A stretch of 64,000 bases of DNA. Source: Methanomassiliicoccales archaeon PtaU1.Bin124 (GTDB lineage: Archaea > Thermoplasmatota > Thermoplasmata > Methanomassiliicoccales > UBA472). Position 1 is the first letter of the stretch. Every line of letters begins with the position of its first letter. Below, one piece after another: positions 1 to 64,000 of this stretch. A program made the position numbers and the translations under genes. The notes under the pieces are model-generated. The model saw only the letters and a list, made by a program, of their open reading frames with translations. It was not told where the DNA came from and did no database searches. The stretch spans positions 186,001 through 250,000 of the forward strand of contig MVRC01000015.1 of NCBI GenBank assembly GCA_002067865.1, given 5' to 3'.

Positions 1-219
1 GTACTCGTCCTTGTCGATCCTCTCGATGCGGACCATGACCTCTGGCAATATTCCTGCTTCCTCGCAAGCGTCCAGGGAGTTGTCCACTGCCTCCTTCACG
101 CCCATGATCAGCGACTTCACCTGGGAATCGAACCCCAGGATCTGCCTGTTGCGCTCAAAGAACTCCGAGACCGATATCTCCTTCTGCTTCTTTGCCAGCT
201 CCTCAGCTATTGAGCTCAT
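1..219 (-). CDS. top6B: DNA topoisomerase VI subunit B, N-terminal part (partial)
   Basis: This is the first 73 residues of the ATPase subunit of type IIB topoisomerase; the gene runs off the left edge. Topo VI (A2B2) relaxes and decatenates DNA, with subunit B closing as an ATP-driven clamp. The segment NRQILGFDS followed by [16 protein letters not shown] (residues 42-57) is the family hallmark and holds the GHKL N-box with E43, N47 and D50. The ATG at 219 gives the usual family N-terminus. Topo VI B is typical of archaea. The A subunit is not visible here; it may lie beyond the left edge. Confidence 0.93.
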
Positions 220-303
220 GGCTACAACTCCTCAAACAAGAATGAAATGAATGCATCCCAGGGGGCTGATATCCCCTGGGATGTAGAAAAAGATGTCGAC
301 CAG

Positions 304-1302
304 TTACTTCTGGTCTTTGTTTTCCAGGATCTTGCCGCAGTTCCAGCACTTCTTGTCCGTATCGAAGATGGCAGCGCCGCACTTCGGACATTTCTTAACG
401 TCCTCGGTGGCCGGCTTCGCGGTCTCCTTCGCATCATCGAACCTCTCGCCGCACTGGGGGCACTTCTCCGCATCGGCCGGCACGTCAGAACCGCATTCCG
501 AGCAGACGAACTTCTCCTCACCAGCTGCTGCGGAGCGCTTCGCCTGGGCCTCGTTGAACTGCTCCTGCATGCGCTGCTTGCTCCTGTCCATCCACCAGGT
601 CAGGACCAGCAACATAAAGAACAGCAGGCCGATCTGCAGGTAGGCCAAGAAAACACAGAGCTGCAAATAGATGCCATAGATTTCACCATTACTGGCGGTA
701 ATTGGACCCGTTCCAATCGGAGTGGAGATTGTCTCCGAACCATCCCAAACCGAGAAATAATAAGCATATATGCCAGAAGTTCCCAGGACAGCCGAAGCCG
801 TATAGGTCAAGTTATTAGTAGTGTTCATAGACACTCTTTTAATGCTATTCGTATCCTGGGTATCATAATAGGACAGTGTGACATTTTTATAAATGGAACC
901 CTCAGATAGACTCACCTCATATTGGTACGTGCTGTCTGGCACTCCATGAATGGGAGCCACTGTTCCATTCGATAGATATTTGCTAGCCGTAACTTTTTCT
1001 CCGGTGAATGTGTTAATATTGTTAGCAAACATGGCCCCCCAGGCAAGACCAAGAACTAATAATAGCACCAAGCCGAAAACGGCAAGTTTCTTTTTGCTTT
1101 TCAGCCCAAAATATGTTGGCACCCCATACATGATCAATGCGATGGCCATGTAAACGAAGCAAATGTTAACAAACAGCAGCAATAGCAATGACAACAAAGC
1201 TGTGATTGCCAAGCCGATGTACAGCCCATTTTTGGACTTCCTGAGATTGTCCAAACCGCCCAATCCGCCGGATGACATCATCACGGCAAATAACGAACGC
1301 AC
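304..1302 (-). CDS. Membrane protein with C-terminal double zinc ribbon
   Basis: No specific function is recognised. The protein of up to 332 residues has three hydrophobic segments (about 27-49, 49-66, 73-95), a polar region of about 110 residues with several NxT/NxS sequons that is probably extracellular, a fourth membrane segment (about 208-238), and a cytoplasmic tail with two CxxC...CxxC zinc ribbons. Such ribbons are common on archaeal membrane proteins of unknown role. Start choice is open: a GTG at 1302 lies about 26 nt after an AT-rich TATA-like stretch (1323-1332), which suits a leaderless start, while ATG codons at 1281 and 1278 also fit. It is divergent from carbamate kinase. Confidence 0.72.
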   Translation of the reverse strand: MRSLFAVMMSSGGLGGLDNLRKSKNGLYIGLAITALLSLLLLLFVNICFVYMAIALIMYGVPTYFGLKSKKKLAVFGLVLLLVLGLAWGAMFANNINTFTGEKVTASKYLSNGTVAPIHGVPDSTYQYEVSLSEGSIYKNVTLSYYDTQDTNSIKRVSMNTTNNLTYTASAVLGTSGIYAYYFSVWDGSETISTPIGTGPITASNGEIYGIYLQLCVFLAYLQIGLLFFMLLVLTWWMDRSKQRMQEQFNEAQAKRSAAAGEEKFVCSECGSDVPADAEKCPQCGERFDDAKETAKPATEDVKKCPKCGAAIFDTDKKCWNCGKILENKDQK

Positions 1303-1342
1303 TTTAATACTCTCGCATGGAATAAAAATTTAATACGGCAAA

Positions 1343-1352
1343 TAATATATAA
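1343..1352 (+). promoter_or_regulatory. TATA element of the carbamate kinase gene
   Basis: AT-rich TAATATATAA-like box centred about 35 nt before the ATG at 1383. With the usual archaeal TATA-to-start spacing of about 26 nt, transcription would begin near 1374, inside the inverted repeat at 1368-1382. Confidence 0.5.
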
Positions 1353-1367
1353 TCCAGGTACTAGGTT

Positions 1368-1382
1368 ACTATCAGCGATAGT
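1368..1382. promoter_or_regulatory. Operator-like inverted repeat abutting the carbamate kinase start
   Basis: A perfect 6-bp inverted repeat, ACTATC-AGC-GATAGT, ends on the base before the ATG at 1383 and covers the predicted transcription start. This is a classic place for a repressor site, or for a tiny hairpin on the mRNA 5' end. No regulator can be named. Confidence 0.4.
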
Positions 1383-2342
1383 ATGTCGAACGCGGTCGTT
1401 GCCCTGGGCGGAAATGCGATACTTCAAGCTGGGGAGAAGGCCACTTTTTCCATCCAGATGGGACACCTGGAGAATACGGCGAAAACTCTTGTTTCCCTGT
1501 TGGATGATTTCAACGCCCTCATCGTTACCCATGGCAACGGGCCGCAGGTGGGTGACATCCTCCTGCAGAACGAGATCGCCAAGGAGGAGATCCCGCCGAT
1601 GCCCCTCGATGCATGCGTGGCCGAATCGCAAGGACTGATCGGGTTCATGCTCCAGACCGCCATCATGAACGAGCTTCGGCGGAGCAGAAAAAAGGCCGAT
1701 ATGATGTGCTGCCTCACCCTGGTCGAGATCGATGCCAACCCGGTCCCACCAAGCAAACCGATCGGCCCTTACTACGACAAGGAAATGGCGGAGATGTTGA
1801 GGGAGCAGAAGGGATGGGAGATGCGCCTCGACCCGGGCCGAGGCGGATATCGCCGACTGGTCCCGTCCCCACGTCCTCGATCGATCATCGGGCTGGCCGC
1901 TCTGCAGACATTGATGGCAGAGCATCGCAGCAGCCCTCTCATCCTTATTGTGGGAGGGGGCGGAGGAGTACCGGTGGTGCGGGATGGTGATACCTATCTG
2001 GGAAGGGAGGCGGTGGTCGACAAGGACCTCACCTCATCATTGTTGGCCTGTTCCTTGGGGGCCGATACGCTAATAATGCTGACCGATATTGGGGCAGTCT
2101 ACAGAGATTACGGAAAGGTCTCAGAACAACCTATCCGGACCATCGGACCGGCCGAACTGGAAACCCTGCTCTCGCAGGGTCAATTCCCACCGGGTTCCAT
2201 GGGCCCGAAGGTCCAGGCGGCCATCTCTTTCGTGAGAGGTTGTGGCAAGAGGGCGTTGATAACCGATGCCCCGACATTGCCGGATGCATTGCTTGGAAAG
2301 GCAGGGACCACCGTGGTCAGAGAACGGAGCAGGACCGAATGA
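1383..2342 (+). CDS. arcC: Carbamate kinase
   Basis: 319 residues, the normal family length. It catalyses ATP + carbamate <-> ADP + carbamoyl phosphate, either making ATP from carbamoyl phosphate or supplying carbamoyl phosphate. Seen: ALGGNAI near the N-terminus, HGNGPQVGD (about residues 50-58), a glycine-rich GGGGGVPV loop (about 197-204), DKDLTS (about 219-224) and MLTDIGAVY, all in the amino-acid-kinase fold order. The stop TGA overlaps the ATG of the DRG GTPase, so translation may be coupled. No arginine deiminase or ornithine carbamoyltransferase lies nearby, so its pathway cannot be fixed from context. Confidence 0.93.
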   Translation: MSNAVVALGGNAILQAGEKATFSIQMGHLENTAKTLVSLLDDFNALIVTHGNGPQVGDILLQNEIAKEEIPPMPLDACVAESQGLIGFMLQTAIMNELRRSRKKADMMCCLTLVEIDANPVPPSKPIGPYYDKEMAEMLREQKGWEMRLDPGRGGYRRLVPSPRPRSIIGLAALQTLMAEHRSSPLILIVGGGGGVPVVRDGDTYLGREAVVDKDLTSSLLACSLGADTLIMLTDIGAVYRDYGKVSEQPIRTIGPAELETLLSQGQFPPGSMGPKVQAAISFVRGCGKRALITDAPTLPDALLGKAGTTVVRERSRTE

Positions 2343-3454
2343 GCTCGCCCATCGAGGAGCAGATCAAAGAGATCCAGGCGGAGATCGACAAGACTCAGAT
2401 CAATAAGCATACTGAGTATCACGTCGGCAAGCTGAAGGCCAAGATAGCCCGCCTGAAGATGGAGGCCGAGAAGCGCCGGTCCCAGGGAGGCGGTACCGGT
2501 CGCACCTATGCCGTCAAGAAGAGCGGCAACGCAACCGTGGCCTTGGTGGGATTCCCGAGCGTAGGTAAGTCCACCCTCCTCAATCAGCTCACCGATGCCA
2601 GGTCGGAGGTGGGCGCCTATGATTTCACCACCCTCGACGTCGTGCCTGGCCTGATGTACTACAACGGCGCCAAGATCCAAGTGCTCGACCTTCCAGGCCT
2701 GATACGTGACGCCTCGAAGGGCAAGGGCAGGGGCAGGGAAGTGCTGTCGGTCGTCCGCTCCGCCGATCTCATCCTCTTCATCATGGACCCTTACGATACC
2801 AACCTTAACGTCCTCATCAGCGAGCTGGAGACGGCCGGCATACGGTTGAACACCCATCCGCCAGACGTGGTCATCACCAAGCGCGAGCAAGGCGGCATCG
2901 ATATCAAGACCACCGTGGAGCTGACGAAGATCAATGAGGAGCTGGCCAAGGACATCGTGGCCGAGTATGGGCACGTCAGCGCCGATGTCGTCATCCGCGA
3001 GGACATCGACGTCGACCAGCTCATCGACGCGCTCACCGGCAACCGGATCTATATGAAGGCCATATTGGCCATCAACAAGGTCGACATAGCGGACCCGGAC
3101 CAGATCAAGAAGATCAAGAGGGAGATGAAGGCCTGGCACCCAGTGTTCATCTCGGCCCAATCGGGTCAAGGGCTGGACGAGCTGAAGGACGCCATCTTCA
3201 AGCACATCGATCTCATCCGCATCTACCTGAAGAAACAAGGCCAGGATGCGGACATGAAGGAACCTCTGATCGTCCGTAAGGACAGCTCGGTAGGAGATGT
3301 CTGCGACGCATTGCACCGCGTCTTCCGGCAGAACTTCAGATATGCGACCGTCTGGGGCAAGAGCGCCAAGTTCCCTGGTCAGATGGTAGGCCTGGACCAC
3401 GTGCTCCTGGACGGGGACATCCTGGGTGTCATCATCAAACGTACCGGCGAATGA
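2339..3454 (+). CDS. drg: DRG-family (Obg-like) GTP-binding protein
   Basis: 371-residue GTPase of the developmentally regulated GTP-binding (DRG) family, found in archaea and eukaryotes and linked to ribosome function. Seen: an N-terminal helical region (1-50), G1 loop GFPSVGKST (71-79), a G2/G3 stretch with DFTTLD and DLPGLI, G4 NKVD, and a C-terminal TGS-like region rich in RNA-binding sequence (about 290-371). A longer in-frame ORF begins inside carbamate kinase, but the ATG at 2339 overlapping its stop as ATGA gives the standard DRG N-terminus. Probably cotranscribed with carbamate kinase and the next gene. Confidence 0.92.
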   Translation: MSSPIEEQIKEIQAEIDKTQINKHTEYHVGKLKAKIARLKMEAEKRRSQGGGTGRTYAVKKSGNATVALVGFPSVGKSTLLNQLTDARSEVGAYDFTTLDVVPGLMYYNGAKIQVLDLPGLIRDASKGKGRGREVLSVVRSADLILFIMDPYDTNLNVLISELETAGIRLNTHPPDVVITKREQGGIDIKTTVELTKINEELAKDIVAEYGHVSADVVIREDIDVDQLIDALTGNRIYMKAILAINKVDIADPDQIKKIKREMKAWHPVFISAQSGQGLDELKDAIFKHIDLIRIYLKKQGQDADMKEPLIVRKDSSVGDVCDALHRVFRQNFRYATVWGKSAKFPGQMVGLDHVLLDGDILGVIIKRTGE

Positions 3455-3457
3455 GGC

Positions 3458-4672
3458 GTGGGCGAACGCATAATTAGGCCCGAGTCTTTTCATGCATCCA
3501 TGCAGAAGAAGGGGCTATCCACTCGCTGCGTCGACTCAGGTGAGCGCAAGGGCGTGCTTGGTTCGGTGAACACGCCGATCTTCCAGACGTCGACATTCTT
3601 CTTCCCCACCGATGATGAATCCACCTGGAGGGGAGCGGTTCCAGAGGGAACATACCTTTATTCCAGACAGGGCAACCCTACCATACAGGCGGCAGAGGAG
3701 AAGATCGCAGCACTGGAGGGGGCCGAAAAAGCACTGGTCTTTGGCTCCGGGATGGCCGCCACGGCCGCTATCGCTCTGTCCCTTCTAAAAAAAGGGGACA
3801 GGCTGGTGTCCATGGAGGACATCTACGGCGGAACATACAATCTGTTCAAGAACGACCTGACCCGGTATGGGATCGAATCGGCATTTGTCCCATCCGTCAG
3901 GACAGAGGACATCGTCGCCGCCATGACCCCCGGTACGAAGATGCTCTGGCTGGAGACGCCCACCAACCCGTTGTTGAAGATGGTGGACATCAGGGAGATA
4001 TGCAGCGAGGCCAGGAAAAGGGGCATCATCACCGTGGTGGACAGCACGTTCGCTTCGCCCATCAACCAGAACCCACTGGCAATGGGGGCCGACGTGGTCA
4101 TGCATTCCTGCACGAAATACCTGAACGGACATTCCGACCTGCTCGCTGGGGTGTTGGCTGGCAGTCACGAGCTGATGGTGGAGATATGGAAGAGGAGGGT
4201 GACCATGGGCGGCGTGATCGATCCCCTAGGCGCTTTCCTGCTTCTCCGGGGAATGAAGACCCTGGCCGTACGCATGCGGCAGCACAACGAGAACGGCATC
4301 GCCATCGCGACCCACCTGCAGGCCCACCCCAAAGTGCAATGGGTCTACTATCCCGGGCTTCCCTCGCACCCGCAGTACGAGCTGGCCTCGAGGACGATGC
4401 GAGGCTATGGAGGCATGGTGTCGTTCGAGGTGAAGGGAGGCATGAAAGCGGCCGAGACGGTCATGAGGTCCTTCAAGCTGATCAACCGGGCCACGAGCCT
4501 GGGAGGGGTCGAATCGTTGGCATCGATGCCGATGAACACCTCGCACATCGCTTTCACGCCGGAGGAGAGGAAGAGATTGGGCATTGCCGATTCGTTGATC
4601 CGTCTGTCCGTAGGCATCGAGGATGCGGAGGACCTGATGGACGACCTGAACCAAGCGCTGGACCGCGTCTGA
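3458..4672 (+). CDS. Trans-sulfuration family PLP enzyme (cystathionine gamma-lyase/synthase-like)
   Basis: About 400 residues of the Cys/Met-metabolism PLP family. The PLP lysine lies in SCTKYLNGHSD (about residue 220), preceded by VVDSTFASP whose Asp contacts the pyridine nitrogen; YSRQGNPT and GSGMAA bind phosphate. The family covers cystathionine gamma-synthase, beta- and gamma-lyase, methionine gamma-lyase and O-acyl-homoserine sulfhydrylases, and sequence reading alone does not separate them. Start is ambiguous: GTG at 3458, three bases after the DRG stop, or ATG at 3500, where the family-like MQKKGLSTR begins. Same-strand neighbours suggest a shared transcript with drg. Confidence 0.88.
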   Translation: MGERIIRPESFHASMQKKGLSTRCVDSGERKGVLGSVNTPIFQTSTFFFPTDDESTWRGAVPEGTYLYSRQGNPTIQAAEEKIAALEGAEKALVFGSGMAATAAIALSLLKKGDRLVSMEDIYGGTYNLFKNDLTRYGIESAFVPSVRTEDIVAAMTPGTKMLWLETPTNPLLKMVDIREICSEARKRGIITVVDSTFASPINQNPLAMGADVVMHSCTKYLNGHSDLLAGVLAGSHELMVEIWKRRVTMGGVIDPLGAFLLLRGMKTLAVRMRQHNENGIAIATHLQAHPKVQWVYYPGLPSHPQYELASRTMRGYGGMVSFEVKGGMKAAETVMRSFKLINRATSLGGVESLASMPMNTSHIAFTPEERKRLGIADSLIRLSVGIEDAEDLMDDLNQALDRV

Positions 4673-4738
4673 GGGACCATCTGGCTGCATTCCGGACATG
4701 AGGAAAAGGTTAAGTCGGACCTGACCATTTCTCGGCGG

Positions 4739-5986
4739 ATGATCCAAAGACCGCGCGGGACGAGGGACTTCACCCCCGAAGAGATGGGGGCCAGGCGATA
4801 TTATGAGAGCATGATGAGATCGGTCGCCGTCTCCCATGGCTTCCGCGAGGTCCAGACACCCATCTTTGAACACACCGAGCTGTTCACCACCAAGTCCGGC
4901 CCGGGCATTGTGGAGGAGATGTACGCCTTCAAGGACAAGGGCGACAGGGAGATATGCCTCCGTCCGGAACTGACGGCATCGGTCATACGCTTCTTCGTCA
5001 ACGATCTCACCAACTATCCCCGTCCGCTGAAGATGTTCTATTTCGGCCAGTGCTTCAGATACGAGAGGCCTCAGGCCGGGCGTTACCGCGAGTTCTTCCA
5101 GTTCGGGGCGGAGATCATCGGTTCGGCCACTCCCGAGATGGATGCCGAGATGATCGGTCTGGCCGCCGCCATTCTGGAGCGCACTGGTCTCAAGGACTAC
5201 AAGATCCGGGTCGGCCACATCGGCGTCCTCAAGGGGATGCTGGCACAGGCAGGAGTGAGCGGTGATACCGCCCTCCCCATCCTGCAGAAGCTGGACAAGA
5301 AGATGTACGAGGAGGCCGAGCCGTTGATGAAAGCGGCGGGCATGAGCGCCGACTCGATCGAGAAGATCATCGCCACCACCAAGGTGACCGGACCGTTATC
5401 AGTGCTGGATACGTACGGAGGAGAGGCTGGGGAATATCTGAAGGAGGTCTTTGCCATCCTGGCCCAGTTCGGCTTCCGCAATGTCGAGGTCGATCTAGGC
5501 GTCGTTCGAGGTCTGGCATACTACACCGGGATCGTTTTCGAGGTCGATGCCCCGAAGCTCGGCGCTGAGAAGCAGATCTGCGGGGGCGGTTCATACTCCC
5601 TCAGCGAACTGTTCGGTGGGGAGAAGGTGTTCTCCACCGGCTTCGCCATCGGCTTCGACCGCACCCTGTTGGCCATCGAAAAGGAAGGTCAGACGGCACC
5701 GAAGTTGTTGGTCGACGCTTACGTCATCCCGGTTAATGACAAGACCAGGATGAAGGCGTACGAGGTCGCGGCATTGCTGCGGCGCAACGGCATCTCCTGC
5801 GATCTGGACATCATGCGCAGGAACATGGGCAAGAACTTCAAGTATGCCGATGCCATCGGCGCCAGACGCACCATCATCGTGGGCGAGAAGGAGCTGGAGA
5901 GCGGCTGTGTGAACGTCAGGGACATGAGCAGCGGCGAGCAGAAGATGGTTCCCATCGAATCCCTGGTGCAGCACCTGAAGGGTTAA
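4739..5986 (+). CDS. hisS: Histidyl-tRNA synthetase
   Basis: 415-residue class II synthetase that charges tRNA-His. Seen: motif 1 region (about 20-45), motif 2 as FRYERPQAGRYREFFQ (about 107-122), the histidine-specific VRGLAYYTG signature (about 256-264), motif 3 STGFAIGFDR (about 300-309) and a C-terminal anticodon-binding domain. The ATG at 4739 follows an AT-rich element around 4704-4714. It is convergent with the RNase HI gene; a hairpin-capable segment lies just after the stop. Confidence 0.96.
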   Translation: MIQRPRGTRDFTPEEMGARRYYESMMRSVAVSHGFREVQTPIFEHTELFTTKSGPGIVEEMYAFKDKGDREICLRPELTASVIRFFVNDLTNYPRPLKMFYFGQCFRYERPQAGRYREFFQFGAEIIGSATPEMDAEMIGLAAAILERTGLKDYKIRVGHIGVLKGMLAQAGVSGDTALPILQKLDKKMYEEAEPLMKAAGMSADSIEKIIATTKVTGPLSVLDTYGGEAGEYLKEVFAILAQFGFRNVEVDLGVVRGLAYYTGIVFEVDAPKLGAEKQICGGGSYSLSELFGGEKVFSTGFAIGFDRTLLAIEKEGQTAPKLLVDAYVIPVNDKTRMKAYEVAALLRRNGISCDLDIMRRNMGKNFKYADAIGARRTIIVGEKELESGCVNVRDMSSGEQKMVPIESLVQHLKG

Positions 5987-6037
5987 CGAGAAGTGGTGCG
6001 AGGCCGATGAAGATGGGGGGATAAACTAACTCTATAA

Positions 6038-6089
6038 GGAGGAGAGTTGAGCCACCGGTCCTCTACACCGCTTAACACTCTCCACCTCC
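6038..6089. terminator. Imperfect inverted repeat between convergent hisS and rnhA
   Basis: The left arm GGAGGAGAGTTGAG (6038-6050) pairs with the right arm at 6070-6089 (GCTTAACACTCTCCACCTCC), allowing a few bulges, around a loop of about 19 nt. It is followed by an AT-rich run (AAATATTTAAAC) and then pyrimidines. It may act as a bidirectional 3'-end structure for hisS and rnhA; archaeal termination mainly needs T-runs, so the role is inferred. Confidence 0.35.
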
Positions 6090-6133
6090 AAATATTTAAA
6101 CATATTTTCCTTATTTTCATTCGGGTAGAAGTT

Positions 6134-6553
6134 TCACCTTTTCCGGCTAGAGCATATGTCCAGCTCCTCGTTCACCATGCGGTCCGCCTTGGAGATCATG
6201 GGATTCTCCCGGGGGACGTGCTGTATCTTGAACTCGGAGAACTTGGCGATGATGTTGCGAGCCTCTTGCAATAGAGGGGCCAGATTACCGGCCTTCATAC
6301 GATACTCTCCCCTCACCTGCTTCACCACCAGCTCGCTGTCCATGGTCATCGTGACCTGGTCGGCCTGGAGTGATTCTGCCGCCTGAAGGGCGGCCAGGAG
6401 GCCCAGGTATTCCGCCTCGTTGTTCGTCATGACCCCTAGATATCTGGAGCCCTGCTTGAGCACCTTCCCCTGCTCATCGCAGGCGATGAAGGCGTAGGCG
6501 GCTGGACCAGGATTGCCCCGGGACCCTCCGTCTGAATAAAGCATCAGCTTCAT
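6134..6553 (-). CDS. rnhA: Ribonuclease HI
   Basis: 139-residue RNase H fold enzyme that cuts the RNA strand of RNA-DNA hybrids. The catalytic acids are visible: D8 (YSDGGSRGNPG), E48 in the TNNEAEY motif, D72 (MDSELV) and D124 (KADRMVN). It lacks an N-terminal hybrid-binding domain. Its start at 6553 overlaps the panD stop by four bases, so it is the last gene of the panD/ABC transporter run. A type II RNase H (rnhB) is also present at 34.2 kb. Confidence 0.93.
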   Translation of the reverse strand: MKLMLYSDGGSRGNPGPAAYAFIACDEQGKVLKQGSRYLGVMTNNEAEYLGLLAALQAAESLQADQVTMTMDSELVVKQVRGEYRMKAGNLAPLLQEARNIIAKFSEFKIQHVPRENPMISKADRMVNEELDICSSRKR

Positions 6554-6891
6554 GCGTCTCTCACGTACCGGTTCTTCTCGTCCACAATTATGACCTTGGG
6601 CTTGATCGGATGGTCGGTCAGTTCGAAGGACATGATGATGACCTTGTCCCCCTCCCTCACCAGATGGGCAGCTCCGCCATTGACGGATATGATGCCCGAA
6701 CCTTCCTTTCCTTCGAAGATGTACGTCTCGAACCTGGCGCCGTTGTCCGCATCGGAGATCAAGACCTTCTCTCCCGGCCAGATGTCCGTCTTCTTCAACA
6801 ACAGGGGGTCGACCACGATGCTGCCAACGTAATCGGGATGGCGTTCAGTGACCGTCGCCCGGTGTATCTTTCCTCTGAGCACGAAACGCAT
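6550..6891 (-). CDS. panD: Aspartate 1-decarboxylase, bacterial pyruvoyl type
   Basis: PanD turns L-aspartate into beta-alanine for pantothenate and coenzyme A. The precursor self-cleaves at Gly-Ser to form a pyruvoyl group; here the site is YVGS (Gly23-Ser24 counted from the ATG at 6891), and ISVNGGAAHL is the second family signature. From 6891 the protein has 113 residues and begins MRFVLRGKIHRATV, matching bacterial PanD. In-frame ATGs at 6933 and 6951 would add 14 or 20 residues, and the one at 6951 overlaps the end of the upstream ABC ATPase gene. Many archaea make beta-alanine with the PLP enzyme MfnA instead, so a bacterial-type PanD is notable. Confidence 0.9.
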   Translation of the reverse strand: MRFVLRGKIHRATVTERHPDYVGSIVVDPLLLKKTDIWPGEKVLISDADNGARFETYIFEGKEGSGIISVNGGAAHLVREGDKVIIMSFELTDHPIKPKVIIVDEKNRYVRDA

Positions 6892-6947
6892 ACGGGGCGT
6901 ATCAATGCCGTTGATATCTTCAACCTTTCTCATCGACAAACGGGATT

Positions 6948-7736
6948 TCAGCATCGATCGGCGCACGATCCAAGCACCTTCACGCTCATGGCCTTGAGGG
7001 TGCTGTCATATTCCAGCACGGCATCGATGTTGAAAACGGTCCTCATGTTCTCTCTAGTAAGGACCTCTTCAGGCGTGCCGGCCGCAAATATCTGATGGTC
7101 ATGAATGAGGACGATGCGGTCGCAGTACTTCACCACCATCGGCAGGTCATGGGAGACGATGACCACTGTCAGATCCTCTTCATCGGACAGCCGTTTCACC
7201 AGATCGAGCACTTCGAACTGATGGCAGATGTCAAGGTGCAGGGTCGGTTCATCCAGCAGGATTATCTCGGGGCGCTGGGCGATCGCCCTGGCGATGATGA
7301 CCCTCTGCCTCTCTCCCCCGCTCATGGTGTTGATGAGACGGTCGGCGAAGGAAGTGATGTTCGTCTTCTTCATAGCATCCTCCACTATGCCGACGTCATC
7401 GGACGATTCTCCCTGGAACTGCCCCAGGAAGGGCATGCGCCCCATCATCACAATGTCCCGCACGGTGAAAGCGAACCTGATCTCGTTGCTCTGCGGCACC
7501 ACCGCAATATGCCTGGCTATCTCCCTTTTGGAGATATCTTCCAGGTCCTTCTCGTTCATCATCACGTTGCCGCCCTCAGGGTGCAGGTTGCGGTTGAGCA
7601 GCTTCAGCAATGTGGTCTTGCCGCAGCCGTTGGGGCCGAGGATGCCGATGATCTCGCCCTTCTTGATGTCGAGGTCGATCCCTTGCAGCACCGGCCTCTC
7701 CCGGTATGAGAAGCTGAGGCCTTTGATGTTCAACAT
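6948..7736 (-). CDS. btuD: ABC importer ATP-binding protein (corrinoid/iron-chelate type)
   Basis: 262-residue nucleotide-binding subunit of a type II importer for cobalamin, haem or iron-siderophores. Seen: Walker A GPNGCGKTT (34-42), signature MSGGERQR, Walker B IILLDEPT and switch His in VIVSHD. The reading frame can be extended upstream to 8135, but that part lies inside the permease gene and is not protein-like; the ATG at 7736 overlaps the permease stop as ATGA and is the real start. The operon order is binding protein, permease, ATPase. The ligand is not fixed by sequence; a corrinoid is a reasonable guess for an anaerobic archaeon. Confidence 0.92.
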   Translation of the reverse strand: MLNIKGLSFSYRERPVLQGIDLDIKKGEIIGILGPNGCGKTTLLKLLNRNLHPEGGNVMMNEKDLEDISKREIARHIAVVPQSNEIRFAFTVRDIVMMGRMPFLGQFQGESSDDVGIVEDAMKKTNITSFADRLINTMSGGERQRVIIARAIAQRPEIILLDEPTLHLDICHQFEVLDLVKRLSDEEDLTVVIVSHDLPMVVKYCDRIVLIHDHQIFAAGTPEEVLTRENMRTVFNIDAVLEYDSTLKAMSVKVLGSCADRC

Positions 7737-8761
7737 CAATCCCACCCCACTTCGCTCCGCCTGCGGCGAAGCAGATAGATGAAGTAAGGTGCCCCGATGA
7801 GCGCCGTTATGATTCCGACGGGCAGCACACCAATGCTCGGCGCGATGACCCTGGAGATGTAATCGCACATCAGCAGGAACGCCGCCCCTCCGATGATCGA
7901 GGCCGGGAGAAGCGCCCTGTTGTCCGGACCCATCGCGATGCGCAGAATATGCGGTACCACCAGACCGATGAAGCCTATCACACCGACGAACGCCACCGCC
8001 GCCGCAGTCACTAGCGCAGAGGCTATCAGCAACTGCAGTCGGACCTTCTTCACCTCTACTCCCAGGTCCAAGGCATGGGCGTCGCCCAGCATCATGGCGT
8101 TCAGGTCGCGGGCACATGACAGCATGAGCAGGCATCCAGCGAACATGAGCGGAGCGACGATCAGAACGTTGTCCCAGCTGGCATTGCTCATATTTCCCAT
8201 GGTCCAGTATACGATACCCTGGAGCTGGTCCCCGGCCAGGTAGGTCAACAGGGAGACCAGGGCGGACAGGAAAGAACCGACTGCGATGCCGGCCAGCAGC
8301 AATGTCTCGGTCGGCACTCTGCCTCCCACATGGGAGATGGAGTAGACAAGGAACAACGTGGCCATGCAGGAGATGAATGCCAGCAGCGGTACTAGCAGCA
8401 TCATCGGAATGAACGAGATGGTGATGGACATGCCGATGGCCGCCCCCAGTGCAGCACCCGATGATAGGCCGAGTATGAACGGGGATGCCATGGGGTTCCT
8501 GAACACCGCCTGCATGACCGCACCAGCGATCCCCAGTCCCGCGCCGACCAGTATGGCCATCAGCACTCTGGGCATGTTCATTTTCTGGACGATGATGATA
8601 TTCGTCTCGGAGCCATAGCCGAAGAGCGCCTGCAACGCATCGAAGAACGGCAATGGGATGAAAGCCTGGGCCAGGTCTAGGACCATGAAAACTAACAGGA
8701 GAATGAAGAGGAACGCAAAGACCGTCAGTACACGCTTGTGTCTCTTTGCGACTCCGTCCAT
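7736..8761 (-). CDS. btuC: ABC importer permease (FecCD/BtuC family)
   Basis: 341-residue membrane subunit with about ten hydrophobic helices, typical of BtuC/FecCD. Family landmarks are GAGLGIAGAVMQAVFRNPM near the N-terminus (about residues 73-91), GVIGFIGLVVPHILR, which contacts the ATPase coupling groove, and ARVIAPSIGVLP-like sequence near the C-terminus. The ATG at 8761 is chosen over a GTG at 8767 because a GAGGTG ribosome-binding site lies five bases before it. It overlaps the ATPase gene and follows the binding-protein gene by 48 nt. Confidence 0.93.
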   Translation of the reverse strand: MDGVAKRHKRVLTVFAFLFILLLVFMVLDLAQAFIPLPFFDALQALFGYGSETNIIIVQKMNMPRVLMAILVGAGLGIAGAVMQAVFRNPMASPFILGLSSGAALGAAIGMSITISFIPMMLLVPLLAFISCMATLFLVYSISHVGGRVPTETLLLAGIAVGSFLSALVSLLTYLAGDQLQGIVYWTMGNMSNASWDNVLIVAPLMFAGCLLMLSCARDLNAMMLGDAHALDLGVEVKKVRLQLLIASALVTAAAVAFVGVIGFIGLVVPHILRIAMGPDNRALLPASIIGGAAFLLMCDYISRVIAPSIGVLPVGIITALIGAPYFIYLLRRRRSEVGWD

Positions 8762-8809
8762 GGGCACCTCAATGGAAATATTGATAAAAAGGGTTTGGAG
8801 ACGTGGGCC

Positions 8810-9889
8810 TCACGCCTTCCGCTTCTTCATCAGCACGACCGCAGCCACTGCCACGATGACGACCACCGCGCCGACGCCCACGTAGAGCATGGTGTTATCT
8901 GGCTGGGTGGATGCCGGGGCGTTCGGGATTTTGCCCTCGAAGTAAGAGGGGTAGAAGAGGCCGGCGACCGTCCACAGGCCGGTCATGGCATCAGGACAGT
9001 AGGAGTTCCATGTCTTGTTGAGCTTGTAAACATGGATGCTGCTGTCGCCCAGTAGGGCAGAGAAGTCCGTCGCGGATCCGGTGTAGTAGCCATCAAGCAG
9101 TACATAGTCGGGGGACAGCTGGACCACAGCGGTGAGGTCGACGGAATAGGTCGGTATGGCCTTGGCGGTGTTGTTGCCCAGGTTGTTGCCGCCAGCATAG
9201 TTGATGAAATCGACCGTTACTGATCCGCCGTTGCCCATCTTCCATACGCTGCTGCTGTAACTGAGATAGACGGCGGTGACCTTCTGGGTATCGTTGATCC
9301 CGTGCTCCGCCAGGGTCTGGGCGATGAACGTCTTCACATAGCTCATCTGCTCGGAGACCTTATGATCGGCGCCGACCACGGTCTCTATGTCCTCCACGAC
9401 CTGGACGATTCCGTCATAGGTGTTGGGGTAGAACGTGATGACCTTGAACCCATAACCTTCCAGCGCCGTCCAGACAGACGAGAGGTAAGAATATCCATAG
9501 CCGAGGATGACATCGTTGTCCTTGTTCCACGTGCCGTTGTCGACAAGGTCCAGCATCTTCTGCACGACCGCATCCTTGTTGGCGCTGCTGACGGTGACGA
9601 ACTTATCCGCTGAGAAGTTCTGCACCTCAACGATACCGCTCTTCGAATACGCAGATGTGGCATCGAACATGACCGCCTTGTCCAGGTAGCCGATGTCCAC
9701 CAGAGTGATGGTGGCAAATGCTCCGAATGCGGCCACGTGGGTGGCCGGCTGGGTCAGATTGGTCGTTACGTTCCTAGAATCCGTGATAGAGATACCAGTG
9801 CTGCTCTCCCCTACTGCGACCGGAATGGCCGATCCGACCAGCAGGAATATGGCCAGCAAGGCGATGAATCCTCTTTTCTGCATGTTCAT
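8810..9889 (-). CDS. Membrane-anchored substrate-binding protein of the ABC importer
   Basis: 359 residues. A signal-peptide-like hydrophobic stretch (about 6-26) is followed by a periplasmic-binding-protein domain of the iron/cobalamin class (residues about 30-320, with VAAFGAFATITLVDIGYL and DVILGYGYSY-like segments), then a C-terminal membrane helix (about 334-353) ending MKKRKA. Archaeal binding proteins are often held by such a tail because there is no outer membrane. ATGs at 9889 and 9883 are both possible; a GGGGA element directly before 9889 gives better spacing for 9883. First gene of the btu-like operon. Confidence 0.88.
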   Translation of the reverse strand: MNMQKRGFIALLAIFLLVGSAIPVAVGESSTGISITDSRNVTTNLTQPATHVAAFGAFATITLVDIGYLDKAVMFDATSAYSKSGIVEVQNFSADKFVTVSSANKDAVVQKMLDLVDNGTWNKDNDVILGYGYSYLSSVWTALEGYGFKVITFYPNTYDGIVQVVEDIETVVGADHKVSEQMSYVKTFIAQTLAEHGINDTQKVTAVYLSYSSSVWKMGNGGSVTVDFINYAGGNNLGNNTAKAIPTYSVDLTAVVQLSPDYVLLDGYYTGSATDFSALLGDSSIHVYKLNKTWNSYCPDAMTGLWTVAGLFYPSYFEGKIPNAPASTQPDNTMLYVGVGAVVVIVAVAAVVLMKKRKA

Positions 9890-10032
9890 TCCCCGAAAAC
9901 GATGGATTTCGGGAGGGCAAGTTGAATATTAAATCCTTGCTACGAATTGGAGAAAAAGTGTTACTCATATCCTTTTCGTCCGTTGGGGGTAGATGTTCTT
10001 CCCACTTTTTAAACTAATCTTACCTCAAACTC

Positions 10033-10078
10033 CATGCCCGGAACGTAATCCTGATAGTTCCGACCGTAGATAGGCATG
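10033..10078 (+). promoter_or_regulatory. Nested inverted repeat in the leader of the HD-domain gene
   Basis: Two nested pairs occur: CATGCC (10033-10038) with GGCATG (10073-10078), and directly inside CGGAAC (10039-10044) with GTTCCG (10057-10062). A TATA-like TTTTTAAACT at 10006-10015 puts the transcript start near 10036, so the repeat covers nearly the whole 5' leader and ends four bases before the ATG. It could be an RNA hairpin controlling translation, or an operator. Confidence 0.4.
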
Positions 10079-10082
10079 CTTC

Positions 10083-10640
10083 ATGGAACCGATGTCCCGC
10101 GACGCAGCCCTGGCACTTGTGCGCATGCACGTCACCAAGGAGAACAATGTGAAACATATGATCGCGGTGGGCGCGGTCATGCACGAGGCGGCAACAAGGC
10201 TGGCCAAGGATGCGGACCGATGGGAACTGACGGGCATCCTGCACGACATCGATTATGAGGTTTGTTCCGGGGCCTGCGATCACACCATCAAGGCAAAGGA
10301 GCTGCTGGCAGGGAAGATCGACGAAGATATCATGAAGGCGATAATGGCCCACAACCATGAACATACAGGCATCATCCCGAACGATGACATGTCCATCGGT
10401 CTCATCGCCTGCGATGCTGTTTCCGGGTTGATCATCGCTTGTGCCCTGGTGATGCCGACGAAAAAACTGGCAGATGTTAAGCCAGAGTCCCTCATGAAGA
10501 AGTATAATTCCAAGGACTTCGCCAAGGGCGCGGACAGGGAGAGGATGGCCTACTGCCAACGCCTCGGAATGGGTCTGGATCAGTTCCTCCCATTGGCATT
10601 GGATGGGATGAGAAAGAGGGCGGGAGAGCTGGGACTATGA
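10083..10640 (+). CDS. HD-domain phosphohydrolase
   Basis: 185-residue protein of the HD superfamily. Metal-ligand candidates are in order: H25, H54-D55 (LHDIDYE), H67, H90 and H94 (MAHNHEH) and D111 (IACDAVSG). HD proteins hydrolyse phosphate esters, often nucleotides or cyclic nucleotides; this subgroup is usually annotated only as HDIG-type, and no substrate can be assigned. ATG at 10083 or 10092. The next gene follows after 13 nt with its own Shine-Dalgarno, so the two are probably one transcript. Confidence 0.82.
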   Translation: MEPMSRDAALALVRMHVTKENNVKHMIAVGAVMHEAATRLAKDADRWELTGILHDIDYEVCSGACDHTIKAKELLAGKIDEDIMKAIMAHNHEHTGIIPNDDMSIGLIACDAVSGLIIACALVMPTKKLADVKPESLMKKYNSKDFAKGADRERMAYCQRLGMGLDQFLPLALDGMRKRAGELGL

Positions 10641-10653
10641 GCATGGTGAGAAC

Positions 10654-10980
10654 ATGACCGCCAGGATCAAGGTTGACTCTCCATTGTGCGACAAGGACAC
10701 GGAGGTCTTCGCCACCGATTCCGGTGATGAGGTCCAATTGCGCATAGTATCGAACTGCAAAACGATCCAGCATTATGCGGAGGTGCTCGGGTCCGTGTCG
10801 ACCGGAGATCTGTTGGACCTGAAGGGGTCGAGGATCATTGACATAGCCAGCGAGGTGGGCGTGACCGCCACCTGTCTCGTACCCGTGGCCATATTCAATG
10901 CCTGCTGGATCGAGAAGGGCATGATATCGAGACGACTGGCCCTAGAGAAAGGCCACGCCTCCATCATATTCCTGGAATGA
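10654..10980 (+). CDS. Small conserved archaeal protein with four cysteines
   Basis: 108 residues, function not recognised; it resembles small methanogen/Thermoplasmata proteins placed in domain-of-unknown-function families (perhaps DUF6951, from memory). Cysteines are at 12, 35, 74 and 84, with SPLC near the start and SNC in the middle, which may bind metal. A GGTGAG ribosome-binding site sits three bases before the ATG. No signal or membrane segment. It lies directly after the HD gene. Confidence 0.7.
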   Translation: MTARIKVDSPLCDKDTEVFATDSGDEVQLRIVSNCKTIQHYAEVLGSVSTGDLLDLKGSRIIDIASEVGVTATCLVPVAIFNACWIEKGMISRRLALEKGHASIIFLE

Positions 10981-11052
10981 TACCAGAGCGTAGCATCCAA
11001 CAATACAATTAAGAGCGTTACGGATTATTGCCTGTACTCGGTAGTGTATCGG

Positions 11053-12132
11053 ATGTCTGGAACGACCGGATTCTATTATTCAGACCAAATGATGCAGTAC
11101 TATTTTGGAGAGGACCATCCCTTCCAGCCTGTAAGGTATCGCAAGGTCAAGGAGAAGCTGGAAGAGATAGGGGCGTTCGGCCCGGCCCTCGAGCTGAGGC
11201 AGAGCGCTCCGGTGAAGCAGCAGCTCCTCCGTTCCGTGCATACCCGCACCTACATCGATCAGGTGAGGGAGCTCAGCAAGCAAGGGAAGGGGTATCTGGA
11301 CAAGGGCGATACGCCGGTCACCTCCTCTCTCTATCAAGGGGCGCTAGAAGTGACCGGAGCGACGATCATGGGGGTGGAGGCCGTGGCCAAGGGAGAGATA
11401 CAGCATGCCTTGAACCCGGCCGGGGGGATGCACCATGCTCACCCATCGGCCGCCTCGGGCTTCTGCGTATTCAACGATCTGGCGGTGGCCACCCGTTTAC
11501 TTCAGAAAAAATATGGCTATGACCGCATCGCCATCATCGATATCGATGCACATCATGGGGACGGCACCCAGGACATCTTCTACGAGGAGGAGGTGCTGAC
11601 CATCTCCCTCCACCGGTTCGGCCCTGGTTTCTATCCATGCACCGGAAACATGACCGACATCGGAAAGAACGATGGGTACGGATATCACTTGAACGTCCCG
11701 CTCCCGCCCGGTGTCCCCGATGAGATCTATCTCTGGGCCTACGATCAGGTCGTCAAGGAGGCCTTGGACGCCTTCAAGCCCGACTTCATCTTGCACCAGT
11801 TCGGCACGGACGCACATTTCGGCGATTCCCTGGCGGACCTGGGGCTGACCACCAAGGCATATGAGCGCATCGCAGAGATGGCTCACGACCTGGCCCACAA
11901 ACATTGCGACGGGAAGCTGGTGGTCACGGGGGGTGGCGGTTACAACATCGATGCAAGCGTCCGCTCCTGGGCGCTGATCGCGTGTGCTGTTTCCGGAGCG
12001 TTCCCTTACGACCCCGAGGCCTTGCACCACCTCCAGGACTCCCGCATCCATCCCAAGCAAGCCATAAACCGGGAGGAGATCGAAGGCGTGGTCTCCTATC
12101 TGGTCGATAAGGTCATTCCAAACATCCACTGA
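11053..12132 (+). CDS. Histone deacetylase family protein (AcuC-like)
   Basis: 359 residues of the arginase/deacetylase fold, a zinc-dependent amidohydrolase that removes acetyl groups from lysine or small amines. Seen: HAHPSAASGFCVFND (catalytic His region, about 130-144), DIDAHHGDGTQDIFY (zinc ligands Asp and His, about 164-178), LHRFGPGFYPCTG, and the C-terminal TGGGGYN. It closely follows the AcuC/HDAC pattern. Its target in archaea is unknown; candidates are acetylated chromatin proteins (Alba type), acetyl-CoA synthetase or polyamines. The start is ATG 11053 (family-like) or GTG 11044. Confidence 0.9.
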   Translation: MSGTTGFYYSDQMMQYYFGEDHPFQPVRYRKVKEKLEEIGAFGPALELRQSAPVKQQLLRSVHTRTYIDQVRELSKQGKGYLDKGDTPVTSSLYQGALEVTGATIMGVEAVAKGEIQHALNPAGGMHHAHPSAASGFCVFNDLAVATRLLQKKYGYDRIAIIDIDAHHGDGTQDIFYEEEVLTISLHRFGPGFYPCTGNMTDIGKNDGYGYHLNVPLPPGVPDEIYLWAYDQVVKEALDAFKPDFILHQFGTDAHFGDSLADLGLTTKAYERIAEMAHDLAHKHCDGKLVVTGGGGYNIDASVRSWALIACAVSGAFPYDPEALHHLQDSRIHPKQAINREEIEGVVSYLVDKVIPNIH

Positions 12133-12183
12133 TCCTATGAAGAGAAGTGGCTCTGATATGGAATTAATGATAAAAGAGCAGAA

Positions 12184-12259
12184 TGGCGCCCTGGTCGGGA
12201 TTTGAACCCGAGTCGAAGCCTCGACAGGGCTTCATGATAGGCCGCTACACTACCAGGGC
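12184..12259 (-). tRNA. tRNA-Asp (GTC)
   Basis: Read on the minus strand: acceptor stem GCCCTGG/CCAGGGC, anticodon stem AAGCC/GGCTT with the seven-base loop CTGTCGA (anticodon GTC), a TTCAAAT T-loop and discriminator G. The CCA end is encoded (12184-12186). The body is 73 nt with no intron. It is the natural substrate of the AspRS at 24.6 kb. Confidence 0.95.
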
Positions 12260-12441
12260 AGTAATCTCCCCAAATAGATAACTGATATTAAAATATCACG
12301 GTGACTGGACGTTACATTAAGGTACAGCGGCGGATACCTGGCCGTCAATCGGAGACATATCCCTGACTGTATGATAGGGCCTCACTGCTGTAACATTAAA
12401 ATAAAAAAATATGATAAAATAAATCGTTTGTGATTTCCAGC

Positions 12442-12858
12442 TCACTCGGTAGGCTTACCGTCGTACTCCTCTGGTTCCTTCAGCGCATCGGCCTTCGTGT
12501 GACGGACGACCTTGTCGATGTGCTCTGGCGGGGAGTAGATGGTGTAGAGCTTCAGGTTCTTCTTCGATGAGGTGTTGATGACGTTGTGCAATGCGCCAGA
12601 GGGGACGATGACACCCATCCCATCGCTCACATCGTGCGCCACTCCATCGATGACTACCTTGCCCTCCCCGGTCTCGAAACGGAAGAACTGGTCGACCGTC
12701 TCATGGACCTCTTCGCCGATCTCCTCTCCTGGCCGAAGGTTCATCAGGACGAGCTGAGAATATTTGCCAGTGTACAGGACACGCCTGAAGTCAGAGTTGT
12801 CCACGGTATCCTTCTCCAAGTTCCCCACGAATCCCTTCTTGGTCTTCTTGGCTGCCAT
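12442..12858 (-). CDS. Cupin-domain protein
   Basis: 138-residue single-domain cupin (beta barrel). The first cupin motif appears as GEEIGEEVHETVDQFFRFETG and the second as PSGALHNVIN, giving three possible metal ligands (H in VHETVDQF, E in RFETGEG, H in ALHNV). This small family can be a mannose-6-phosphate-isomerase-like or sensor cupin; no substrate can be named. The ATG at 12858 gives MAAKKTKKG; the upstream extension to 12930 is not protein-like. It has its own promoter region in the divergent gap before the CBS gene. Confidence 0.82.
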   Translation of the reverse strand: MAAKKTKKGFVGNLEKDTVDNSDFRRVLYTGKYSQLVLMNLRPGEEIGEEVHETVDQFFRFETGEGKVVIDGVAHDVSDGMGVIVPSGALHNVINTSSKKNLKLYTIYSPPEHIDKVVRHTKADALKEPEEYDGKPTE

Positions 12859-13014
12859 AGTATCAAGGTATGTTCTTAGTACCGCAGTAATAATCTTTTC
12901 TTTCCCACTTGAGATGGGAAATGCCTTCAAGGCATCCTTCTAATCCATTCTCGATTCAGCTGGAAACCTTTTTATCTGCTCCTTGCTTCAATCTCCCCGG
13001 CAGGAAGCTTTCAC

Positions 13015-13860
13015 ATGGTGGAAAGAAAACCGAAGGTCGAGGACTACATGATCCGGGACGTGCAGTACATACCGTTCGATTATTCGGTCCAGCAAGCCAC
13101 CGACCGCCTGATATCCACCGAATTTCATGGGATGCCCGTATGCCATGAAGGCAAGCTGATGGGCTTCATCACGGCCAAGGAGCTGTTGCGGGCCTCTTGC
13201 AAGCCTGACGCGCTCATCTATGACATCATGCGCAAAGGCACATATTCCGTGACGCCCGACATGGACATGGATGATGCAGCGCGCATCCTATTCCGTTATG
13301 GACTGAGGAACATTCCGGTGGTCGATGATGAAGGGATGCTGATCGGCATCATCTCCAACCTCGACATCGTCCGCTCGCACATCGAAAGGGCCACGCCGAA
13401 CAAGGTGGCCATGGTGAAGAACTTCCTTGAGGCCAAGCACAACATCACCATCACCGTGCGGCGCAAGATCATCCCGGTCGAACTGCTCCGCCCCACCCAG
13501 CACGAGGTGTTCGCCGATGAGCTCATGGGGCGCAAGGAGGAGATCAAGCGGGGTCTGGTCGAGCCCCTCATCGTCATCGAGAAGGGCGGAGGGGAGAGCT
13601 ACATCCTGGTCGACGGTCACCACCGTGCGCTGGCCTCGAAGCAAATGGGCGTCAGGCAGTTCTCCGCGTTCGTGCTGGAGCTCAGCCGGGACGTCGATCT
13701 GGGCATGGAGAAGTCGGCAGAGGACATGGGATTGCACACACTGGACGATGTGAAGATCATAGAAGGGTCGCACCATCCGCTGATCGAGATCACCACCAGG
13801 CTTCTGCACGATGAAAAGAAGAAGATAGCGGAAAGGGTTAGGAAAGAGAACGATTCCTGA
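13015..13860 (+). CDS. CBS-pair protein with C-terminal ParB/SerK-like domain
   Basis: 281 residues. Two CBS motifs (about 8-60 and 72-123) form a ligand-sensing Bateman module that usually binds adenosine nucleotides. Residues about 145-240 form a ParB/sulfiredoxin-like fold with VELLRPTQHE (155-164) and ILVDGHHRALASK (197-209). The DGHHR motif is shared with the ADP-dependent free-serine kinase SerK of Thermococcus, which was long annotated as ParB-like. It could therefore be an allosterically controlled serine kinase that makes O-phosphoserine, or a ParB-like regulator. A TTTTTAT box at 12968-12977 is a likely promoter. Convergent with ppsA. Confidence 0.8.
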   Translation: MVERKPKVEDYMIRDVQYIPFDYSVQQATDRLISTEFHGMPVCHEGKLMGFITAKELLRASCKPDALIYDIMRKGTYSVTPDMDMDDAARILFRYGLRNIPVVDDEGMLIGIISNLDIVRSHIERATPNKVAMVKNFLEAKHNITITVRRKIIPVELLRPTQHEVFADELMGRKEEIKRGLVEPLIVIEKGGGESYILVDGHHRALASKQMGVRQFSAFVLELSRDVDLGMEKSAEDMGLHTLDDVKIIEGSHHPLIEITTRLLHDEKKKIAERVRKENDS

Positions 13861-13867
13861 GCGTTCT

Positions 13868-16183
13868 TTACACGCCCAGGTTCTTCCTGGCCGATTCAAG
13901 CAGCAACCTCTGCTCCGCCGACGCTATGGTGCCGATGGTATCGTAGACGGTGTCGGGGTTCAGGCTGATCGTGTCGATGCCGGCCTTGACCAGGAACTCG
14001 GAGAACTCCGGGTACACGGATGGCGCCTGGCCACAGATGCCCACGGTCCTTCCTTTCTTGTGCGCCGCATCGATCAGGATCTTGATGGCCCTCTTGATGG
14101 CCTCGTTGCGCTCGTCGAAGTAACCCATGCGCCCCAGCACATCGGAGTCGCGGTCGGCTCCCATGGTCAGCTGGGTCAGGTCGTTCGAGCCGATGCTGAA
14201 ACCATCGCACCAGTCGGAGAACTCCTCGGCCATGAATATGTTGCACGGGATCTCCGCCATGAGGTAGAGCTTGAAGTCGCGGTTGCGCTCCAGGCCTATC
14301 TCGCTCATCATACCGGTGATCTTCTTCAGCTCCTCGATGGTGCGCACGAACGGGAGCATGACATGGACGTTCTTCAGGCCCATCTCGTCCCTGACCTTCT
14401 TGATGGCCTTCAGCTCCTGCTTGAACGCCTCACGGTATGAATCGGATACATATCTGGAGCAGCCCCTCCATCCGATCATGGGATTCTGCTCCTTGGGCTC
14501 GAACTTCTCCCCGCCCTTCATGTCGCGGTACTCGTTCGTCTTGAAGTCCGAGGTGCGTAGGATGACCGGCCTGGGATAGAACGCCTTGCCGACGATGGCG
14601 ATTCCATCGGCCAGCTTGTCCACCAGTTCCTGCTGCCGACCCTGCTCGATGAGCGCGCAGGGGTGTTCCTGGATGTAAGAGGTGAACAGGAACTCGATGC
14701 GCATCAGCCCCACGCCTGCCACTGGCAGCTTGGAATATTCCTCGGCCTTCTGTGGCACTCCCACGTTGACGTATACCTTGGTCCCGGTGACCGGGACCGA
14801 CCTGGCGACCGGCACGACGACCTTCTCCTTCGCCGCTTCTGGCTTTGCCTCAGCGCCTTCGACGACCACGCCGGTCTGTCCGTCCACGGTGACGATCGTT
14901 CCCTCTTTCAATTTGTGAGTGGCATCACCGGTGCCGACGATGCAGGGGATGCCCAGTTCGCGGGCCACGATGGCCGCGTGGCAGGTCATGCCGCCCTCAT
15001 CGGTGACGATGGCCGAAGCGCGTGTCATGGCCGGGACCATGTCCGGGGAGGTCATGGCCGTGACCATCACGTCCCCCTGCTTGACGACCTCCAGGTTCAT
15101 CTCGTCCGAGACCATGCGGACCGTTCCGCTGGCCTTTCCCGGGCTGGCGGCCAGCCCTTTCACCAGGATCTTGCCAGATTTTGCCAATCCAACCTCTCCA
15201 TTGGGCATCTTTTCCACCTTCCCATTTCCTTTCAGTGTCGTGACCGGTCTCGCCTGGACAATGAACACCTCACCATCCTCGACGCACCACTCGATATCCA
15301 TAGGCTTGTCGTAATGCACCTCGATGTCATTGCCGATCTTGCCCAGCGCCAGGATCTGCTCGTCGGTGAGCTTCTGGGCCTTCTGCAGCTTGTCCGGGAC
15401 TTCCTCCCTGACAGTGTCGCCCACCTCACCGCGGACCAGCTTCCAGGTCTGCTTCGAGATGTTCTTGCTGATGATCTTGTTGTGGAACTTGTCCACCACG
15501 TATGTATCGGGAGTGACCTTGCCTCCAACGATGGCCTCGCCGAGCCCATACCCCGCCTCGATGATGACGTGGGGCATCTCGGAGTTCGGATCGACCGTGA
15601 ACATGATGCCCGAGACATCCGAGTGGACCATGCGCTGCACGACCACTGCCAGTTTGACCTTGGAGTGCTCGAAGCCTTTGGTCACGCGGTAAGAAATGGC
15701 ACGTGGGGTGAAGAGCGAGGACCAGCACTTCTTGGTCTTGTCTATCAGCTCTTCCTCAGAGTTTACGTTAAGGTAAGTGTCCTGCTGCCCGGCGAAGCTC
15801 GCAGTGGGGAGGTCCTCGGCGGTGGCACTGGAACGCACGGCGACCAGTCCCGGCCTCTTGCCCCTCCACATCTTCTTGTACTCGGCCTTGGTCTCGCTCA
15901 CCAGGTCGGCAGGGATGGGCGCATCGTCGAAGATCTTACGAATGGCATTGGAAGCGCTGTTCAAAGAAGATTCGGACTTGGGGTCGACCTTGTCCATGAT
16001 TTCGGAGATCTTCCCCTCGAGGTTGTTCGTCTTGACAAAATAATCATAAGAGGCGGTCGTCAGGACAAAACCGGAGGGGACATTGAAGCCCGCGGTGACC
16101 AGCTCGCCCAGGTTGGCGCCCTTGCCACCTGCGATCGGGATGTCCTCCTTGCCCAACTCAGCTATCTCAACGATTCGCTTCAT
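13868..16183 (-). CDS. ppsA: Phosphoenolpyruvate synthase
   Basis: 771 residues. It makes PEP from pyruvate with ATP -> AMP + Pi, the first step of gluconeogenesis. Domain order: ATP-grasp-like N-terminal nucleotide-binding domain (about 1-335, starting GGKGANLGEL), swivelling phosphohistidine domain with GGMTCHAAIVARE (His about 415), and C-terminal PEP-binding barrel with FSIGSNDLTQLTMGADRDS and GICGQAPS. The ATG at 16183 is preceded by GGGGAG/GAAGG purines. Working with PorGDAB just upstream, it lets acetyl-CoA carbon reach sugars. A leader hairpin lies 20 nt before the start. Confidence 0.96.
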   Translation of the reverse strand: MKRIVEIAELGKEDIPIAGGKGANLGELVTAGFNVPSGFVLTTASYDYFVKTNNLEGKISEIMDKVDPKSESSLNSASNAIRKIFDDAPIPADLVSETKAEYKKMWRGKRPGLVAVRSSATAEDLPTASFAGQQDTYLNVNSEEELIDKTKKCWSSLFTPRAISYRVTKGFEHSKVKLAVVVQRMVHSDVSGIMFTVDPNSEMPHVIIEAGYGLGEAIVGGKVTPDTYVVDKFHNKIISKNISKQTWKLVRGEVGDTVREEVPDKLQKAQKLTDEQILALGKIGNDIEVHYDKPMDIEWCVEDGEVFIVQARPVTTLKGNGKVEKMPNGEVGLAKSGKILVKGLAASPGKASGTVRMVSDEMNLEVVKQGDVMVTAMTSPDMVPAMTRASAIVTDEGGMTCHAAIVARELGIPCIVGTGDATHKLKEGTIVTVDGQTGVVVEGAEAKPEAAKEKVVVPVARSVPVTGTKVYVNVGVPQKAEEYSKLPVAGVGLMRIEFLFTSYIQEHPCALIEQGRQQELVDKLADGIAIVGKAFYPRPVILRTSDFKTNEYRDMKGGEKFEPKEQNPMIGWRGCSRYVSDSYREAFKQELKAIKKVRDEMGLKNVHVMLPFVRTIEELKKITGMMSEIGLERNRDFKLYLMAEIPCNIFMAEEFSDWCDGFSIGSNDLTQLTMGADRDSDVLGRMGYFDERNEAIKRAIKILIDAAHKKGRTVGICGQAPSVYPEFSEFLVKAGIDTISLNPDTVYDTIGTIASAEQRLLLESARKNLGV

Positions 16184-16202
16184 CCTTCGATCTCCCCTGA
16201 TA

Positions 16203-16236
16203 AGCTAGCCAGCAGAGTCCCTGTACAGGCCTAGCT
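16203..16236 (-). promoter_or_regulatory. Leader hairpin upstream of ppsA
   Basis: On the ppsA strand AGCTAGGCC pairs with GGCTAGCT (plus-strand 16228-16236 and 16203-16210), forming an eight-pair stem with one bulged G and a 17-nt loop, 20 nt before the ATG at 16183. It may affect translation or mRNA stability; the role is inferred. Confidence 0.35.
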
Positions 16237-16507
16237 TTTGGCACATTTGCACGATAGTAAATAAGCTTTCTTCACCAGTAGTTACATAATTTAGTTGTTG
16301 GTCACTACATTATTTAATGAAAACCGGTCATGGTTTTTCAATAATGCAACAGCATGCCTGGCACTGTAGATTGGCATGTGTTGACAAGGCAATCGGGGAA
16401 AACTCTCCCTTTTCACATCGGCTCGTCATTAAATGATATGTTTTTAGCGTAAAAACAACGTCTTTCGTATTAAACTTCCAAGGTTTCGTAAAGAAATTTG
16501 TGGAAAT

Positions 16508-16517
16508 CTTATATATG
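16508..16517 (+). promoter_or_regulatory. TATA box of the porGDAB operon
   Basis: CTTATATATG, centred about 22 nt before the ATG at 16534, so the operon mRNA is probably leaderless or nearly so. Confidence 0.55.
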
Positions 16518-16533
16518 ATGACCATTTTCTGGG

Positions 16534-17115
16534 ATGATTGTACGGTGCATTCCTTTGACGACGATAGAGATACGTTGGCATGGAAGGGGCGGCCAGGGCG
16601 TCGTTACAGCGAACGAGCTTTTGGCCGGTGCCGCGCTCAAGGAGGGCAAGTTCATCAAGGCCTTCCCGGAGTTCGGTCCTGAACGCATGGGGGCGCCCAT
16701 CAGGGCGTTCACCAGGTTGTCGGACAAGCCTATCATGGTCCACAGCCAGGTATACACTCCGGACATGGTCGTCGTCATCGACGCCACTCTGCTGAAGCAG
16801 GTCAACGTCTTGGATGGTTTGAAGGATGAAGGCCAGGTCGTGGCAAACTTCCCGGATGGAAAGGAGAAGCTCTCCCAGATCATCGGTCGGTCCAAGAACG
16901 TCCACGCCGTCAATGCCACCAAGATCGCCATGGAGGAGATCGGAAGGCCGACCACCAACACCGCCATGCTCGGCGCCGTGGTCAAATCCTTGAACTTCGT
17001 CAGCCTGGATTCGGTCCTCGAGGAGCTGGAGTCCAAGTTCTCCACCAAGTTCAACAAGGAGGTCGTGGCCAAGAACCTCAAGGCCGTGAAGCGGGCATAT
17101 GAGGAGGTGGACTGA
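16534..17115 (+). CDS. porG: Pyruvate:ferredoxin oxidoreductase, gamma subunit
   Basis: 193 residues. It is part of the four-subunit enzyme that interconverts pyruvate + CoA and acetyl-CoA + CO2 with ferredoxin. The gamma signature RWHGRGGQGVVTANELLA (about 14-31) and FPEFGPERMGAPIRAF (about 45-60) are clear. The ATG at 16534 lies just after the TATA box and fits a leaderless start. The order porG-porD-porA-porB with zero or overlapping spacing is the usual archaeal operon. Confidence 0.94.
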   Translation: MIVRCIPLTTIEIRWHGRGGQGVVTANELLAGAALKEGKFIKAFPEFGPERMGAPIRAFTRLSDKPIMVHSQVYTPDMVVVIDATLLKQVNVLDGLKDEGQVVANFPDGKEKLSQIIGRSKNVHAVNATKIAMEEIGRPTTNTAMLGAVVKSLNFVSLDSVLEELESKFSTKFNKEVVAKNLKAVKRAYEEVD

Positions 17116-17397
17116 ATGGCGGACAAGAAGTCGAAGGAGTTGCCCCAGGGAGCGATGATCACTGAGGCCGGCAACGCCAAGAACTATGAGACCGGCAGCT
17201 GGAGGTCCAAGACCCCGCAGGTGAACAAGGAGAAGTGCACCAACTGTCTCTTCTGCTGGATATACTGCCCCGACAACTGCATCATCGTCAAGGACGAGAA
17301 GATGAGCGGATTCAAGCTTACGCACTGCAAGGGCTGCGGCATCTGCGCCACCCAGTGCCCGGTAAAGGCCATCACCATGAAAGAGGAGGGAGCATAA
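17116..17397 (+). CDS. porD: Pyruvate:ferredoxin oxidoreductase, delta (ferredoxin) subunit
   Basis: 93 residues with two [4Fe-4S] motifs, CTNCLFCWIYCPDNC (about 41-55) and CKGCGICATQCPVK (about 71-84), which carry electrons from the thiamine site to external ferredoxin. The N-terminal stretch before the clusters (WRSKTPQVN) is typical of the delta subunit. The start is directly after the porG stop; the stop TAA shares a base with the porA ATG. Confidence 0.95.
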   Translation: MADKKSKELPQGAMITEAGNAKNYETGSWRSKTPQVNKEKCTNCLFCWIYCPDNCIIVKDEKMSGFKLTHCKGCGICATQCPVKAITMKEEGA

Positions 17398-18560
17398 TGG
17401 CAGACCAGCTGGTTTTCAATGGGGATCAGGCCATCGCCTATTCCTGGAAGCAGATCAACCCGGACGTGGTGGCCTCGTATCCCATCACCCCGCAGACCAT
17501 CATCGTGGAGAACTTCTCCGAGTTCGTCGCGAACGGAGAGGTCGATACCGAATACGTCTGTGCTGAGTCCGAGCACAGCGCCATGTCACTGTGCATCGGC
17601 GCATCCGCGGCCGGAGCAAGAGTCGCCACCGCCACCGCCTCGGCCGGTCTGGCATTCATGTGGGAGGTCCTCTGGATCGCCTCTGCTATGCGCCTGCCGA
17701 TCGTCATGTCCGTGGCCAACAGGGCCTTGAGCGGACCGATCAACATCCACTGCGACCACTCGGACGCCATGGGCGCCAGGGACACTGGTTGGGTACAGAT
17801 GTTCGGTGAGAACGTGCAGGAGGCCTACGACGACTCGCTCATGTCCTTCCGTATCGCCGAGGACATGAAGGTGCGCCTGCCGGTCATGAACTGCATCGAC
17901 GGCTTCATCACTACCCACGCCCTGGAGAAGTTCATCCCAATGGAGACGGCGGACGTCAAGAAGTACATCGGCGAGTACAAGCCGGTGCGCCCGCTGCTGG
18001 ACCTCATCCACCCCACCACCTACGGTCCGTTCACCATGAACGATTACTACTTCGAGCACAAGTACCAGATCCACGAGGCCATGCAGGCCGCGCTGCCCGT
18101 CGTGAGATCGACGCTGAATGACTTCGGCCAAAGGACCGGACGCCACTATGATGTAGCAGAAGGCTACCGCACTGAGGACGCCGACTACGTCATCATGGCC
18201 ATGGGTTCCACCGCCGGAACGCTGCGCTATGTCGTGGACCAGCTCCGGGCCGAGGGCCACAAGGTCGGTTCCGTCAAGCTGCGCCTCTTCCGTCCGTTCC
18301 CGTACGAGGACGTGGCGAAGCTGCTGCAGGGCAAGAAGGGAGTGGCCGTCATGGACCGTGCCATCAGCATGGGTTCGACCGGCCCGATGTTCCCGGAGGT
18401 CCGCTCCGCGCTATATGATGCTAAGGACAGGCCGAAGCTCGTCAACTATGTTTACGGCCTGGGCGGCAGGGATGTGCGCACAGATGAGCTGGTCGGAGTG
18501 TTCAAGCAATTGATGGACGGCTCTGCCAAGACCATGAACTTCATGGGGGTGCGCGTATGA
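17397..18560 (+). CDS. porA: Pyruvate:ferredoxin oxidoreductase, alpha subunit
   Basis: 387 residues from the ATG at 17397 (an ORF extension to 17235 lies inside porD and is discarded). Family signatures: GDQAIAYSWKQINPDVVASYPITPQT near the N-terminus, here split as GDQAIAYSW and YPITPQT, then ESEHSAMS, TATASAGLAFMWE and RALSGPINIHCDHSD. It has the pyrimidine-binding thiamine-diphosphate half-site and the CoA-facing domain. The stop overlaps porB as ATGA. Alpha subunits of related 2-oxoacid oxidoreductases look alike, but the PorGDAB layout and delta type support pyruvate. Confidence 0.93.
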   Translation: MADQLVFNGDQAIAYSWKQINPDVVASYPITPQTIIVENFSEFVANGEVDTEYVCAESEHSAMSLCIGASAAGARVATATASAGLAFMWEVLWIASAMRLPIVMSVANRALSGPINIHCDHSDAMGARDTGWVQMFGENVQEAYDDSLMSFRIAEDMKVRLPVMNCIDGFITTHALEKFIPMETADVKKYIGEYKPVRPLLDLIHPTTYGPFTMNDYYFEHKYQIHEAMQAALPVVRSTLNDFGQRTGRHYDVAEGYRTEDADYVIMAMGSTAGTLRYVVDQLRAEGHKVGSVKLRLFRPFPYEDVAKLLQGKKGVAVMDRAISMGSTGPMFPEVRSALYDAKDRPKLVNYVYGLGGRDVRTDELVGVFKQLMDGSAKTMNFMGVRV

Positions 18561-19498
18561 CCACGCTGAAGGAGATGTCGAAGAAGGAAGAGAAGTTCAC
18601 CGAGGGCCACAGGCTATGCGCCGGTTGCGCCGAGCCGATCGTGGCCAGGCAGATCCTCCTCGCCACCGACAACCCGATCATAGTCAGCAACGCCACCGGC
18701 TGCTTCGAGGTGTCCACCACCATCTACCCGTTCACCTCGTGGAACGTGCCATGGATCCACAGCGCCTTCGAGAACGCCTCGCCCACCATCGCTGGCGTGG
18801 AGTCCGCCTACATCGCCCTCAAGAAGAAGGGCAAGGTGAAAGAGGACATACGCTTCATCAGCTTCGGCGGGGATGGCGCCACCTACGATATTGGATTCCA
18901 GTCCCTTTCCGGCGCGATCGAGCGCGGGCACCGCTTCATGTACGTCTGCCTGAACAACGAGGCCTACATGAACACCGGCATCCAGAGGTCTGGAGCCACG
19001 GGCCGCGGGGCGCAGACCACGACCTGTCCCGCCGGAACATGTATTCCAGGGAAGAAGGAGTTCCCCAAGGACCTGACCAGGATCATCATCGCGCACGACC
19101 TGCCCTATGCAGCGCAGGCCTCACCGCACAACTGGAAGGACATGGTCGAGAAGGCCAAGAAGGGCATCGATGCGAACGGGCCCTCGTTCCTGAACGTGAT
19201 CGCGCCCTGCCCCCGCGGCTGGCGCTACGACCCTGCCCTGACAGTGGAGATGTCCCGCCTGGCCGTCGAGACCTGCGTCTGGCCTCTGTACGAGTACGAG
19301 AACGGCAAGTACCACCTGACCGGGGAGAGCAAGCGCATCGCCGAAGGAGGCAAGGAGAAGCGCCCCATCCAGGACTGGCTCAAGGCCCAGGGAAGATTCT
19401 CCCACCTCATGAAGCCCCAGTGGGCCAGCGTGGTCGAGGAGATCCAGGCCAACGTCAACAAGAAATGGGACGAGCTGATCAAGCTCTCCCAGATCTAA
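18557..19498 (+). CDS. porB: Pyruvate:ferredoxin oxidoreductase, beta subunit
   Basis: 313 residues. Binds the thiamine diphosphate and the proximal [4Fe-4S] cluster: CAGCAEP (C17, C20 region), NATGCFEVSTTIYPFTSW, the diphosphate/Mg motif GGDGATYDIGFQSLSGA followed by NNEAYMNTGIQ, and a later conserved PCPRGW. It is the last gene of the operon; only 14 nt separate it from the convergent radical SAM gene. Confidence 0.94.
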   Translation: MTTLKEMSKKEEKFTEGHRLCAGCAEPIVARQILLATDNPIIVSNATGCFEVSTTIYPFTSWNVPWIHSAFENASPTIAGVESAYIALKKKGKVKEDIRFISFGGDGATYDIGFQSLSGAIERGHRFMYVCLNNEAYMNTGIQRSGATGRGAQTTTCPAGTCIPGKKEFPKDLTRIIIAHDLPYAAQASPHNWKDMVEKAKKGIDANGPSFLNVIAPCPRGWRYDPALTVEMSRLAVETCVWPLYEYENGKYHLTGESKRIAEGGKEKRPIQDWLKAQGRFSHLMKPQWASVVEEIQANVNKKWDELIKLSQI

Positions 19499-19512
19499 AC
19501 CATTTAAAACCC

Positions 19513-20229
19513 TTACCTTTCTTTTGCACATTCAGTATAGATCGTGCGCACGTCCATGCCGCTGAAAAGCTCCACCAGGTCCGTCAGTTCCTTCTTGCTC
19601 AATCCAGGTATCTCGGGGCATTGGGGCGTTGAAAGGAACACCTTAGAAGGCCCGATGTCCCGCACCAGTTCGGAGATGCGGTCGGCCAAGGCCACATTGC
19701 CCTTGTAGAACATGACCTGGATGATGACGTCGCCCTTCGACTCGGCGATCGTATCCCTGATCGCCGCCAGGGTCCTTTCGAAAGTGATGGAGTGGTGCGG
19801 CCGATTGGTCCTTCTGAATCCATCCTCGTCGACCGCATCAAGTTTCACGACTATGACATCGAAGTCCTTCAACTCCTTGCGGACATCATCCCTGCCCAGC
19901 ATCGTGCCGTTGGTCACGATCCCGAACGGAACGTCCGTCAATCCCCGAAGGGCCCGCACGATCTCGTGCAGGTTCTTCGCCAAAAACGGTTCTCCAGTTC
20001 CGCGGAACTCGAGGACATCCACCTTTTCCTTGTCGAGGATCTCCTTGGCCTCTTCCTTGACCCGGTCCTCATCAACGAACCGGCCCCTCTCCGTGACCAT
20101 GATCCCCCCGCAACCAAGGCGGCAATAGACGCATTTCAGGTTACAGACCTTCGGCTGCCTGCATATGGGATCGACGCCAAGTGCATAGCCCAATCTCCAT
20201 GAGCGATAAGGGCCGTAAACGGTCTTCAT
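19513..20229 (-). CDS. Radical SAM protein
   Basis: 238 residues from the ATG at 20229. The SAM/[4Fe-4S] motif is CNLKCVYC (C28, C32, C35), followed by EFRGTGEPFLAKN, the usual strand-2 GxGEP element, and GIVTNGTML. The compact single-domain form with an N-terminal YGPYRSWRLGYALG is like a group of uncharacterised archaeal radical SAM enzymes related to wybutosine/activase-type proteins. The substrate is not predictable. Downstream position of HypC is probably coincidental. GTG/ATG codons further upstream (to 20247) are less likely starts. Confidence 0.85.
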   Translation of the reverse strand: MKTVYGPYRSWRLGYALGVDPICRQPKVCNLKCVYCRLGCGGIMVTERGRFVDEDRVKEEAKEILDKEKVDVLEFRGTGEPFLAKNLHEIVRALRGLTDVPFGIVTNGTMLGRDDVRKELKDFDVIVVKLDAVDEDGFRRTNRPHHSITFERTLAAIRDTIAESKGDVIIQVMFYKGNVALADRISELVRDIGPSKVFLSTPQCPEIPGLSKKELTDLVELFSGMDVRTIYTECAKER

Positions 20230-20393
20230 TGTCCCACTCGACAGCAACTCATGATCAAATCCTCAGCGCAGGCGCGTGATGAGCGCCATCGGTTCAGCGG
20301 AATAAAACTTAGAGGCGCGCAACATTTGCTTAAAGGTTTCGAAAGGGATTGTCGGCCGGATAGGTAAAAAACGGCTCATCGAGCGAACATCGA

Positions 20394-20624
20394 TCAGCCC
20401 GATTCCTGGGCGGACTGCTGGAGCAATTCCTCCCAGAGCTTAATGGTCTCCTTCGCCTCCAGCTCGTCGACCACCTGGATGGCGAACCCGGCATGGATGA
20501 TCACATAGGAGCCCACGTCAGCGTCGACCATGGAGACGTTCGCCTCCCTGGTGACCCCGCCAAAATCGACCTGTGCGATCTTGCCGTCCACCGACACTAT
20601 CCTTCCTGGAACTGCTAGGCACAT
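20394..20624 (-). CDS. hypC: Hydrogenase maturation chaperone HypC
   Basis: 76 residues beginning MCLAVPGRI, the diagnostic HypC/HupF N-terminus with functional Cys2, which carries the Fe(CN)2CO group with HypD during [NiFe]-hydrogenase assembly. VDFGGVTREANVSMV and GSYVIIHAGFAI complete the small barrel. The start at 20624 is fixed by the MC start; the extension to 20678 lies inside the NAC end. It implies [NiFe] hydrogenases elsewhere in the genome; no hydrogenase or other hyp gene lies in the window. Confidence 0.95.
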   Translation of the reverse strand: MCLAVPGRIVSVDGKIAQVDFGGVTREANVSMVDADVGSYVIIHAGFAIQVVDELEAKETIKLWEELLQQSAQESG

Positions 20625-20634
20625 GTTTTCGACC

Positions 20635-21018
20635 TCACGATGACATGATCTTGATGATGGCCTCGGCGGGCTGTCCATCGGTCGCTTTCAGCGCGGCCAC
20701 GGCCTTGTCCCGGTCGCACCCTGTCTGGGACATGACCAGCTGGACGTCCTCCTCGGGCAGCGCCTCGACCGGAGCTGGACCGGCGGGTCCAGACGCCGCT
20801 TGGGTGCGACCCCGAACCTCCGTCTCTCCGACGATCTGGTATGTCTTCTGGCCCTGCATGGTCATGATAGAGACCTGGGCGTCAGTGATGACGTACTCCT
20901 TGTCCTTGGTTCGGATGATGACCTCTTCCACCCCGTTGATCTCGTCGGTGGTAATGCCCATCCGCTTCATGGCCTGCTTCATCTGCTTGGGATTAACCCT
21001 GCCCATACCTGGCATCAT
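20635..21018 (-). CDS. nac: Nascent polypeptide-associated complex protein (archaeal NAC)
   Basis: 127 residues; ribosome-bound homodimeric chaperone that meets emerging chains. Seen: N-terminal MMPGMGRVNPKQMKQAMKRM, a NAC beta-barrel domain (about 30-75, with EEVIIRTKDKEY), a Gly/Pro/Ala linker, and a C-terminal UBA helix bundle (about 88-127). ATG 21018 is preferred because a TATA-like TTAATATATA at 21044-21053 on this strand places it as a leaderless start; ATG 21036 and 21057 are possible. The stop is 10 nt before the hypC ATG, so the two are probably cotranscribed. Confidence 0.93.
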   Translation of the reverse strand: MMPGMGRVNPKQMKQAMKRMGITTDEINGVEEVIIRTKDKEYVITDAQVSIMTMQGQKTYQIVGETEVRGRTQAASGPAGPAPVEALPEEDVQLVMSQTGCDRDKAVAALKATDGQPAEAIIKIMSS

Positions 21019-21043
21019 GACGGTCACCGGAGTCATTGCTCCG

Positions 21044-21053
21044 TATATATTAA
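21044..21053 (-). promoter_or_regulatory. TATA box of the nac-hypC transcript
   Basis: TTAATATATA on the minus strand, about 30 nt before the preferred nac start codon. Confidence 0.5.
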
Positions 21054-21129
21054 GCATTTTCAAATCCACGCGAACGAATGGAAATTTCGTATGAGAAAAA
21101 GGGAAGGGGAAATGGTTTGGGATGATGAT

Positions 21130-22473
21130 TCAGAGGGAGTACAGGTACCTGTTCACTTCCCAGTCGGTGACGTACTTGCGGTAATCGTCCCACTCCTTCT
21201 CCTTGATGTAGAGGTAATTGTTGAAGATGTGCTCGCCCAGGCAATCCTTCATCATCTTGCTCTTTGACATGCAGTCCAAGGCGTCACCGAGGTTCATCGG
21301 CAGGCTGTCGATGCCGAACTTCTTCCTCTCTTCCTTGGTCATGTGGTAAATGTCCTTCTCGACGGGTTCAGGAGGTTTAATATTCCCCTTCACACCATCA
21401 AGGCCGGACGCGAGCATGACGGCGAACTGCAGGTAGGGATTTCCGGCCGGGTCCGGGTTTCTCAGCTCGATCCGTGTTCTGCCGCCTCTACCGGCTGGGA
21501 CACGGATGAGCGCACTCCTATTCATATTCGCCCAGGAAATGTAGCAGGGAGCTTCATATCCCGGTACTAGGCGCTTGTACGAGTTGACATAGGAGGCCAG
21601 GACGGCGCAGTTGTCCCTTGCGTGCGCCAGCAGTCCGCCGAGGTATTTCATCGCGAGGCTTGATAGACCAAACTCCCCCTTGGGGTCGTCAAAGGCGTTC
21701 TTGGACTTGTTCGCCAATGATTGGTGCACATGCATGCCCGAACCTGCCAGACCGTAGACAGGCTTCGGCATGAACGTGGCATAAAGCCCGTATTGCATGG
21801 CGATGGTCTTGATGCCATACTTGAGGGTGAGAACTCTGTCCGCCATGGTCAGGGCGTCCTGGTAACGCATGTCCACCTCGACCTGGCCCGGGGCCACTTC
21901 GTGGTGGGACGCTTCCATGTCGTACTGCAGTTCATCGAACATCAACATGATGTGCTTCCTGGCCATCTCGCCGGCGTCCATGGGCATGAGGTCGAAGTAG
22001 CCACCATTGTCGGACGGCTTCAGGACCGGCTTGCCCTCGTCGTTCAGCGGGAAGAGGAAGAACTCGAACTCGGGACCGACGTTGAAGTCATACCCCATCT
22101 CCTTGACCTTGGCCACCATCTTTTCCAAGACCCACCTGGGGTCTCCCTTGAAGCGGTTGCCATTGTGGTCGCTTATGGTGCACATGAACCGAGCTGTCTT
22201 CATGTTGTCATCGGCGGTCCAAGGATAGATCTGGAAGGAGTCCAGGATGGGGATGGCCCGCATATCGGACTCCTCTATGGTCGCATAACCGAGGATGGAG
22301 GAACCATCGATGAACACGCCGTCATCGATGACATGCTCTATCCTGGTTATTGGAATGGACACGCTCTTAACGGTTCCCAGAATGTCCGAGAACTGCATTT
22401 CGATGAACTTCACGTTCTCTTTTTTGACCCTAGATAGGATCGATTCTTTCAACTCGTTCTGTTTAAGCGCCAT
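21130..22473 (-). CDS. glnA: Glutamine synthetase, type I
   Basis: 447 residues; ATP-dependent ammonia + glutamate -> glutamine, the main ammonia-assimilation enzyme. Seen: DGSSILGYA near residue 56, metal-site EFEFFLF, SHHEVAPGQVEVD, GSGMHVHQS, NRSALIRVPAGRGG and the glutamate flap ELRNPDPAGNPYL. The tyrosine adenylylation motif of bacterial GSI-beta is absent, and the C-terminus is the short GSI-alpha form. A poly-T/TATA-like element about 25-30 nt before the ATG suggests a leaderless mRNA. AT-rich upstream sequence (22480-22600) may hold nitrogen-control sites. Confidence 0.97.
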   Translation of the reverse strand: MALKQNELKESILSRVKKENVKFIEMQFSDILGTVKSVSIPITRIEHVIDDGVFIDGSSILGYATIEESDMRAIPILDSFQIYPWTADDNMKTARFMCTISDHNGNRFKGDPRWVLEKMVAKVKEMGYDFNVGPEFEFFLFPLNDEGKPVLKPSDNGGYFDLMPMDAGEMARKHIMLMFDELQYDMEASHHEVAPGQVEVDMRYQDALTMADRVLTLKYGIKTIAMQYGLYATFMPKPVYGLAGSGMHVHQSLANKSKNAFDDPKGEFGLSSLAMKYLGGLLAHARDNCAVLASYVNSYKRLVPGYEAPCYISWANMNRSALIRVPAGRGGRTRIELRNPDPAGNPYLQFAVMLASGLDGVKGNIKPPEPVEKDIYHMTKEERKKFGIDSLPMNLGDALDCMSKSKMMKDCLGEHIFNNYLYIKEKEWDDYRKYVTDWEVNRYLYSL

Positions 22474-22607
22474 AAAAAGTGGGAAGACAAGTGTACTAAA
22501 AAAAGGTTTGCATTTGAAATGTTTGTCTATTTTCGATTAGGATATTAGAGAAATGAACATTTTTCAATTATTCAAATAGACGTTTGACTTTAGACTACTT
22601 ATACCTA

Positions 22608-23807
22608 TCAGCCCCGACTCAACTGATTGTCGATTTCGTTCAACGCTACATCCACGGCCTTCTTGCCAAGGCCTGATTCCGGAGCTCCACCAGTAGCGAA
22701 CGACTTGTTGCCGCCGCCCTTCCCGCCGAGCTCGGCCAGCGCCTTCTGCAGGACCGCTGCGGCATCGATCCCGGAATCCTTGCTGCTCGCCACAATGAGC
22801 GTCAGTCTCTCCACATCCTCCGCTAGGATGCAGACGCGCTTGCCTTCCTGCACCTTCTTGGTCGCCTCATCGGACAGTGTCTTTCGGTCCACCCCCGGGA
22901 AGACACCGCTGTAGATAGTGACGCCATTTCGCTCTTCACCGGTCATCTGGGCGATGCTTTGCTTCGCATAATGCCGCAATGAGCTTCTGCCCCGCTCCAT
23001 CTCTTTCACCTGGTTGTCCAGGGCGCTGAGCAGATCTTCGGGGTGAGCCCCCATCTTGTCCGAAGTCTCTATGGCCAGGGTCGACAGGTAGAGCGATCGG
23101 TACAACGCCTTTCGGCCGACGCTGAACTCGATCTCGAAATCCCCCACCGGTTTGGCGGAGGTCAGCTTTTCCACCAAAAGCATCTCGATCTCCCAGGTAT
23201 TGCGCACGTGGATGCCTGCGCAGGCGGCCAGATCGAAATCCCCTATCTTGACGAGCCTTACCTTGTCTCCTGGGATCCTCTCTAGTTTGATCCTCGCCTG
23301 GGCGATGAGCGGGTCATCCTTGGTGACATGCAGATCCTCCGTGGTCATTTTCTGCCAAATCACCTCATTGACCATCTTCTCAGCATCCAGCACGTTCGTC
23401 CAGTTGAACTGTCCCTTGACGATCAAACTCTTCTTGGAAGGTGTGATGGCGATCTTCACCAGCTCCATGTCCGGAACGATCCGTTGCAGTGAGGAGAAGA
23501 GGAGGTGTTCGCCAGTATGGGCGCGCATCAGGTCCATCCTTCGGTCCCATGCGATCTTGCATTCGACCTCCTGTCCCACGATGAAACGCTGACCAGGGAC
23601 ACGATGGATGATGCTCCCGTCCTTGTACCTGACCTCGGTGACGGCAAACCCGCCGATCTCGCCGACGTCCGCCTCCTGTCCTCCCCCGCCGGGATAGAAC
23701 GCCGTGCGGTCCAGTTCGATCGAATCGCCATTGATCGAGGTCACCTTGGCAGTGAACTTGGCCAGATATGGGTCCTTCTCATACAGCTTTTCCACCGATG
23801 CGGACAT
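22608..23807 (-). CDS. alaX: Long-form alanyl-tRNA editing protein AlaX with DHHA1 domain
   Basis: 399 residues resembling the AlaRS C-terminal half without the synthetase core. An N-terminal barrel (1-85, with RTAFYPGGGGQEADVG) is followed by the editing site with zinc ligands H97 and H101 (HTGEHLL) and C196 and H200 (CAGIH), then a DHHA1 domain (about 255-399) ending GGKGGGNKSFATGG. AlaX-L enzymes hydrolyse Ser-tRNA-Ala (and sometimes Gly-tRNA-Ala). It is divergent from the Lrp gene. Confidence 0.92.
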   Translation of the reverse strand: MSASVEKLYEKDPYLAKFTAKVTSINGDSIELDRTAFYPGGGGQEADVGEIGGFAVTEVRYKDGSIIHRVPGQRFIVGQEVECKIAWDRRMDLMRAHTGEHLLFSSLQRIVPDMELVKIAITPSKKSLIVKGQFNWTNVLDAEKMVNEVIWQKMTTEDLHVTKDDPLIAQARIKLERIPGDKVRLVKIGDFDLAACAGIHVRNTWEIEMLLVEKLTSAKPVGDFEIEFSVGRKALYRSLYLSTLAIETSDKMGAHPEDLLSALDNQVKEMERGRSSLRHYAKQSIAQMTGEERNGVTIYSGVFPGVDRKTLSDEATKKVQEGKRVCILAEDVERLTLIVASSKDSGIDAAAVLQKALAELGGKGGGNKSFATGGAPESGLGKKAVDVALNEIDNQLSRG

Positions 23808-23972
23808 GGGTGGTTGTCATGCACGAACGGGATTATATCGTTTTCAGCCTCGCCGATGGTGCATCCAGCATTGCCGAAATAGTTATTTGAGCAGTCAGTT
23901 TTATATTCAACCATACATATGTCTACCCGAGCTAGGGCCAGACCTCTACTGGCCTGATAAGGCGGAATATAA

Positions 23973-24440
23973 ATGATCGATGAGCTGGACAAGAAGATCG
24001 TGCAGGAGATTTGCAGGTCGAGCCAGGGTTCGTATAGACAGATCGCGAAGAGGTTGGGCATCCATCCCACCACCCTGATCCAACGCGTGAAGCATCTGGA
24101 GGAGCAGGGAGTTATCAAGGGCTATCGCGCGAACGTCGACTACATGAAATTGGGCTATGAGTTCATGGCCATCGTCCATATCTATGTTGAAGGCGACCTC
24201 ATGGAGGTGGAGAAGAAGATCATGGAGCTGACCAATGTGGTAGCTGTCTTCGACGTCACCGGAGAATGCGATTCGATCGCTTGGGTGGCCTGCCGCAGCA
24301 GGGAGGAGTTCAGCAGCGTGGTCAAGGGAATGCTCACCATCCCCGGGGTCAAGAAGACCAACACCTACGTCATACTAAGCTTGGTGAAGGACCCGTTCAA
24401 GTTCCTGCCTGACTTCAGCGACAGTTCCCCGGAAGCGTAG
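23973..24440 (+). CDS. Lrp/AsnC family transcription regulator
   Basis: 155 residues: N-terminal helix-turn-helix (about 5-50; RQIAKRLGIHPTTLIQRVKHLEEQGVI, here the recognition helix is HPTTLIQRV) and a C-terminal RAM ligand-binding domain (about 64-140). Such proteins sense amino acids and form octamers. Its target may be the divergent alaX, its own gene, or glnA two genes away; this is inference. Ends in TAG. Confidence 0.9.
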   Translation: MIDELDKKIVQEICRSSQGSYRQIAKRLGIHPTTLIQRVKHLEEQGVIKGYRANVDYMKLGYEFMAIVHIYVEGDLMEVEKKIMELTNVVAVFDVTGECDSIAWVACRSREEFSSVVKGMLTIPGVKKTNTYVILSLVKDPFKFLPDFSDSSPEA

Positions 24441-24459
24441 GTAGGGAAATAACTTCAAT

Positions 24460-24475
24460 GGGCGGGGCGCCGCCC
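24460..24475 (+). terminator. Short GC-rich hairpin after the Lrp gene
   Basis: GGGCGG-GGCG-CCGCCC, 20 nt after the lrp stop. A perfect six-pair stem but without a following T-run, so a termination role is uncertain. Confidence 0.3.
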
Positions 24476-24642
24476 GATCCTCCATCTTCCTGATAGTAAT
24501 AGATGAAAGAATCTGTCATATTGACAGTTTTTCAGGTCGTTCCCAGAAATAATATTCAATCGCCAGATGTCCACTGGAAAAGGGTTTAATACCCACCGGC
24601 CATTACACGCCAATTTAGATACGTTACCCAGAGGCAACCAAT

Positions 24643-26466
24643 ATGTTGAAGACACAAGATTGCGGCTCCCTTCGGTCCAAGGACATTGGGCAGAAGGTAA
24701 GGCTTGCGGGCTGGGTGCGCTTCTATCGGGACCATGGCGGTGTGAGGTTCTACGACCTCGCCGATTCCTTCGGCATCACCCAGGTGGTCTACGACCCGGA
24801 GGCATACCAGTCGGACGTTGATGTGGTCGGAATGGGTAATGTCCTCAATAATATCGGTCGTGAGTACGTCATTTCTATCATGGGCAAGGTGAGGGAGCGG
24901 GTGCCAGGTACCGAGGATGAGCGCAACCCCACTGGAAAGGTGGAGGTCCTCATAGAGCAGGTTCGGGTGCACAACGCCTCCAAGCCCTTGCCTTTCGAGA
25001 TCGCAGAGCAGAAGAACTCGATGCTGCCAGGCGAGGACCTGCGCATAAAGTACCGTTACCTGGACCTGAGACGGGCGGAAATGGTCTCAAACCTCCGCTT
25101 CCGTCACAGGGTGCTCAGCACCGCCAGGAAATATCTGGACGGCATCGGCTTCATAGAGGTGGAGACGCCGACGCTTACCCGCAGCTCGCAGGAGGGGGCA
25201 AGGGACTTCCTAATACCATCCAGGATCCAGCCGGGCACGTTCTATGCTCTGCCTCAATCACCCCAGCTCTACAAACAGATGCTCATGGTGGGCGGAGTGG
25301 AGAAGTACTTCCAGGTGGCCCGCTGCTATCGCGACGAGGATTCCCGCTCGGACAGGCAGCCGGAGTTCACCCAGCTCGACATGGAGATGTCCTTCGTGGA
25401 CATGGAGGACATCTACCGCACCATCGAGGGACTCTACTCCCAGATCTGGAAGGATGCGCTGGGCAAGGAACTGAAGATACCGTTCCCCCGCATCTCACTG
25501 GACGATGCGATCTCAAAGTACGGCACTGATGCCCCGGACATAAGGTTCGGGCTGGAACTGGTCGAGGTCACGGACATCGTCTCCTGCGCCACCTACGACA
25601 TCTTCCAGAAGATCCTGCAGAAGAAGGGCGTGATCATAGCGATCAACCTCCGGTCGGACATCGTCAAGGAGAAGATGCTCGATGCCAACGTGGGCAGGAA
25701 GGAGGTCGACAGGCTCATCGAATGGGCCAAGGCCCAGGGCATGGGCGGCCTCACCTGGATGCGTATGACCGAGGAAGGCCTCAGCTCCAACATCGTGAAG
25801 TACTTCAGCAAGGACGTGCTGGACCGCCTGGCCGAGCGCATGGGCGCGCGGAAGGGCGACCTGTTGCTGTTCATGGCGGGCCCGAAGCACCAGACGCTGA
25901 AGGCGGCCGGTCAGTTGCGTCTCAAGCTGGGACGAGACAATGGCCTGCTGGAAGGGAAGGACCACCAGTTCGTTTGGGTGGTCGACTGGCCTATGTTCCA
26001 GGCGGACCCGATCACCGGAAAGGTCACCTCGGCCCACCATCCGTTCGTCCATCCTGCCGGAGGGGACTTCGACGAGAACGGCGACCTCCTGAAGGTCATG
26101 AGCGACTCGTACGACCTGGTGCTGGACGGTTCCGAGATCGGTTCCGGTTCGCTCCGTAACCACGACCCGAACGTGCAGCGCAAGGTGTTCCGCGTGCTCG
26201 GGATGAGCGAGGAGAAGATGGAACAGGCGTTCGACTTCTTCCTCGAGGCGCTCGAGTTCGGCGCCCCGCCCCATGGAGGGATTGGGATGGGCATGGACCG
26301 ATTCTGCGCCATGCTCCTCGGTTGCGAGAGCATCCGCGATGTCATCGCCTTCCCCAAGAACAAGAAGTTCCAGTCCTTGGTGGATGGTTCCCCGACAAAG
26401 GTGGAGCAGGCCAAGCTGGACGAGCTCCAATTGATGACCTTGGCGGAAGAGGACGAAGAGAACTGA
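24643..26466 (+). CDS. aspS: Aspartyl-tRNA synthetase, bacterial type (probably non-discriminating)
   Basis: 607 residues. Domain order: OB-fold anticodon domain (1-105), class II core with motif 1 (RHRVLSTARKYL, about 150), motif 2 (ARCYRDEDSRSDRQPEFTQL), a large GAD insertion (about 290-420, with HQTLKAAGQLRLKLG), and motif 3 (GAPPHGGIGMGMDR). Archaeal AspRS is about 430 residues and lacks GAD; this is the bacterial architecture, suggesting transfer. Residue H31 (RDHGG) and a Gly at the PGT segment (G89) resemble the His31/Gly83 pair linked to relaxed specificity in Pseudomonas AspRS, so it probably also charges tRNA-Asn. It faces gatCAB. A TTTAATACC-like promoter lies at 24582-24592. Confidence 0.93.
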   Translation: MLKTQDCGSLRSKDIGQKVRLAGWVRFYRDHGGVRFYDLADSFGITQVVYDPEAYQSDVDVVGMGNVLNNIGREYVISIMGKVRERVPGTEDERNPTGKVEVLIEQVRVHNASKPLPFEIAEQKNSMLPGEDLRIKYRYLDLRRAEMVSNLRFRHRVLSTARKYLDGIGFIEVETPTLTRSSQEGARDFLIPSRIQPGTFYALPQSPQLYKQMLMVGGVEKYFQVARCYRDEDSRSDRQPEFTQLDMEMSFVDMEDIYRTIEGLYSQIWKDALGKELKIPFPRISLDDAISKYGTDAPDIRFGLELVEVTDIVSCATYDIFQKILQKKGVIIAINLRSDIVKEKMLDANVGRKEVDRLIEWAKAQGMGGLTWMRMTEEGLSSNIVKYFSKDVLDRLAERMGARKGDLLLFMAGPKHQTLKAAGQLRLKLGRDNGLLEGKDHQFVWVVDWPMFQADPITGKVTSAHHPFVHPAGGDFDENGDLLKVMSDSYDLVLDGSEIGSGSLRNHDPNVQRKVFRVLGMSEEKMEQAFDFFLEALEFGAPPHGGIGMGMDRFCAMLLGCESIRDVIAFPKNKKFQSLVDGSPTKVEQAKLDELQLMTLAEEDEEN

Positions 26467-26468
26467 TC

Positions 26469-27812
26469 TCAAACCCTTTTTTCTATCTCCCTGTTGACGC
26501 ATTCCACGATCTCCTTCGAGGAATGGCGTCCTTTTGTCTCTTTCATCAAATGACCGATGACAGAGTTGGCGGCCTTCGGGTTGGTCCTGTAGTCCTTGAC
26601 GACCTCAGGATGCTTGTCGAGGAACTGGTTCACCAGCACTTCGATATCACGCCCGCCCTCGTCCGATGTTGACACCTCGGCCATTCCGACCATGGCCAGG
26701 AGACGCATCTTGGCCTCGTTGTCGTTGATGCGGCCGTCCGAATCGGCCTTGATCACATCGATGATCTCCCCTTTCTTTTCGCCCAGGATCGGTTCGAACT
26801 TGCTCCAGTTCGAGTTGATCGGTCCGAGGAGCCACTGTACCGCCTTCTCCGGAGGGACCTTGCTGCACGTCTCCTCGAAAAGGTCCGCCAGGTTCATCGA
26901 TGTCAGTACCAGTTGCTTGGCGGTCGCTTCCGGGATGGAACATTGCTTGGCCAGGCGTTCTGCGCGCATGAAGGGGGTTTCGGGCAACTTGATGGCCGCG
27001 GCCATTGCGCCTATCTCGTACTCTCCCAGGTCAGGTTCGCCGATGTAACCATAATCCTCTTCGAACTCCTTCTCCCTGGCCGGAAGCGTCACCTTGCGCT
27101 CCTCATCATATCTGCGGGTCTCCCTGACGATCTTCTTGCCGGCCTCCAGCATCTTCGCCTGCCTGGTGGCCTCGTAGCTGAGCGCCTTCTCCATGTTCCT
27201 CAGGCCGGAGACGTTCTTGACCTCGACCCGCTCCTCTCCCACAGAGATGTTGCAGTCGACCCTGATCGACTGTTCATCCTGCACAGAAATGCCGACAAGA
27301 TAGCGAAGCTCGGTGGTGAGCTGGTTGATGAACTCCCTCGCCTCTGCAGGCGAGCTCATGTCAGGTGCCGTGACGATCTCGACCAGCGGGATGCCGCTGC
27401 GGTTATAATCGATCAGCGAGACCTCCTCGCCGCTTCGTCCGACCCTGCGGATCCGGCCCGGGTCCTCTTCGATATGGACCCTCCAGATGCCGATGCGCTT
27501 GCCGTTGAGGTCGTAATGGCCGTCGACCCCGAGCGGAGACTCGTACTGGGTGATCTGGAAGTGCTTCGGCAGGTCAGGATAGAAATAGGTCTTGCGGGAG
27601 AACCAGATCTTCTGGTTCATGTGGCAATCCAGGAACCTGGCGACCATAAGGCCATATTCCAGCGCTTTCCGGTTCAAGGAGGGCCTGGAACCAGGGAAGC
27701 CCAGGCAGGTCGGGCAGACCGAGCTGTTGGGCTGGTCCGCGGTGGTCGGGCAGGAACAGAAGAGCTTCGACTTCGTGGGAAGCTGCAGGTGGATCTCCAG
27801 TCCGATCTTCAT
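26469..27812 (-). CDS. gatB: Asp-tRNA(Asn)/Glu-tRNA(Gln) amidotransferase subunit B
   Basis: 447 residues. GatB binds the misacylated tRNA and activates its side chain with ATP. Seen: IGLEIHLQL at the N-terminus, zinc cysteines C19, C21, C33 and C36 (FCSCP and CPTCLGFPGS), FYPDLPKHFQITQYE, IDYNRSGIPLVEIVTAPD, a helical domain and a C-terminal YqeY-like tail. Slightly shorter than bacterial GatB. Its ATG overlaps the gatA stop. Ends two bases from the convergent aspS stop. Confidence 0.96.
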   Translation of the reverse strand: MKIGLEIHLQLPTKSKLFCSCPTTADQPNSSVCPTCLGFPGSRPSLNRKALEYGLMVARFLDCHMNQKIWFSRKTYFYPDLPKHFQITQYESPLGVDGHYDLNGKRIGIWRVHIEEDPGRIRRVGRSGEEVSLIDYNRSGIPLVEIVTAPDMSSPAEAREFINQLTTELRYLVGISVQDEQSIRVDCNISVGEERVEVKNVSGLRNMEKALSYEATRQAKMLEAGKKIVRETRRYDEERKVTLPAREKEFEEDYGYIGEPDLGEYEIGAMAAAIKLPETPFMRAERLAKQCSIPEATAKQLVLTSMNLADLFEETCSKVPPEKAVQWLLGPINSNWSKFEPILGEKKGEIIDVIKADSDGRINDNEAKMRLLAMVGMAEVSTSDEGGRDIEVLVNQFLDKHPEVVKDYRTNPKAANSVIGHLMKETKGRHSSKEIVECVNREIEKRV

Positions 27813-29137
27813 GCTCCCACCTCCGGGATGTGATATTCAAAGCCCTGCTCCCATCTCTTGGCGAACTTCACCAATGCCCCTTCCTCCCAGTGCGGCGTGA
27901 CCAGCTGCATCCCCACTGGCATCTTTCCGACATAGCCGCACGGGACTGAGATGTGCGGCAGGCCCGTTAGGTTTGGCGGCAAGGTGAGGAAATCGGTGAG
28001 GTAGATATCCACCGGCCGCATGTTCTTGATGTCATCGAACCGCGGCGCCACCATGGGCATGGTGGGCGACGCCACCGCGGCATACTCCTTAAAGATACTG
28101 GCATACTCCTGGATGATGGTGTTGCGAACGCTCAACGCCTTGAGATAATATTTGTCGCGGAAACCGACCATGCGGCAGAACGTTCCCAGCAGTATGCGCC
28201 GCTTGGCCTCCTCACCGAAGCATTCCGTCCTGACGCCGGAGAAGTAATCGTTGAAGTGTTGATGATATTCGTTCCCCATCACCCCGTAACGCATCCCCGC
28301 ATATCTGGCCAGGTTTGTCGAGGCCTCGGTGGTTGCCAGCACGTAGTAGGCTGGCATCGCGAACTTGAGCGAGGGCATGTCGACTGATACGATCTCTCTT
28401 CCCATCTCAGCGCTCACTCTCTGCACCGCAGCATTGAACGCATCCAGCACCTTGGGTTCGACACCCTCCAGGCACTCCTTCGGCACGGCGATGGGGCCAG
28501 AGCGGTCCTTCGACATGTCCAGCTGCGTCTGGCAGCATGAGGTCGGGTCACGAGGGTCCGGACCGGATATGACCGGCAGGAGCTTTTCGATCAAGCTGAC
28601 GTTGCGGGAGAGCAGGCCGACCTTGTCTAGGGAGTTACCGTAGTCGATCAGGCCGTAGCGCGAAACCCTTCCGTAGGTGGGGGTGATCCCGACCACGCCG
28701 CAGAACGATGCTGGGCAGGAGATGGAACCTCCAGTCGATACGCCTAGGGCCGCATGGCCAGCGATCAATGCCGCAGCTACCGCTGCCCCACCGCTGGACC
28801 CCCCGCAGGCCCTTTCCCTGTCGAAGGGGTTCAGCGGCACACCGAAGGCACTGTTCGTGCTGAAGGTACCGAAGCCGAACTCGTCCATGTTCGTCTTGCC
28901 GAGAAGAAGGCCGCCAGCATGTCGCAGCCTCTTGACGGGCTCGGCATCGAACGGCGGCCTGTACCCTTCCAGTATCCTTGAGCCGGCCCTGGTCTGGAAA
29001 TCTTTAGTGCAGAGGTTATCCTTCGCTGAGAACGTGAACTTGCTTTCCCCTTCCGGCTGTATTTCCAGCATCTCGCAGAACGCCCTATGCCTTTCGTTCT
29101 GCCTCTTTAACCAATCCAGATCGAAGCGGGCGATCAC
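27809..29137 (-). CDS. gatA: Asp-tRNA(Asn)/Glu-tRNA(Gln) amidotransferase subunit A
   Basis: 442 residues, amidase-signature enzyme that releases ammonia from glutamine or asparagine for GatB. The Ser-cisSer-Lys triad is visible: K39 (FSAKDN), S114/S115 in CGGSSGGAA, and nucleophile S138 in STGGSISCPASF. The usual DTGGSIRQPA element reads STGGSISCPA here, an unusual variant close to the active site. Overlaps gatB and gatC by four bases each. Confidence 0.94.
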   Translation of the reverse strand: MIARFDLDWLKRQNERHRAFCEMLEIQPEGESKFTFSAKDNLCTKDFQTRAGSRILEGYRPPFDAEPVKRLRHAGGLLLGKTNMDEFGFGTFSTNSAFGVPLNPFDRERACGGSSGGAAVAAALIAGHAALGVSTGGSISCPASFCGVVGITPTYGRVSRYGLIDYGNSLDKVGLLSRNVSLIEKLLPVISGPDPRDPTSCCQTQLDMSKDRSGPIAVPKECLEGVEPKVLDAFNAAVQRVSAEMGREIVSVDMPSLKFAMPAYYVLATTEASTNLARYAGMRYGVMGNEYHQHFNDYFSGVRTECFGEEAKRRILLGTFCRMVGFRDKYYLKALSVRNTIIQEYASIFKEYAAVASPTMPMVAPRFDDIKNMRPVDIYLTDFLTLPPNLTGLPHISVPCGYVGKMPVGMQLVTPHWEEGALVKFAKRWEQGFEYHIPEVGA

Positions 29138-29406
29138 GAGAGCTTAGGCCCCCTGATGTAGCCGTCATAGGAGTCCATGTGCTTGGTGAGCTCATATGGG
29201 TCGATGTCGATCGCAGGTTCATCCTCTCTCAGGACATCCTGCACGGGCACAGGGTTGAAGTCAAAATTCTCCGAAGAGGGTGCCGAATCCAGGACAGCAA
29301 AGCTGTCGAGGATGTCCTGAAGGTCCTTGCCATACTTGTCGAGTTCCGCCTCTGTCAATCTGAGACGGGCCACCTTCGCCACCCTTGCGACCGTTTCTTT
29401 CTCCAT
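29134..29406 (-). CDS. gatC: Asp-tRNA(Asn)/Glu-tRNA(Gln) amidotransferase subunit C
   Basis: 90 residues from the ATG at 29406; KVARLRLTEAELDKYGKDLQDILD and the C-terminal proline-rich belt (PVPVQDVLREDEP) that wraps around GatA are typical. GatC stabilises the A-B interface. An extension to 29457 adds 17 residues that are not family-like. First gene of gatCAB. Confidence 0.93.
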   Translation of the reverse strand: MEKETVARVAKVARLRLTEAELDKYGKDLQDILDSFAVLDSAPSSENFDFNPVPVQDVLREDEPAIDIDPYELTKHMDSYDGYIRGPKLS

Positions 29407-29744
29407 GATGTTCGCCTCGGAGCTAAATGAGACCGACATGTACCCCAATATTCTCAATCTTTCGCTAGAATGGACATACCAGAATTCTTATCAAAGATGA
29501 TTACTTTATAAAATAATCATTTCTGATTATCTTTTCAGATAGGCCAGATTATTTTTACATGGGGTGGATATTAATTTAATTTTCATAATCGATAATACTA
29601 TCCAGATATCGCTTTTTTCCATATTTTGATAACAATATTTATTCTGTAATTTTTATGTTTCAGTTAAAATTATATTTAAATATCCGGGCAATTATTATCA
29701 TTATCGAGTAAGGTAGAAATTCTGCCTATCAGGGGAGATGAAGG
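29407..29744. other. 338-nt AT-rich divergent intergenic region
   Basis: No gene seen. It is much richer in A+T than the flanks and contains several GATTA/TAATC elements (about 29497-29550), a partly palindromic GATTA...TAATC around a TTATAAAA box that may promote gatC, and the archaellin promoter at 29670-29682. The low G+C suggests a regulatory region or a foreign junction. Confidence 0.55.
29670..29682 (+). promoter_or_regulatory. TATA element of the archaellin-like gene
   Basis: TTATATTTAAATA; predicted start near 29703. The leader has a compact quasi-palindrome GGTAGAAATTCTGCC (29712-29726) and a strong AGGGGAG ribosome-binding site at 29731-29737, eight bases before the ATG. Confidence 0.55.
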
Positions 29745-30332
29745 ATGTTGCCGAAATATTGGTTCAAGCTTGACCTTCGCGGAGAGGCCGGTGTGGCGAC
29801 AACGCTGGTGATAACCTCGTTGCTCCTTGTCTCCGGGGCTGCTGCCACCACAGTCATCGATACGAACAACGATTATCAGCAGCAGGCCGAGTCGACCGCC
29901 ATCGAAGCGATAAATGAAGTCGCGACCGGCCTCACAGTGATAGATGTCATAGGTCATGTCGAATCTTATTCAGTGAATAAGCTGGACCTAGTGGTCCGCT
30001 TGAACCCAGGGAGCCCGGATATCGACGTTTCCGGCCTCACCGTGGTCTTTACCTCACTGACGGATTCCATCACTTACACTTTCAATGCAACTGACCCGGC
30101 CTACCGCTTCGAGGCCAAGCAGTTGAACATCGCTTCGGGAACGGGCGTTTGGAAGGACAACAGCAGCAAGATCATGGGCTCAGGAGACCTCATTAAGATC
30201 ACCATAACCGGGTTCGAGATCCAACATGGTCGGTCTGCTAAAGTGAACATCATTCCTGCGTTCGGTCAGGAGAACTTCGTAAAGCTCAACGTCCCAGATG
30301 CGCTGGTAGGGTCGTTTGTGACGCTGAGATAA
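29745..30332 (+). CDS. Archaellin/type IV pilin-like protein
   Basis: 195 residues. The N-terminus has a class III signal: short positive leader ending RGEAG, then a hydrophobic helix VATTLVITSLLLVSGAAAT (about 17-35), as in archaellins (FlaB) and archaeal pilins processed by FlaK/PibD. The rest is beta-rich with few charged clusters. Immunoglobulin-like archaellin outer domains look like this. No fla/arl genes (FlaI, FlaJ, FlaG) flank it. It could be an archaellum filament protein encoded away from its machinery, or a pilin with another role. Confidence 0.78.
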   Translation: MLPKYWFKLDLRGEAGVATTLVITSLLLVSGAAATTVIDTNNDYQQQAESTAIEAINEVATGLTVIDVIGHVESYSVNKLDLVVRLNPGSPDIDVSGLTVVFTSLTDSITYTFNATDPAYRFEAKQLNIASGTGVWKDNSSKIMGSGDLIKITITGFEIQHGRSAKVNIIPAFGQENFVKLNVPDALVGSFVTLR

Positions 30333-30639
30333 ACCCAATCCAATTATATTTTTCAACATATTTCCCAAAATTTTGTCATCGGGCCCCCAAATCTCTTATG
30401 GTCCAAGCATCGAATGGTTCCTTCAGATCATACGCTGGCCTACTCCTACTCATGGCATATGTCCAAACAGGACATGGGATGAGGTGGATCCTGAGGAAGA
30501 GGCCGCAACCCAAACCCAATAAGGCATCTGGCCATCGAAGAGGTCTTCAGCGTCCCCTCTGGACGATTCAATACCAATAATGGCCACGATAACGATAAGT
30601 TTAACAATCCCCAGGCATTTCTTGAGTCCAAGTGATCCG
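30333..30639. other. 307-nt intergenic region without a recognised gene
   Basis: Short ORFs on both strands (a 60-codon ORF on plus) lack protein-like character, start sites and family resemblance. It contains a likely promoter for the TPR gene (AAGTTTAACAAT around 30596-30607). Nothing else stands out. Confidence 0.55.
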
Positions 30640-31131
30640 ATGTCCGATGAGTATGAAAAGCTGATGAAGCAAGGATTCCAGGCCATGAGCGAGGGCGAGT
30701 ACCAGGCCGCTCTGTCCAAGTTTGACAAGGCCATAAAGCTCGACCCCAAGAACGCCGAGGCCTACCTGGCGAAGGCTGATGCAGGTGTCCTTGTTCCGAA
30801 GGTCTCTCAAGAGGAGATCGAGGCCCTATACAAGAAGGCCATCGAGCTCCAGCCGGACAACCCGTTCATCTACCAGTCATATGCCGCGTTCTGTATGGAC
30901 ACCGGCAAGTTCAACGAGGCCGAGACCGCGTACAACAAGGCCGCCGAGAACGATCCCGACAGCGCCCCGTACTATTACTCGGAGTTCGGCGTAGAATACT
31001 ACCGCCGCGCACCAGTGGTCTACGAGCAGCACCTGGACGACAAGACCAGGGAGATCATCGCCAAGAAGGCGTTGAAGTATCTGCTGAAGTCCATCGGCAT
31101 GGACGAGGCGACGGCGAAGAAGCTGCTCTGA
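30640..31131 (+). CDS. TPR-repeat protein
   Basis: 163 residues with about three tetratricopeptide repeats: LMKQGFQAMSEGEYQAALSK, then AYLAKADAGV..., then IYQSYAAFCMDTGKFNEAETAYNKAAENDPDS, each with the small-large-small pattern and the DP/NP turn (LDPKNAEA, LQPDNPF). It is cytosolic, with no signal or membrane helix. TPR proteins are scaffolds; the partner is unknown. The start is ATG 30640, about 40 nt after the promoter; longer ORF starts at 30580 are not credible. Confidence 0.85.
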   Translation: MSDEYEKLMKQGFQAMSEGEYQAALSKFDKAIKLDPKNAEAYLAKADAGVLVPKVSQEEIEALYKKAIELQPDNPFIYQSYAAFCMDTGKFNEAETAYNKAAENDPDSAPYYYSEFGVEYYRRAPVVYEQHLDDKTREIIAKKALKYLLKSIGMDEATAKKLL

Positions 31132-31136
31132 ACGGG

Positions 31137-31313
31137 TCACCGCAATAGGTCATCGGGATCGGGGGCGACCCCTTTCCCTCTCTTCTTCATTCCACAATCC
31201 ATGCAGGTCCGGGTCTCCGGATCGTAATGATCTGGACAAAGCAATTTTCCGCAGATCATGCAGGTATGCCTGGCAGGTTTGCCGCAATATGCGCAGAGAC
31301 CTAGCATCTCCAT
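31137..31313 (-). CDS. Small zinc-finger protein (58 residues)
   Basis: A 58-residue protein with regular metal-binding spacing: C7-x2-C10, C18-x2-C21, C26-x2-H29 and C37-x2-C40, enough for two zinc ions in a cross-braced fold (compare AN1, HIT or B-box fingers). It starts seven bases after the stop of the phosphoglycolate phosphatase gene and shares its strand, so it is the tail gene of the mptA-pgp operon. No role is known. The Cys/His spacing makes chance unlikely. Confidence 0.75.
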   Translation of the reverse strand: MEMLGLCAYCGKPARHTCMICGKLLCPDHYDPETRTCMDCGMKKRGKGVAPDPDDLLR

Positions 31314-31320
31314 GCTAATG

Positions 31321-32025
31321 TCATTGCAGGTCGGAGCATTTACAGGTTATCATGCCAAGGTAGACCAGCCCCTCGGCCACGCCGGCCGAGTGCTTGCCTA
31401 GCGTCACGTACTTCGCAGCGGCCTTGGCGGCAGGCGAGGCGTTGCCGACCGCGATGCCATACCCACACTCCTTCAGCATCTTCACGTCGTTGTCAGCATC
31501 ACCGAACGCGACGACCTCGTCCATTCCAATTCCCAAGATATCGCAGGCCTTCCTTACTCCGGAGACCTTGCTGTGCCCCTTCTCCATGATATGGATGGCA
31601 AATCCAGTTGCCTCGATCTCGACATCCCAGCCCTGTAGCGCCCCCCTTACCTTGGTCAAGTCGTTGCTCCGCTTCAGGGCCACCTCGGTCAACCGCCAGT
31701 TGTCAGTGAACAGTCGTTCGACACCTGGCATGACCTCCTGCAGATGCTGGTAGGCCTTCCAAGGCATCTCGCCGGAATGTAACCTGAAGATCTTCTCATT
31801 GTAGGATATCACTCCGCCGTTCTCGGCGATGACAGGCCCATCCAGTCCGATGAACGCGCTGAGGCCATAGGCCACAGGCAGAACGTTTCCGCTGGCCAGC
31901 ATGACCTTGTATCCTAATGATTGCGCCTGCCGCAACGCCTCAATGCCCTGGGCCTGGATGTGCTTCTCCGCATCTGTTATCGTGCCGTCCACATCGCACA
32001 CGATGGCCTTGTAAGGGCGGTCCAT
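31321..32025 (-). CDS. Phosphoglycolate phosphatase, archaeal HAD type
   Basis: 234-residue HAD-superfamily hydrolase. Motif I is VCDVDGTIT (nucleophile D10), motif II LASGN, and motif IV GDADNDVKML; the cap region between is the Cof/C2 type seen in Thermoplasma TA0175, which hydrolyses phosphoglycolate made by DNA repair or metabolism. The ATG at 32025, eight bases after the mptA stop, gives the family N-terminus; the ORF extension to 32217 is inside mptA. Confidence 0.88.
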   Translation of the reverse strand: MDRPYKAIVCDVDGTITDAEKHIQAQGIEALRQAQSLGYKVMLASGNVLPVAYGLSAFIGLDGPVIAENGGVISYNEKIFRLHSGEMPWKAYQHLQEVMPGVERLFTDNWRLTEVALKRSNDLTKVRGALQGWDVEIEATGFAIHIMEKGHSKVSGVRKACDILGIGMDEVVAFGDADNDVKMLKECGYGIAVGNASPAAKAAAKYVTLGKHSAGVAEGLVYLGMITCKCSDLQ

Positions 32026-32032
32026 GAAAAGA

Positions 32033-32914
32033 TCACTCGGCGGTGCGAATCTCGCCCAGGGTCGTGACCCTCTCGGCGAAGGCATTGTGCTTGTGGATCG
32101 ACTCCTGGCTCTCGCTTCTGACGGTGACGACCGTGTCGTCCGGCAGATGCTTGAACTTTTCCAGGATCTTGGTGAGGTTGGCCCTAACCACATCTTCCAC
32201 GAACTTCGGGTTGTCATGGGCCACGATGACCACTTGGGCTTCCTCCGCCCTCTTCAATATCTCGAAGGTGGGGCTGCTGAAGGAGCTCTCCACGATGTCG
32301 ATGAGGTCGTTCGCCTCGACATCATAATCCTCGGGCACTTCCATCATGACGGTCGTGACATTGCGCTGGTTGTGGGTGATGTTCGGCCCGTCCTTGGTCT
32401 TGTCCCTCAGGTTGCCATACTTCAGGTCCGCCACGGTCTCCATGGCGCATGGGCAGGCGGTCATGCCGATGACCTCCACGCCAATCATCTTCTTCATGCC
32501 ATTGCCGCGCTTGGCGACGGCCCTGGCCAAAAGCTTGTAGGATTCCATGGTGCGCCGGCCGCTGGGCACGGTCCTTTCCATGAAGTAATCAGCGGTGATG
32601 AGCACCTCTGAGAACGAGGCATATTCGTGCCTTTCCAGCAGGTCCTTTCCCATGGTAGCGGCCAGTTCCTCCAATCCCTTCACCGGATGGGACAAGGAAT
32701 TCTCCACCACATCGGAGATGACCTCGAGGTTACGGGACAGATGGGAACCTTTCTGGCTGGAAGGAAGGTCGACGAAGACGTCGATGACGCAGAACAGAGT
32801 GACGGTCTTTCCCCCACGGCAGACCTGGACCGGCTTCTTTACTCCTGTAACACCGACCCTGGACAACATGAATCCGTTCGATAGCCTACGGTTCTGCACA
32901 TCTGTCAAAGACAT
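32033..32914 (-). CDS. mptA: GTP cyclohydrolase MptA (FolE2/GCYH-IB family)
   Basis: 293 residues. It opens GTP to a 7,8-dihydroneopterin cyclic phosphate, the first step towards tetrahydromethanopterin and shared with 7-deazaguanine (archaeosine) precursors. Seen: GVTGVKKPV, DLPSSQKGSHLSRN (a family hallmark), GMTACPCAMET with the metal Cys, NITHNQRNV and VVRANLTKILEKF. Operon mptA-pgp-small zinc protein. In methanogens the product feeds C1 metabolism. Confidence 0.95.
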   Translation of the reverse strand: MSLTDVQNRRLSNGFMLSRVGVTGVKKPVQVCRGGKTVTLFCVIDVFVDLPSSQKGSHLSRNLEVISDVVENSLSHPVKGLEELAATMGKDLLERHEYASFSEVLITADYFMERTVPSGRRTMESYKLLARAVAKRGNGMKKMIGVEVIGMTACPCAMETVADLKYGNLRDKTKDGPNITHNQRNVTTVMMEVPEDYDVEANDLIDIVESSFSSPTFEILKRAEEAQVVIVAHDNPKFVEDVVRANLTKILEKFKHLPDDTVVTVRSESQESIHKHNAFAERVTTLGEIRTAE

Positions 32915-32997
32915 ATGAATCGTTCCTCCATTCCAGCATGGTTCTTAAATCAATTCCATTCAACAATTAATTCGGTAGTATGTTGAAGATTTGGTTA

Positions 32998-34107
32998 TCA
33001 TTTGACCTGGATGAGCTTGTAGTCCCTCTCCCCAAGTCCCAGCTTTTCTGCATATTCCAACTGCCCATGCCAATCGAAATCGTACAGGTTGCGGAACTTG
33101 TCCTCACCCGGTTTCATCGCCCCGGTCAATGCGCTCTCCCTCGCCCCCATCTGCTTGTTGACCAGATCGGCCGATGCCTGATCGATGGAGACGATGTCCT
33201 TCGAAGCCAGTATGCCTACGTTCGGCACGATGCCGACGTCACTCCAGGAAGCGCAGTCGCAGTAGGGCGACACGTCCATGATGAACGTGATGTAGCCGAA
33301 CTTCTCCTTCCTCCCTTTGGTGATGGCATAGCAGTATTCCACCACCTTCTCCTGCAGGGCCGTGGTGTCCATGGTCCAGTCGCTCGGTTCCATGGCCGCG
33401 AACTGGCAGACCACCAGGCACTCCCCGCAGCCAATGCATTTCTTCTCATTGATGACTGACTTCCGTTCCTTCACCTGGATCGCATTTCCGGGGCAGTGAG
33501 AGGCACAATTGCCACACCCCCTGCACACGCTCTCGTTCACCTTCGGCCTCATTCCGCTGTGCATCTCCAGCTTGCCTGCTCTGGAACCGAATCCCATGCC
33601 CAGGTTCTTCATGGCCCCGCCGAACCCGGTCATCATGTGTCCCTTCAGATGGGTGACGCACATCACCGCGCTGGCCTCCATGGCTGCCGCTCCGATCTTC
33701 GCGGTGCGGCAATGCTTCTGGTTTATATCGACCTCGACCTGGCTGTTCCCTTTGAGCCCGTCCGCGATGACGACCGGGGCGTTCACCACAGGGTATGTGA
33801 AACCATGCCGGGCCGCGGTCCAGAGATGGTCCACCGCATTGGAGCGGGAACCGACGTACAAGGTGTTGCTGTCAGTTAGGAATGGTCTTCCACCTTCTGC
33901 CTCTACCAGTTCCACCACCCTCTGCACCAATTGAGGCCGGAGGAAGGCCGTGTTACCTGATTCGCCGAAATGCAATTTGATCGCGACCAGGTCTCGGTCG
34001 GTGATCGCGTCGGCCAGTTTTGCCCTTTTGAACAGGCGGGAGACCTTTTCCACGGTCTTTTCGCGATCTGAGGAGGCACGGAGATTGGAGAAATAGACTT
34101 CTGACAT
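32998..34107 (-). CDS. DUF362 protein with two [4Fe-4S] clusters
   Basis: 369 residues. Residues 1-190 are a DUF362 domain (AIKLHFGESGNTAFLRPQ and THLKGHMMTGFGGAMKNLGMG); residues about 195-255 carry CRGCGNCASHCPGNAI and CIGCGECLVVCQFAAM ferredoxin motifs, and a further conserved C-terminal region follows (SPYCDCASW). These proteins are uncharacterised iron-sulfur proteins common in anaerobes. The ATG at 34107 is used; the ORF above it overlaps the divergent rnhB gene and is not real. rnhB starts 84 nt away on the other strand. Confidence 0.88.
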   Translation of the reverse strand: MSEVYFSNLRASSDREKTVEKVSRLFKRAKLADAITDRDLVAIKLHFGESGNTAFLRPQLVQRVVELVEAEGGRPFLTDSNTLYVGSRSNAVDHLWTAARHGFTYPVVNAPVVIADGLKGNSQVEVDINQKHCRTAKIGAAAMEASAVMCVTHLKGHMMTGFGGAMKNLGMGFGSRAGKLEMHSGMRPKVNESVCRGCGNCASHCPGNAIQVKERKSVINEKKCIGCGECLVVCQFAAMEPSDWTMDTTALQEKVVEYCYAITKGRKEKFGYITFIMDVSPYCDCASWSDVGIVPNVGILASKDIVSIDQASADLVNKQMGARESALTGAMKPGEDKFRNLYDFDWHGQLEYAEKLGLGERDYKLIQVK

Positions 34108-34191
34108 CAAATATGGAGTCCTTTTCCCCCTAGAAAAACCTTTTTTCTGGCCCTGGAAAGATTTAACATCCCGGTTCGGATGCCTTTTACG

Positions 34192-34833
34192 ATGCTGTGC
34201 GGGATGGATGAGGCAGGTAGGGGGCCAGTCATAGGTCCCTTGGTCATTGCCGGGGTCATGGTCGCGGACGAAGCCCCGCTGAGGGAGATGGGGGTGCGTG
34301 ACTCGAAGAAACTGACCCCTGCCCGCCGGTCCGAGCTGGACGTTCTCATAAGGAAAGTGGCAAAGGTGGACGTCGAGGTGATCGACGCTCTCACCATAGA
34401 TGCCAGGGGGGAAGGCTCCTTGAACGATCTGGAACTGGACCATTTCGCCATGATCATAGAGAGGATGAGACCGACCTCGGTCTTCGCCGACGCGTGCGAC
34501 CCCAGCGAGAGCGCATTCCACGACAAGCTGTCATCGAGGCTGAAGTATGTTCCAGAGATGACCTGTCGCCATAAGGCCGATGACCTGTTCCCCTGCGTCT
34601 CTGCCGCATCCATCGTGGCCAAGGTGCTGCGGGACCGCATAGTGGAGCAGATCGCCGCTGAGCTGGGTGAGGAGATCGGCAGCGGATATCCGGCCGACCC
34701 TACCACGAGAGCGTTCTTGAAAAGGTGGATAAAGGAGAAGAGGGATTTCCCGCCTCATACCAGGAAAAGCTGGAAGACCTGTCAGGAGATCCGTTCAGAG
34801 ACCCTGACCCGGAAGATCACAGATTGGGAGTGA
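34192..34833 (+). CDS. rnhB: Ribonuclease HII
   Basis: 213 residues; removes RNA from RNA-DNA hybrids and single ribonucleotides. The N-terminal CGMDEAGRGPVIGPLVIAG holds D6 and E7; FADACDP holds the third acid, and SGYPADPTTRAFL is the conserved Tyr/Asp region. ATG 34192 matches the family start and lies about 28 nt after the TATA-like GATTTAACA at 34160-34168; ATG 34180 is less likely. Followed after seven bases by the SCP2-like gene. Confidence 0.95.
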   Translation: MLCGMDEAGRGPVIGPLVIAGVMVADEAPLREMGVRDSKKLTPARRSELDVLIRKVAKVDVEVIDALTIDARGEGSLNDLELDHFAMIIERMRPTSVFADACDPSESAFHDKLSSRLKYVPEMTCRHKADDLFPCVSAASIVAKVLRDRIVEQIAAELGEEIGSGYPADPTTRAFLKRWIKEKRDFPPHTRKSWKTCQEIRSETLTRKITDWE

Positions 34834-34840
34834 AAAACAA

Positions 34841-35173
34841 ATGACGGTTAGGCCTCAGCTGGAAGACACGATCGCGAAGTTCCACAAGAAGGTAGAGAAG
34901 GACGCCGAGCTGAAAAAGGAGCTGCAGGGCGTCACCAAGAAGGTTAACATCAACCTCTGCACGGAGACCTATTGCTTCACGTTGAAGGACGCGAAGGTGG
35001 AAGGTTTCACCGAAGGACTGTACGATACATCCGACATCGTCATCGAATCGGATTGCCAGACAGTTGCCGATCTGTACAGCGGCAAGATGAAGGTCATGAA
35101 GGCCTGGGCATTGCGCAAGATCCGTCTGAAGGGCTCCCTGGAAGATGTCATGAAGCTGCGCAAGTTCTTCTGA
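34841..35173 (+). CDS. SCP2-like sterol-carrier domain protein
   Basis: 110 residues consisting of a single SCP2-like fold: KKVNINLCTETYCFTLKDAKVEGFTEGLYDTSDIVIESD and the typical LYSGKMKVMKAWALRKIRLKGSL motif region (about 78-103). SCP2 domains bind lipids or hydrophobic ligands; no ligand can be named. Probably cotranscribed with rnhB. Confidence 0.78.
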   Translation: MTVRPQLEDTIAKFHKKVEKDAELKKELQGVTKKVNINLCTETYCFTLKDAKVEGFTEGLYDTSDIVIESDCQTVADLYSGKMKVMKAWALRKIRLKGSLEDVMKLRKFF

Positions 35174-35182
35174 TTTGGGAAA

Positions 35183-35191
35183 ACATATATG
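35183..35191 (+). promoter_or_regulatory. TATA box of the initiator tRNA gene
   Basis: ACATATATG, 31-39 nt before the first tRNA base at 35222, a normal distance for a tRNA promoter with a short leader. Confidence 0.5.
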
Positions 35192-35221
35192 TAGGGCATC
35201 CCTGTTAGGATGCTCCACAAT

Positions 35222-35299
35222 AGCGGGGTAGGGTAGCCAGGACATCCCGTCGGGCTCATAACCCGGAGACCGGTCGTTCAAATCGACCCCCCGCTACCA
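35222..35299 (+). tRNA. Initiator tRNA-Met (CAT)
   Basis: Acceptor AGCGGGG pairs with CCCCGCT, giving the A1:U72 pair of archaeal initiators. The anticodon arm GGG-CTCATAA-CCC has the three consecutive G:C pairs diagnostic of initiator tRNA. T-arm GTTCAAATC; CCA is encoded (35297-35299). No intron. Confidence 0.95.
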
Positions 35300-35365
35300 T
35301 CACGTTTTTATCAAGCCTGGCATAATATACGGGCGTCATCACCCAGAGATTTTGGCGGCGAGCAC

Positions 35366-36907
35366 ATGCGAGTTGAGGTCTTGGTCATCGGCGGTGGCGC
35401 GACCGGCGCAGGAACAGCCCGAGACCTGGCCATGAGGGGCTTCGACGTCCTCTTGCTGGAAAGGCGGGATTTCTGTGCAGGGGCCAGCGGCGCCAACCAT
35501 GGCATGTTGCATAGCGGCGCCAGATATGTTTCGAAGGACAAGGAGTCCGCCATCGAATGCGCTTCCGAGTCAAAGGTGCTGAGGCGCATCGCCCCTCACT
35601 GCATCGAGGACACCGGCGGTCTCTTCGTCAGACTGGCCGAAGAGGATGCCAGTTATGCCGATTCCTTTTCGGAAAGGTGCAGGTCCGCAGGGGTCAGCGC
35701 GTCGCATCTCACTTCCAGAGAGCTTCGCGAACTGGAACCTGAACTGGCATCGACCGTCTCTGACGGTTATTCGGTCATGGACGGGTCGATCGATCCGTTC
35801 CGCCTGGTGCTGTCGAACATCGAGTCTGCCAGGGAGGCGGGTGCGACGGTCAGGAACTATTGCACCGTGAAGGCCATGGCCATCGATGAATGTCGCATCA
35901 CCAGGGTGCAGATGGAGGACCGCCGCAATGGGGCCAAGACCTGGATCGACCCTGAGATCGTGGTGAACACCGCGGGCGCCTGGGCGGACAAGGTGGCGGA
36001 GATGGCCGGATGCCACCTGGACATGACCCGTGACTACGGTGCGATGGTAGTCTACAACGGAAGGCTGGTGGACCGATTGATCAACCGGCTCAGGGCTCCA
36101 TCGGACGGCGACATCATCGTTCCCAACCACACGGCCATGATCGTTGGCACCACGTCACGTAAAGTGGCCGATCCCGACCTGGCGGTCCCGGACCGCCAAG
36201 AACTGGTGAGGCTACGGTCCGAGGCGGAGCAGGTGCTTCCAGCCATGAGGGACTGCCGTCTGGTGCGCGTGTACGGCGGCGCCAGGCCGCTGGCCTCGGC
36301 ATGCGCTGGGAGGGATGCAAGCCGAACCTGCAGCATCATCGATCACTCTGACCAAGGGGTGGAAAACCTTCTGAGCGTGGTGGGCGGAAAGCTCACCACA
36401 TACCGTGCAATGGCCCAGTCTGCTTCGGACAAGGTGGAGGAGAGGCTTGGTCCCAGGTCACCCTGTCGTACATCGTTGGAGCCCCTGCCATCTCCGGAAA
36501 AGATTCCAGGCGGCCTGCTGGACCATCAAAGAAGGTCCCTCCTGAGGAGATATGGCGGGATGCCGATCAGAGACACCGGTCCGCTGCATGGGGCAAAGAC
36601 GTCCTGCAGCTGTGAACAGGTGATGAGGTTCGAACTGGACCACTTTGCACGTTCGGACGACGTCCTGGGGGTCGCCGATCTGATGCGCCGAACCCGGGCA
36701 GGAATGGGGTACTGCCAATCGCTCGATTGCGTCTGGGAGATGCTCTCTGCCTTGGCAGAGAACGGTAAATGGAACGAAGGTGCTCTGCAGGATTTCCTGG
36801 CCGAGCGGGACAAGGGGCTGCTGCCATTATTGTCCGGCGATCAGCTTCGCCAGGAGATCTTCAGGGCACATCTTCTGCCGACCACGCCGGGCGGTGAGGC
36901 CAAATGA
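35366..36907 (+). CDS. glpA: Anaerobic glycerol-3-phosphate dehydrogenase, subunit A
   Basis: 513-residue FAD enzyme oxidising sn-glycerol-3-phosphate to dihydroxyacetone phosphate. Seen: Rossmann GGGATGAGTARD at the N-terminus with ERRDF, SGANHGMLHSGARYV, GAWADKV, and YGGARPLAS and VVGGKLTTYR near the C-terminal half. A BFD-like [2Fe-2S] tail follows (SCSCEQ ... YCQSLDC, about residues 412-460). The promoter ATAATATACG (35321-35330) is 36-45 nt before the ATG. The ATGs of glpB (36904) and the glpC start at 38009 overlap, so it is a glpABC operon. Confidence 0.93.
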   Translation: MRVEVLVIGGGATGAGTARDLAMRGFDVLLLERRDFCAGASGANHGMLHSGARYVSKDKESAIECASESKVLRRIAPHCIEDTGGLFVRLAEEDASYADSFSERCRSAGVSASHLTSRELRELEPELASTVSDGYSVMDGSIDPFRLVLSNIESAREAGATVRNYCTVKAMAIDECRITRVQMEDRRNGAKTWIDPEIVVNTAGAWADKVAEMAGCHLDMTRDYGAMVVYNGRLVDRLINRLRAPSDGDIIVPNHTAMIVGTTSRKVADPDLAVPDRQELVRLRSEAEQVLPAMRDCRLVRVYGGARPLASACAGRDASRTCSIIDHSDQGVENLLSVVGGKLTTYRAMAQSASDKVEERLGPRSPCRTSLEPLPSPEKIPGGLLDHQRRSLLRRYGGMPIRDTGPLHGAKTSCSCEQVMRFELDHFARSDDVLGVADLMRRTRAGMGYCQSLDCVWEMLSALAENGKWNEGALQDFLAERDKGLLPLLSGDQLRQEIFRAHLLPTTPGGEAK

Positions 36908-38019
36908 GAACGACCATTCTTCGTTCCAGTGAAGCGGTGGTGATCGGCCAGGGACTTACCGGTCTGTTCTGCGCTTGGAGTCTGGCACGCAAGGGGTACA
37001 AGGTGGATGTGATCGGGCGCGGAACGCCGGCCTCGCAAATGTCTAGCGGTTGCATATCTGACCTAGGGTCCACCAAGGCCATGGAGGCCATCGGAATGGA
37101 CCGGTCCGAGGCTTTCCTTGCGTTGATCGATGCCGGTTCGTCATTCCTGGAGCTCATGAAGGCCGAGGGACTGGATCTCATCGAACCGACCGACATCTTG
37201 ATCGACGGACACGGCATGGGTCATCAGGCCAGCCTGTGTCAGAAATGGACCTTGACGAAGAAGGACATCTCCGATGCTGCGGTGGTCCACCTCGTGCTAC
37301 CTGCCGATAACGGTTCCCTTCTCAAGGCCTCGTTGATGGCTGGTTCGAAGGACATCGAGGTAAAAGCATCACCACTTCCATCATCGCCGGATGAATGCGA
37401 GATGAGGGAGAGGGTTTTGCGCGCAGCCTCTAATTCGGAGGCCGACCTAGTGATCGTTCCCCCGTTGTTCGGCCTGAAGAACTACCGCAGCTTCATGGAG
37501 CTTCTGGAGCGTGGAGATCGAACACAGGTCAGGGAATATTATGCGCCCCTCGGCCTGCCTGGGAAAAGGGTGGTCCAAGCCATGCGCAACGCGGGGGCGA
37601 GGGAAGAAGTGGCCATCCATGATATGGACGTACGCAAGGTCATCATCAAGTCTGGAAGGGTGAAGCGCCTCGGTGTGAGGTCTGGACTGAGAGAGTTCGA
37701 TCTGGACGTTCAGGCGCTGATCCATTGCGGCGGCGGATTGGTCGGAGGAGGGTTAGGCGTCTCCGGTACGTCGGCTGTCGATCCGCTCGACACCTTCGAT
37801 ACGATATCGGTCGGAACCGGTTCGAACAAATATTCAGTTCTGGGAGAAGGGCTGCGCACCGATGGCCGACTCCATCTTCATCAAAATGGGGCAAGGGTGG
37901 CGAACGCCCTTGCGGCCGGTTCTATCCTTCCTGGATTGAACCTACCATCTGGGGCAGGGATGGGCCCTTGCTTGGCGACGGCCTTGCTAGCGGCGGAGGA
38001 GGTCGGAAATGGTAGGTGA
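36904..38019 (+). CDS. glpB: Anaerobic glycerol-3-phosphate dehydrogenase, subunit B
   Basis: 371-residue flavoprotein. The N-terminal AVVIGQGLTGLFCAWSLARKGYKV is an FAD/NAD-binding fold; SQMSSGCISDLG, YYAPLGLPGKRVVQAM and a C-terminal ALAAGSILPGLN/GMGPCLATA are GlpB-like. GlpB links the catalytic A subunit to the iron-sulfur subunit C. Overlaps glpA by four and glpC by eleven bases. Confidence 0.88.
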   Translation: MRTTILRSSEAVVIGQGLTGLFCAWSLARKGYKVDVIGRGTPASQMSSGCISDLGSTKAMEAIGMDRSEAFLALIDAGSSFLELMKAEGLDLIEPTDILIDGHGMGHQASLCQKWTLTKKDISDAAVVHLVLPADNGSLLKASLMAGSKDIEVKASPLPSSPDECEMRERVLRAASNSEADLVIVPPLFGLKNYRSFMELLERGDRTQVREYYAPLGLPGKRVVQAMRNAGAREEVAIHDMDVRKVIIKSGRVKRLGVRSGLREFDLDVQALIHCGGGLVGGGLGVSGTSAVDPLDTFDTISVGTGSNKYSVLGEGLRTDGRLHLHQNGARVANALAAGSILPGLNLPSGAGMGPCLATALLAAEEVGNGR

Positions 38020-39046
38020 AGCGGACCGCTGCATCAAGTGCGGCAGCTGTATGCGCGCCTGTCCCGTCGTTTCAAAGGTGGGCGAAGGTGTGTTCCCTGG
38101 GCCTAGGTCGCTGGCAGTGGACGGTCCCCGGGGTAGGAGGAACGCCATCCGGGCATCGGATGAACTGCTGAAATGTTCGATGTGCCACGCCTGCGCCTCG
38201 GCCTGCCCCATGAAGATCGAGATCCCAAGCGCAATACTCCGTTTGAGGGAGACAGGGTTCGATGAGAACGCCCTTAGGCCAGGCCATGCCCGCATGGTCC
38301 ACAACATCGACCAGCATCGTTCCTCGGTGGAACCGGTGGCATACTCTTCACTGCCTTCAGATCCTGCCTCGGAGCTGTGCTTCTTCCCTGGTTGCATCGG
38401 CCGATATCGCCTGCCAGACATCGCATCGGCCGCGATCGGTATCCTGCACGGGTTCGGCACGTCCGCATCATGCCCGAATGAATTGGTCTGCTGCGGTTCT
38501 CCTTTGGAGAAGATCGGGGACAAGGCAAGGCAGCTGCGTCTTCAAGAACAAAACCTATCCATACTGGAGCGATACGACCGGATCGTCACCTCTTGCCCCG
38601 GATGCACCGGTCAATTGGCAGAAGGATATGGGCTGGACGCGATGCATCTGGTCGAGCACCTGTTCGAAGATGTGGGGCTGTCTAAGATATCCCATGCCGC
38701 TAGACACCGGGATGTGAAGGTGGCGGTGCACCATCCATGTCACCTGAACAGGCTGGTCGGGCCACATACCAAGGAGTATACCATTCAGTTGCTGCAGGCG
38801 ATACCCGGGGTGAAACTGGTCGATTATGATGCCCAGGAGGACTGTTGCGGCGCTGGCGGGTCCCTCCTTTCAGGATACCCTGATATCGCCGATGTCATCG
38901 GTTCGGACAAGGCATCCTCCGCTGCCGCCGCTGGAGCGGACATGATAGTAGCGGCATGCCCCTTCTGCGTGATCAACCTGGGCCGTTCTGGCACGATGCC
39001 GACACAGGACCTGGGCCAGTTCCTCTTTGCATCGTTGAAGCGCTAG
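38009..39046 (+). CDS. glpC: Anaerobic glycerol-3-phosphate dehydrogenase, iron-sulfur subunit C (HdrB/GlpC type)
   Basis: 345 residues. Two [4Fe-4S] motifs, CIKCGSCMRACPV (8-20) and CSMCHACASACPM (about 56-68), are followed by two CCG domains (LVCCGSPLEK and EDCCGAGGS), which in HdrB-type proteins hold non-cubane clusters or bind flavin/quinone. HPCHLNRLVGPHT and CPFCVINLG complete the CCG pattern. It passes electrons to a membrane quinone or another acceptor. GlpC in bacteria anchors to the membrane; here no membrane helix is seen. Ends in TAG. Confidence 0.88.
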   Translation: MVGEADRCIKCGSCMRACPVVSKVGEGVFPGPRSLAVDGPRGRRNAIRASDELLKCSMCHACASACPMKIEIPSAILRLRETGFDENALRPGHARMVHNIDQHRSSVEPVAYSSLPSDPASELCFFPGCIGRYRLPDIASAAIGILHGFGTSASCPNELVCCGSPLEKIGDKARQLRLQEQNLSILERYDRIVTSCPGCTGQLAEGYGLDAMHLVEHLFEDVGLSKISHAARHRDVKVAVHHPCHLNRLVGPHTKEYTIQLLQAIPGVKLVDYDAQEDCCGAGGSLLSGYPDIADVIGSDKASSAAAAGADMIVAACPFCVINLGRSGTMPTQDLGQFLFASLKR

Positions 39047-39093
39047 TTGAACGCGACAATCTCAAATACCTAAAGGATTGGTTCAGGGACAAG

Positions 39094-39309
39094 ATGAACC
39101 CAAAACCCTTGTGTTTCACATGCCTCCACCGTGAGAACCGCCCTGAGCTGGGCGTCAACGACCAGTTGATCTACTGCCGCAAAAAGGACATGGTCGTGAG
39201 GCCCAAGGTGGAATGCACCGTTTTCTATCGGGCAACGCAGCAATCGATCAAGGAGCTGCACAAGTCCCTCTACGGGACGATAGACGAGGAAGGCGAAGGA
39301 GAGATCTAA
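39094..39309 (+). CDS. Small four-cysteine protein
   Basis: 71 residues with CFTC (7, 10), C28 and C41, probably a small metal-binding protein; function unknown. The ATG at 39094 is about 25 nt after AAATACCTAAAG (39064-39075), giving a leaderless mRNA separate from glpABC. Its stop overlaps the convergent RAD55-like gene by four bases. Confidence 0.65.
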   Translation: MNPKPLCFTCLHRENRPELGVNDQLIYCRKKDMVVRPKVECTVFYRATQQSIKELHKSLYGTIDEEGEGEI

Positions 39310-39989
39310 CGCCATTCCAGCAGCGGATTCGTAACATTCGTGTCCACTGATCTGATCTCAAAGGGGATCCACTGGTTGGCAGCTGGTATGCCGCGCATAT
39401 GGCGGATGCGCATGCGCCGGTTCAAGTCCTCATCGAACTTCAGCTCCAGCACGCCGTCGGCTATGGCCATGAGATGGTTCACCGTCTTTTCGTCATGCAC
39501 TCCGTCGTGCACCGAGAAGACCGCGGTGCCGAACTCGTTCCTGACCCGTGAACTGGATATCTGGAAGAACTTCAATACCACATTGGACTGGTTGTACAGG
39601 AACAGTGTCGAAAGGGTATAGAAGAAGATCCGCACCGGTTTGCCATATTCCCCGGCGATGGCCGCCACGTTGAACATAATGCCTTCGATGTCCCCGGCCG
39701 GTCTGACCTCGCTCCTTGCGAACGAGGCCCTCTCATCGACCGTTCCCAGCAAACTGGAGTGGTAATCGATGATGAACAGCTTCTTGCCCAGCAGCTTGTC
39801 CGTCTTGATGCCGAAGTTGCGCATTATGGCCAGCAGGTCCGCTGGCAATACGTCCATGGTGACGAAGATGACCGTCTCGCCCCCGTCCAGGTAATCCTTG
39901 GCCAAGCTGACGTCGAACTCCAGCATGCCGATGCCGGGGGACCCCATCATGAGAATGGAGCACATGTCTGGCAATGATGCTTTGATCAT
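39306..39989 (-). CDS. RAD55/KaiC-like protein with lost P-loop
   Basis: 227 residues with the RecA-core order of the archaeal RAD55 family: first strand and P-loop at GSPGIGML (16-23), then VIFVTMDV, KLFIIDYHSS (Walker B position), IFFYTLSTLFLYN and a conserved C-terminal sheet. The canonical GSPGxGKS/T reads GIGML: the ATP-binding Lys and Ser/Thr are replaced by Met and Leu, so it probably does not hydrolyse ATP. It follows the GvpD-like ATPase gene after nine bases and probably acts with it. Confidence 0.8.
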   Translation of the reverse strand: MIKASLPDMCSILMMGSPGIGMLEFDVSLAKDYLDGGETVIFVTMDVLPADLLAIMRNFGIKTDKLLGKKLFIIDYHSSLLGTVDERASFARSEVRPAGDIEGIMFNVAAIAGEYGKPVRIFFYTLSTLFLYNQSNVVLKFFQISSSRVRNEFGTAVFSVHDGVHDEKTVNHLMAIADGVLELKFDEDLNRRMRIRHMRGIPAANQWIPFEIRSVDTNVTNPLLEWR

Positions 39990-39998
39990 CGGTCCACC

Positions 39999-41459
39999 TC
40001 ACACGATGGGGGTGAGCGAGATCTTTCCGCCCTTGGCTCGCTCTTCCATTGCCAGGGCGTTGCATTCAGTGAACGGTTCCTCGCCGTAGATGACGATGGT
40101 ACCACCTATGCGATCGGCCTTGATGTGCACGTTCGCGAGGTCGGACAGCCTCTCCTTCGAACGGGATGAAGGTGACGTGATGCAAACGCACACTCCCTTG
40201 TTCCGCTTCATGATGCCCAGATGCTCTGGCATCTGGTCCATGACCTTCTCCCCATAGATCGATTCCAATGTATCAAAGCCAAGGAGCGAGAGCATGGGGG
40301 ATTCGGTGCCGCTCAGGCTGTAGGATATGGTCTTCCACTTCAGGTCGGTGGCGGCATTGGACCCTTCGACCGGCATGATGTACGGGGCCGAAGCCTCCAT
40401 CTGGGAAGCGACCTCAGGCACACGTACGCACCTCTCGAACTGTTCCTTGCTGACCAGCGAGGCCATCTGTGTCCGCACGGCGTCGGCGCTGACCTTGCGC
40501 AACGGCACCCAGAGCACGCCTCTCCTCATGGAAACGAAGTTCGCTACCAGGGATTGCTCGATGAGGCCGCTTACGCTGGAGGGCACGCCCGGTCCCAGCT
40601 CGACCAGGACCATGGAACCCCTTTCCAGGCCGCCGTTAGTGAGCCTGTCCAGATCGATGATCCCGCTCGAAACGTGCCCGTTGTGGTCCTCAATGGCCAT
40701 CCACCCGGTGTGGGCGGGGATGCGGTCGGAACCATAACCGAAGGTCTGGATCTTTCCGCCTTTTAAGGTGAATAGGTATTTTGGCTGCTGTATCTCACAG
40801 CCGCGCAACTTGACGATCTCGATCTCCCTGACCCGTCTACGGTTGAATTCGCTCCGGGATACGATGACGACACCGTCACCCAGGTAGTCGAGCGATTGCT
40901 CGGTGTTCTCCAGGACATAGAGCACATTGGAGCCGTAGCCTTCCACCAGGTCCTTCTGCAATGCGGAAATGAGCGACGAGAACGTCATGCCGTAGCGTTC
41001 GGCCAGCGCATCGATGCTGTCGATGACGATCAAGGTCCGTGCCGGGGCCATGGTCTCGACCAGTTCATAGAGGCTTTCCAGCTCCCCCAGGTCACGACCG
41101 ATGGAGATCGACATCTCCTTCTTCGGGGCACCCATCTGCTGAGATCCCAGCCCTTTGAGCTTGCTAAGGCCGTTGCGGCTCTTCTGGCTGATCTTCCCGC
41201 TGGGGTCCTTCACGGATGGATACGCTATTCCCATCAGCCGGTCCTCCAGCCATGGGAAATGCTGCATGAGGGCGCTGTCAGAGACCCTGGTGGAGAAGTA
41301 ATACCCCTTCTCGATATGCGCCAGTTCCTCTATCACCTGGAGCGCGAAGGTGGTCTTGCCTGCCCCCGCCACCCCTCTGACGATAAGGGAATGCCCGCCC
41401 GGACTGGTGAAGAACGTGAAAATCTCGGACGGTATGCGCATCTTCTCGTACGATTCCAT
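39999..41459 (-). CDS. GvpD/KaiC-like P-loop ATPase
   Basis: 486 residues from ATG 41459 (ATG 41465 is also open). The first half is a RecA-type ATPase with GGHSLIVRGVAGAGKTTFA (P-loop 29-37) and Walker B TLIVIDSID, as in the P-loop domain of GvpD, the gas-vesicle regulator of haloarchaea. The second half (from about 245, GIIDLDRLTNGGLERG) looks like a degenerate second RecA domain with GPGVPSSVSG in place of a P-loop. No gas-vesicle genes are present, so a signalling role is more likely. A TATATAG box at 41478-41484 suits a leaderless start. Operon with the RAD55-like gene. Confidence 0.82.
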   Translation of the reverse strand: MESYEKMRIPSEIFTFFTSPGGHSLIVRGVAGAGKTTFALQVIEELAHIEKGYYFSTRVSDSALMQHFPWLEDRLMGIAYPSVKDPSGKISQKSRNGLSKLKGLGSQQMGAPKKEMSISIGRDLGELESLYELVETMAPARTLIVIDSIDALAERYGMTFSSLISALQKDLVEGYGSNVLYVLENTEQSLDYLGDGVVIVSRSEFNRRRVREIEIVKLRGCEIQQPKYLFTLKGGKIQTFGYGSDRIPAHTGWMAIEDHNGHVSSGIIDLDRLTNGGLERGSMVLVELGPGVPSSVSGLIEQSLVANFVSMRRGVLWVPLRKVSADAVRTQMASLVSKEQFERCVRVPEVASQMEASAPYIMPVEGSNAATDLKWKTISYSLSGTESPMLSLLGFDTLESIYGEKVMDQMPEHLGIMKRNKGVCVCITSPSSRSKERLSDLANVHIKADRIGGTIVIYGEEPFTECNALAMEERAKGGKISLTPIV

Positions 41460-41616
41460 CAACATGCCTTCTATTGTCTATATATCACCACCCGGCTCAT
41501 TATTAAACAAATTTGCGAACAAATTATCAAATCACAGATTGAATCGTCGCAAATAGGTGCGGCGATGAAACATTTAAATTCACTGTATCAAATGGGGCCA
41601 GTGGGGAATGGGATAG

Positions 41617-42807
41617 ATGCAGGCAGTCATACTAGCCGCCGGAGAGGGCACGAGATTGCGACCGTTCACGCTGACCCGCCCGAAGGTCATGCTGCCTGTC
41701 GGTAACCGTCCCATCCTGGAGTTCGTGGTCGAATCGCTCGTGGCCAATGGTGTTCGGGACATAGTCATGGTGGTCGGCTACCACAAGGAGCGCATCATGT
41801 CGTTCTTCGGCGATGGCTCGAAGTTCGGAGCGCGCATCAGCTACGTGGTCCAGGACAAGCAGCTCGGCACCGGCCATGCCATGATGTATCTCAAGGGCGT
41901 GGTGAAGGGAAGGTTCCTTCTTTTACCAGGCGACAACATAGTCGACAAAGAGGCCGTGGCCGCATTGCTCACGATCAATGAGGGCAGCGCGGTCCTCGTG
42001 ACCGAGAGCGACGAGCCTTCCAAGTATGGCGTGGTCGAATTGAGCCAGGGCCGAGTGGTTCAGATACATGAAAAGCCCCGGGAGACGGTAGGGAACATCA
42101 TCAACACCGGGCTGTACAATTTCCAGGGCGACATCCTTCCGCTCATCGAGCATGAGGTGAAGCAGGGGAAATACGGCATCACCGAAGCGCTCCAGGGAGT
42201 TCTAAAGAGGATGGACCTCAGCGGCATCAGGCTGAGGGGCCGATGGGAGGATGCGGTCTATCCCTGGGACCTGGTGCGCCTGAACGAGATCGCGCTGGAG
42301 AGCGGAGGGCAGGACATCAACGGGACCATCGAACCTGGCGCCACCATTAAAGGCCCGGTCCGCATCGGAAAGGGCACCAAGATCAGGTCAGGCTGCTACG
42401 TCGAGGGACCGGTCGTCATCGGCGAGGGCTGCGACATCGGACCATCGGTGAGCATCATGCCGTCCACCAGCATCGGCAACGGCACGAACATCGACCCGTT
42501 CACCTGCATCAAGAACAGCATCATCATGGCGAACGTCAACATCGGTTCGCATTCCAACATCTGCCAGAGCGTGATCGACGACAGCGTCAGGATAGCCTCC
42601 AACTTCGCTGCCACCTGCGGTGACGCGAACGTGCAGATCGAGAAGCAATGGCATTCCGTTGACAACATCGGGTGCATGGTGGGGGAGGAGACCTCCATCG
42701 GGGCCGGGGCCATAGTTTCGTCCGGCAGCATCATCGGCTCGTCGTGCCGCATTGGGAACGGCGCCAAGGTCTCAGGTTATCTGGAAAACAGGAGCATAGT
42801 GATCTGA
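41617..42807 (+). CDS. glmU: Bifunctional sugar-1-phosphate nucleotidylyltransferase/acetyltransferase (GlmU-like)
   Basis: 396 residues. The N-terminal nucleotidyltransferase has LAAGEGTRLRPFTLTRPKVMLPVGN and LGTGHAM; from about residue 235 a left-handed beta-helix of hexapeptide repeats (IGKGTKI, IGEGCDI, IGNGTNI, IGSHSNI) carries acetyltransferase activity. The likely job is GlcN-1-P -> GlcNAc-1-P -> UDP-GlcNAc; archaeal homologues may also take Glc- or GalN-1-P. Its stop overlaps the glmS ATG, and together they give the UDP-GlcNAc route. TATA-like CATTTAAATT at 41571-41580. Confidence 0.93.
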   Translation: MQAVILAAGEGTRLRPFTLTRPKVMLPVGNRPILEFVVESLVANGVRDIVMVVGYHKERIMSFFGDGSKFGARISYVVQDKQLGTGHAMMYLKGVVKGRFLLLPGDNIVDKEAVAALLTINEGSAVLVTESDEPSKYGVVELSQGRVVQIHEKPRETVGNIINTGLYNFQGDILPLIEHEVKQGKYGITEALQGVLKRMDLSGIRLRGRWEDAVYPWDLVRLNEIALESGGQDINGTIEPGATIKGPVRIGKGTKIRSGCYVEGPVVIGEGCDIGPSVSIMPSTSIGNGTNIDPFTCIKNSIIMANVNIGSHSNICQSVIDDSVRIASNFAATCGDANVQIEKQWHSVDNIGCMVGEETSIGAGAIVSSGSIIGSSCRIGNGAKVSGYLENRSIVI

Positions 42808-44600
42808 TGTGCGGCATCATCGGTTATACCGGATATCGGCAGGCAGCAGAGGTATTGATCGAGGCGTTGCGCCGTCTGGAATACCGCGGTTACGACTCTG
42901 CCGGCGTGGCCATACTCAGCCCCAGCCTCAAGATCCATAAGAAGAAGGGGGAGCTGCACCAGCTCCAGTCCAGCCTTCCGCACATCGACGGCAGGGTCGG
43001 CGTCGGCCATACCCGCTGGGCCACCTGCGGCAAGCCTTCCAACGAGAACGCCCATCCGTTCCTGGACTGCAGCGGCAAGATCGCCCTGGTCCACAACGGC
43101 ATCATCGAGAACTACATGGCGCTCAAGGAGGGTCTGCAGGAGGAGGGCCACAAGTTCTCCTCCCAGACCGATACCGAGGTCATCGTCCATCTCATCGAGA
43201 AGTTCTACCAGGGCGACCTCCACGAGGCCGTCAAGTCTGCCTTGAAGGAGATAAAGGGCACTTACGCCATCGCCGCGGTCGTCCAGGGGTCCGACGAGAT
43301 CGTCGCCGCCCGCAAGGAGAACCCACTGGTCATCGGCGTGGGCGTCAACGAGAACTTCGTTGCCTCCGACGTCACTGCGCTTCTTTCGTACACCAACAAG
43401 GTGCGCCACGTCATGGACGGCGAGACCGTCCTGGTCAGGCCCGAGGGCGTGAGGGTGTTCGATTCCGAGGGCCGGGAGGTGCACCGCGAGGACACCATCA
43501 TCACATGGAGCGCGGAGGACGCGCAAAAGGGGGGTTTCCCTCACTTCATGCTGAAAGAGATATTCGAGGAGCCCCAGGCCATCCACAATTCTTTGCTGGG
43601 GACCCTGGACATCATCGAGAACGGCGAGATCGTTCCGAACGTGCAGTTCTCTTCGATCAAGATCATCGCCTGCGGCTCATCTTACCATGCGGCCATGGTG
43701 GGTAAGTACATCCTGGAGGAGCTGGGGAAGATCCCCGTCACGCTGGAGCTCGCGTCCGAATATCGTTATTCGCCCGGGGCCAAGGAGTTCCCCCTGGTCA
43801 TCTTGATATCCCAGAGCGGCGAGACCGCCGACACGCTTGCGGCCGCCAGGGAGGCAAGGCGCAGGGGCTGCCGTACGATGGGCATAACCAACGTGATCGG
43901 TTCCACCTTGACCCGGGAAGTGGACGAGGTGGTCTACACCCGTGCCGGTCCGGAGATCGGGGTGGCCGCCACCAAGACGTTCCTTACCCAGCTCATCGCG
44001 CTCTACATCATTTCCATCCGCATAGGATTTGCCAGGAGGGTCCTCAGCCACGATGCGATGTGGAAGGCGCTCTCCGAGCTGCGCAAGATGCCTGGAGTGG
44101 TCCAGGCGGTCCTGGACAACGCCGCCGAGGTGGAGAAGACCGTGGAGCTCTTGGTCCCGGCAAGGGACATCTTCTTCATCGGCCGCAACGTGAACTACCC
44201 GACCATGCTGGAGGGCGCGCTCAAGCTGAAGGAGATATCTTACATCCATGCGGAAGGGTTCGCTGCCGGGGAGCTAAAGCACGGCCCGCTCGCCTTGCTG
44301 GACGCAACCACGCCGGTGATCGCGGTGGCCATGCGCACCGACCATACCTACGAGAAGATGCTGGCGAACATCAGCGAGGTGGCAGCGAGGGAGAGCCCGG
44401 TCCTGTCCATCGGATGCGATGGAGATAGGGAATTGGCAGCGGTCTCCGTGAACATGATCAAGGTGCCATGCGTCTCGCCGCTGTTCTCGCCCATACCGGT
44501 CACGGTGGTGCTGCAGCTCATCGCTTACTACACTGCTCAGAAGAAGGGCCGTTCCATCGACAAGCCTAAGAACCTGGCCAAGAGCGTCACGGTCGAATGA
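42807..44600 (+). CDS. glmS: Glutamine--fructose-6-phosphate aminotransferase
   Basis: 597 residues. Nucleophile Cys2 begins the Ntn glutaminase (CGIIGYTGYRQA; RLEYRGYDSAG; HTRWATCGKPSNENAHP), followed by two SIS isomerase domains (CGSSYHA, SQSGETADT, and the C-terminal GELKHGPLALLD and TVE end). Makes glucosamine-6-phosphate from fructose-6-phosphate and glutamine. The start at 42807 is fixed by the MCG start; the ORF extension to 42672 is inside glmU. Confidence 0.97.
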   Translation: MCGIIGYTGYRQAAEVLIEALRRLEYRGYDSAGVAILSPSLKIHKKKGELHQLQSSLPHIDGRVGVGHTRWATCGKPSNENAHPFLDCSGKIALVHNGIIENYMALKEGLQEEGHKFSSQTDTEVIVHLIEKFYQGDLHEAVKSALKEIKGTYAIAAVVQGSDEIVAARKENPLVIGVGVNENFVASDVTALLSYTNKVRHVMDGETVLVRPEGVRVFDSEGREVHREDTIITWSAEDAQKGGFPHFMLKEIFEEPQAIHNSLLGTLDIIENGEIVPNVQFSSIKIIACGSSYHAAMVGKYILEELGKIPVTLELASEYRYSPGAKEFPLVILISQSGETADTLAAAREARRRGCRTMGITNVIGSTLTREVDEVVYTRAGPEIGVAATKTFLTQLIALYIISIRIGFARRVLSHDAMWKALSELRKMPGVVQAVLDNAAEVEKTVELLVPARDIFFIGRNVNYPTMLEGALKLKEISYIHAEGFAAGELKHGPLALLDATTPVIAVAMRTDHTYEKMLANISEVAARESPVLSIGCDGDRELAAVSVNMIKVPCVSPLFSPIPVTVVLQLIAYYTAQKKGRSIDKPKNLAKSVTVE

Positions 44601-44601
44601 C

Positions 44602-45585
44602 CTAGACGATCTTTTCCGGGCACTGCTCCCGTCGAGAACAGGATTGGCATTTTCCCGGTCGGTTGTGGTTGCGGTGCACTTCGATATCGCCTTTCAGGGC
44701 CGACCTCATCTCCCCCGCCTTATCGGTGACGATCTGCCTCAGCCCCTCATCGAAATCGATATCGAACTCGGTGTCCCCATACTTCAGAATGCCCCTGGTC
44801 ACCTTTTCCCCCGAATCGCTCATGATCAAGCAATATGCCGCCAGCTGAACGATATGCGAGAACAGCGGACCACGGGGCTGCCTGCCGCTCTTCAGCTCCA
44901 CCGGGACCAGCTCGTCCCCCTCCTCCAATATGTAGTCCGGCCTGCCGGTGATGCCATATCTTTCGGAACGGAGCAGACGGGAGGTATCGTTGCCGATGTA
45001 GGCGATCTTCGCTGTCAGGTGGATCTCCTTCCGCCTGATCTCGATCTCCCTCTGGGACTTCAGCGTGTTGTACAGCGCGAAGCTGGTGCCGATGAGCCAG
45101 AACAGGGACAGCACCAATGCCACCTCGGCCAGTACCATCGGCACGTCATAGGTGATGAGAACAATGAGGATGAGGAACACCGTCACCACGCTGGCGATGG
45201 CGAACACCCTTTCCGCCCGTCTCACCCCGTTCTTTTTGTCCAGGCTGGCATGCATCACCAGATAGAGGATCAGTCCGATCCACAGGACGGTCGGAAGGGC
45301 GCTGAGCCAGATGATGTCCCTGGAGAAGTTGCGGTTGAAGATGAACAGGCCGATCAACGCCATGACGGTGGCTATCAATGAGAACCACAGGACCGCCCGC
45401 TCCCAGGCCAGGGCTCGCTTTTCCCCATCCAGGATGTTCCGCAGCTCCCTGCTCACATCCTCATGGCGCGCCACGCCCTGTTCCAGCTGCTGGGACTGAG
45501 CCTCGGTCTGCAATCCCAGCCACCAGCTGAGGGGACAGTAACAGAAACGCTCCAGCTCGCTGGCCGAAATTATCGGTTCGGCCAT
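44602..45585 (-). CDS. Cas4-like PD-(D/E)XK nuclease with four inserted membrane helices
   Basis: 327 residues. The N-terminus matches Cas4 (ISASELERFCYCPLSWWL; C15/C17) and GVARHE supplies the usual His41. Residues 63-84, 90-111, 126-146 and 148-174 are hydrophobic helices. The nuclease core follows: GRPDYI (D217), VPVELKSG (E230, K232), QLAAYCLI (Q247), and the [4Fe-4S] cysteines C313, C316 and C322 with C17. All Cas4 catalytic and cluster residues are present, so a membrane-bound 5'-to-3' exonuclease or nickase is predicted. No CRISPR or cas genes are nearby. Its promoter has a 14-bp palindrome. Ends in TAG one base from glmS. Confidence 0.82.
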   Translation of the reverse strand: MAEPIISASELERFCYCPLSWWLGLQTEAQSQQLEQGVARHEDVSRELRNILDGEKRALAWERAVLWFSLIATVMALIGLFIFNRNFSRDIIWLSALPTVLWIGLILYLVMHASLDKKNGVRRAERVFAIASVVTVFLILIVLITYDVPMVLAEVALVLSLFWLIGTSFALYNTLKSQREIEIRRKEIHLTAKIAYIGNDTSRLLRSERYGITGRPDYILEEGDELVPVELKSGRQPRGPLFSHIVQLAAYCLIMSDSGEKVTRGILKYGDTEFDIDFDEGLRQIVTDKAGEMRSALKGDIEVHRNHNRPGKCQSCSRREQCPEKIV

Positions 45586-45591
45586 GCTATG

Positions 45592-45605
45592 ATACCTGCA
45601 GGTAT
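45592..45605. promoter_or_regulatory. Perfect 14-bp palindrome in the Cas4-like gene promoter
   Basis: ATACCTGCAGGTAT, seven bases before the start codon (45585) and just after a TATA-like TTCTAATATC (minus strand, 45606-45615, 26 nt from the start). This is the classic place for a repressor operator. Confidence 0.55.
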
Positions 45606-45633
45606 GATATTAGAAAATTGGCCTTTCCGAGGC

Positions 45634-46401
45634 TCACTCACAGTCGAGGTATTTACAGACCTGGTCGGTCAGGCTGCCGTCCATGATGAAGATGCCTTCT
45701 GGTATCTGGACATCATCGACGTAGCCGAACCAGTAGACCACTAGGCCCTGGCCGAACATGTCCAGGTACGGGGCCAGCTGTTTCTTCAGATTCTTGTTGA
45801 CCTCGATCCTGTCCCCGAAGGTGGCCTTGGACTCGATCCAGTTCAGCTCCCATCCGTTCACCTTGACCGGCTTGTCGAAAAGGCAGTCAGGTGTCTTGGC
45901 GAACTCTCCCCTGATGTCCTTCTCCGTCCTGTAGGTGATGGAATGCTCGTTGAGCCAGGTCTGCAGCTTGCTCTCGCCCCAAGCGCCACGCTTGTACTGC
46001 AGTTCGGTGGCCCAGGGTGAATAGACATAATCGGCCTCGGTGATCTCTACGATCTCCTTCTTCATCCTGGCGCTGGGAATGATCTCAGGGTCCCGGACAT
46101 ATGCCCAGAACTCCTTCCTTCCCTTTCCCATCTCCTTGAAAAGCAAAAGGCCAGTGAGGATCGGCGAGAACTCCGCCTTGTCCGCGATCTGCAGCAAGGA
46201 CATGCCCCGGTTCCAATCGGCCAGCATCTGCCGGCTCCACCTTTCGACGCGATAATACGCCTTGGTCGTCTCCCTGACGGTGCGCTGTGTGTAAAGGACG
46301 TTCAAAAATTCTTCTTCCAGACCGAGCTCCCCCGCGAGGGTCTTGATGTCGCTAGGCCTGCTCAATTGGTTGTAAAGGTGTTTAAAATCTTCATATTTCA
46401 T
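45634..46401 (-). CDS. TPD-domain nuclease, homologue of human CDIN1/C15orf41
   Basis: 255 residues. An N-terminal helical region with HTH-like character (1-100) is followed by a PD-(D/E)XK fold: E143 (GAWGESKL), TPD at 170-172 (FAKTPDCLF) and WIESKATFGD with E190 and K192. The TPD motif and WIESKA block are the CDIN1 family signature. Human CDIN1 binds codanin-1 and is mutated in congenital dyserythropoietic anaemia type I; archaeal members are related to Holliday-junction resolvases. Substrate unknown. The ATG at 46401 has AGAGTG before it; a GTG at 46410 is in frame. Same strand as the Cas4-like gene, 48 nt upstream of it. Confidence 0.85.
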   Translation of the reverse strand: MKYEDFKHLYNQLSRPSDIKTLAGELGLEEEFLNVLYTQRTVRETTKAYYRVERWSRQMLADWNRGMSLLQIADKAEFSPILTGLLLFKEMGKGRKEFWAYVRDPEIIPSARMKKEIVEITEADYVYSPWATELQYKRGAWGESKLQTWLNEHSITYRTEKDIRGEFAKTPDCLFDKPVKVNGWELNWIESKATFGDRIEVNKNLKKQLAPYLDMFGQGLVVYWFGYVDDVQIPEGIFIMDGSLTDQVCKYLDCE

Positions 46402-46603
46402 TAGGTTCACTCTTTATAATTGGTTGGTTTCAGAGTGAAGTAGGTACGCCTGTATTTTAAAATATCGTTAAAAAGCAGCATATTTTAAACGACTGGATAT
46501 GCTAATGGCGAAGGAGCCATATTTATTCGTTGAGGCCAGAATATTTATAATGAAAATATCCTTTCCTAATGCAAGTCCAGCCCAATGCTGGTCATAAATT
46601 GAG

Positions 46604-47230
46604 ATGGGAGTGAAAAAAAGCATGTTCGACAGTTTGCCATTCATGCCAAAGGCACAAGGGCCACCATGGTTACCAGCTGCCGTGGCGGAAGCGAGACAAT
46701 GGGCTTATTGGGGAGTTTTGATCGCGTTCATATTCGTGCTGATCGGCATCATCGTGACCATCGTTGCGGCCATATTCGCACCGGGAATTCTCATCACGGC
46801 GGTCATCAGCCTTGTAATCTCCATCGTCGTTCTATTCCTGATCAAATCGACGATCTTCGACCCGTTGGACCAGGGCAGGTTCAGGGACACCAATATCTTC
46901 TTCCTGATCTGGGGCATCCTGGGATTGTTCATCTATCTCATCCCTGGAATTCTCATCCTGATCGGGTTCATCAAGCTGCAGGAGGTCTTCTCCCCGCAGT
47001 ACCAGCAGTATCAGGCCCAGCCGGGATATCAGGCCCCGCCACCCGCTGGACAGCAGCCACAGCAGCAGTACCAGGCCCCGCCACCGCAGCAGCAGGCGCC
47101 CGCGCCACAGGCCCCGGCCCAGCCGGAACAGCATGCGCAGCAGAAGGTGGAGATGGTCAAGTGCGCCAAGTGCGGCGTTCAGTACCCCGCCTTCATGCAC
47201 CACTGCCCCAACTGCAACACGCCACGCTGA
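46604..47230 (+). CDS. Membrane protein with Gln/Pro-rich linker and zinc ribbon
   Basis: 208 residues: three hydrophobic segments (about 36-58, 61-82, 99-124), then a low-complexity Gln/Pro/Ala linker (about 130-185) and a C-terminal zinc ribbon CAKCGVQYPAFMHHCPNC. This is a DUF4064-like architecture; no function known. The promoter is AATATTTATAAT near 46538-46549. A second membrane zinc-ribbon protein is at 0.3-1.3 kb, but sequences differ. Confidence 0.8.
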   Translation: MGVKKSMFDSLPFMPKAQGPPWLPAAVAEARQWAYWGVLIAFIFVLIGIIVTIVAAIFAPGILITAVISLVISIVVLFLIKSTIFDPLDQGRFRDTNIFFLIWGILGLFIYLIPGILILIGFIKLQEVFSPQYQQYQAQPGYQAPPPAGQQPQQQYQAPPPQQQAPAPQAPAQPEQHAQQKVEMVKCAKCGVQYPAFMHHCPNCNTPR

Positions 47231-47240
47231 AAACCCTTTC

Positions 47241-47483
47241 TCAATCCTCTTTATTTTCTTCTCCGAACATCACTTTGCCCCGAAATTCGATTCTCACGAT
47301 CCTATGATACGGGATCGAGCTTTCCGCGGTGTGGAAGAAAGACCTGCCTAGCTCCATGATGTCCGACCCTTTGATGGTCAGGACATCCCCTGGAGCCCCG
47401 CGGTGAACGTAGGTGATGAGCGCCTCGGCCAGGGCATCATGGCGCCATCTGATCTCGTTCAGGACCTCTCGCGGATAGACCAC
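47241..47483 (-). CDS. UPF0248/DUF504 family protein
   Basis: 80 residues beginning YPREVLNEIRWRHD, then YVHRGAPGD, GSDIMELGRSFF and SIPYHRIVRIEF, an exact match to the DUF504 pattern in archaea. Function unknown; the small fold may bind RNA or nucleotides (inference). The start codon is GTG (47483). Convergent with the membrane protein and divergent from adenine deaminase. Confidence 0.9.
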   Translation of the reverse strand: MVYPREVLNEIRWRHDALAEALITYVHRGAPGDVLTIKGSDIMELGRSFFHTAESSIPYHRIVRIEFRGKVMFGEENKED

Positions 47484-47512
47484 GATGTTAATAGGGCCTT
47501 CCTGGCAAAAGG

Positions 47513-47521
47513 CTATTTATG
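47513..47521 (+). promoter_or_regulatory. TATA box of the adenine deaminase gene
   Basis: CTATTTATG, 28 nt before the ATG at 47545; supports the shorter start and a leaderless mRNA. Confidence 0.5.
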
Positions 47522-47544
47522 CCCGCCGCACCGCTAATCTCATC

Positions 47545-49170
47545 ATGAATGGCTCGGTCAAAGGCAATTTCGTCGATGTTGTCAGTGGTAAGGTCTTTCC
47601 CGCTCAGGTGGATTTCCAGGATGGGAAGATCAAGGCCGTGACCGAGATCTCAGAACCTCAAGAACGGTTCATCCTCCCTGGCCTCATCGATGCGCACATC
47701 CATGTGGAATCATCCCAGCTCTGCCCCTCGCGTTTCGCCGAGATCGCAGTGACGCATGGCACTACGGCTGTCGTGTGCGATCCCCATGAGATCGCCAACG
47801 TCCAGGGCATGACAGGTATACGTTACATGATCGAGGATGCCTCCCGGTCCCCCTTGCGATTCCATTTCACCGCCCCATCATGCGTGCCCTCCACCGTTCA
47901 TGAGACGAACGGGGCCAAGCTGGGCAAGCCGGAAGTGGAGAAACTTCTGGCCATGAAGGAGGTCGTCGCCCTGGGCGAGGTCATGGACCACATGGCCGTG
48001 CTGCGGGACGACCCGGAGATGATGGACAAGATCAAGGCCGCGAAGTTCCAATGGAAGCCCATCGACGGTCATTGCCCTGGTCTCAGAGGCAAGGACCTGG
48101 CCAAATATTTCGAGGCGGGCATCAGCAGCGATCACGAATGCCTCTCTGCCGGAGAGGCCGAGGAGAAGTACCATTTAGGCATGTGGATCATGGCCAGGGA
48201 GGGAAGCGGCCATAAGAACCTGCGCGACCTCCTGCCCTTCATAAAACGAAACGAGTTCATGCTCGTCTCTGACGACATCCAGGCGGTAGATCTGCTGGAA
48301 GGCCACATGGACAACCTGCTGCGCAAGGCGGTCCTGATGGGCGTGAACCCGGTCCATGCCATCCGGGCGGCTACAGCCTGGCCGGCATGGCACTATTTCC
48401 TCCCCCTGGGCGTATTGCAACCGGGAAAGCCGGCGGACATCGTCATCGTCGACGACCTGCGGGAGTTCAGGGTGCATCAGGTCTACATCGCGGGCCGACT
48501 GGTGGCAGAGGATGGCAAGGCGCTATTCCAGGTGGAGCCGGTGAAAGGAGAGGCCTCGCTGCGCCGGCAGGACCGGAGACCGGAGGAGTTCGCCCCAAGG
48601 GCGGAAGGCCGCACGGCCAGGGTCAGGGTGATCAAGGCCCTGCCTGACCAGATCGAATCCTATCGCACCTTCGTGGAGCTGGAGGCGAAGGACGGTAACT
48701 TGTTGCCGGACGTGGACAAGGACGTTCTGGTGATGGCCGTAGTGAACCGTTATGCCCCGGCCCCGCCGGCATTGGCCTTCGTTACGGGTTTTGGTCTCAA
48801 GAAGGGAGCGATGGCATCCACTGTGGCACACGACTCCCATAACATCATCGTGGTAGGGGCGGACCTGGATGCCATGGCCGAGGCGGTCAACAGGGTCTCC
48901 AGGAAGGGTGGATACATCGTGTTCGACGGCATCGACGAAAGGTCGGTCTCGCTGGACGTGGCTGGCCTGATGAGCACATCGAGCGCCGTCGAGGTGGCGG
49001 GACGGACGAACGCTGCCGTGGAGATGCTGCGTGGAATGGGCTGTAAGCTGCCGTCCCCCTTCGCCACGCTCTCCTTCCAATCACTGCTGGTGGTGCCAGA
49101 GCTCAAGCTGAGCGACAAAGGGCTGTTCGACTCGCGCCAGATGAAGTTCGTCGATCTGGTCGTCAGCTGA
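47545..49170 (+). CDS. ade: Adenine deaminase
   Basis: 541 residues. Zinc/iron amidohydrolase: adenine -> hypoxanthine + ammonia. Seen: DAHIHVESS (metal His), TTAVVCDPHEIANV, IDGHCPGL, SSDHECL and a C-terminal domain with AHDSHNIIVVG. The start is ATG 47545, just after a TATA box; the ORF extension to 47485 is not family-like. It stands next to two phosphoribosyltransferases, so this region salvages purines: adenine -> hypoxanthine -> IMP. Confidence 0.95.
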   Translation: MNGSVKGNFVDVVSGKVFPAQVDFQDGKIKAVTEISEPQERFILPGLIDAHIHVESSQLCPSRFAEIAVTHGTTAVVCDPHEIANVQGMTGIRYMIEDASRSPLRFHFTAPSCVPSTVHETNGAKLGKPEVEKLLAMKEVVALGEVMDHMAVLRDDPEMMDKIKAAKFQWKPIDGHCPGLRGKDLAKYFEAGISSDHECLSAGEAEEKYHLGMWIMAREGSGHKNLRDLLPFIKRNEFMLVSDDIQAVDLLEGHMDNLLRKAVLMGVNPVHAIRAATAWPAWHYFLPLGVLQPGKPADIVIVDDLREFRVHQVYIAGRLVAEDGKALFQVEPVKGEASLRRQDRRPEEFAPRAEGRTARVRVIKALPDQIESYRTFVELEAKDGNLLPDVDKDVLVMAVVNRYAPAPPALAFVTGFGLKKGAMASTVAHDSHNIIVVGADLDAMAEAVNRVSRKGGYIVFDGIDERSVSLDVAGLMSTSSAVEVAGRTNAAVEMLRGMGCKLPSPFATLSFQSLLVVPELKLSDKGLFDSRQMKFVDLVVS

Positions 49171-49236
49171 TAACGACGCCCAAACCTTTTTTTTCAACCA
49201 GGCCTTTCCACCGTCAGAATCGCGGAGAATGGCCAA

Positions 49237-49899
49237 ATGGAAAAGGTCGAGAGCTTCAAATGCAAACTTGTGACGTGGGAGGAGATCGCCCAATGGACCG
49301 AGAAGGTCTGCCAGTCGCTCGATAGGGACCATAACAAGCCCACCGTCATCATCGGGCTGACCCGCGGGGGATGGGTACCGGCCAGGCTGCTATGCGACCA
49401 CCTCAAGGTGAAGAAGCTCTATGCGGTGAAGACGGAACATTGGGGCGTCACCGCCAACCAGGATGGCAAGGCGCTGCTGACGCAGGAGCTGAACACCAGC
49501 ATAGCCAACGAGAACGTGATCATCGTCGACGACATCACCGACACCGGAGAGAGCCTCACCCTGGCCCTAGGCCACATCAAGGAGCACAAGCCCAAGTCCC
49601 TGAAGAGCGTCACATTGCTGCACATCGACCATTCCAAGATCGAGCCGGACTATTTCGCCGTCCGAGTGCCGAAGGAGGACTGGACCTGGTTCATCTTCCC
49701 CTGGAACGTGCACGAGGACCTCCGTACCCTTCTGCCCAAGACCCTATACGAGCCGAAGGACATCGCCGGGATCCAGGCGGGCTTCCGCGATCAGTTCCAG
49801 ATCGATGTGAGCGAATATATGGTGCGCGACACCCTCGCCAACCTCGAGTCGGACGGCCGCGTGGTCAAGAAGGGAAAGAACTGGTCCAAGGCCGGTTAG
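49237..49899 (+). CDS. Purine phosphoribosyltransferase (xanthine/guanine type)
   Basis: 220 residues. TVIIGLTRGGWVPARLL, WGVTAN and the PRPP loop IIVDDITDTGESL are type I PRTase landmarks of the XGPRT-like family. A C-terminal segment (about 165-220) resembles a short winged helix (VSEYMVRDTLANLESDGRVV) fused to the PRTase. Purine base choice (guanine, xanthine) is inferred from the family. The fused HTH-like tail could allow regulation. Overlaps the convergent Rieske gene by four bases. Confidence 0.85.
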   Translation: MEKVESFKCKLVTWEEIAQWTEKVCQSLDRDHNKPTVIIGLTRGGWVPARLLCDHLKVKKLYAVKTEHWGVTANQDGKALLTQELNTSIANENVIIVDDITDTGESLTLALGHIKEHKPKSLKSVTLLHIDHSKIEPDYFAVRVPKEDWTWFIFPWNVHEDLRTLLPKTLYEPKDIAGIQAGFRDQFQIDVSEYMVRDTLANLESDGRVVKKGKNWSKAG

Positions 49900-50201
49900 G
49901 TCCTTACGTAGACCCTACCTTCCCTCTCCTCCGTCTCGAAGGTCGGCAGGTCCTTGAGCGATGGGCCGCTCAGCGCCTTTCCGCTCTCCAGGTCGAACGT
50001 GGCCCGGTGTGTGCGGCAGACGATCTTTCCATCGGTGACGGTGCCGAACAGCAGACTGGAATGCTGGTGGGGACAATACATGTCCACCGCCCTCACTTTT
50101 CCCTTCACCCTCACCAAGAGGAACATGCTGCCGTCGATCTGGGCCGACCTCTTCTCACCCTCGGGGAAATCCTCTGCGGGACCGACGTCCGTGCTCTTCA
50201 T
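49896..50201 (-). CDS. Rieske [2Fe-2S] domain protein
   Basis: 101 residues of single-domain Rieske ferredoxin. Cluster ligands: CPHQHS (C43, H45 region) and CRTHRATFDL (C61, H64 region), spaced normally. Without other domains it is probably a small electron carrier like the ferredoxin of dioxygenase or nitrite reductase (NirD) type; partner unknown. The ATG at 50201 is used; the upstream ORF is not credible. Confidence 0.88.
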   Translation of the reverse strand: MKSTDVGPAEDFPEGEKRSAQIDGSMFLLVRVKGKVRAVDMYCPHQHSSLLFGTVTDGKIVCRTHRATFDLESGKALSGPSLKDLPTFETEEREGRVYVRT

Positions 50202-50244
50202 GAAGGATGATTGCACCTTGATGCAGATAACCCCTCGTCTGAAA

Positions 50245-50254
50245 CCGTTATACC
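50245..50254. promoter_or_regulatory. Shared TATA element for hpt and the divergent Rieske gene
   Basis: CCGTTATACC: reads as GTTATACC for hpt (27 nt before its ATG, leaderless) and GGTATAAC for the Rieske gene (about 49 nt before its ATG). A single element may serve both directions. Confidence 0.4.
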
Positions 50255-50276
50255 GCCGCACCGCCATCGCCTTGGC

Positions 50277-50834
50277 ATGTTGGAGAGATTGAAGAAGAGC
50301 CTGGAGGACGCCCCAGTGGTCAGCATGGGCGATTATCAGTATTTCGTCCATCCCATCACAGATGGCGTGCCCCGCATGAACCCCGCCCTGTTGCGCGAGG
50401 TGCTGGATGCGGTGGTGCGTGCCGCCGACCTTCATTGCGACGTCATCCTGGCCCCGGAGGCCATGGGAATACCGCTGGTGGTCCCGATATCGCTGCGGAC
50501 CGGCATTCCCTATGTGGTGGTGCGCAAGCGCTGCTATTCGTTGCCAGGCGAGGTCAGCGTGAAGCAGGTGACAGGTTACTCCGAGAAGGACATGTTCATC
50601 AATGACATCAAGAGCGGCGACAGGGTGGTCATCATCGACGATGTCATCTCCACCGGCGGCACCCTCCGCGCCATGGTCCAGGCGCTCAAGACCATGGGCG
50701 CTGAGATAGTGGATATCGTGGTCGTGGTGGAGAAGGTGGGCCACAAAGAGAACCTGGAGGAAGAGCTGGGCGTGCACATCAAGACCCTGGTCAAGGTCGA
50801 GGTACGGAACGGACAGGTGAACCTGGTCACTTGA
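50277..50834 (+). CDS. hpt: Hypoxanthine/guanine phosphoribosyltransferase, archaeal type
   Basis: 185 residues. MLERLKKSLEDAPVVSMGDYQYFVHPITDGVP is the archaeal Hpt N-terminus; VILAPEAMGIPLV and VVIIDDVISTGGTL (PRPP loop) follow. Makes IMP/GMP from hypoxanthine/guanine. The ATG at 50277 is set by a TATA-like GTTATACC 27 nt upstream and the family start. Ends with an eight-base convergent overlap with the ABC permease gene. Confidence 0.92.
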   Translation: MLERLKKSLEDAPVVSMGDYQYFVHPITDGVPRMNPALLREVLDAVVRAADLHCDVILAPEAMGIPLVVPISLRTGIPYVVVRKRCYSLPGEVSVKQVTGYSEKDMFINDIKSGDRVVIIDDVISTGGTLRAMVQALKTMGAEIVDIVVVVEKVGHKENLEEELGVHIKTLVKVEVRNGQVNLVT

Positions 50835-51615
50835 TCAATCTTTTCTTCATCAGGTAGATCGAGGCCACGAACAGGATGACCGTCATCACTGCCACGTAAC
50901 CCAGGCTGATAAGGTCGTTCGTCCCGAAATAATTGAAGCACAGATCACGCACCAGATCGGTGCAGTGCGTCAGCGGAAGGGTATAGGCGACATCCTGGAC
51001 CCAGCTCGGCAGCACGTTCAAAGGGAAGAAGGTCCCGCTGAACAGGAACATCGGCGTGATCAGCAGGTAGAATGGGAAGTTGAACGAGTCCAGATTCGGT
51101 ACGAGCGCGGTGAAGAGCATGGCCATGGAGGCGAACATCAGCCCTGCTAGGAATGCGATTATGGGAATGAATATAAGGCCGGGGAAGCTCGCCAAGCCTG
51201 CTATGGCGATGATGAGCAGCACTATGGTCCCGTTGATGAAGCTCTTGGTGGCGCCCCACAGCATCTCCGCGGCGATGACGTCCTCGATGGTCAAGGGCGT
51301 GGCGATCATGGCATCGAACGTCTTCTGATAGTGCATGCGCACGAACGAGCCATAGGTACATTCGAAGAACGCACCGTACATGATGGTGATGGCCACCAGG
51401 CTTGGCCCCAGGAACTGCAGGTAGCTGACGTCGACCCCGTGGACCTGGACGCCTCCCTTTATCAGCACCCCGAAACCCAGTCCCATGGCGAGCAAGTATA
51501 GTATGGGCTCAAGGAAGGGCGGGATGAAGTTGGTCTTCCAGGTGAGCAGGAACACATCCCTGTTCCGCTTCCACGCCGCTGTCGTCATCCAGCTGATGTT
51601 GCTGATGATGCTCAT
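50827..51615 (-). CDS. ABC-2 type transporter permease
   Basis: 262 residues with about six hydrophobic segments and the ABC-2 features WKTNFIPPFLEPILYLLAMGLGFG and TFFPLNVLPSWVQDVAYTLPLTHCTDLVR (conserved C-terminal loop). Exports drugs, lipids or polysaccharides with the following ATPase. The ATG at 51615 overlaps the ATPase stop as ATGA. Confidence 0.9.
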   Translation of the reverse strand: MSIISNISWMTTAAWKRNRDVFLLTWKTNFIPPFLEPILYLLAMGLGFGVLIKGGVQVHGVDVSYLQFLGPSLVAITIMYGAFFECTYGSFVRMHYQKTFDAMIATPLTIEDVIAAEMLWGATKSFINGTIVLLIIAIAGLASFPGLIFIPIIAFLAGLMFASMAMLFTALVPNLDSFNFPFYLLITPMFLFSGTFFPLNVLPSWVQDVAYTLPLTHCTDLVRDLCFNYFGTNDLISLGYVAVMTVILFVASIYLMKKRLIK

Positions 51616-52535
51616 TCCTGCAGCCTCCTGCCAGTGAGGCGGAGGAAGACGTCCTCGAGCGTCGCCTTGCGGATGATGATGGCGGGCAGGTTGAATTTGT
51701 TGCGCAACGTTTCGGACAGGTCCTCGCAGCAGGTGGAATAGATCAGGAGGCGATCGACCGTGCGCTCGTAGTTCCATCCCTTCTCCTTGGCGAACGCCTC
51801 GATATCATCGGTAGGCTCGTCGATCTCGACCACATCGGTCCCGATCCTCTCCTTGATCAGGTCGACCGGTTTCCCGAACGCCACGATCTTGCCCTTGTCC
51901 ATGATGACCAGGCGGTCGCACAGCTTCTCCGCCTCGTCCATGTAGTGGGTGGTGAGGACCACCGTCACCCCCTTCTTCTTGAGCTCCCTGATCCTTTCCC
52001 AGATGAGATGCCTGGCCTGAGGGTCCAGACCGGTGGTCGGCTCATCGAGGATCAATATCTTGGGGTCGTTCAGCAACGCCCTGGCGATGATCAGGCGGCG
52101 CTTCATGCCCCCGGACAGCTGCTCCACCAGGACATCCCTCTTATCGGTCAGCTGCATGAACGCCAGAAGGTCGTCGGCCTTCTTGGTCGAGATCTCCTTG
52201 TCCATGCCAAAGTAGCGGGCATAGACCACCAGGTTCTTGTGCACGCTGAAATCCGGATCGATGTTGTTCTCCTGCGGCGCCACGCCGATAAGCCGCTTGA
52301 TCTCCCGCGGCCTCTCTCCCACGTTCATGCCCAGCACGGTCAGCTTGCCGGATGTGATGGGCGAGACGCACTGGATCATGCGCATCGTGGTGCTCTTGCC
52401 AGCCCCGTTCGGGCCGAGGAAACCGAAGCACTCCCCTTCCACGATGGTGAAGTCGATGCCATCGACCGCATGGACCTCTTCAAAGGTCTTCACCAGCTTC
52501 TGCGCCACGATGACATCGGCCATTGGGAAAGTCAT
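51612..52535 (-). CDS. ABC-2 transporter ATP-binding protein
   Basis: 307 residues from ATG 52535 (GAGGTG Shine-Dalgarno five bases before it; a GTG at 52541 is in frame). Walker A GPNGAGKST, signature LSGGMKRR, Walker B LILDEPTTGLDP, and a C-terminal extension (about 225-307) typical of DrrA/NatA-type exporters. Pairs with the permease. Substrate cannot be inferred; no regulator next to it. Confidence 0.93.
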   Translation of the reverse strand: MTFPMADVIVAQKLVKTFEEVHAVDGIDFTIVEGECFGFLGPNGAGKSTTMRMIQCVSPITSGKLTVLGMNVGERPREIKRLIGVAPQENNIDPDFSVHKNLVVYARYFGMDKEISTKKADDLLAFMQLTDKRDVLVEQLSGGMKRRLIIARALLNDPKILILDEPTTGLDPQARHLIWERIRELKKKGVTVVLTTHYMDEAEKLCDRLVIMDKGKIVAFGKPVDLIKERIGTDVVEIDEPTDDIEAFAKEKGWNYERTVDRLLIYSTCCEDLSETLRNKFNLPAIIIRKATLEDVFLRLTGRRLQE

Positions 52536-52619
52536 GGCCACCTCACGTTCTTATCCTTTACCGATGTAAGATGCCTGTAGCCCTCTCTGGAAAATCTCGC
52601 TCGACCTCATCAGCCTCTC

Positions 52620-54194
52620 ATGGACCCCCTCTTCCTGCTGTTGGTCTTCTACGCCTCCATCTGCGGCAGCCTGCTCGGGGCTTTCACGGGCGTCACGCCA
52701 GGCCTGCACGTGAACACCATGGCCCTGCTGGTGCTGATCACCTCGTCCTCCTCCCTGGCCATCCTCGGCGGGATACTGATCTCATTCGAGGTGGACCCAT
52801 CATTGGCCCCGGTCATACTGGCCAGCCTTCTCGTCTCTGCTGCTGTCTCCCATAGCTTCCTGGATTTCCTCCCCTCCGTCTTCTTCGGTGCCCCGGAGGA
52901 ATCGGAATGCCTGTCCATGCTTCCAGGGCACAGGCTGCTGCTGGCCGGTCGGGGCCTGGAGGCTGTGACCGTGGCAGCGGAAGGCTCACTTATCGGCGCG
53001 CTGCTCTCGATCATCGTTTGCGCCCCCCTGCTCGTTCTCGGTCCGATGATGCAGCTGGACGCCCATATCGAGCCATACATACCAGGCCTGATGCTCATGG
53101 CGGTCGCCCTGCTGATATTGAACGAACGAGGCAAGGGTGCGGAATTCATCTTCGTGGTAGAAAAGGTCTCGTTGCCAGCATCACTCTCGGTCGATCCTCC
53201 GATCCCTTCGGACGGAAGGAAGGGGCTCATCTGCGGACAAGTGGTGAAGGACTGTCCCCTCGGAAGGCGGGTCGTGATCGGTATGCAATCGTTCGTCCTG
53301 AAGCGACATGGCGGAGTCGGCCAGGGAACGTTCCTCCTCACCGGGACATGGAGGTCGCGCAGGAGACGATGGGTCAGGCCATCATGGGCCCTTCTCATCT
53401 TCTTCTTGAGCGGCCTGGTCGGTCTGGCCGTAATGGACGGTCGGTCCAGGTTGACAGGGACGTTCGATGGCATGGGCACCAGCCTGCTCCTTCCGCTCCT
53501 CACTGGCCTGTTCGCCCTGCCCTCCCTGCTCGGTTCGACCGATTCCGGAAGCATCCCCAAGCAGGACCTGAATGCAAAACGCAGTCCCGGAATGGACACC
53601 AGCGTTCAAGGCTCCCTGGCCGGGCTGTTCGCCGCCTGGGTTCCCGGCGTCACCGCCACATCCGGAACGGTGCTGGCCCAACAGCTCTCCATCCCTCCTG
53701 ATGAGGATCCCGATGACAGCGCGCTCCGCTTCATCGCCATGACCGCCGCTCTGGGTACCGCGGCAACGGTCTTCGGGGTGCTGGCCCTGTGCCTCACCGG
53801 TTCCAGCGGAACAGGCGTGCTGATGGCGGTCACATCGATCGTGCCAGGGACGATGGACATCACAGCGCTGTCATCGGCGCTTCTCCTGGCGGTTCTGGTC
53901 GCTTCTTTCATGGCATACTTCCTGACAGGGCTGTGCGGACGCAGGCTGGCCACATCGTTATCGGGCCGCAGCTCCGGTCCGATCTCCAGGGCGATACTAA
54001 CGTTCGAGGTCGTGCTTTGCCTGGCCATGTCTGGGATCCCCGGGATGGCCGTTCTCATCGCTTCTACCACGCTCGGCCTGATGCCTCCTCAGGTGGGCGT
54101 CAGCCGGGTCTGCCTCACCGGATGCCTCCTGCTTCCCCTGCTCCTCGGCTGCTTCGGCCTTGACACGTCGCTCTATCCTTTCCTCGGAGGCTAG
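52620..54194 (+). CDS. TctA-like (COG1784/DUF112) membrane protein with inserted soluble segment
   Basis: 524 residues, about ten hydrophobic helices in two halves. GVTPGLHVNTMALL near residue 24 and WVPGVTATSGTVLAQQL in the second half echo the glycine-rich motifs of TctA/DUF112 permeases, which in bacteria work with TctB/TctC for tricarboxylates. No TctB or TctC is present. A hydrophilic segment of about 65 residues (about 185-250) sits between the halves. Ends in TAG directly before the ATG of the next gene. Confidence 0.75.
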   Translation: MDPLFLLLVFYASICGSLLGAFTGVTPGLHVNTMALLVLITSSSSLAILGGILISFEVDPSLAPVILASLLVSAAVSHSFLDFLPSVFFGAPEESECLSMLPGHRLLLAGRGLEAVTVAAEGSLIGALLSIIVCAPLLVLGPMMQLDAHIEPYIPGLMLMAVALLILNERGKGAEFIFVVEKVSLPASLSVDPPIPSDGRKGLICGQVVKDCPLGRRVVIGMQSFVLKRHGGVGQGTFLLTGTWRSRRRRWVRPSWALLIFFLSGLVGLAVMDGRSRLTGTFDGMGTSLLLPLLTGLFALPSLLGSTDSGSIPKQDLNAKRSPGMDTSVQGSLAGLFAAWVPGVTATSGTVLAQQLSIPPDEDPDDSALRFIAMTAALGTAATVFGVLALCLTGSSGTGVLMAVTSIVPGTMDITALSSALLLAVLVASFMAYFLTGLCGRRLATSLSGRSSGPISRAILTFEVVLCLAMSGIPGMAVLIASTTLGLMPPQVGVSRVCLTGCLLLPLLLGCFGLDTSLYPFLGG

Positions 54195-54608
54195 ATGTCC
54201 CAGCCCCTGTTCCATGCCGCCCTTTCCTTTGCCGCAGCGGCGATCGTGCTCAAGGGGACCGGTTTGCCCGGTGAGCTGGCCTTCGCCGCCGCCATCTTCT
54301 CGCTGCTGATGGACCTGGACTCGGTCCTCTCGCCCAACGTTCGCTTCGAGACGTCGCTCCATTCGGTCCCTTTCCTTGCCTTATGTTACGCCTTGCTGCC
54401 TGCCCTGCATTTAGCTGGCCTGCCGCTACCTCTATGCGCCGTTCCCGCCCTAGCCGCCTCCGCCCATCTGGCCCAGGACATACTGCATGGAGAGCCCTTC
54501 CGGCCAGGCATATCAGTCATCGATTCGGGCCGGTGGCATCGGCCTGGCGCGGCCCGTGCACTCGACCTCTTCGGCCTCGTCCTGGCATTTTTCGCCATCA
54601 TGCTCTAG
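54195..54608 (+). CDS. DUF457/YdjM-like membrane-bound metal-dependent hydrolase
   Basis: 137 residues, four hydrophobic segments, with an N-terminal His (H7), LLMDLDSVL (D/D pair), H at SLHSVPF and HLAQDILH (D near the third helix), the metal-ligand pattern of membrane-bound hydrolases of the YdjM/DUF457 group. Substrate unknown. Abuts the TctA-like gene with no gap, so they form one unit. Its TAG stop overlaps the convergent polymerase TAG in a shared CTAG. Confidence 0.72.
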   Translation: MSQPLFHAALSFAAAAIVLKGTGLPGELAFAAAIFSLLMDLDSVLSPNVRFETSLHSVPFLALCYALLPALHLAGLPLPLCAVPALAASAHLAQDILHGEPFRPGISVIDSGRWHRPGAARALDLFGLVLAFFAIML

Positions 54609-56758
54609 GGGATCTCGTGGCGCATGCGCTCCATATCGTAGCCGAACGGCGAGAGCAGCTCCGCCCCGGCGCGGCGCAGCAGGTCAGCGTACCTCTCGTC
54701 ATCGTACTCCTCGTCCCCTTCCAAGAACTGCGCTGGCTTCACCCTCTTCTCAGGGTTGGCCAGCACCACGTACTCGATCATCTCGCCCGGGGGCACGCGG
54801 AAGCCGGCCGCCTTCAGCCCCTGCAACGCCTCGAGCGATTCGTTCTTCCGGGGTGCATACTCTTCCAGCTCGCGCGAGACGCGCTTCACTATGATCAACT
54901 GCTCCAGCGGCACGTCATGATCGCGCAACCTCGCCACGTGCTGGCGCATCATGTCCACGAACTCCGGGATGGTGTCGCGGTACTCCTGGGCGTCACGGCA
55001 GCGGGCCATGCGGTCCAGGACCGCATGCTGCATGCCCTTGGCGAAGGGAGGCACGTCACCCCGCCGCGTAGCGATGCCGCGCAGCTTCATCTCCCCGTTC
55101 TCGAACGCCCCGTAATAGCGGTTCAGAGCGCCGACGCCGTTGCTCACGTTCGGCAGGAAGACTATCCAGCGGTAGCGTCCTTCCAGCTGCAGCGGTATCC
55201 CCACCCTCCGCGTGATGTCGGCGCAGAAGGCCGGGGCGTCACCATGACCTTGCAGCCAGAGCGAATCGACGATGCCGTGCAGCACCCTGAATCCCCGCCG
55301 TTCGGCCGTCTCCGCGGTCTGCATCAGGATCTCCCGGCCGTAGGCGTTGATGGCCTCGTGGCATTCGATCCGTCCGAAGCGGGCGTTGCGGTAGCCAGTG
55401 TAGCCGAAGCAGGTGACCAGCACCCACTTCAGCGCCTTGGCCATGTTGTTGTACGCCGGCGCCCTCCGCCCGCCCTCCTTGGCCAAGCGCTTCAGTGCCA
55501 GGCGGCGGCGGACGATGGGGCGGAGCACCCTGGGCAGCAGCCCCTCCCGTTTCTCGCAGGTGCGGTAGCCGATGCCAGGCACGATGGTGCGGGAATCGGG
55601 GCAGCAGTCGCACTTGATCGTCTCCGGCGAGATGTTGTGCACCACCATGATGCTCGGGTAGAGCGAGGCGAAGTCCACCTCCGTCACATCGTCGTGAATG
55701 CCCACCTTGGGCTCGTAGATGAACCCGCCCCGGTCGGACTTCAGCAGCTCCCCGGCCGTCTTGAAGTCCTCCGGCAGGTTCTTCTTCCACAGCACCAGCG
55801 TTCCCATGCGCAGCGCCTCGTTCACCTGCATGGCGCTGATGGCCGTGCCCGGGGACAGGCGGGACATCTCCTGCACCGGGATGCGGGAGAGGCGGCTGAG
55901 GTCGATGATCCCGGCCAGTCCAGCCTCCTCATGCATGAACGATCCGGCGGAGTCGATGTGCAGCCGGCCGCGCAGCTTGTGCGCCGGGGCCTTGTACACG
56001 ATGCGCCCGTAGGTGAAGTAGCTCTTTCCCCTTGCTTGGCGCAGTCCCGCCTCCCTGCCCAGCTCCAGTTTCATGCCGTGCAGCGAGGCGCGGTGGGATA
56101 GGTACTCCAGGTAGAATCCGTCCCCTCCGTCGCTGATGACCACGTCGGGGTCGGAACGGCGCATCTCCGCCTGCAGCTGGTCCAGGACGGACGCCTCATC
56201 CCCTTCCATGACCACCTGGCCCAAACGGATGGAGCGGACGGGGTCCTGCAAGGTGGGGATGTGGTTGGCTGCGTTCACGTCCACGTGCAGCTCTGCGGAG
56301 CGCAGGTCCGGCAGCGGGTAATCGAGCCGCCAGGGCGTGTCCAGGTGGCGGAAGTGTCCGTCATACTCCAGCAGCCCCATGGGAAATATGTCATGGGCCA
56401 TGAAGTAGCGGTGGTCCATGCGGAAGTCGACGTTGAAGAGGCGGTAGTCGCGGTACAGGCCCCAGCGGTCGATGCGCCGGGCCATGGGCTGCAGCTCCGC
56501 GTACGAACGGGGCATGATGCGCAGCACGTCTCTCTCCTTCTCTGCCAGCCATGTGCGCCTCCTCTCTTCGGTCCAGGCGATTCCGGTGGTGCGCAGCGAG
56601 GCGCGCAGGTCTTGCATCCGGTCCGAAGGGGCCCATACATAGAACGCAGGGCGGAACGAGCGGTCCTCCAGCCGCTCCATGCCCGAAGATGTCTTCAGCC
56701 AAGTGATCATCCCATCGCGGTCGGGATCGGCGAAGCAGTCAAGGATCCAGCCTCTCAT
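54605..56758 (-). CDS. Family B DNA polymerase, PolB2-like
   Basis: 717 residues from ATG 56758. Motif A VDFASLYPS (catalytic Asp about 362) is intact; motif B has KALKWVLVTCFGYTG (Lys about 442) instead of the usual KxxxNSxYG; motif C reads HGIVDS instead of YGDTDS, keeping the second Asp (about 498). The exonuclease region is degraded: HVDV for DIE and GGDGFYL for the NxxxFD element, so proofreading is probably lost. PolB2 enzymes are archaeal and suspected translesion polymerases. The start is preceded by GGTGG; the upstream 86-residue gene overlaps by 20 bases. Confidence 0.88.
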   Translation of the reverse strand: MRGWILDCFADPDRDGMITWLKTSSGMERLEDRSFRPAFYVWAPSDRMQDLRASLRTTGIAWTEERRRTWLAEKERDVLRIMPRSYAELQPMARRIDRWGLYRDYRLFNVDFRMDHRYFMAHDIFPMGLLEYDGHFRHLDTPWRLDYPLPDLRSAELHVDVNAANHIPTLQDPVRSIRLGQVVMEGDEASVLDQLQAEMRRSDPDVVISDGGDGFYLEYLSHRASLHGMKLELGREAGLRQARGKSYFTYGRIVYKAPAHKLRGRLHIDSAGSFMHEEAGLAGIIDLSRLSRIPVQEMSRLSPGTAISAMQVNEALRMGTLVLWKKNLPEDFKTAGELLKSDRGGFIYEPKVGIHDDVTEVDFASLYPSIMVVHNISPETIKCDCCPDSRTIVPGIGYRTCEKREGLLPRVLRPIVRRRLALKRLAKEGGRRAPAYNNMAKALKWVLVTCFGYTGYRNARFGRIECHEAINAYGREILMQTAETAERRGFRVLHGIVDSLWLQGHGDAPAFCADITRRVGIPLQLEGRYRWIVFLPNVSNGVGALNRYYGAFENGEMKLRGIATRRGDVPPFAKGMQHAVLDRMARCRDAQEYRDTIPEFVDMMRQHVARLRDHDVPLEQLIIVKRVSRELEEYAPRKNESLEALQGLKAAGFRVPPGEMIEYVVLANPEKRVKPAQFLEGDEEYDDERYADLLRRAGAELLSPFGYDMERMRHEIP

Positions 56759-56999
56759 GGGCACCACCGTTCCTCAGCTTGGCCAGTTCCTTTTCCTGTT
56801 CCAGCAGCACGGAGAGCACCGCCCCTTCGAAAGGGTCGTTGAAGAGCGCGAAGGTGGAGGCGGAGGCGTGCATGCGGATGCGGTTGACCATGCGGTCGAA
56901 GTGCTCCCGGTCCTCCTGCGGCAGTGCGCGGCGGAAGTCCCCCCAGCTCTGGATCATTGTCTCTGCGGCGTTGCGGTATGTAGGTACGGTCCTTCCCAT
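56739..56999 (-). CDS. Small PolB2-associated protein
   Basis: 86 residues, highly charged, no membrane helix. MGRTVPTYRNAAETMIQSW and FDRMVNRIRMHAS... then NDPFEGAVLSVLLEQEKELAKL. The same pattern (MGRTxPTYR, then ALxSMLLEQEK) is seen, from memory, in haloarchaeal DUF8156 proteins encoded beside PolB. The ORF overlaps the polymerase start by 20 bases and has GGTGAG at -5 from its ATG. Probably binds or loads the polymerase; not proven. Confidence 0.72.
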   Translation of the reverse strand: MGRTVPTYRNAAETMIQSWGDFRRALPQEDREHFDRMVNRIRMHASASTFALFNDPFEGAVLSVLLEQEKELAKLRNGGAHERLDP

Positions 57000-57124
57000 G
57001 GTCTCACCGTCATTTCCACCCTTTTACGGGTATTAAGCCCGTTCCGGGAGAGTGGTCCGAAAGTGAGGGGCGCAGAAAGATCAAAAAGAAAAAGAAGGTT
57101 TTAGCATTTCCAGAGATGAAGATC

Positions 57125-57295
57125 TCACTTCTTGATGGCACCCTTGATCTTGGTCATCATATCGGCAGGTACGGTCGTCATCCCATGCGCCTGCGCGGCA
57201 TGCGTGGCGATCTTCGTCATCAGTTCACCCTCAGTCTTCGCCTCGGCTTCGAACGGGCAGTTCATCCCGACATCCTTGCACTTGAACGACGGCAT
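57125..57295 (-). CDS. DUF1059 family protein (56 residues)
   Basis: 56 residues: MPSFKCKDVGMNCPFEAEAKTEGELMTKIATHAAQAHG is split here as SFKCKDVGMNCPFEA and THAAQAHGM; the C6/C13 and H32/H37 quartet (CxxxxxxC...HxxxxH) is the DUF1059 zinc-like pattern. Function unknown. It lies between the PolB2 partner and the RecA-like gene on the same strand, with its own AT-rich promoter near 57325-57335. Confidence 0.83.
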   Translation of the reverse strand: MPSFKCKDVGMNCPFEAEAKTEGELMTKIATHAAQAHGMTTVPADMMTKIKGAIKK

Positions 57296-57377
57296 GGTTA
57301 TCGGCGTTAATTACTCGACCGTCCTTTAGATAAGATTGTCGGTTGTTCACGCCCGATCGTACCCTATCCAGATCATC

Positions 57378-58112
57378 TCAGCTTTCGTGATACTCATCAA
57401 GCGTGGTCTGGTTGCGCGGAACGGGGCGGTACATGATGCCCTCCCCCTCCTTCGGCAGCAGGATGCGCACCGCGGTCCCCTTGTTCTCTATGCGCACCAC
57501 CCGGTCCACGCCATCGTACAGGAGCGGCTTCAGCCCCTTCTTGAAGAGAAGCTTGTTCAGGCCGTAGTTGGTCACGACCGTGATGAGCTGATGGTCGACG
57601 GTCAGATGGCGCAGTCGGTCCATCGCGCGGCGCATCAGCTGCAGCGATTCGCCCCACTCCATGTCCTTGTCCTGGAACAGGTCGGGGAAGCAGGAGATGA
57701 CCACCAGGCCGGTGCGGATGCGCCGCACCTCCGGGTCCAGCAGGTCCTCGATCAGCGTGGACATCTGATAGGCGGTGAACGCCCGGGACACAGTCACGTT
57801 GTGCAGCACGTCCTCCGGGTTGACGTGGTGGCGCTTGCACACCGCGTTCAGCTCGTATGGGTTGACGGAGTTGCCGCCGTCTATCCACAGGACCTCTTCA
57901 TGCAGCCTGTGCACGGCGTTGAAGCAGTACAGGTTCACCAGCTCGAACACCAGTCGGTCGGAGCTGTCGATGAGCGTGATGGTGCCCGGCTGCAGCGCGT
58001 CGAGCAGGGAATCTATGGGCGGCACGGACGTCGTCAGGGCCCTACAGCGAGGGGCCTCGCTCTCGATGCATATGTCCGCTTGGCTCTCGGCCTCCAGATA
58101 TGAGAATTCCAT
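57378..58112 (-). CDS. RecA/RadA-like protein lacking a P-loop
   Basis: 244 residues with RecA-fold strand order: TITLIDSSDRLVFELVNLYCF where the P-loop would be, DGGNSVNPYEL, VSRAFTAYQM and GLVVISCFPDLF (Walker B position). No GxxxxGKT/S is present, so ATP hydrolysis is unlikely. It resembles inactive RecA relatives such as bacterial ImuA, which assist error-prone polymerases. Same strand as PolB2 and its 86-residue partner. GGTGAGGTC precedes the ATG at 58112; TATA-like GATTTATACG near 58145. Confidence 0.8.
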   Translation of the reverse strand: MEFSYLEAESQADICIESEAPRCRALTTSVPPIDSLLDALQPGTITLIDSSDRLVFELVNLYCFNAVHRLHEEVLWIDGGNSVNPYELNAVCKRHHVNPEDVLHNVTVSRAFTAYQMSTLIEDLLDPEVRRIRTGLVVISCFPDLFQDKDMEWGESLQLMRRAMDRLRHLTVDHQLITVVTNYGLNKLLFKKGLKPLLYDGVDRVVRIENKGTAVRILLPKEGEGIMYRPVPRNQTTLDEYHES

Positions 58113-58283
58113 GACCTCACCGGGCTCTACCTCGCCTTGTGCGTATAAATCGGTGAGGGTGAGGGGTAGGCGAAAGTGGGCCAGACATCTGCCGTTCGAT
58201 CGTCCTCCTATGCTCTCTGCTCATCGCCATCATTCGCTGGACCCTCAGAATGTCTCAAATATCACCCGGGTCATGGTGAGGAT

Positions 58284-59264
58284 ATGGACGGGGATGCGCT
58301 CAGCGTGAGGCATGGCAACGGCATCGAGGTCAGTTGCAATGACCTCCACCTGCACCTTGATCCCACCTCCATCTCCGCAGAGACGATCTGCTGCATCTCC
58401 CACGCGCACTCGGACCACCTGCCCAGGCGTTTCAACAAGAACGCCACGGACCTGGTCGTCAGTTCTGAGATAACCCTGCGCTGTGCAGAGGGCAGATTGA
58501 AGCGCAAACTGCGCCGGACCGAGCATCCCGCCGTCAAGATGCATGACGCCGGTCATATACCAGGCTCGAACATGTTCGAGATCGAGACCGATGCGGGGAA
58601 GGTGCTCTACACCGGCGATTTCTGTCCCCGGGACCGACCCGGGACCCAGGGGGCTAGACCGGTCAAATGCGATGTGCTCATCATCGATTCCACCTATGGT
58701 CGCCCGGAATATGTCTTTCCGCCCACTGCCGGCATCGTCCATCTCATCCGCGACTGGGTGCAGGACAACGTGGACGCAGGCCGCTCGCCTGCGCTCTTCG
58801 CTTACCCATTGGGAAAATCGCAGGAGCTGGTCCATATCCTGGATGAGCACGAGCCATTCCTGCACAGCTCGGTGCACCAGATGACCGAGATCATCCATGG
58901 CTGCGGCGTGCCCTATCATTATCGCAACTACGAGTCCAGGAACGGCCAACCATGTGTCATGGTGTGTCCCACCCAGGCCAAGTACGAGGTCATGCGGCAG
59001 AACCATCAGGTCGTGACCGCGGCGGTATCTGGCTGGGCCATGAGCTCCTCCTACCGCTACCAGATGGGCGTGGACGAGGCGTTCGTCTTCTCCGATCATG
59101 CCGACTTCAACGACCTGATGTCCTTCGTGAAGGCTTGCGGGCCCAGTCTGGTCTACACCACCCATGGTTTCGACAACGAGCTGGCGGTGGAGATCCGTTC
59201 CCGCCTGGGCATCGAGGCCAGGCCGCTGCTCAAGAAGGGACAGAGCAGTCTGTTGAACTATTGA
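58284..59264 (+). CDS. Metallo-beta-lactamase fold nuclease (exonuclease-like)
   Basis: 326 residues. HAHSDHLPRRF (HxHxDH metal site), DAGHIPGSNMFE, LYTGDFCPRD, YPLGKSQELV, VFSDHADFNDL and TTHGFDNEL are in the order of the short MBL exonucleases related to SNM1/ligase-associated (TIGR04122-type) enzymes; it is too short for a full CPSF73 protein with KH domains. DNA or RNA nuclease. The ATG at 58284 is about 26 nt after a TCAAATATC element. Divergent from the RecA-like gene. Confidence 0.85.
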   Translation: MDGDALSVRHGNGIEVSCNDLHLHLDPTSISAETICCISHAHSDHLPRRFNKNATDLVVSSEITLRCAEGRLKRKLRRTEHPAVKMHDAGHIPGSNMFEIETDAGKVLYTGDFCPRDRPGTQGARPVKCDVLIIDSTYGRPEYVFPPTAGIVHLIRDWVQDNVDAGRSPALFAYPLGKSQELVHILDEHEPFLHSSVHQMTEIIHGCGVPYHYRNYESRNGQPCVMVCPTQAKYEVMRQNHQVVTAAVSGWAMSSSYRYQMGVDEAFVFSDHADFNDLMSFVKACGPSLVYTTHGFDNELAVEIRSRLGIEARPLLKKGQSSLLNY

Positions 59265-59300
59265 GCCAATCATTTTATGCGCTTGGGTCGATGGCAGGGC

Positions 59301-59735
59301 ATGGCGAGGGATAGGTTCGAGCTTTTCAGGCAATGGTTGCAAGGGGTTTCCCTACTGGTCATTCTGCTGGGATTGCTGATGGCCTTCATCGTCGGACTCG
59401 GTGCGATGCCTTCCATATCGGACCCGATCGACCAGTCATTCTACCCTGGCACGATGACCGCGGCAGAGAAGGACTTCCGCGCCTGGACCTATGGCGTATG
59501 GGGCGCCACCATGGTCGGCTGGGGGATAATGCTGCTGGCCATCGTCCGCCGCCCGTTCGCCAATAAGGAGCTCTGGGCCTGGAACGCGTTCGCCACCGGT
59601 CTGACCGCGTGGTTCGTCATCGACACGGGCTTCTCGCTCAACTTCAACGTCACCATAAATGTCGTCGTGAACGTGGCCATCTTCGTCCTGGCCATCATCC
59701 CGTTGCTGCTGACCTTCAGGGATTTCCGGTCTTGA
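59301..59735 (+). CDS. Four-helix membrane protein
   Basis: 144 residues with four hydrophobic segments (about 15-37, 62-82, 91-107, 117-138); no recognised family. LRTWTYG-like loop FRAWTYGVWGATMVGWGIMLL is typical of small bacterial/archaeal membrane proteins. ATG 59301 is favoured over 59277 because TTTTATG (59273-59279) sits 26 nt before it. Overlaps the convergent cbf5 stop by 20 bases. Confidence 0.65.
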   Translation: MARDRFELFRQWLQGVSLLVILLGLLMAFIVGLGAMPSISDPIDQSFYPGTMTAAEKDFRAWTYGVWGATMVGWGIMLLAIVRRPFANKELWAWNAFATGLTAWFVIDTGFSLNFNVTINVVVNVAIFVLAIIPLLLTFRDFRS

Positions 59736-60693
59736 GCTGGGACCATAGGCGGGGGTACGTCTCCGCCTCCATCAATACCCGGTCCAGACGTACCACGACG
59801 CCCTCCTTCGCCTTGAGGATGTCCTCCCCGGCCATCATCGTGATGCCAAGTCCGATGGCCTCTCCCTTCTGCGTCATGAGCGCGACCAATGCGCCTTTGG
59901 CGACGTTCTCGTCCAAACGGACGACGCCCGGCGCTGCCAGGTCTGCCCCGTGGCACAACGCCGACACCGCCCCATCCTTCACCAGGACCTTCGGCAGCGG
60001 TTCCAGCAATATCTCCATCGGCATGAGCATGGCCCTGAGCTGGGAAGGGTCGTTCTCCTCCTTCCACGCGTAGACCGCATCGCGTACCTGCTGCAGCGTG
60101 ACGGAACCCGATTCCAGAAGGCTGCCTGAGCGGGTGCGGCGCAGCGATTCCATGTTCGCGCCGATGCCCAATGCCTCGCCGACATCTACGCATAGTGTGC
60201 GGATGTACGTACCAGCGTCACAGGAGACCCGGAAAAGGGCGTCCCTGCCGGATATCTCGAGAACCTTGATGCTTTGCACCCGGCGTACGCGTACCTGCCT
60301 TTTCACGGCAGCCCGGACAGGCGGGACCTGATAGATCTCGCCGACGAACGACAATAGCACCTCTTCCACCCGCTTCGCGGGCTTGTCCCGGTGCAGTTTC
60401 ATGTGGCAAACGTACTCCTTATCGGAGCGGAGCACGAGGTCGGTGAGCTTTGTGGCCCGGCCCAGCGCTATCGGCAGAACCCCACTGACCTGTGGGTCGA
60501 GGGTGCCGCCGTGGCCTATGCGCGTGACCCCGAGGACGTCCTTCACCCAGGCCGTCACCTGGTGGGACGTAGGGCCCTGCACCTTGTCGAGATTGATGAC
60601 GCCGGCTGACAGGAGCTCTTCCAACGTGCGTTCCGCAGGCCTCTTGCCGCCTTGCAGGGAACGCGGGGATTTGTCCTTCACCAGATCAGCCAT
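59716..60693 (-). CDS. cbf5: tRNA/rRNA pseudouridine synthase Cbf5 (TruB family)
   Basis: 325 residues. Catalyses U-to-pseudouridine in H/ACA RNA-guided sites and, alone, tRNA position 55. The catalytic Asp is in GHGGTLDPQVSGVLP; DKEYVCHMKLH, VPPVRAAVKRQVR and RTLCVDVGEALG follow, and a C-terminal PUA domain (about 245-325). Its start overlaps the cmk stop by eight bases. The ORF extension to 60852 is inside cmk. Confidence 0.95.
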   Translation of the reverse strand: MADLVKDKSPRSLQGGKRPAERTLEELLSAGVINLDKVQGPTSHQVTAWVKDVLGVTRIGHGGTLDPQVSGVLPIALGRATKLTDLVLRSDKEYVCHMKLHRDKPAKRVEEVLLSFVGEIYQVPPVRAAVKRQVRVRRVQSIKVLEISGRDALFRVSCDAGTYIRTLCVDVGEALGIGANMESLRRTRSGSLLESGSVTLQQVRDAVYAWKEENDPSQLRAMLMPMEILLEPLPKVLVKDGAVSALCHGADLAAPGVVRLDENVAKGALVALMTQKGEAIGLGITMMAGEDILKAKEGVVVRLDRVLMEAETYPRLWSQLKTGNP

Positions 60694-61222
60694 ATCGCTC
60701 ACGCACCGCCTCGACGATGCGCTCCACGACCTCTTCCGGCCGGAGCGCACCAGTGTCGATGATGAGGTCGTATACGCTCTTGTCCCTAATATCGATGCCG
60801 TAGTACTGGCGGTATCGGGTGGCCTCACATTCCTCTCGTTCCAGCAGCTCATCCCTGGCCGTATCGAGGTCCTGGCATTCCCGTTCCACCACTCGCCTCA
60901 CGCGCACGTCGACCGGTGCGTCCAGATAGACCTTGACCGCATCGATGCCATGCCGTTGCAGCATGTAAGCGGTAAGACGGCCTTCCAGAACGATGTCCTT
61001 GCCCTCCCGGGCGATGTTCACCATGCGCTCGTCCAGCTCGTGGTCGTACTTCGGGTCGCGCTCTGCCAGGCGGCCGAACTCTGCCAGCGACATCTTCAGC
61101 TCCTTGGCCATCTGTCTGAAGATATGGCCGGACACGACGCACGGGACGTTCAGTCTGGACGAGAGAAGATTGCAGACGGTGGTCTTGCCGGAACCGATGG
61201 GGCCGCTGATGGTGACGATCAT
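60686..61222 (-). CDS. cmk: Cytidylate kinase, archaeal type
   Basis: 178 residues; CMP/dCMP + ATP -> CDP/dCDP. P-loop ISGPIGSGKTT (5-15), VVSGHIFRQMA (substrate site) and RDELLEREECEATRYRQYYGIDIRD (lid) match the archaeal short Cmk. ATG 61222 overlaps the DUF106 stop; upstream extension is not family-like. Confidence 0.94.
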   Translation of the reverse strand: MIVTISGPIGSGKTTVCNLLSSRLNVPCVVSGHIFRQMAKELKMSLAEFGRLAERDPKYDHELDERMVNIAREGKDIVLEGRLTAYMLQRHGIDAVKVYLDAPVDVRVRRVVERECQDLDTARDELLEREECEATRYRQYYGIDIRDKSVYDLIIDTGALRPEEVVERIVEAVRERYG

Positions 61223-61881
61223 TTGCCCTGCGCCGCCAGCTCTGCCAGGCGCTTTCTGAACGAATACCAGCGTAGGGTCCTGGACAGGACTTGGCCGAAC
61301 GGGATGGTCACTAGGGTGTATGTCAGGATCCACTCAGGGAACACGTACATGTCGTTGAAGTTGGCCGCGCTGGACCAGGGAACGGCATAGTAAGGGTCTG
61401 CAAGGGCACCGACGAACACTGCCAGCCAAGCGAATATGGGGATGACGATCAGCATGCTGATAGGCATCAGCTTGAACTGGGTCTTGGTCTGTTCCATGCT
61501 CTTCTCAAGGATCTTCGGCTGCAGCTCCAAGAGCTTCTTCATCTTGTACATGTTGTTGCTCTTGCGCGCGTCCCTGAGCTCCTTGTTGAAAGCCCCGACG
61601 ATCTTCTGGCCTTCCGCCTGTTCGACGTAATCGGTCATGAAATGGCGGATGACGATGGTCAGTCCGGTCATGATCATGCCGCATATGACCAGTGTGAGGA
61701 CCGGCCACTGATATTCAAAACCGATCAAGGGCTGGAACACATATCCCAGGGCACTGCCTAGGGCAGCACGTGTCGATCCATCGATCAGGATGATCATGGC
61801 AAGACCGAACACGAATATGGTCATGAAGGTGGACATGCCCGCGGTCTTCGGGGGCATGGGCAACTGTGGCTGTTCGGCCAT
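61219..61881 (-). CDS. DUF106 membrane insertase (EMC3/TMCO1-related)
   Basis: 220 residues, three to four membrane helices: one near 18-40, one about 58-78, then a cytosolic coiled coil (about 90-130, EGQKIVGAFNKELRDARKSNNMYKMKKL) and helices at about 140-160 and 186-202. DUF106 proteins are archaeal members of the Oxa1/YidC/EMC3 superfamily that insert membrane proteins. Three bases from the secY stop and overlapping cmk. Confidence 0.93.
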   Translation of the reverse strand: MAEQPQLPMPPKTAGMSTFMTIFVFGLAMIILIDGSTRAALGSALGYVFQPLIGFEYQWPVLTLVICGMIMTGLTIVIRHFMTDYVEQAEGQKIVGAFNKELRDARKSNNMYKMKKLLELQPKILEKSMEQTKTQFKLMPISMLIVIPIFAWLAVFVGALADPYYAVPWSSAANFNDMYVFPEWILTYTLVTIPFGQVLSRTLRWYSFRKRLAELAAQGK

Positions 61882-61884
61882 CTA

Positions 61885-63465
61885 TCACTCGCCTCCGAAG
61901 AACCCTCTCAGCACCGGATGCATCTCCATCATTTGCTCGCGGCCTATGGCTTCGTACAGCTGGATCATGATACCTACCGCTAGCAGCACACCGGTACCGG
62001 ACGCGCTTCCTACGGTTCCTATCAGATCAGCTCCTGCGGCCAATGCGCCTACGACGAATCCGCTGATGACCGTGACGACCGGGATGTACCTTTCCAGCAC
62101 GCGCTTCAGCACCCTCGGGTCGCGCCTGAAGCCAGGGATCTGCAGTCCAGAGGACTCGATCTGCTTGGCCACTGCCTCCGGGCCCATGTTGGTGGTCATG
62201 ATCCAGAACTTGGCGAACAGGATGGAACCTATCACCATGATCCCGAAGAAGACCAGCACGTGCATCAGGATCTGGAACGAGCCATGATCATATGCAAGGT
62301 AGCCATAACTGCCGGGATTGAACAGCGGGAGCAACCACTGGTACAGCCCCTGCGGTGAGGAGACATACCAGGCCAGACCCGCCTCCGGGGAAGTCGAGCC
62401 TGCCGTGTAATAACCGAGCATCCAGTTGCCGCCGATCAGGGGTATGCCCTTGAGCCAACCGTTCTGATACAGCAACAGCGTGATCATCTGCACGTTGGCC
62501 AGCAAGGCCGCCATGAGGATGACCGGGATGTTCGATGCGTAGATGAGCTTGATCGGGTAACGGCCGCGCGCCCCACGGGCGGTCCCATGGGCCAACGGCA
62601 GTTCGATGCGCACCGATTCGATCCACGCCACGAACGCGAATATAGCGATCGTTCCGATCAGCGCAACCACTGGGTTGGGCGGTTGGAACAGGATGGTCTC
62701 ATAGCCTCCGCTGACCATCTGGGAGGCCGAGAGATTTTGGATGAAGTAAAAGGTTTTAGGTATCGTTCCGGCCGGGGGATTGCTAGTGCTTATCGCCTCC
62801 GCCGGGTTGGAGCCTTCCCAGTTGATGGTACCTGTGACCAACGCCTGGGCGACACCAGCCGCGATGAACAGCGATATGCCGCTGCCTATGCCCCATTTGG
62901 ACACTACCTCATCCATCAGGAAGACTATGTACGAGCCGATCACCAGCTGCAGGATGATGATTATCCTGGCGACGTTCTCGCCACTGAACAATCCATCCGC
63001 ACCGAAGGTGTTATTGAGCCCGCCAACGAAGCTGGTGGAAGGGACCAGGTAACCGAACACCTGCGGGACCGCCTCGACCAGGATCATGACGATGACCAGG
63101 AGCTTCTGCACGCTCTGGTACACCGCCTTGTCTTCCTTGTTGGTGAGGTCCAGCTTGATGATCTGGGCACCTACGAAGAGCTGCATTATGATAGAGGCCG
63201 TGACGATCGGACCTATACCTAGCTGCATTAGTGACCCGGAAGCACCGGCCAGGATGGCGCGGTACTGCGCGAACAGGTCGACGGTCTGACTTTGGTCCAG
63301 ACCATATAGGAACACATTGGTCATCACAAAATACAATACCAGTATCAGGATGACCCAAAGCATCTTGGTCCGGAAATGGACGTGGCCTTCCGGCTTTTTT
63401 ACGGCCGGGAGCCTGTCGCTTAAGGGCTTTAGCTTATACAGCCTGCTCTTCTTCTCTTCCGCCAT
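61885..63465 (-). CDS. secY: Preprotein translocase subunit SecY
   Basis: 526 residues with ten membrane helices; central channel of the Sec translocon. QLGIGPIVTASIIMQLFVGA, VSKWGIGSGISLFIAAGV, RYPIKLIYASNIPVIL and SGVQIPGFR-like (SGLQIPGFRRDPRVLKRVL) near the C-terminus are SecY signatures. ATG at 63465. Slightly longer than many archaeal SecY because of periplasmic loops. No adk follows, unlike several euryarchaea. Confidence 0.97.
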   Translation of the reverse strand: MAEEKKSRLYKLKPLSDRLPAVKKPEGHVHFRTKMLWVILILVLYFVMTNVFLYGLDQSQTVDLFAQYRAILAGASGSLMQLGIGPIVTASIIMQLFVGAQIIKLDLTNKEDKAVYQSVQKLLVIVMILVEAVPQVFGYLVPSTSFVGGLNNTFGADGLFSGENVARIIIILQLVIGSYIVFLMDEVVSKWGIGSGISLFIAAGVAQALVTGTINWEGSNPAEAISTSNPPAGTIPKTFYFIQNLSASQMVSGGYETILFQPPNPVVALIGTIAIFAFVAWIESVRIELPLAHGTARGARGRYPIKLIYASNIPVILMAALLANVQMITLLLYQNGWLKGIPLIGGNWMLGYYTAGSTSPEAGLAWYVSSPQGLYQWLLPLFNPGSYGYLAYDHGSFQILMHVLVFFGIMVIGSILFAKFWIMTTNMGPEAVAKQIESSGLQIPGFRRDPRVLKRVLERYIPVVTVISGFVVGALAAGADLIGTVGSASGTGVLLAVGIMIQLYEAIGREQMMEMHPVLRGFFGGE

Positions 63466-63478
63466 AGCATCCCAGTCT

Positions 63479-63907
63479 TTACTGTGGCTCCAGGATATGT
63501 CCGCCGGATTCTTCAACCTTCTGCTTGGCCGTCGCAGTGAACTCCGCTACCGAGATCTCCATAGCGGTCCCTATCTGGCCAGAGCCCAGAAGCTTGTCGA
63601 CGCCCATTTTTGTCAGGTCGACCTTGAGGGTCTTCCCTTCCTTCACGGCAAAGCCGTTCTTGAGCATCATCTCCAGCTGCTCCTCCAGATCGGAAACGTT
63701 CATAGTGATCTTGGCCGAGACGACCTTCTGGGGGCGCTTGAACCCATGCCGGCCGAAGTGGTCGGGCATGTACTTCAGCATGAGCATCGCCTTGTGCTTG
63801 TGCAAACCAGCGTTGCCAATGCCTCCGTGCTTACCGCCGCCACGTCCGCTCTTCTTGCCGCGTCCGTGCGTCCTGCTTCCCCTGAACTTATCAGTCCTGC
63901 TTACCAT
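63479..63907 (-). CDS. rpl15: Ribosomal protein L15 (uL15)
   Basis: 142 residues. The basic, glycine-rich N-terminus (FRGSRTHGRGKKSGRGGGKHGGIG) and the later LKVDLTKMGVDKLLGSG, AEFTATAKQKVEESGG match archaeal L15. Typical place between L30 and SecY. Confidence 0.96.
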   Translation of the reverse strand: MVSRTDKFRGSRTHGRGKKSGRGGGKHGGIGNAGLHKHKAMLMLKYMPDHFGRHGFKRPQKVVSAKITMNVSDLEEQLEMMLKNGFAVKEGKTLKVDLTKMGVDKLLGSGQIGTAMEISVAEFTATAKQKVEESGGHILEPQ

Positions 63908-63920
63908 TCCTCATCCCTCC

Positions 63921-64000
63921 TTACATCATCCTCTGGATGAGTTCGTTGATCTTCTTGCCACGGTAACCCAGGGCGCCGCCGTTCTGGAACGACCTCTTGT
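63921..64000 (-). CDS. rpl30: Ribosomal protein L30 (uL30), C-terminal end (partial)
   Basis: The last 25 complete codons before TAA encode KRSFQNGGALGYRGKKINEL followed by IQRMM, matching the C-terminus of archaeal L30. The gene continues past the right edge; 13 bases separate it from L15. Confidence 0.9.
   Translation of the reverse strand, partial: KRSFQNGGALGYRGKKINELIQRMM

Follow-up and report, generated by a model that had tools for sequence, protein, structure and literature searches.

A predicted membrane-embedded solo-Cas4 nuclease family with a repeated hairpin anchor and two-gene forms in archaea

Introduction

Members of the Cas4 family are known outside CRISPR systems and were surveyed in 2017 (PMC5704561). 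Two of these solo-Cas4 proteins, SSO0001 and Pcal_0546, are reported to possess 5'-to-3' exonuclease activity (PMC12538437), and the solo-Cas4 genes are described as evolving mostly vertically, with an expected role in repair (PMC5704561, PMC12538437). 

Here we analyse a Cas4-family gene of Methanomassiliicoccales archaeon PtaU1.Bin124, located in a stretch of 64,000 nucleotides (the window; contig MVRC01000015.1, positions 186,001–250,000), and compute the family assignment, residues, architecture, repeats, splitting and distribution of its product. The protein resembles SSO0001 and Pcal_0546 (pfam01930/COG1468) in its PD-(D/E)XK core, histidine ligand, RecB-type Q...Y motif and four cluster cysteines. 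Like them it is archaeal and encoded outside CRISPR loci, and it has profile and fold matches to the structures 4ic1 and 4r5q. The solved solo-Cas4 proteins are soluble and about 200 aa long, whereas the window protein carries a repeated membrane hairpin between its histidine helix and its core.

Results and Discussion

The window gene and its family

The gene for the membrane-embedded solo-Cas4 nuclease occupies positions 44602–45585 of the window (minus strand) and is a clean open reading frame of 327 codons with an ATG start, recognised by Pfam and NCBIfam profiles and by its orthologues. The 327-aa product matches the Pfam profiles PF12705 (PDDEXK_1; 1.3e-12, above cut-off) and PF01930 (Cas_Cas4; 7.4e-9, 36.3 bits against a cut-off of 22.7) and scores 79.7 bits with the NCBIfam model TIGR00372 (cas4; cut-off 65), values that exclude a chance match; the PADLOC Cas4 model matches it at 3e-23.

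The N-terminal Cas4 motif (residues 3–47, ISASELERFCYCPLSWW...G..RH; 45445–45579, minus strand), which shows little or no variation in 45 orthologues sampled throughout the phylum, includes the first cluster cysteine, C17 (45535–45537), and the metal-ligand histidine, H41 (45463–45465). The PD-(D/E)XK nuclease core, delimited by Cas4 alignment, Foldseek and invariance, spans residues 193–300 (44686–45009, minus strand) and contains D217 (44935–44937), E230 (44896–44898), K232 (44890–44892), Q247 (44845–44847) and Y251, all of which fall on the expected positions when aligned with the solved Cas4 proteins 4ic1, 4r5q and 8d3l. Invariance also delimits a C-terminal cluster segment, residues 304–322 (HRNH....KCxxC.....C; 44620–44676, minus strand), with C313, C316 and C322. 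The R-x-H preceding these cysteines is a family signature of the membrane Cas4, and R305, H307, K312, C313, C316 and C322 are invariant in its single-chain members.

Among the 45 orthologues, 17 positions are invariant (E12, Y16, C17, G214, P216, D217, K232, H244, Y251, G265, Y269, R305, H307, K312, C313, C316 and C322), every one of them outside the membrane insert, in the nuclease parts. Thus, D217, K232 and Y251 never vary, and H41, E230 and Q247 are each conserved in at least 90%. The cluster cysteines C17, C313, C316 and C322 are likewise invariant and are retained in the split forms described below. H41, D217, E230, K232, Q247 and the four cysteines, which the preliminary description of this locus had named, are therefore all in place. 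By score, active-site residues, four cysteines and predicted fold the window protein is a member of the Cas4 family; judging from that family, it would bind an Fe-S cluster and cleave DNA.

The membrane insert

Hydropathy analysis of the window protein reveals four membrane segments, at about residues 65–83, 91–109, 127–145 and 148–166. An AlphaFold model built with a 45-sequence alignment (pLDDT 85, pTM 0.83) displays four long helices, 32–86, 89–114, 121–145 and 150–188, and a Cas4/MGME1-like domain atop this four-helix bundle. The membrane helices are thus defined by hydropathy and by a model whose confidence is 58–82 in the bundle and 92–98 in the core. The helical region comprises about 112 aa, close to the approximately 115 residues with four membrane helices that had been noted between the first helix and the core, and the entire insert from the conserved N-terminal motif to the core measures about 147 aa. 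In the model, His41 sits on a single continuous helix (residues 32–86) that includes TM1, and the TM4 helix (150–188) leads into the first strand of the core. The best Foldseek matches in the PDB are to Cas4 (7mi5, 6.7e-6; 7mi4; 4ic1, 2.4e-5; 8d3q), MGME1 and Dna2. Pfam also matched the insert to transporter-like families (DUF1129, MFS_2, UbiA), but below the curated cut-offs, and these matches were discarded as reflecting hydrophobicity.

Topology prediction, which had been proposed as a check, agrees with a membrane anchor: the lysine plus arginine values of successive loops from the N- to the C-terminus (3.1 / 0.8 / 3.9 / 0.3 / 3.3) fit an N-in, C-in orientation, as does the even number of helices. 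Both nuclease pieces would accordingly reside in the cytosol. The hydrophobicity of the insert is conserved (charged residues make up 1–6% of the helices) and its sequence is not, the mean frequency of the most common residue being 0.39 in the insert versus 0.61 in the core. An insert that stays hydrophobic while its sequence varies, next to an invariant nuclease, suggests that selection has maintained both the enzyme and its membrane location.

A repeated two-helix hairpin

By hydropathy, AlphaFold and hhalign the insert consists of two hairpins. Repeat 1 (residues 58–118; 45232–45414, minus strand) comprises TM1 (65–83) and TM2 (91–109), and repeat 2 (residues 121–182; 45040–45225, minus strand) comprises TM3 (127–145) and TM4 (148–166). 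When profiles of the two were compared with hhalign, they matched with a probability of 98.4 (E 6.8e-15, score 63), whereas the best score among 40 control shuffles of columns that preserved hydropathy class was 17.6. In the insert, a two-helix hairpin of about 60 aa has been duplicated in tandem.

The hairpin profile occurs once in two-helix proteins (families f38, f44, f45, f47, f52 and f56), twice in four-helix proteins and four times in the eight-helix proteins of f7, f20, f58 and f63; two or three of the expected four copies exceed the threshold in f43, and none in f59. Single-chain members have two, four or eight helices, always an even number. Raw hydropathy gave three helices in L069, L071 and L114; the length of their inserts places them among the four-helix proteins, one helix having missed the threshold, and for L114 the hairpin profile agrees. 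A low-confidence AlphaFold model of an eight-helix member (pLDDT 66.5), used solely for this feature, has eight long helices ahead of the core. In the eight-helix protein L235 (f58, a 652-aa frame), the sequence after the cluster cysteines reads like a TRAM-type nucleic-acid-binding domain.

Since the bundle is built of repeats of a two-helix hairpin, its copy number may vary with the nuclease remaining on the correct side of the membrane. The series of one, two and four copies with parity kept is therefore a readable case of an anchor growing by duplication without flipping a cytosolic enzyme.

Distribution and reality of the architecture

Orthologues of the same length are present in 48 of the 147 genomes of the order. 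Profile searches matched 278 of 400 genomes of the class and 251 of 390 of the phylum, numbers that are upper bounds since the profile also catches other Cas4 proteins, such as a Cas4-Cas1 fusion at L135. Orthologues at 62, 56, 48 and down to 35% identity share both length and helices, which excludes a frameshift. The architecture recurs in dozens of taxonomic families at 25–60% identity with invariant catalytic residues; the insert is absent only from CRISPR-type and other soluble Cas4 proteins.

The preliminary description had allowed that the hydrophobic segments might stem from a frameshift or assembly error, or that homologues might lack the insert. Neither objection survives: full-length orthologues occur across order, class and phylum, and relatives within the membrane Cas4 family keep the insert. 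The few genomes with broken copies or an in-frame TAG (G132/L015, G298) might be taken to mean that the insert stems from misassembly or a frameshift, or is an inactive relic, yet against the orthologues in dozens of families, with their invariant catalytic residues, such a reading is practically untenable. The membrane-tethered Cas4 nuclease proposed earlier is consequently upheld by sequence, predicted structure, topology and phylum-wide conservation. It had also been called unusual, which is true of its kind but not of its number, as this is the normal form across a whole archaeal phylum.

The in-frame TAG occurs in two orthologues, L015 (genome G132) and one in G298; that of L015 replaces the residue directly following the conserved Trp ahead of TM1. 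Pyrrolysine is known from lineages related to the host archaea, and these codons might specify it, a sequencing error being as likely. A 906-aa frame in L112 was considered as a fusion and rejected, its first ~640 residues being an out-of-frame stretch without a domain.

Tree groups mostly match taxonomic families and the membrane Cas4 gene looks vertically inherited. It has been cleanly lost in some relatives and is thus not essential everywhere. In G016, glmS and the gene that flanks Cas4 on its other side (TPD, see below) are 75 bp apart with the Cas4 gene cleanly absent, and in G010 the 425 bp left at the site contain no recognisable Cas4 remnant.

Split two-gene forms

At 37 loci the protein is encoded by two genes: 11 in f14, 12 in f22, 13 in f48 and a second copy in f30. 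The split point coincides with the insert, always at the outer turn between helices, and the halves are encoded by adjacent or overlapping genes. The N-half, of about 85–125 codons in open frame, contains the Cas4 Cys/His motif and one membrane helix, with a stop within 0–7 residues; the C-half starts with one membrane helix, followed by the core and three cysteines. C17 is present in all 37 N-halves and H41 in 35; in the C-halves, the three cysteines and D217 are present in 37 of 37, and E230 and K232 in 36. The H307 signature is lost in the split forms of f14 and one f22 C-half is devoid of E230 and K232, so that some members may be drifting.

On a tree computed from the nuclease parts, two changes are needed to explain splitting, one in f22+f48+f30 (support 99) and the other in f14 (100), and all four architectures together require six; the tree was made by a quick method, has many weak branches and does not give the direction of change. 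Splitting has perhaps happened twice, a single origin being also possible on such a tree. With one cluster cysteine in the N-half and three in the C-half, the Fe-S cluster should bridge the two polypeptides, and with the histidine on one chain and the other active-site residues on the second, the active site should be shared between the subunits, if the placement of residues is a guide.

The two genes might instead yield one protein through programmed frameshifting or stop read-through. The second gene lies consistently in the −1 frame of the first in f14 and at most f48 loci, and at many f48 loci the junction is closely preceded by AGGTGAT and has no canonical start codon nearby. However, f22 displays all three frame relations, mostly with ATG, GTG or TTG starts within a few nucleotides of the stop, and each of the three stop codons is used somewhere in the split set, so that frameshifting or read-through is not a common explanation of all split forms. 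The break also lies in the outer turn, where two proteins would still meet correctly. Such recoding is possible for f14 and f48; as an account of the split forms we consider it quite improbable. At ten f48 loci (L123, L151–L153, L155 and L157–L161) the apparent start of the C-half is ATA or TTG, in a 4-nt overlap with the stop of the N-half (ATAA, ATAG or TTGA), and it generally follows AGGTGAT or GGGTGAT by a few bases; these are possible non-canonical start codons or a possible frameshift signal.

On balance, we lean slightly towards a two-subunit enzyme of the following kind. A phylum-wide membrane Cas4, whose anchor is set by one, two or four hairpin copies, would have become, perhaps twice, a two-subunit enzyme in which each half has its own helix and the Fe-S cluster (1 + 3 Cys) and active site are shared. 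If this is true, the enzyme is a naturally split nuclease that assembles in the membrane, and its DNA-processing pathway is one still to be described. The halves also offer a biochemical handle: they are two short proteins, each with an incomplete active site and an incomplete cluster, and the pair should give an active nuclease only with both halves in one membrane.

The split forms also bear on whether the bundle does more than hold the enzyme. It might sense a signal (stress, envelope damage or a ligand) and switch the nuclease on via the unbroken His41 helix; in the AlphaFold model this metal-ligand helix is continuous with TM1, and the bundle, unlike the nuclease, is repeated and variable in size. 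Yet the bundle has no invariant residue and thus no sign of a binding site, the version with one helix per half leaves little space for a sensor, and the genes have no toxin-like context. A regulated effector of this kind appears unlikely.

A nuclease at the inner face of the membrane

The locus is probably best explained by a solo-Cas4 nuclease built into the cytoplasmic membrane with an even number of crossings, its halves closing in the cytosol into one Cas4 fold that would act on free-ended DNA at the inner face; activity, Fe-S cluster, in-cell topology and substrate are predicted features of this model. The first cytosolic part of the chain would consist of the cluster-cysteine segment followed by the histidine helix, which presumably continues without a break into the first membrane helix. 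After an even number of crossings the chain would re-enter the cytosol, where it would fold into the PD-(D/E)XK core and contribute the other three cluster cysteines. These two cytosolic parts would close into a single Cas4 fold, stapled by the predicted Fe-S cluster, on a membrane bundle made of repeats of one two-helix hairpin, two in the window protein; in other lineages, the hairpin appears to have been cut at its outer turn, which would turn the enzyme into two anchored subunits. The family predicts metal-dependent cutting or trimming of free-ended DNA at the inner face of the membrane. The simplest reading would be the 5'-to-3' exonuclease chemistry of solo-Cas4, fixed at that face. With such a placement across the whole phylum, the role becomes testable by location and by what the enzyme meets there, and the family suggests a DNA-processing machine, as yet unstudied, on the inner side of the membrane.

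Gene neighbourhood and possible roles

The gene upstream of Cas4, on the same strand and separated by 48 bp, encodes a predicted PD-(D/E)XK nuclease of the TPD family (45634–46410, minus strand; PF14811, 2.2e-43). On the other side, glmS (42807–44600, plus strand) is convergent, with the stop codons almost touching, and serves only as a synteny marker. Eight taxonomic families retain the TPD-Cas4 arrangement. TPD genes are present in 135 of the 147 genomes of the order and are a stable syntenic marker. The human member of the TPD family, CDIN1/C15ORF41, is linked to congenital dyserythropoietic anaemia type I. It has a PD-(D/E)XK nuclease domain, and no nuclease activity has been reported for it (PMC7261414). 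The archaeal TPD protein is a possible simple model for the CDIN1/C15ORF41 family.

The co-directional predicted nuclease in eight families is compatible with a role in genome maintenance, in which chromosomal DNA would be resected or trimmed near the membrane during repair, replication restart or segregation and the anchor would hold the enzyme at a membrane-bound site. In f22, the half-genes come after an SMC gene and a gene of ~260 aa without a Pfam match, and solo-Cas4 genes in general are described as mostly vertical and expected in repair (PMC5704561, PMC12538437). Nevertheless, TPD is found in 74 of 74 high-quality genomes of the order and the Cas4 gene in 27 of these, so the two are not obligate partners; TPD, considered as such a partner, was rejected because it is retained where Cas4 is lost. 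The clean losses of the Cas4 gene speak against a core repair enzyme, and repair at the membrane is an assumption in these archaea. We therefore hold this role to be possible but tentative.

Six other families have, immediately upstream of the membrane Cas4, a gene for a secreted LTD-PLD protein. Both of its HKD motifs are intact, it has a membrane helix at its C-terminus in most of these families, and it is possibly an outer-face nuclease or phospholipase. Proteins combining LTD with a double-HKD PLD (for example L099:10019-12673, minus strand, and 11 relatives), often with a PKD domain, are widespread in the class, and the window genome has a copy at G000:C4:48548-50257.

The Cas4 might alternatively clear DNA at the envelope, trimming or degrading viral, plasmid or naked DNA newly arrived across the membrane as a fixed inner-face barrier independent of CRISPR. 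The predicted inner-face location combined with Cas4 chemistry, the lack of a CRISPR adaptation module in the window genome and, in the six families, a secreted, membrane-anchored hydrolase predicted at the outer face are all consistent with this role. Nonetheless, LTD-PLD genes are common also in genomes without a Cas4 gene, which makes the link between the two local and led us to reject LTD-PLD as an obligate partner. The neighbours are housekeeping genes rather than a defence island, the membrane Cas4 has no match in phages or viral contigs, and vertical inheritance is unusual for a defence gene. Envelope DNA clearance is thus a comparably tentative proposal, and we regard it and genome maintenance as about equally likely. 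Of the two functions suggested in the preliminary description, degradation of incoming DNA and processing of DNA at the membrane, the former is not favoured over genome maintenance, as the neighbours (housekeeping genes, the TPD nuclease and, in one family, SMC) are unlike a defence island. The gene context is housekeeping and points to no single pathway.

Several further features of the neighbourhood deserve mention. In f22, the next gene downstream of the half-genes looks, from its sequence, like a tyrosyl-tRNA synthetase. In the window, a gene at 46604–47230 (plus strand) encodes a multi-pass membrane protein that has a zinc ribbon at its C-terminus and a long linker rich in Q, P and A, and its synteny is kept in seven taxonomic families. 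Two adjacent genes at 39306–41465 (minus strand) read like KaiC/RecA-type ATPases of 227 and 488 aa, with synteny beyond glmU kept in about ten loci. A perfect 14-bp palindrome, ATACCTGCAGGTAT, is located at 45592–45605, just ahead of the Cas4 start codon; it is absent from relatives and was rejected as a conserved element.

CRISPR and mobile elements

The whole window genome contains no other PF01930 match and no Cas1, and the neighbours of the Cas4 gene are glmS and TPD instead of cas1 and cas2. A role in CRISPR adaptation was therefore rejected for this genome, and the earlier placement of the gene away from CRISPR is confirmed by its being the sole PF01930 match. Searches for the membrane Cas4 in phages and viral contigs gave no match, plasmid matches were confined to the core (36–42% of the query), and a structural search of viral proteins returned only ordinary Cas4/RecB-like nucleases with low TM-scores. 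A viral or plasmid origin was rejected, there being no full-length match and the chromosomal synteny being conserved. Synteny and tree thus place the gene in the context of solo-Cas4, outside CRISPR-cas and mobile contexts and mostly vertical.

Comparison with known systems

Full-text searches of the accessible literature (including the main text of PMC5704561 and, by term, PMC12538437 and PMC12988326) retrieved no membrane-embedded or split Cas4; in PMC5704561, the Cas4 phylogenomics study of 2017, the main text mentions membranes only within a gene name. MGME1 and the nuclease domains of Dna2 and AdnB share with the window protein the fold and the order of active-site residues but have no membrane insert and have different domain partners; MGME1 is not known to have Fe-S cysteines. 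The Argonaute-associated Cas4 protein ACE1 (9iac, 9iab) is likewise a non-CRISPR member of the Cas4 family, with a weak Foldseek match (E 8.5e-4), and is set apart by its entry title, which names the Argonaute association and no membrane segment. The CRISPR Cas4 proteins of type I-C and I-G/I-U (Cas4-Cas1) provide the best Foldseek matches (7mi5, 7mi4, 8d3q), and the window protein exceeds the NCBIfam cas4 cut-off; unlike them, it has a membrane insert and no cas1, cas2 or effector genes near its gene.

From the solved solo-Cas4 proteins the window protein differs also by the HRNH signature ahead of its cysteines and by having sister lineages in which the protein is split. The soluble, single-domain form of the characterised solo-Cas4 proteins is not shared by the window family, which has an even-numbered insert or one helix per half. 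Solubility is a trait of the characterised members and not a published defining feature, and does not exclude the membrane form, which still counts as solo-Cas4. Membership of the family is ordinary; the membrane module, the duplication series and the two-subunit form look new.
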